This document shows positions 1 through 11,200 of a DNA stretch of 11,200 nt, piece after piece; position 1 is the first letter of the stretch, and every line of letters begins with the position of its first letter. The translations under genes were made by a program, and so were the position numbers. Under the pieces are notes generated by a model. It did no database searches. It was not told the origin of the DNA and worked only from the letters and a program-made list of their open reading frames with translations. Origin of the DNA: Bacillota bacterium (GTDB lineage Bacteria; Bacillota; Sulfobacillia; RBS10-35; JAJYVN01); assembly GCA_021827805.1 (NCBI GenBank), contig JAKAUG010000065.1, positions 1 through 11,200 of the forward strand, written 5' to 3'.

Positions 1-538
1 CCATGTGCGTATATAGGCCCTCCCAACGCACGGCGGGGCCGAGCGCGAGCAACTCGGCGGCGGCGGGTCCCAGGTCTGCGGGCGCAAAGCCGTATCTTCC
101 CATGCCGGTGTCCACCTTGAGGTGCGCTGTCGCCGGGGTCGAACGCCGGGACGCGGCCTCGGCCAGGGCCCGCGCACCCTCCAGGCTGGTGACCGTGAAC
201 GTGAGATCGCCCTCGAGCCCGCCGGGGAGGTCCTCCAGGCGCGGAGGCGTGAAGACCAGGATCGGACAGGCGACGCCGGCCGCACGCAGGCCGAGAGCCT
301 CTGCCACGGTGCTCACACCGAACGCCTCGATACCGGAGGCCTCCAGGGCCAGGGCAACCGCGGAGGCGCCGTGTCCATAGGCGTCGGCCTTGACGACGCC
401 GAGCACGCGTCGGTCGCGGCCGACCACGCGCCGCACAACCTCCAGGTTCTCGACGATGGCGTCCAGGTCGACCTCGACCCAGGACGGTCCGACCGCAGCC
501 CACCACTGCTGCGTCTGGGTGTGCCCGGGCACAGCCAC
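1..538 (-). CDS. alr: Alanine racemase, N-terminal part (truncated by the window's left edge)
   Basis: PLP-dependent alanine racemase, which interconverts L- and D-alanine in the cytoplasm to supply D-Ala for peptidoglycan. About 179 N-terminal residues are visible; the family is usually about 370-390 aa, so the C-terminal beta domain with the catalytic tyrosine lies outside. Seen: the signature GVVKADAYGHG with the PLP-binding lysine at about residue 50, KVDTGMGRYGF with the conserved arginine, and EGLYTHM at the edge, matching the fold-III barrel. The start is GTG at 538. An in-frame TAA at 560-562 excludes longer starts, and GAGGAA at 547-552 sits 8 nt upstream. A second GTG two codons later is possible. 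The gene follows pyrG by 81 nt on the same strand, so it may be co-transcribed; I saw only a poor promoter match in the gap. Family call is firm; racemase versus a close paralogue is not separable here. Confidence 0.93.
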   Translation of the reverse strand, partial: MAVPGHTQTQQWWAAVGPSWVEVDLDAIVENLEVVRRVVGRDRRVLGVVKADAYGHGASAVALALEASGIEAFGVSTVAEALGLRAAGVACPILVFTPPRLEDLPGGLEGDLTFTVTSLEGARALAEAASRRSTPATAHLKVDTGMGRYGFAPADLGPAAAELLALGPAVRWEGLYTHM

Positions 539-546
539 CCCCCCGT

Positions 547-552
547 TTCCTC
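547..552 (-). promoter_or_regulatory. Shine-Dalgarno site of alr
   Basis: GAGGAA lies 8 nt before GTG 538 on the minus strand. With the in-frame stop just upstream, it fixes the alr start. Confidence 0.75.
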
Positions 553-619
553 GCCCATCTTAGGGAACGGGATCACGGTGAACAACACGCAAATGCTGAC
601 GCGTCTGCCAGCGCGGCCT

Positions 620-2332
<1,713 letters not shown>

Positions 2333-2338
2333 TCACCA

Positions 2339-2368
2339 AATGTACAGGCCTGGCGAAAGAAGCGTCAA
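2339..2368 (-). promoter_or_regulatory. Candidate sigma-A-type promoter of pyrG
   Basis: On the minus strand a -35 TTGACG (2363-2368, 5 of 6 matches) is separated by 18 nt from a -10 TACATT (2339-2344, 4 of 6). Predicted start is near 2332-2333, in a GGTGAAAC context. It lies between kamA and the leader terminator, so pyrG probably has its own transcript. No G-run is seen at the predicted start. Confidence 0.55.
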
Positions 2369-2431
2369 CCGTTCCGGCGCGGCAGAAGCAACCATCAGGA
2401 ACGGCGGGCGAGGCCGGGACCGGCCCCGCGC

Positions 2432-2458
2432 CCGGCGCGGCCCGTGGGGCCGCGCCGG
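2432..2458 (-). repeat. 12-bp GC palindrome downstream of kamA
   Basis: Perfect inverted repeat: CCGGCGCGGCCC (2432-2443), 3-nt loop, GGGCCGCGCCGG (2447-2458). It starts 18 nt past the kamA stop. The position suits a transcript 3' end, but no U-tract follows on either strand, so it could be an mRNA-stabilising hairpin or a factor-dependent terminator. Coding is excluded by its place between kamA and the pyrG promoter. Confidence 0.6.
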
Positions 2459-2475
2459 CTGAACCCTACGGCACC

Positions 2476-3888
2476 TTAGGACTCGGGCGTTCTGGGCTCC
2501 CCCCCCAGCGGTCGGGGAGGCGACACACTCAGCGCGTTCAGGGGGAACACGACCGACTCCGCCCCGTGTCCCGCGGGCCGGCTGGCGTTCGGCCCGGCAC
2601 TGCCCGAGACGCCGACGCCCTCCAGGGCGTGGGAGTGGCCGCCATGCCCGCGCTGCCGCCGCTCCAGGCCTGCGGGCTCCATCGCGGTCTGGTCTCCATA
2701 CAGGAGTTGCCCCAGTCCGCCGAGCTGGCTGTGGTCGGTGTGGCACAGCGGGCAGGGGTGGTCGTCCCGTGCCGGGTACTGCGGCTCGGGGTAGACCGTG
2801 ATCACACCCTCATAGTTGCGCAAGAGGGTGCGCTGCTCCCCCATGGCCAGCACGTAGTTCGGCGCCACCGGAATCTTGCCGCCGCCGCCGGGCGCATCCA
2901 CGACGAAGGTGGGTACGGCGAAACCCGTGGTGTGGCCCCGCAGCATCTCCAGGATCTCGATGCCCTTGCGGATGGGCGTCCGGAAGTGTGAGAGCCCGGG
3001 CGAGAGGTCGCACTGGTAGATGTAGTATGGTCGGACCCTGATCTTCAGGCATTCGTGCATGAGCCGTTTCATGACAACCGGACAGTCGTTCAGATCACGC
3101 AGCAGCACGACCTGGTTGCCCAGCGGCACCCCGGCGTCGGCCAGCAGTGCGCAGGCCCTCGCCGCCTCCGGGGTGATCTCCTTGGGATGGTTGAAGTGTG
3201 TGTTCATGTAAATCGGGTGGTAACGGCGCAGCATCTCCGCCAGGGCTGGCGTGATGCGCTGCGGGCACACGACGGGCATGCGCGTCCCCAGGCGGATGAT
3301 CTCCACATGGTCGATGGCCCGCAGCCGAGAGATGACGTACTCCAGCCATTCGTCCCCCACAAGCAACGCGTCCCCGCCGGAGATGAGGACATCGCGGACG
3401 GCGGGCGTGTCCCGGATGTAGGCGATGGCCCGATCGATCTGCGGCTTGGGTGCCGCGTGGCCGAACTCGCCGGTGAAGTGCCGGCGCGTGCAGTGCCTGC
3501 AGTACATCGAGCACATGTCGGTGATCAGGAACAGCACGCGGTCCGGGTAGCGGTGCGTGATCAGCGGGACAGGGGCATCCGCCTGCTCGTCCAGGGGATC
3601 CAGGCGTTCCTCGGGCGCCACGTTGAGCTCGTGCGATGTGGGAACCGCCAGACGCCGCACGGGACAGCTTGGGTCGCTCTGGTTCATGAGCAGGGCATAG
3701 TAGGGCGTGATGGACAGAGGAAAGTCGCTGGTGGCGCGCAGGATCCCCGCACGCTCCATCTCCGTGAGATCCACGACGCGGGCCACGTCGTCCAGGGTAC
3801 GGAGGCGGTGGGAAAGCTGCCACTTCCAGCTGCCCCACTGCTCCGGGGTGACATCTCGCCAAAGCGGGACGTCAGTATAGTGCCGCAC
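2476..3888 (-). CDS. kamA: L-lysine 2,3-aminomutase (radical SAM)
   Basis: Isomerises L-lysine to L-beta-lysine using a 4Fe-4S cluster, S-adenosylmethionine and PLP; 470 aa. Seen: radical-SAM CSMYCRHC with Cys126, Cys130, Cys133; IYQCDLS with Asp294 and VVDAPGGGGK with Asp331 and the PLP-binding Lys338, the residues that hold lysine and PLP in the clostridial enzyme. These residues, and its length, argue against the shorter EF-P enzyme EpmB. The zinc-site Cys269 is kept, but the terminal CxCxxC is reduced to HPCPLC (Cys379, Cys382). After LLYGDQTAMEPAGLER (about 410), where the clostridial enzyme nearly ends, there is a Gly/Ala/Pro-rich tail of about 60 residues without recognised domain. The start is GTG 3888 with GAGGAG 10 nt upstream. 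The gene has its own promoter and a long structured leader. No acetyltransferase (ablB) or 5,6-aminomutase is adjacent, so the fate of beta-lysine (osmolyte or degradation) is unclear. Confidence 0.93.
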   Translation of the reverse strand: MRHYTDVPLWRDVTPEQWGSWKWQLSHRLRTLDDVARVVDLTEMERAGILRATSDFPLSITPYYALLMNQSDPSCPVRRLAVPTSHELNVAPEERLDPLDEQADAPVPLITHRYPDRVLFLITDMCSMYCRHCTRRHFTGEFGHAAPKPQIDRAIAYIRDTPAVRDVLISGGDALLVGDEWLEYVISRLRAIDHVEIIRLGTRMPVVCPQRITPALAEMLRRYHPIYMNTHFNHPKEITPEAARACALLADAGVPLGNQVVLLRDLNDCPVVMKRLMHECLKIRVRPYYIYQCDLSPGLSHFRTPIRKGIEILEMLRGHTTGFAVPTFVVDAPGGGGKIPVAPNYVLAMGEQRTLLRNYEGVITVYPEPQYPARDDHPCPLCHTDHSQLGGLGQLLYGDQTAMEPAGLERRQRGHGGHSHALEGVGVSGSAGPNASRPAGHGAESVVFPLNALSVSPPRPLGGEPRTPES

Positions 3889-3898
3889 GGCGGCTCGT

Positions 3899-3904
3899 CT
3901 CCTC
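3899..3904 (-). promoter_or_regulatory. Shine-Dalgarno site of kamA
   Basis: GAGGAG on the minus strand, 10 nt before GTG 3888. It lies just outside the closing helix of the structured leader. The adjoining GGTCCT (3905-3910) is complementary to AGGACC (4155-4160) near the leader's 5' end. Confidence 0.7.
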
Positions 3905-3918
3905 AGGACCCTGTTTTT

Positions 3919-4175
3919 GCCGGAGCCTCCATCCGCAGTTCAAGCGGATGTAGGGAAGCAGTCGGCGCCATCGGCGCCCAGAACCCAGTGTGCGGGTTCG
4001 CCGTCACCGTCCAGGGGCGAAGTCCCCTGCCCCTTGCGGGCGGTGCGCGGCGGGCGGAACTCGGTCCGCCTCGCTTCCAAGACCGGCCTGGCGCCGGTCA
4101 CCCCGGCAGTACCGCTGGGGCGCCACTCCCTTGCAGGGATCCTGACCGGGGGGCGGTCCTCACCACGCTCCCGGC
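3919..4175 (-). ncRNA. Unidentified structured RNA / leader of kamA
   Basis: The 352-base gap between argS and kamA has no credible gene but an unusual run of inverted repeats. A closing helix pairs 4167-4175 (GCCGGGAGC) with 3919-3926 (GCTCCGGC), 8 bp with one bulged G; its 5' end coincides with the transcription start predicted from the promoter at 4182-4210. Inside, in transcription order, are stems 4144-4158 (5 bp), 4127-4139 (5 bp), 4101-4120 (interrupted), 4081-4099 (7 bp), 4053-4070 (6 bp), 4012-4029 (6 bp), 3981-3999 (6 bp), 3964-3978 (6 bp) and 3930-3950 (7 bp). A long-range helix GGAAGC (4073-4078) with GCTTCC (3954-3959) encloses the group 3964-4070. I found no conserved cores of lysine, cobalamin, glycine, TPP or SAM riboswitches, nor a T-box. 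A cis-regulatory leader is the simplest reading; a free small RNA is possible. Confidence 0.5.
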
Positions 4176-4181
4176 GCGCAC

Positions 4182-4210
4182 ATTATGTGACCGGTACGGG
4201 TGGTTGTCTA
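4182..4210 (-). promoter_or_regulatory. Sigma-A-type promoter upstream of kamA leader
   Basis: On the minus strand TAGACA (4205-4210, 5 of 6) and CATAAT (4182-4187, 5 of 6) are separated by exactly 17 nt. Predicted start is near 4175-4176, giving a leader of about 285 nt before kamA. This is the best promoter match in the window. Confidence 0.7.
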
Positions 4211-4240
4211 GCGAAAAATCCTGGCCCGCACACCCGCCCT

Positions 4241-5908
4241 TCACATGCTCTGCGGGGCGCTGACCCCCAGCAGACCCAGCACCCGCGCCAGCACGATCTG
4301 TGTCGCGGAGCAGAGGGCCAGGCGGGCACGGCTCTGCGCCGGTTCGCCCCCCAGCACGCGGCACTGGGCATAGAAGCCGTGAAAGCGCTCGGCCGTCTGG
4401 CGGGCATAGGCGGTGAGCCGGTGCGGTGCTCGGCTCGAGGCCGCGGCCGCGATTTCGTCGGGGAGGGCCGCCAGCGCGCGGAGCAGGGCCGTCTCCGCCG
4501 GATGCACCAGCGGCGCCGCATCCGCCTCAGCCACGAGCTCTCCGGCTTGCCGCAGAATGCTGCAGATGCGGGCGTGGGCATACTGGACGTAATACACCGG
4601 ATTGTCCTGGGACTGACGCTTGGCCAGCTCCACATCGAAATCCATGTGCGTATCGATCGTGCGCGTCAGGAAGAAGAAGCGGGCGGCATCGACCCCGACC
4701 TCGTCCAGGAAGTCCTCCATAGAAATGAAGTTGCCCGAGCGCTTGCTGATCTTCTCCTCACGCCCGTCGCGCAGCAGCCGGATCATCTGCGTCAGAAGGA
4801 CCTCCAGGTGGTCGACCGGGTAGCCGAGCCACTCCAGGGCCAGCCGGACCGCCTGCACCTCGCCGTGGTGGTCGTGCCCGTAGATGTCGATGAGCAGGTC
4901 GTAGCCGCGCTCGAACTTGCCCGCATGATAGGCGATGTCTGGCACCCGGTAGGTGTATTCCCCGTCCCGCTTGCGCAGAACACGGTCGTCGTTGTCCCCC
5001 GCCCCCTCGGTTTTCAGCCAGAGGGCGCCGTCTCGTTCCTCCGTGTATCCGCGGGCGCTGAGCTCCTCCACCACGCGCTCTGGGCCACGGGCGGCGCGGA
5101 TGTCCGACTCCAGGCTGAAATGGTCGAAATGCACGCCGAACCGCTCCAGAACCTCGCGCTGCCGCTGCAGGATGCGGTCCACCGCGTACCGCGCCAGCAT
5201 GGTGATGCGCCGCTCGGGCTCCTGCTCCAACACGTCCATGCCCCGCTCGTCGGCGTAGCGCGAGGCCATCGCCACCAGGTAGTCCCCTGGGTATCCCCCC
5301 TCTGGCACCTCGGCGGCCTCGCCGCGCAAGCGGCGCAGACGGGCCTCCAGGGACAGGCCGAGTTTGCGGAACTGGCCGCCGGCGTCGTTGACGTAGAACT
5401 CGGCCTCCGCGCGGTAGCCCGCCGCATTCAGGCAGCGCACCAGGGAATCGCCGAAGGCGGCGGCGCGGCAGTTGACGACGTTGAGCGGACCCGTCGGGTT
5501 CGCGGAAACGAACTCGACCAGCACACGCCGACCCTGGCCCATGGCCGAAGCCCCGTAGTCCAGGCCGGCGGCCAGGATCTCGCCCACCGCGGGGGCAAGC
5601 CAGCCGTCCCGAAAATAGATGTTGATGAACCCGGGGCCAGCCACCTCGGCCCGTTCGAGGACCGGGATCCTCTGGGGGGTCAGACCGGCCACGAGGGCCG
5701 CCGCCACCTGGCGCGGCCCCAGCCGCGTCCCCCGCGCCAGCTGCAGGGCCACGTTGGTGGCCAGATCGCCGTGCTGCTCGCTGCGCGGCTCCTCCAGAAC
5801 ACAGGGGGGAAAGGGTGCCTGCGGCAGCTCCCCCCGCTCGCTCGCATCCCGGTGCGCCTGCCGCAACGCCTCGCGGATCTGTGCCCGTCGCGCCTCCAGC
5901 AGATACAA
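4241..5908 (-). CDS. argS: Arginyl-tRNA synthetase
   Basis: Class I synthetase charging tRNA-Arg; cytosolic; 555 aa from the TTG at 5908, normal length. The N-terminal tRNA-recognition domain (about 1-100) has QHGDLATNVALQLA. The catalytic domain has VEFVSANPTGPL at 131-142, EFYVNDAGGQ at 170-179, IYGHDHHGE at 342-350 and KISKRSGN at 386-393. The C-terminal DALR anticodon-binding domain (about 436-555) starts at NPVYYVQYAHARICSI and ends LLGVSAPQSM. Odd: the HIGH signature, usually HVGH after PTGPL, reads NVVN (143-146), with both histidines replaced, although the rest is intact. The frame is open to 6016, but homology starts near the TTG, which has AGGAG 5 nt upstream; upstream residues look non-coding. 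It follows speB by 173 nt containing a possible structured leader, and precedes the kamA promoter. The identity is secure. Confidence 0.96.
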   Translation of the reverse strand: MYLLEARRAQIREALRQAHRDASERGELPQAPFPPCVLEEPRSEQHGDLATNVALQLARGTRLGPRQVAAALVAGLTPQRIPVLERAEVAGPGFINIYFRDGWLAPAVGEILAAGLDYGASAMGQGRRVLVEFVSANPTGPLNVVNCRAAAFGDSLVRCLNAAGYRAEAEFYVNDAGGQFRKLGLSLEARLRRLRGEAAEVPEGGYPGDYLVAMASRYADERGMDVLEQEPERRITMLARYAVDRILQRQREVLERFGVHFDHFSLESDIRAARGPERVVEELSARGYTEERDGALWLKTEGAGDNDDRVLRKRDGEYTYRVPDIAYHAGKFERGYDLLIDIYGHDHHGEVQAVRLALEWLGYPVDHLEVLLTQMIRLLRDGREEKISKRSGNFISMEDFLDEVGVDAARFFFLTRTIDTHMDFDVELAKRQSQDNPVYYVQYAHARICSILRQAGELVAEADAAPLVHPAETALLRALAALPDEIAAAASSRAPHRLTAYARQTAERFHGFYAQCRVLGGEPAQSRARLALCSATQIVLARVLGLLGVSAPQSM

Positions 5909-5913
5909 GAGGG

Positions 5914-5918
5914 CTCCT
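5914..5918 (-). promoter_or_regulatory. Shine-Dalgarno site deciding the argS TTG start
   Basis: AGGAG on the minus strand ends 5 nt before TTG 5908. It is the only good site near where ArgRS homology begins. The spacing is short but workable. Confidence 0.6.
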
Positions 5919-5966
5919 GGTCCACACGTGCACCGCCGCGCCGCCGCGGCGGCCGTCCGCCCGACC

Positions 5967-6056
5967 AGGATTCGGCTCCCTTCTGCCCGGTACTCGCCCG
6001 CGCGGGCGTTGGGCAAGTGGCGGACTTGCTACCTCAAGGCCTGTGACCGGAATCCT
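5967..6056 (-). repeat. Long-range inverted repeat in the speB-argS gap
   Basis: On the minus strand AGGATTCCGG (6047-6056) can pair with CCGAATCCT (5967-5975), 9 bp with one bulged C. It encloses a perfect 6-bp hairpin GCAAGT/ACTTGC (6013-6029, 5-nt loop). The 173-nt gap before argS may therefore be a structured leader. No T-box core and no intrinsic terminator were found. Downstream is a run of CGG-type repeats (about 5930-5960). Confidence 0.35.
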
Positions 6057-6081
6057 ACCACGCCGGGCTGAAGCTGGGCTG

Positions 6082-6924
6082 TCAGGGCAGCAGCAGGAGC
6101 TGGCGAACCACCTTGGCCCCCAACAGCGCGGTGATGCCTCCCGGATCGTAGGCGGGGGCCACCTCCACCACGTCCGCACCGACGATGGGCAGGCCCTGGA
6201 GACCGTCCACCACGGCGAGCAACTCGGCGGCCGTGGGCCCGCCCGGCTCTGGCGTGCCCGTGCCGGGGGCAAAGGCCGGATCCACGAAGTCGATGTCCAC
6301 GGTCACGTAAAGCGGGCCCCTCGCCAGTTCCTGGCGCCAGGCCTCGGGCAGCGCCGACGCGGCCGGGGCGAAGTTCGTCTGCCGCGCGAACTCCCACTCC
6401 TCGCGGGTCCCCGAGCGAATGCCCAACTGGTACAGCCCCGAGGGCCCCACCACCTCCGCCACGCGGCGCATGACCGTGGCGTGGGACCAGCGGCGACCCA
6501 TGTAGTCTTCGCGCAGATCCGCATGCGCATCCAGTTGCAGCACGCGCAGGCCGGCATGGCTCGGGGCCAGGATTCGCACGGCCGCCCAGCTAACCAGGTG
6601 CTCCCCGCCCAGCATCAGGGGACGCACGCCGCGCCGGTCGATCTCGGCGACCGTCGCCGCAATGTCCTCAAGGGACTGCTCCACATCCCCCGGAGGCAGA
6701 TCCAGATCTCCAAGGTCGCAGAAGGGTTGGTCGTCAAGTCCGACGCCGCGCGAGGGGCTCCAGTCCTCAAGCCCGGACGACGCCGCGCGGATCGCGGCCG
6801 GCCCGAAACGGCTTCCCGGCCGGAAGCTGGTGGTCGCATCCAGCGGCGCGCCGAAAAGCGCCCATTTCGCCCCCTCGGCCGGACGCGCACCCAGAAACGC
6901 CGCAGGCACCGGCCGCCCTGTCAT
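6082..6924 (-). CDS. speB: Agmatinase-family ureohydrolase (SpeB type)
   Basis: Binuclear-manganese ureohydrolase that releases urea from agmatine to give putrescine, or from N1-aminopropylagmatine to give spermidine. It is 280 aa, slightly short of the typical 290-310. Seen: LMLGGEHL with His109; LQLDAHADLRE with Asp132, His134 and Asp136; YVTVDIDFVDPAFAPGTGTP with Asp210 and Asp212. All six expected metal ligands are present. PEPGG at 225-229 completes the family signature. The ATG at 6924 overlaps the speE stop (ATGA), and GAGGA lies 9 nt upstream inside speE, so translation is probably coupled. Lying after pvlArgDC and speE, it belongs to a polyamine operon. Arginase or formimidoglutamase activity cannot be excluded from motifs alone, but the context favours an agmatine-type substrate. 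The same frame runs open through speE to 7749; that upstream part is out of frame with a real gene and is not coding. Confidence 0.92.
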   Translation of the reverse strand: MTGRPVPAAFLGARPAEGAKWALFGAPLDATTSFRPGSRFGPAAIRAASSGLEDWSPSRGVGLDDQPFCDLGDLDLPPGDVEQSLEDIAATVAEIDRRGVRPLMLGGEHLVSWAAVRILAPSHAGLRVLQLDAHADLREDYMGRRWSHATVMRRVAEVVGPSGLYQLGIRSGTREEWEFARQTNFAPAASALPEAWRQELARGPLYVTVDIDFVDPAFAPGTGTPEPGGPTAAELLAVVDGLQGLPIVGADVVEVAPAYDPGGITALLGAKVVRQLLLLP

Positions 6925-7757
6925 GACCTGGGGTCCTCGGCCAGGATCTGGCGAACAAAGGGAGGGAGGGCGAAGGCCGCGGCCTGCACCTCGGGGGACC
7001 AGTAGCGGGTCGAAAGCGCCGCGGGCTGCTCGGCCTCGAGCGGCGTGCCACGACTGGCGATGCTGAAGGTCCACATCGCCCCGGGGTAGGTCGGGATGAC
7101 CGCCCAGTACAGACCGACCCGTGAGAAGCTGCCTCGCAGTGCCGCCTGGACGGCCCGAATGAGCGGACCATGGAGGAACGGGCTCTCGGTCTGGGCGGCG
7201 AGGACCCCGCGCTCGCCGAGCACACGGGCGCAGTCCGCATAGAAGGGCGCGCCGAACAGACCCTCCGCGGGACCCAGCGGATCCGGGGCGTCCACCAGGA
7301 TCGCGTCGAAGGCTCCGGCCGGCAGTTGGGCCAGATAGGCGATGCCATCTCCCAGGCACACCTCGACCCTGGGATCGTCCAGGGCCCCGGCCAGGGAGGG
7401 CAGGTGCCGCCGGCACGCCTCCACGACGGCCCCATCCAGTTCGGCGAGCACCACGCGCTCCACGCTGGGATGGCGGAGGACCTCGCGCACCGCCCCCCCG
7501 TCGCCCCCGCCGACGACGAGGACGCGCCGGGGCCGCCCCAGGGCGCTGAGGGCCGGGTGGACGAGCATCTCGTGGTAAACGAATTCGTCCGCCTCGGTGG
7601 TCATGACCATGTCGTCCAGGGCCAGCAGGCGCCCGTACTGGGAGGTCTGGTAGACCGCCACCTCCTGGTAGGAACTGACCCGCCGCTCCAGCACCTGCTC
7701 GCAACGCAGGCCCAGACGCAGCCCCGGGGTCTGTTGCTCGGTCCACCACAAGTCCAC
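6921..7757 (-). CDS. speE: Spermidine synthase / aminopropyltransferase
   Basis: Transfers the aminopropyl group of decarboxylated S-adenosylmethionine to putrescine (or, in some thermophiles, to agmatine); cytosolic; 278 aa, typical. The N-terminal beta domain (about 1-60) has SSYQEVAVYQTSQYGRLLAL. The Rossmann domain has LDDMVMTTEADEFVYHEM at 47-64, VLVVGGGDGGAVREVLRH at 79-96, LAELDGAVVE at 104-113 and LVDAPDPLGPAEGLF at 154-168, which carry the usual nucleotide- and amine-binding acidic residues. The start is GTG 7757 with a strong AGGTGAT Shine-Dalgarno (7764-7770) 6 nt upstream. It is 69 nt after pvlArgDC and overlaps speB by 4 nt. No S-adenosylmethionine decarboxylase gene is in view, so its co-substrate must come from elsewhere. 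Acceptor specificity (putrescine or agmatine) cannot be decided here. Confidence 0.94.
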   Translation of the reverse strand: MDLWWTEQQTPGLRLGLRCEQVLERRVSSYQEVAVYQTSQYGRLLALDDMVMTTEADEFVYHEMLVHPALSALGRPRRVLVVGGGDGGAVREVLRHPSVERVVLAELDGAVVEACRRHLPSLAGALDDPRVEVCLGDGIAYLAQLPAGAFDAILVDAPDPLGPAEGLFGAPFYADCARVLGERGVLAAQTESPFLHGPLIRAVQAALRGSFSRVGLYWAVIPTYPGAMWTFSIASRGTPLEAEQPAALSTRYWSPEVQAAAFALPPFVRQILAEDPRS

Positions 7758-7763
7758 GAGAAC

Positions 7764-7770
7764 ATCACCT
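7764..7770 (-). promoter_or_regulatory. Shine-Dalgarno site of speE
   Basis: AGGTGAT, an extended match to the 16S tail, 6 nt before GTG 7757; it decides the non-ATG start. Confidence 0.75.
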
Positions 7771-7797
7771 GACCGATGAGGGGATGAAGAGCGGGAC

Positions 7798-7825
7798 GGT
7801 CCGCCGGACCCGGGGCGCGCCCCGG
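7798..7825 (-). repeat. Two adjacent hairpins in the pvlArgDC-speE gap
   Basis: Immediately after the pvlArgDC stop lies the perfect 16-base palindrome CCGGGGCGCGCCCCGG (7810-7825; 6-bp stem, 4-nt loop). A second hairpin, GGTCC/GGACC with a 3-nt loop (7798-7810), shares base 7810 with it. No T-run follows, so this is not a simple terminator. It may mark mRNA processing, stabilisation or partial termination within the operon. Confidence 0.55.
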
Positions 7826-7826
7826 C

Positions 7827-8285
7827 TCAGTACCACATGACAGCGGCGGCGAGCGCCGCGCCCTGGCGCTCCACGCGATGCGCCACAGCCTCCACGCGCA
7901 GGTCGTGCAGGCGCTTGCCCCGGGCCACAAAGGCCTCGCGGACCATGTCGGCGACCTTGGCGGCCGCCTCGTCCCGGGTGCAATAGCCGTCGAACTCCAT
8001 GATCACCCCGTAGTCATCCTCGGAGAATCCGACGCCGATGGCGGCGGCGATCTCCCGGCCCGGCTCGTCCGAAACCAGGTAGCCGTACGCGGTGGGGGTG
8101 AGGGAACCCGGCGGCACGCTGAAGTTCGGCTCGTGCACGCAGCCGGGCGGAAGGATGCTGCTCACACGAATGAGATTCAGGTTGCCGATGCCGGCGGCCA
8201 AAAGCGCGTTGTCAAAGGCGTTGAGCGGGCTTGGGCCTTCGGATGCGCCCGCAACCAACTTGACCTTGCGCGGGGTGGGCAGCAT
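7827..8285 (-). CDS. Pyruvoyl-dependent arginine decarboxylase
   Basis: Decarboxylates arginine to agmatine, using a pyruvoyl group made by self-cleavage rather than PLP. The 152-aa proenzyme matches the small archaeal and bacterial PvlArgDC family. Seen: GNLNLIRVSSILPPG with the Ser42-Ser43 pair, the expected cleavage point, so a beta chain of about 42 residues and an alpha chain of about 110 starting with pyruvate. Also seen are the downstream GVGFSEDDYGVIMEFDGY with Glu97, the likely counterpart of the catalytic glutamate, and the terminal AAAVMWY. The start is ATG 8285 with GGAGG 7 nt upstream. It is the first gene of the pvlArgDC-speE-speB group and has a good promoter (8328-8356). It diverges from the PBP gene. 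The family is common in Archaea and patchy in Bacteria, so old horizontal transfer is possible, but base composition matches the neighbours. Related histidine decarboxylases are less likely in this context. Confidence 0.93.
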   Translation of the reverse strand: MLPTPRKVKLVAGASEGPSPLNAFDNALLAAGIGNLNLIRVSSILPPGCVHEPNFSVPPGSLTPTAYGYLVSDEPGREIAAAIGVGFSEDDYGVIMEFDGYCTRDEAAAKVADMVREAFVARGKRLHDLRVEAVAHRVERQGAALAAAVMWY

Positions 8286-8323
8286 TGGCGTTCCTCCTCA
8301 GCGTGGGGCACATGCACGAATCG

Positions 8324-8336
8324 GCCCATTATGGGC
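8324..8336. promoter_or_regulatory. Palindrome over the -10 box (candidate operator)
   Basis: GCCCAT-T-ATGGGC is a perfect 6+1+6 inverted repeat that covers the -10 box of the minus-strand pvlArgDC promoter. A repressor bound here would block the polyamine operon. The role is inference. Confidence 0.4.
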
Positions 8337-8356
8337 GATCTCGACGCGCCGGGCAA
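8328..8356 (-). promoter_or_regulatory. Promoter of the pvlArgDC-speE-speB operon
   Basis: On the minus strand TTGCCC (8351-8356, 4 of 6) and CATAAT (8328-8333, 5 of 6) are spaced by 17 nt. Predicted start is near 8321, giving a leader of about 36 nt ending in a strong GAGGAGG Shine-Dalgarno. Confidence 0.6.
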
Positions 8357-8368
8357 CACGAGGCATGT

Positions 8369-8385
8369 CGCCGGACGGTCCGGCG
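8369..8385. repeat. 17-bp GC-rich palindrome in the divergent intergenic region
   Basis: CGCCGGAC-G-GTCCGGCG is a perfect 8+1+8 inverted repeat lying between the pvlArgDC promoter and the PBP start. It lies 13 bp upstream of the pvlArgDC -35 box and 28 bp upstream of the PBP ATG. It could be an operator or a hairpin in the PBP leader. I saw no convincing plus-strand promoter in the 127-bp region. Confidence 0.45.
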
Positions 8386-8412
8386 CACACTCGGCATGGG
8401 AGGGGGTGCCAG

Positions 8413-10494
8413 ATGCCCCTGGGTCCCCGGGTCGCAGGGAGACCGACCGGCCAGGAGCATCCGCCTCGACGCTGGGTGATTCTGGCCGGCTGGCTGGTTG
8501 TTGGCCTGTGCGCCGGCTTCGCCTGCGCGGTCGCGCTGGTGCCGGTCGGCACGCCCTCGCCCGCGCGGGACTCCCCGACCATCTTCTACGACCGCCACGG
8601 GACAGAGGTGGGCTCGGCCGCCTCCGGCGGAGTGCACCCCACAGTGGCGCTCAGCCAGATTCCGGAACAGCTCCAGCAGGCGACGATCAGCGTGGAGGAT
8701 GCCAGCTTCTACGCCAACTTTGGGGTCAACCCCGTCTCCATCGTCCGGGCCGCCTGGGTCGATCTGCGCGCACGCCGACTGCTGGAGGGCGGGAGCACGA
8801 TCACCCAACAGCTGGCCAAGAACCTCTATCTCACCCAGAGCAGGACGTGGCGTCGCAAGCTGGAGGAGCTGGTGTACACCTTCCGCATCGAGGCCACGCG
8901 CAGCAAGGCGGAGATCCTGGCGAGCTACCTCAACAACATCTACTACGGCGAGGGAGCCTGGGGAGTGGGCCAGGCAGCCCAGACCTACTTCGGCCAGGAC
9001 GTGTCCACGCTGGATCTCGCCGAGTGCGCGCTCCTGGCCGGCCTGCCAGCCTCACCGCAGACTCTGGATCCCTACCAGCACCCCGCCGCGGCACACGCCC
9101 GGCAGCAGTGGGTTCTGGAGCGCATGGTCGCCACGGGCGCCATCTCCCCCCTGCAGGCCTCCGCTGCCGCGGCCGAGACCCTCCACTACCATCGGGCCCA
9201 GAGCAGTGCCCCGGTGGCAGGCTACTTCCTGCAGTACGTGCTGGCCAGCATCGGCCAGCACAGCCCGGCGCTGGAGGCGGCGGTCCAGCGCGGCGGCTAC
9301 CGGGTCTACACCACCCTGGACAGCTCCGTGCAGGCCGCGGCCGATCGGGCGATGGCCCAATACCTGCCCCCAGGAACCCCCGACGCCTCCGGAGCGCTTC
9401 AGCCACAGGGCGCACTGGTGGCCATCGATCCCGGTTCCGGAGCGGTACGCGCTCTGGTCGGAGGCCGCTCGGTGACCCAGGATCCGTTCAACCGGGCGCT
9501 GTACGCCGTGCGGCAACCCGGGTCCACCTTCAAGGCCTTCCTCTATGCGACGGTCATCGACGAGGGCTATCCCATCACCGCCCGGCAGTTTGATGGCCCC
9601 GTCAGTTACCCGGGCGCGGATGGCCAGCCGTACGTGGTCAAGGACGTTGAGCCCTATCTCTTGCGTGAGCTGACGATGCGCGAGGCGCTGGCCATCTCGA
9701 GCAACGTGGTCGCGGTGAAGTGGGCCCAGCAGGTGGGCCCGGCGCGCGTGATCGCCACCGCCCGCAGGATGGGCATCACCTCGCCGCTTCAACCGACCCT
9801 GCCTTTGGTCCTGGGCAGCTACGGGGTGACCCCGCTCGAACTGGCCGACGCCTACGTGCCCCTGGCCAGCCTGGGCACCGCCCATGCGCCGTGGTGTGTG
9901 GAGCGGGTGGTGGCCCCGGACGGAGCCGTGGTGTGGGCCCCCCCTGCCCCGCGGGGACGGCGCGCCCTGGATCCGGGGGTCGCCTATATCGTGACGAGCA
10001 TGATGGAATCCGTGATGACAGATGGAACGGGACGCGCGCTCCTGCCGATCGTGGGCCGGCAGGTGGCCGGGAAGACGGGCTCGACCAACGGGAACAGGGA
10101 CGCGTGGTTCGTGGGCTATACCCCCAACCTGGTGGCGGCGGTGTGGGTGGGGGATGATCAGCCCGCGGATCTGCACGGCGTCGGGGCGACGCTGGCTGGA
10201 CCGGTATGGGCGCACTTCATGGCCCAGGCCCTCCAGGGCCAACCCGATGTGGTGTGGCGGCGCCCCGCGGATGTGGAGGAGGTTCGGGTCTCCGCCCTGG
10301 ACGGCCTGTTGCCCAATCCGACCTCTCCCACCGTCGTCGAGCTCTTCCTGCGGGGACACCAGCCCACGACGATGAGTCCCATCTGGGGCGCCACCCAGGC
10401 CTCTCCCGGCCTGATCGGGATCCCAGGCTCGCAGGTGATGCCGGCGCCGCCGGATCCCCTTGCGCCCCCCGGTGTCCTCCCCGTCGTGCCGTAG
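8413..10494 (+). CDS. Bifunctional class A penicillin-binding protein (transglycosylase/transpeptidase)
   Basis: Polymerises glycan strands and cross-links stem peptides outside the membrane; 693 aa, usual for PBP1A-like proteins. A short basic N-terminus (RR at 19-20) precedes one membrane segment (about 21-43), so it is a type II membrane protein. The GT51 domain (about 70-245) has ISVEDASFYANFG with catalytic Glu95, GGSTITQQLAKNLYL at 127-140+, and RKLEELVYTFRIEATRSK. The transpeptidase domain (about 330-610) has the nucleophile motif STFK at 371-374, SSN at 429-431 and KTG at 554-556; all three are intact. The tail from about 640 is Pro-rich, without recognised repeats. Odd: the GT51 motif EDxxFxxHxG carries Asn in place of His. 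The start is ATG 8413 with GGGAGG 9 nt upstream; longer in-frame starts run into pvlArgDC on the other strand and add no homology. It converges on murA, another peptidoglycan gene, with 34 bp between. Confidence 0.95.
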   Translation: MPLGPRVAGRPTGQEHPPRRWVILAGWLVVGLCAGFACAVALVPVGTPSPARDSPTIFYDRHGTEVGSAASGGVHPTVALSQIPEQLQQATISVEDASFYANFGVNPVSIVRAAWVDLRARRLLEGGSTITQQLAKNLYLTQSRTWRRKLEELVYTFRIEATRSKAEILASYLNNIYYGEGAWGVGQAAQTYFGQDVSTLDLAECALLAGLPASPQTLDPYQHPAAAHARQQWVLERMVATGAISPLQASAAAAETLHYHRAQSSAPVAGYFLQYVLASIGQHSPALEAAVQRGGYRVYTTLDSSVQAAADRAMAQYLPPGTPDASGALQPQGALVAIDPGSGAVRALVGGRSVTQDPFNRALYAVRQPGSTFKAFLYATVIDEGYPITARQFDGPVSYPGADGQPYVVKDVEPYLLRELTMREALAISSNVVAVKWAQQVGPARVIATARRMGITSPLQPTLPLVLGSYGVTPLELADAYVPLASLGTAHAPWCVERVVAPDGAVVWAPPAPRGRRALDPGVAYIVTSMMESVMTDGTGRALLPIVGRQVAGKTGSTNGNRDAWFVGYTPNLVAAVWVGDDQPADLHGVGATLAGPVWAHFMAQALQGQPDVVWRRPADVEEVRVSALDGLLPNPTSPTVVELFLRGHQPTTMSPIWGATQASPGLIGIPGSQVMPAPPDPLAPPGVLPVVP

Positions 10495-10514
10495 ACGGGC
10501 CCACAAACCGCGAC

Positions 10515-10530
10515 GACCGGGAACCCGGTC
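10515..10530. terminator. Hairpin between the convergent PBP and murA genes
   Basis: GACCGG-GAAC-CCGGTC is a perfect 6-bp stem with a 4-nt loop that overlaps the murA stop codon and lies 20 bp past the PBP stop. The position fits a shared bidirectional terminator, but neither side has a proper T-run (minus strand has only a distant GGTTTG). Low confidence as a terminator; the hairpin itself is clear. Confidence 0.35.
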
Positions 10531-11200
10531 AGGATGGGATGCGGCGCAGGACGGTTGTGATCGGCGAGGGACCGGGGCGGTCCTGGTCTCCGATGGGGCC
10601 GCCGACGCGGCGGATGTCTCCGCCCAGGCCTCGCAGCTTTTCCTCAAGGGCCTCGTAACCCCGATCCACAACCTCGGCGGACTCGATCTCAGTGTCCCCG
10701 CTGGCGGAGAGTCCAGCCACGACCAGCGCCGCCCCGCCGCGCAGATCGGTGGCACGCACGCGGGCACCGTCCAACTGCGCGACGCCCTCCACGACGGCGG
10801 TGCGACCCTCGACGCGCACCCGCGCCCCCATCCGCGCCATCTCGTCCAGGAAACGGAACCGCCCGTCCCAGATCGATTCCGTCACCGTGCTCGTACCATC
10901 TGCGGTGGTGAGCAGGGCGGTCATGGGCTGCTGCGCGTCGGTGGGAAACCCTGGGTAAGGCAGCGTCTTGACCGTGACCGCCCGGCAGCGTCCCGGCGCC
11001 TCGACCCGCACCCAGTCGCCCCCCTCCTCCACCGTGACCCCGGCCTCGCGCAGCTTGGCCGTGATGGGCTCCAGGTGCCTTGGGATGACCCCCGCCACCG
11101 TCACACGGCCCCGCGTGGCGGAGGCGGCGATCATGTAGGTGGCGGCCTCGATCTCGTCAGGGATGATGGCGTGCTGGCAGCCATCCATCGCGGAGCGCCC
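10529..11200 (-). CDS. murA: UDP-N-acetylglucosamine 1-carboxyvinyltransferase, C-terminal part (truncated by the right edge)
   Basis: MurA transfers enolpyruvate from PEP to UDP-GlcNAc, the first committed step of peptidoglycan synthesis; cytosolic. The last 223 residues are visible; the full family length is about 420, so the start and the catalytic cysteine loop lie outside. Seen: GCQHAIIPDEIEAATYMIAA (family: GAEH.VIPDRIEAGT), PRHLEPITAKLREAG, TLPYPGFPTDAQQPMTALL, RFRFLDEMARMGA, VRATDLRGGAALVVAGL with the conserved aspartate of TDLR, and VDRGYEALEEKLRGLGGDI. The C-terminus then extends for about 25 residues (VGGPIGDQDR onward), slightly longer than usual. The related AroA is excluded by the IPD.IEA and PYPGFPTD signatures. 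The frame is open through the edge (GRSAMDGC), so the gene continues. Many Bacillota have two MurA paralogues; which one this is cannot be told. Confidence 0.94.
   Translation of the reverse strand, partial: GRSAMDGCQHAIIPDEIEAATYMIAASATRGRVTVAGVIPRHLEPITAKLREAGVTVEEGGDWVRVEAPGRCRAVTVKTLPYPGFPTDAQQPMTALLTTADGTSTVTESIWDGRFRFLDEMARMGARVRVEGRTAVVEGVAQLDGARVRATDLRGGAALVVAGLSASGDTEIESAEVVDRGYEALEEKLRGLGGDIRRVGGPIGDQDRPGPSPITTVLRRIPS

What the first reader, a model, noticed from the sequence alone, without database searches (positions are those of the whole stretch)
3889..4240. Unidentified multi-hairpin RNA between a strong promoter and kamA
Seen directly: the 352-base gap holds a TAGACA-17 nt-CATAAT promoter. 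From the predicted start (about 4175) there are nine successive hairpins with arms of 4-7 bp, a long-range helix (4073-4078 with 3954-3959) enclosing four of them, and a closing helix (4167-4175 with 3919-3926) whose 5' end coincides with the predicted transcription start. This looks like a compact RNA of about 257 nt, larger than most riboswitches, with a multi-way junction and a nested second domain. Its place in front of lysine 2,3-aminomutase suggests a cis-regulator, perhaps sensing lysine, beta-lysine, SAM or osmotic state, but I could not find the conserved cores of known lysine, glycine, cobalamin, TPP or SAM riboswitches. It could be a new riboswitch class or a stand-alone small RNA. 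GC-rich DNA makes chance hairpins common, so conservation is the key test.
Basis: partly seen in the sequence, partly recalled or inferred. Interest (0 to 1): 0.72.

Follow-up and report, generated by a model that had tools for sequence, protein, structure and literature searches.

The report
Structured RNA leader before kamA gene
Between its promoter and the gene for lysine 2,3-aminomutase, this uncultured bacterium carries an unusually well-folding leader, part of which is conserved in one related genome and matches no catalogued RNA family, so it is a plausible but unproven new regulatory RNA.

Summary
The observation mostly holds. The 352-nt argS–kamA gap has one sigma-70-like promoter on the kamA strand (4210-4182) and no terminator-like site. 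The leader folds better than shuffled sequence (z -2.91), below all 38 window tiles tested.

The new evidence is conservation. A 99-nt core (4144-4046) recurs between promoter and kamA in one other genome of the same family (G005): 74% identity over 86 columns, against 46% at four-fold sites of kamA. Covariance models gave no convincing third member. Four other kamA leaders of the order keep the promoter but lack the core. Rfam gives nothing. With two sequences, covariation is inconclusive.

Best reading: a domain of a cis-acting leader of kamA, an orphan riboswitch candidate of very narrow distribution, signal unknown. All six kamA genes read in the order also place the start codon in a hairpin, kept through a compensatory change: a likely output site. 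Precedent: Na+ and c-di-AMP riboswitches control this gene in Dehalobacter; this RNA matches neither family.

The parts
4182..4210 (-). sigma-70-like promoter, TAGACA-17-CATAAT
   Evidence: only promoter-like site in 3850-4300, 10 of 12 matches. A like pair of boxes with the same 17-nt spacing lies before kamA in 6 of 6 genomes of the order that were read
4046..4144 (-). conserved 99-nt core of the leader; the BLAST match to G005 covers 4132-4048
   Evidence: 74% identity over 86 columns with G005, upstream of its kamA
4120..4132 (-). longest invariant run, AAGGGAGUGGCGC
4081..4099 (-). hairpin P3 (GACCGGC / GCCGGUC), its inner pairs kept in G005
4073..4078 (-). invariant GGAAGC; in G000 predicted to pair with GCUUCC at 3959-3954
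   Evidence: pair probabilities 0.97-1.00. No full GCUUCC partner seen in the G005 leader by eye
4053..4070 (-). hairpin P4 (GGCGGA / UCCGCC), kept in G005 with one two-sided change (G-C to A-U)
4101..4107 (-). 5' strand of a predicted long-range helix (GCCGGGG)
   Evidence: probability 0.99 with 3925-3919. G005 has GCUGGGA and UCCCAGC, but that helix has probability 0.0 in G005
3919..3925 (-). 3' strand of the predicted long-range helix (CUCCGGC)
3899..3904 (-). Shine-Dalgarno-like GAGGAG
   Evidence: read by eye
3882..3894 (-). hairpin GCCGC-CGU-GCGGC with the kamA GTG start codon in and beside its loop
   Evidence: a start-codon hairpin of 5 or more pairs in 6 of 6 kamA genes of the order; shuffles reach 5 pairs in 9-16%
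2476..3888 (-). kamA, lysine 2,3-aminomutase
   Evidence: TIGR03820, 564.7 bits, cut-off 525.4

Best explanation
The stretch is the 5' untranslated leader of kamA. A promoter at 4210-4182 would start an RNA of about 285 nt that runs without a terminator into kamA. The conserved core folds as hairpins (H1, P3, P4) around the invariant AAGGGAGUGGCGC and GGAAGCG strands. I infer that this domain senses a signal in cis, most likely a metabolite or ion linked to lysine, beta-lysine, polyamines or osmotic state, and changes access to the ribosome site, where the start codon sits in a hairpin. Shown by computation: promoter match, no terminator-like site, fold stronger than background, core conserved in the same place in a second genome, start-codon hairpin in all six kamA genes read in the order. 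Inferred: that it acts as RNA, that it switches, that control is translational, and the kind of signal.
For: Promoter and no terminator-like site; promoter with the same spacing before 6 of 6 kamA genes of the order. Fold z -2.91, lowest against 38 tiles. Core conserved between promoter and kamA of G005; local alignment of the two leaders scores 77 against 36.1, sd 5.34, 0 of 500 shuffles as high. Core identity 74% while four-fold sites of kamA are 46% identical (204 sites; random third-base expectation 34%), which points to selection. Chosen pairs of H1, P3 and P4 form in 15 of 16 cases in G000 and 16 of 16 in G005, though I chose them with both sequences in view. Alifold energy better than column shuffles: z -1.93 (17 of 500 as good), -2.22 with a hand alignment that favours pairing (14 of 500). 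Start-codon hairpin in 6 of 6 kamA genes of the order, chance 9-16% each. kamA is riboswitch-controlled elsewhere: PMC9337991, passages.
Against: Two members only: no convincing match in the other 152 of 154 class genomes or the other 397 of 398 sampled phylum genomes, and four sister kamA leaders do without it. Covariation not significant: P 0.07 at best, 0.28, 0.52 and 0.85 in the other settings; the covariance term is no better than shuffles (394 and 363 of 500 as good). The G005 leader folds less strikingly: z -1.86, -1.29, -0.79 for its first 288 nt. Core alone z -1.66 and -0.91. The long-range helix of G000 is not favoured in G005, and a 7-bp complement arises in about 55% of shuffled tails. 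No switch was seen in silico: in the predicted fold most bases of the Shine-Dalgarno are paired, and barring 4107-4101 from pairing leaves that unchanged. Pieces around the ribosome site fold no better than shuffles (z 1.14, -1.16, -1.07). The opposite strand folds as well. By BLAST score alone the G005-to-G000 match is like two unrelated matches elsewhere; its weight comes from position.
Confidence: 0.48

Rival explanations
1. The core is a DNA element, such as a cluster of binding sites for a regulator of kamA transcription, and the hairpins are a by-product of GC-rich palindromic sequence.
For: Covariation not significant; both strands fold equally well; the core alone folds only modestly.
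Against: In G000 the core starts about 30 nt downstream of the inferred start and is about 85-99 nt long, longer than usual operators (recalled). Changes within the chosen hairpins mostly keep pairing.
Confidence: 0.21
2. A divergent member of a known riboswitch or RNA class that the Rfam models miss, for example lysine, Na+-I, c-di-AMP or T-box.
For: kamA is under Na+-I and c-di-AMP riboswitches in Dehalobacter (PMC9337991, passages); a lysine sensor would make sense for this enzyme.
Against: No such family among matches with E up to 10 in either leader; RF03071 in 0 of 61 genomes.
Confidence: 0.08
3. A stand-alone small RNA gene that happens to lie between argS and kamA.
For: Own promoter and strong fold; in G005 the matched core lies about 295 nt from kamA.
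Against: No terminator-like site before kamA in G000 (G005 was not scanned). The promoter is also present before the four kamA genes that lack the core, so it looks like the kamA promoter.
Confidence: 0.1
4. A relic: ancestral leader sequence shared by two genomes, with no function now.
For: Absent from four sister leaders; leaders here differ much in length (108 to 467 nt from the -10 box).
Against: Core identity is far above that of four-fold sites, while the parts outside the core show no significant similarity of their own (3' part 118 of 500, 5' part 262 of 500 shuffles as good).
Confidence: 0.13

Closest known systems
[quoted passage not shown] CF (PMC9337991, passages)
   Same: Structured leader of the same gene family; would give control of beta-lysine synthesis
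   Different: No match to RF03071 in G000 or 60 relatives; no terminator-like site here, whereas that system works through terminators
Lysine riboswitch (L box; accession RF00168 recalled)
   Same: Leader RNA of lysine-related genes with a multi-helix junction (recalled)
   Different: Not among matches with E up to 10 in either leader
Orphan riboswitch candidates from long GC-rich intergenic regions (PMC11109978, PMC8632094, PMC8723152; seen only as a search listing with the start of the abstracts)
   Same: GC-rich structured intergenic RNA before a metabolic gene, no known ligand
   Different: Such candidates usually rest on many homologues (recalled); this one has two

Membership tests
Na+-I riboswitch (RF03071) | match to the covariance model | tested here: not met
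   0 of 61 genomes
Lysine riboswitch (RF00168, accession recalled) | match to the covariance model | tested here: not met
   not among matches with E up to 10
T-box leader (RF00230, accession recalled) | match to the covariance model | tested here: not met
6S RNA (RF00013) | match to the covariance model | tested here: not met
   no match at E <= 0.001 anywhere in the incomplete own genome
Orphan riboswitch candidate | lies between a promoter and a metabolic gene, with no terminator before the gene | tested here: met
   the start site itself is inferred
Orphan riboswitch candidate | conserved sequence in homologous leaders | tested here: met
   in one other genome only
Orphan riboswitch candidate | covarying helices | tested here: inconclusive
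Orphan riboswitch candidate | several independent members | tested here: not met
   two genomes
Riboswitch | direct ligand binding that changes expression | not testable with these tools
   needs probing and reporter assays

The most novel reading that the evidence does not exclude
A new riboswitch class, so far seen in one family of uncultured Bacillota, whose core around the invariant AAGGGAGUGGCGC and GGAAGCG strands senses a metabolite or ion and sets translation of lysine 2,3-aminomutase through a start-codon hairpin.
Probability: 0.2. Interest if true: 0.65.

Novelty: new member of a known kind. Interest (0 to 1): 0.4.

Why it matters
If it is a sensor, it would be a further RNA control of beta-lysine synthesis beside the Na+-I and c-di-AMP pair of Dehalobacter, in a different lineage and with a different fold. 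It would also show that rare RNA classes can lie within single uncultured families, where covariation searches lack sequences. The start-codon hairpin, kept through a compensatory change, gives a directly testable hypothesis of translational control of kamA in this order.

Tried and rejected
Known RNA family: rejected (for five relatives' loci at gathering thresholds). Repeat or mobile element: the gap has one match, itself, in its own incomplete genome; 4150-4040 has no match in plasmids or phages; two viral contigs matched an exact pattern, but neither scores with the model and both matches lie inside ORFs. tRNA or tmRNA: none in the window. Weak matches elsewhere: G079 lies inside a 486-aa regulator-like ORF; G056 and G077 share only the pattern letters with the core, by eye; L135 and L144 overlap long ORFs; the other matches have E of 0.11 or more and were not followed. 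Short coding gene in the core: rejected by eye, because two 1-nt gaps break frame; no coding test was run. Conserved 3' half: not significant (118 of 500 shuffles as good; 34 of 500 for the last 110 nt of G000 against the last 160 nt of G005 with looser scoring). Structure conservation from two sequences: inconclusive. Switch between the long-range helix and the ribosome site: not seen in silico. AblB partner in the own genome: only a sub-threshold hit (27.2 bits against a cut-off of 205.1).

Full report
Setting. The window holds part of murA, a PBP1A-type gene, pdaD, speE, speB, argS, kamA and pyrG; pdaD to pyrG run on the minus strand. The finding concerns the 352 nt between argS and kamA. 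The window is one whole contig of an incomplete genome (G000: 502 contigs, 81.89% complete).

Observation. One sigma-70-like promoter (TAGACA-17-CATAAT, 4210-4182) and no terminator-like site were found. The 292-nt leader folds at -157.7 kcal/mol, z -2.91, 1 of 200 shuffles as good. Against 38 tiles of the window on the same strand (mean z -0.17, sd 0.98) it is lowest; two tiles overlap it (-2.77 and -1.21) and the lowest other tile is -1.64. The opposite strand gives z -3.48, so the fold does not choose the strand.

Homologue. A DNA search of 61 genomes gave matches at E <= 0.001 in six, G000 included. Of the other five, only G005 has its match before kamA: C43:36144-36226, about 295 nt upstream of its kamA start, downstream of a like promoter. 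G005's contig has the same length (36,446) as JAJZMB010000063.1 of MAG MAS3.bin161, labelled Bacillota bacterium, whose copy of the core gives the same model score; I take them as the same. The local alignment of the two leaders scores 77 against 36.1, sd 5.34, in 500 shuffles, none as high; it covers G000 from about 4171 to 4048, but the part 5' of AAGGGAG and the part 3' of the core are not significant alone (262 and 118 of 500 shuffles as good). Core identity is 74.4% over 86 columns with 4 gap letters, while kamA four-fold sites are 46.1% identical (204 sites; random third-base expectation 34%). This points to selection on the core. In the reciprocal search of 154 genomes with the G005 leader, four matched, G005 included; G000's place was again the kamA leader, but two unrelated genomes had matches of like E-value. 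Position, not score, carries the case.

Distribution. An exact pattern search in 154 class genomes gave four genomes, of which only G000 and G005 resemble the core. Model R1 in the same 154 gave G000, G005 and one match at E 0.092 in G079, inside a regulator-like ORF. In 398 genomes drawn evenly from the phylum only G000 matched. G005 was either not drawn or missed: 377 rows were not listed, and only up to 10 candidates per genome were scored, with strict filters, so that search is not exhaustive. In the 13 genomes of the order, with up to 150 candidates scored each, the next best E was 0.296 with R1 and 0.0554 with R2, neither convincing. Among 70 sources held locally only the window and the G005 locus (as L042 and L047) scored below E 1. 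Four other kamA leaders of the order have the promoter with the same 17-nt spacing; from the -10 box to the start codon they measure 125, 108, 215 and 120 nt in G001, G004, G009 and G012, against 293 in G000 and 467 in G005. They show no core and unremarkable folds (z -0.42, 0.15, -1.2 and 1.09).

Structure. Of 16 pairs that I chose for H1, P3 and P4 with both sequences in view, 15 form in G000 and 16 in G005. P4 has one two-sided change (G-C to A-U). Alifold on the two sequences is somewhat better than column shuffles (z -1.93, 17 of 500 as good; -2.22 and 14 of 500 with a hand alignment that favours pairing), but the covariance term is not (394 and 363 of 500 as good). With each genome's own fold as reference, pair retention in the other gave P 0.07 (hand alignment, G000 fold), 0.28, 0.52 and 0.85. 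The core alone gives z -1.66 in G000 and -0.91 in G005; the G005 leader gives -1.86, -1.29 and -0.79 for its first 288 nt. All this is inconclusive. A complement like the G000 helix 4107-4101 / 3925-3919 exists in G005 (GCUGGGA / UCCCAGC), with two two-sided changes if homologous, but a 7-bp complement occurs in about 55% of shuffled tails, and within the last 75 nt in 24% and 15%. Forcing it costs 7.5 kcal/mol in G005, where its probability is 0.0.

Output. In the predicted G000 fold with the first bases of kamA, most Shine-Dalgarno bases are paired, and barring 4107-4101 from pairing does not change that; so no switch can be read from these predictions. In 6 of 6 kamA genes of the order the start codon lies in and beside the loop of a hairpin: GCCGC/GCGGC in G000, G005, G001 and G004, and 11 pairs including G-U in G009 and G012, which share a genus and the same letters there. 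The second codon changes from CGG to AGG, both Arg, and the 5' arm changes with it. Shuffled flanks reach 5 pairs in 9-16% of cases for each gene and 11 pairs in at most 0.025%; 67 of 345 ATG/GTG triplets on the minus strand of the window reach 5. Of 10 kamA genes outside the order whose alignment starts at residue 1, one (G042, 7 pairs) reaches 5; of the 14, three do, but several of those starts are uncertain. This suggests, without proving it, translational control of kamA across the order, with or without the core.

Known families and print. Rfam has nothing at gathering thresholds in the window or in five relatives' loci; with E up to 10 the best are chance-like (E 4.3 and above in G000, 0.86 and 2.1 in G005). 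Searches of the held open library for kamA with leader and riboswitch and lysine aminomutase with riboswitch gave no paper; [quoted passage not shown] CF and are linked there to osmoprotection. RF03071 is in 0 of 61 genomes here. Absence from print is thus shown only for those searches.

Verdict. A conserved, probably structured element in the kamA leader, seen in two genomes; best read as a cis-acting RNA of unknown signal. It is an orphan candidate, not a demonstrated riboswitch.

Noticed in passing
window 3882-3894 (minus); L009, L010, L011, L012, L046 at the kamA start: The kamA start codon sits in and beside a hairpin loop in 6 of 6 genes of the order, with a compensatory change (CGG to AGG codon matched by the 5' arm) in G009 and G012, where it has 11 pairs including G-U.
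   Followed up: partly
L012 and L046 (G009 and G012), kamA leader: Two genomes of one genus differ by about 95 nt (215 against 120 nt from the -10 box to the start codon), as one stretch inserted or lost.
   Followed up: no
L043, L045, L046: argS and kamA are about 150 nt apart in G004 and 352 nt in G000, but 1.8-2.3 kb apart in G001, G009 and G012; what lies between was not identified.
   Followed up: no
window 620-8285 (minus): Arginine decarboxylase, spermidine synthase, agmatinase, argS, kamA and pyrG form one gene row, the same in G004, which suggests an arginine-polyamine-lysine theme.
   Followed up: partly
G000:C59:5066-5293: No clear beta-lysine acetyltransferase (AblB) in the incomplete own genome: best 27.2 bits against a cut-off of 205.1, so the fate of beta-lysine is open.
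   Followed up: no
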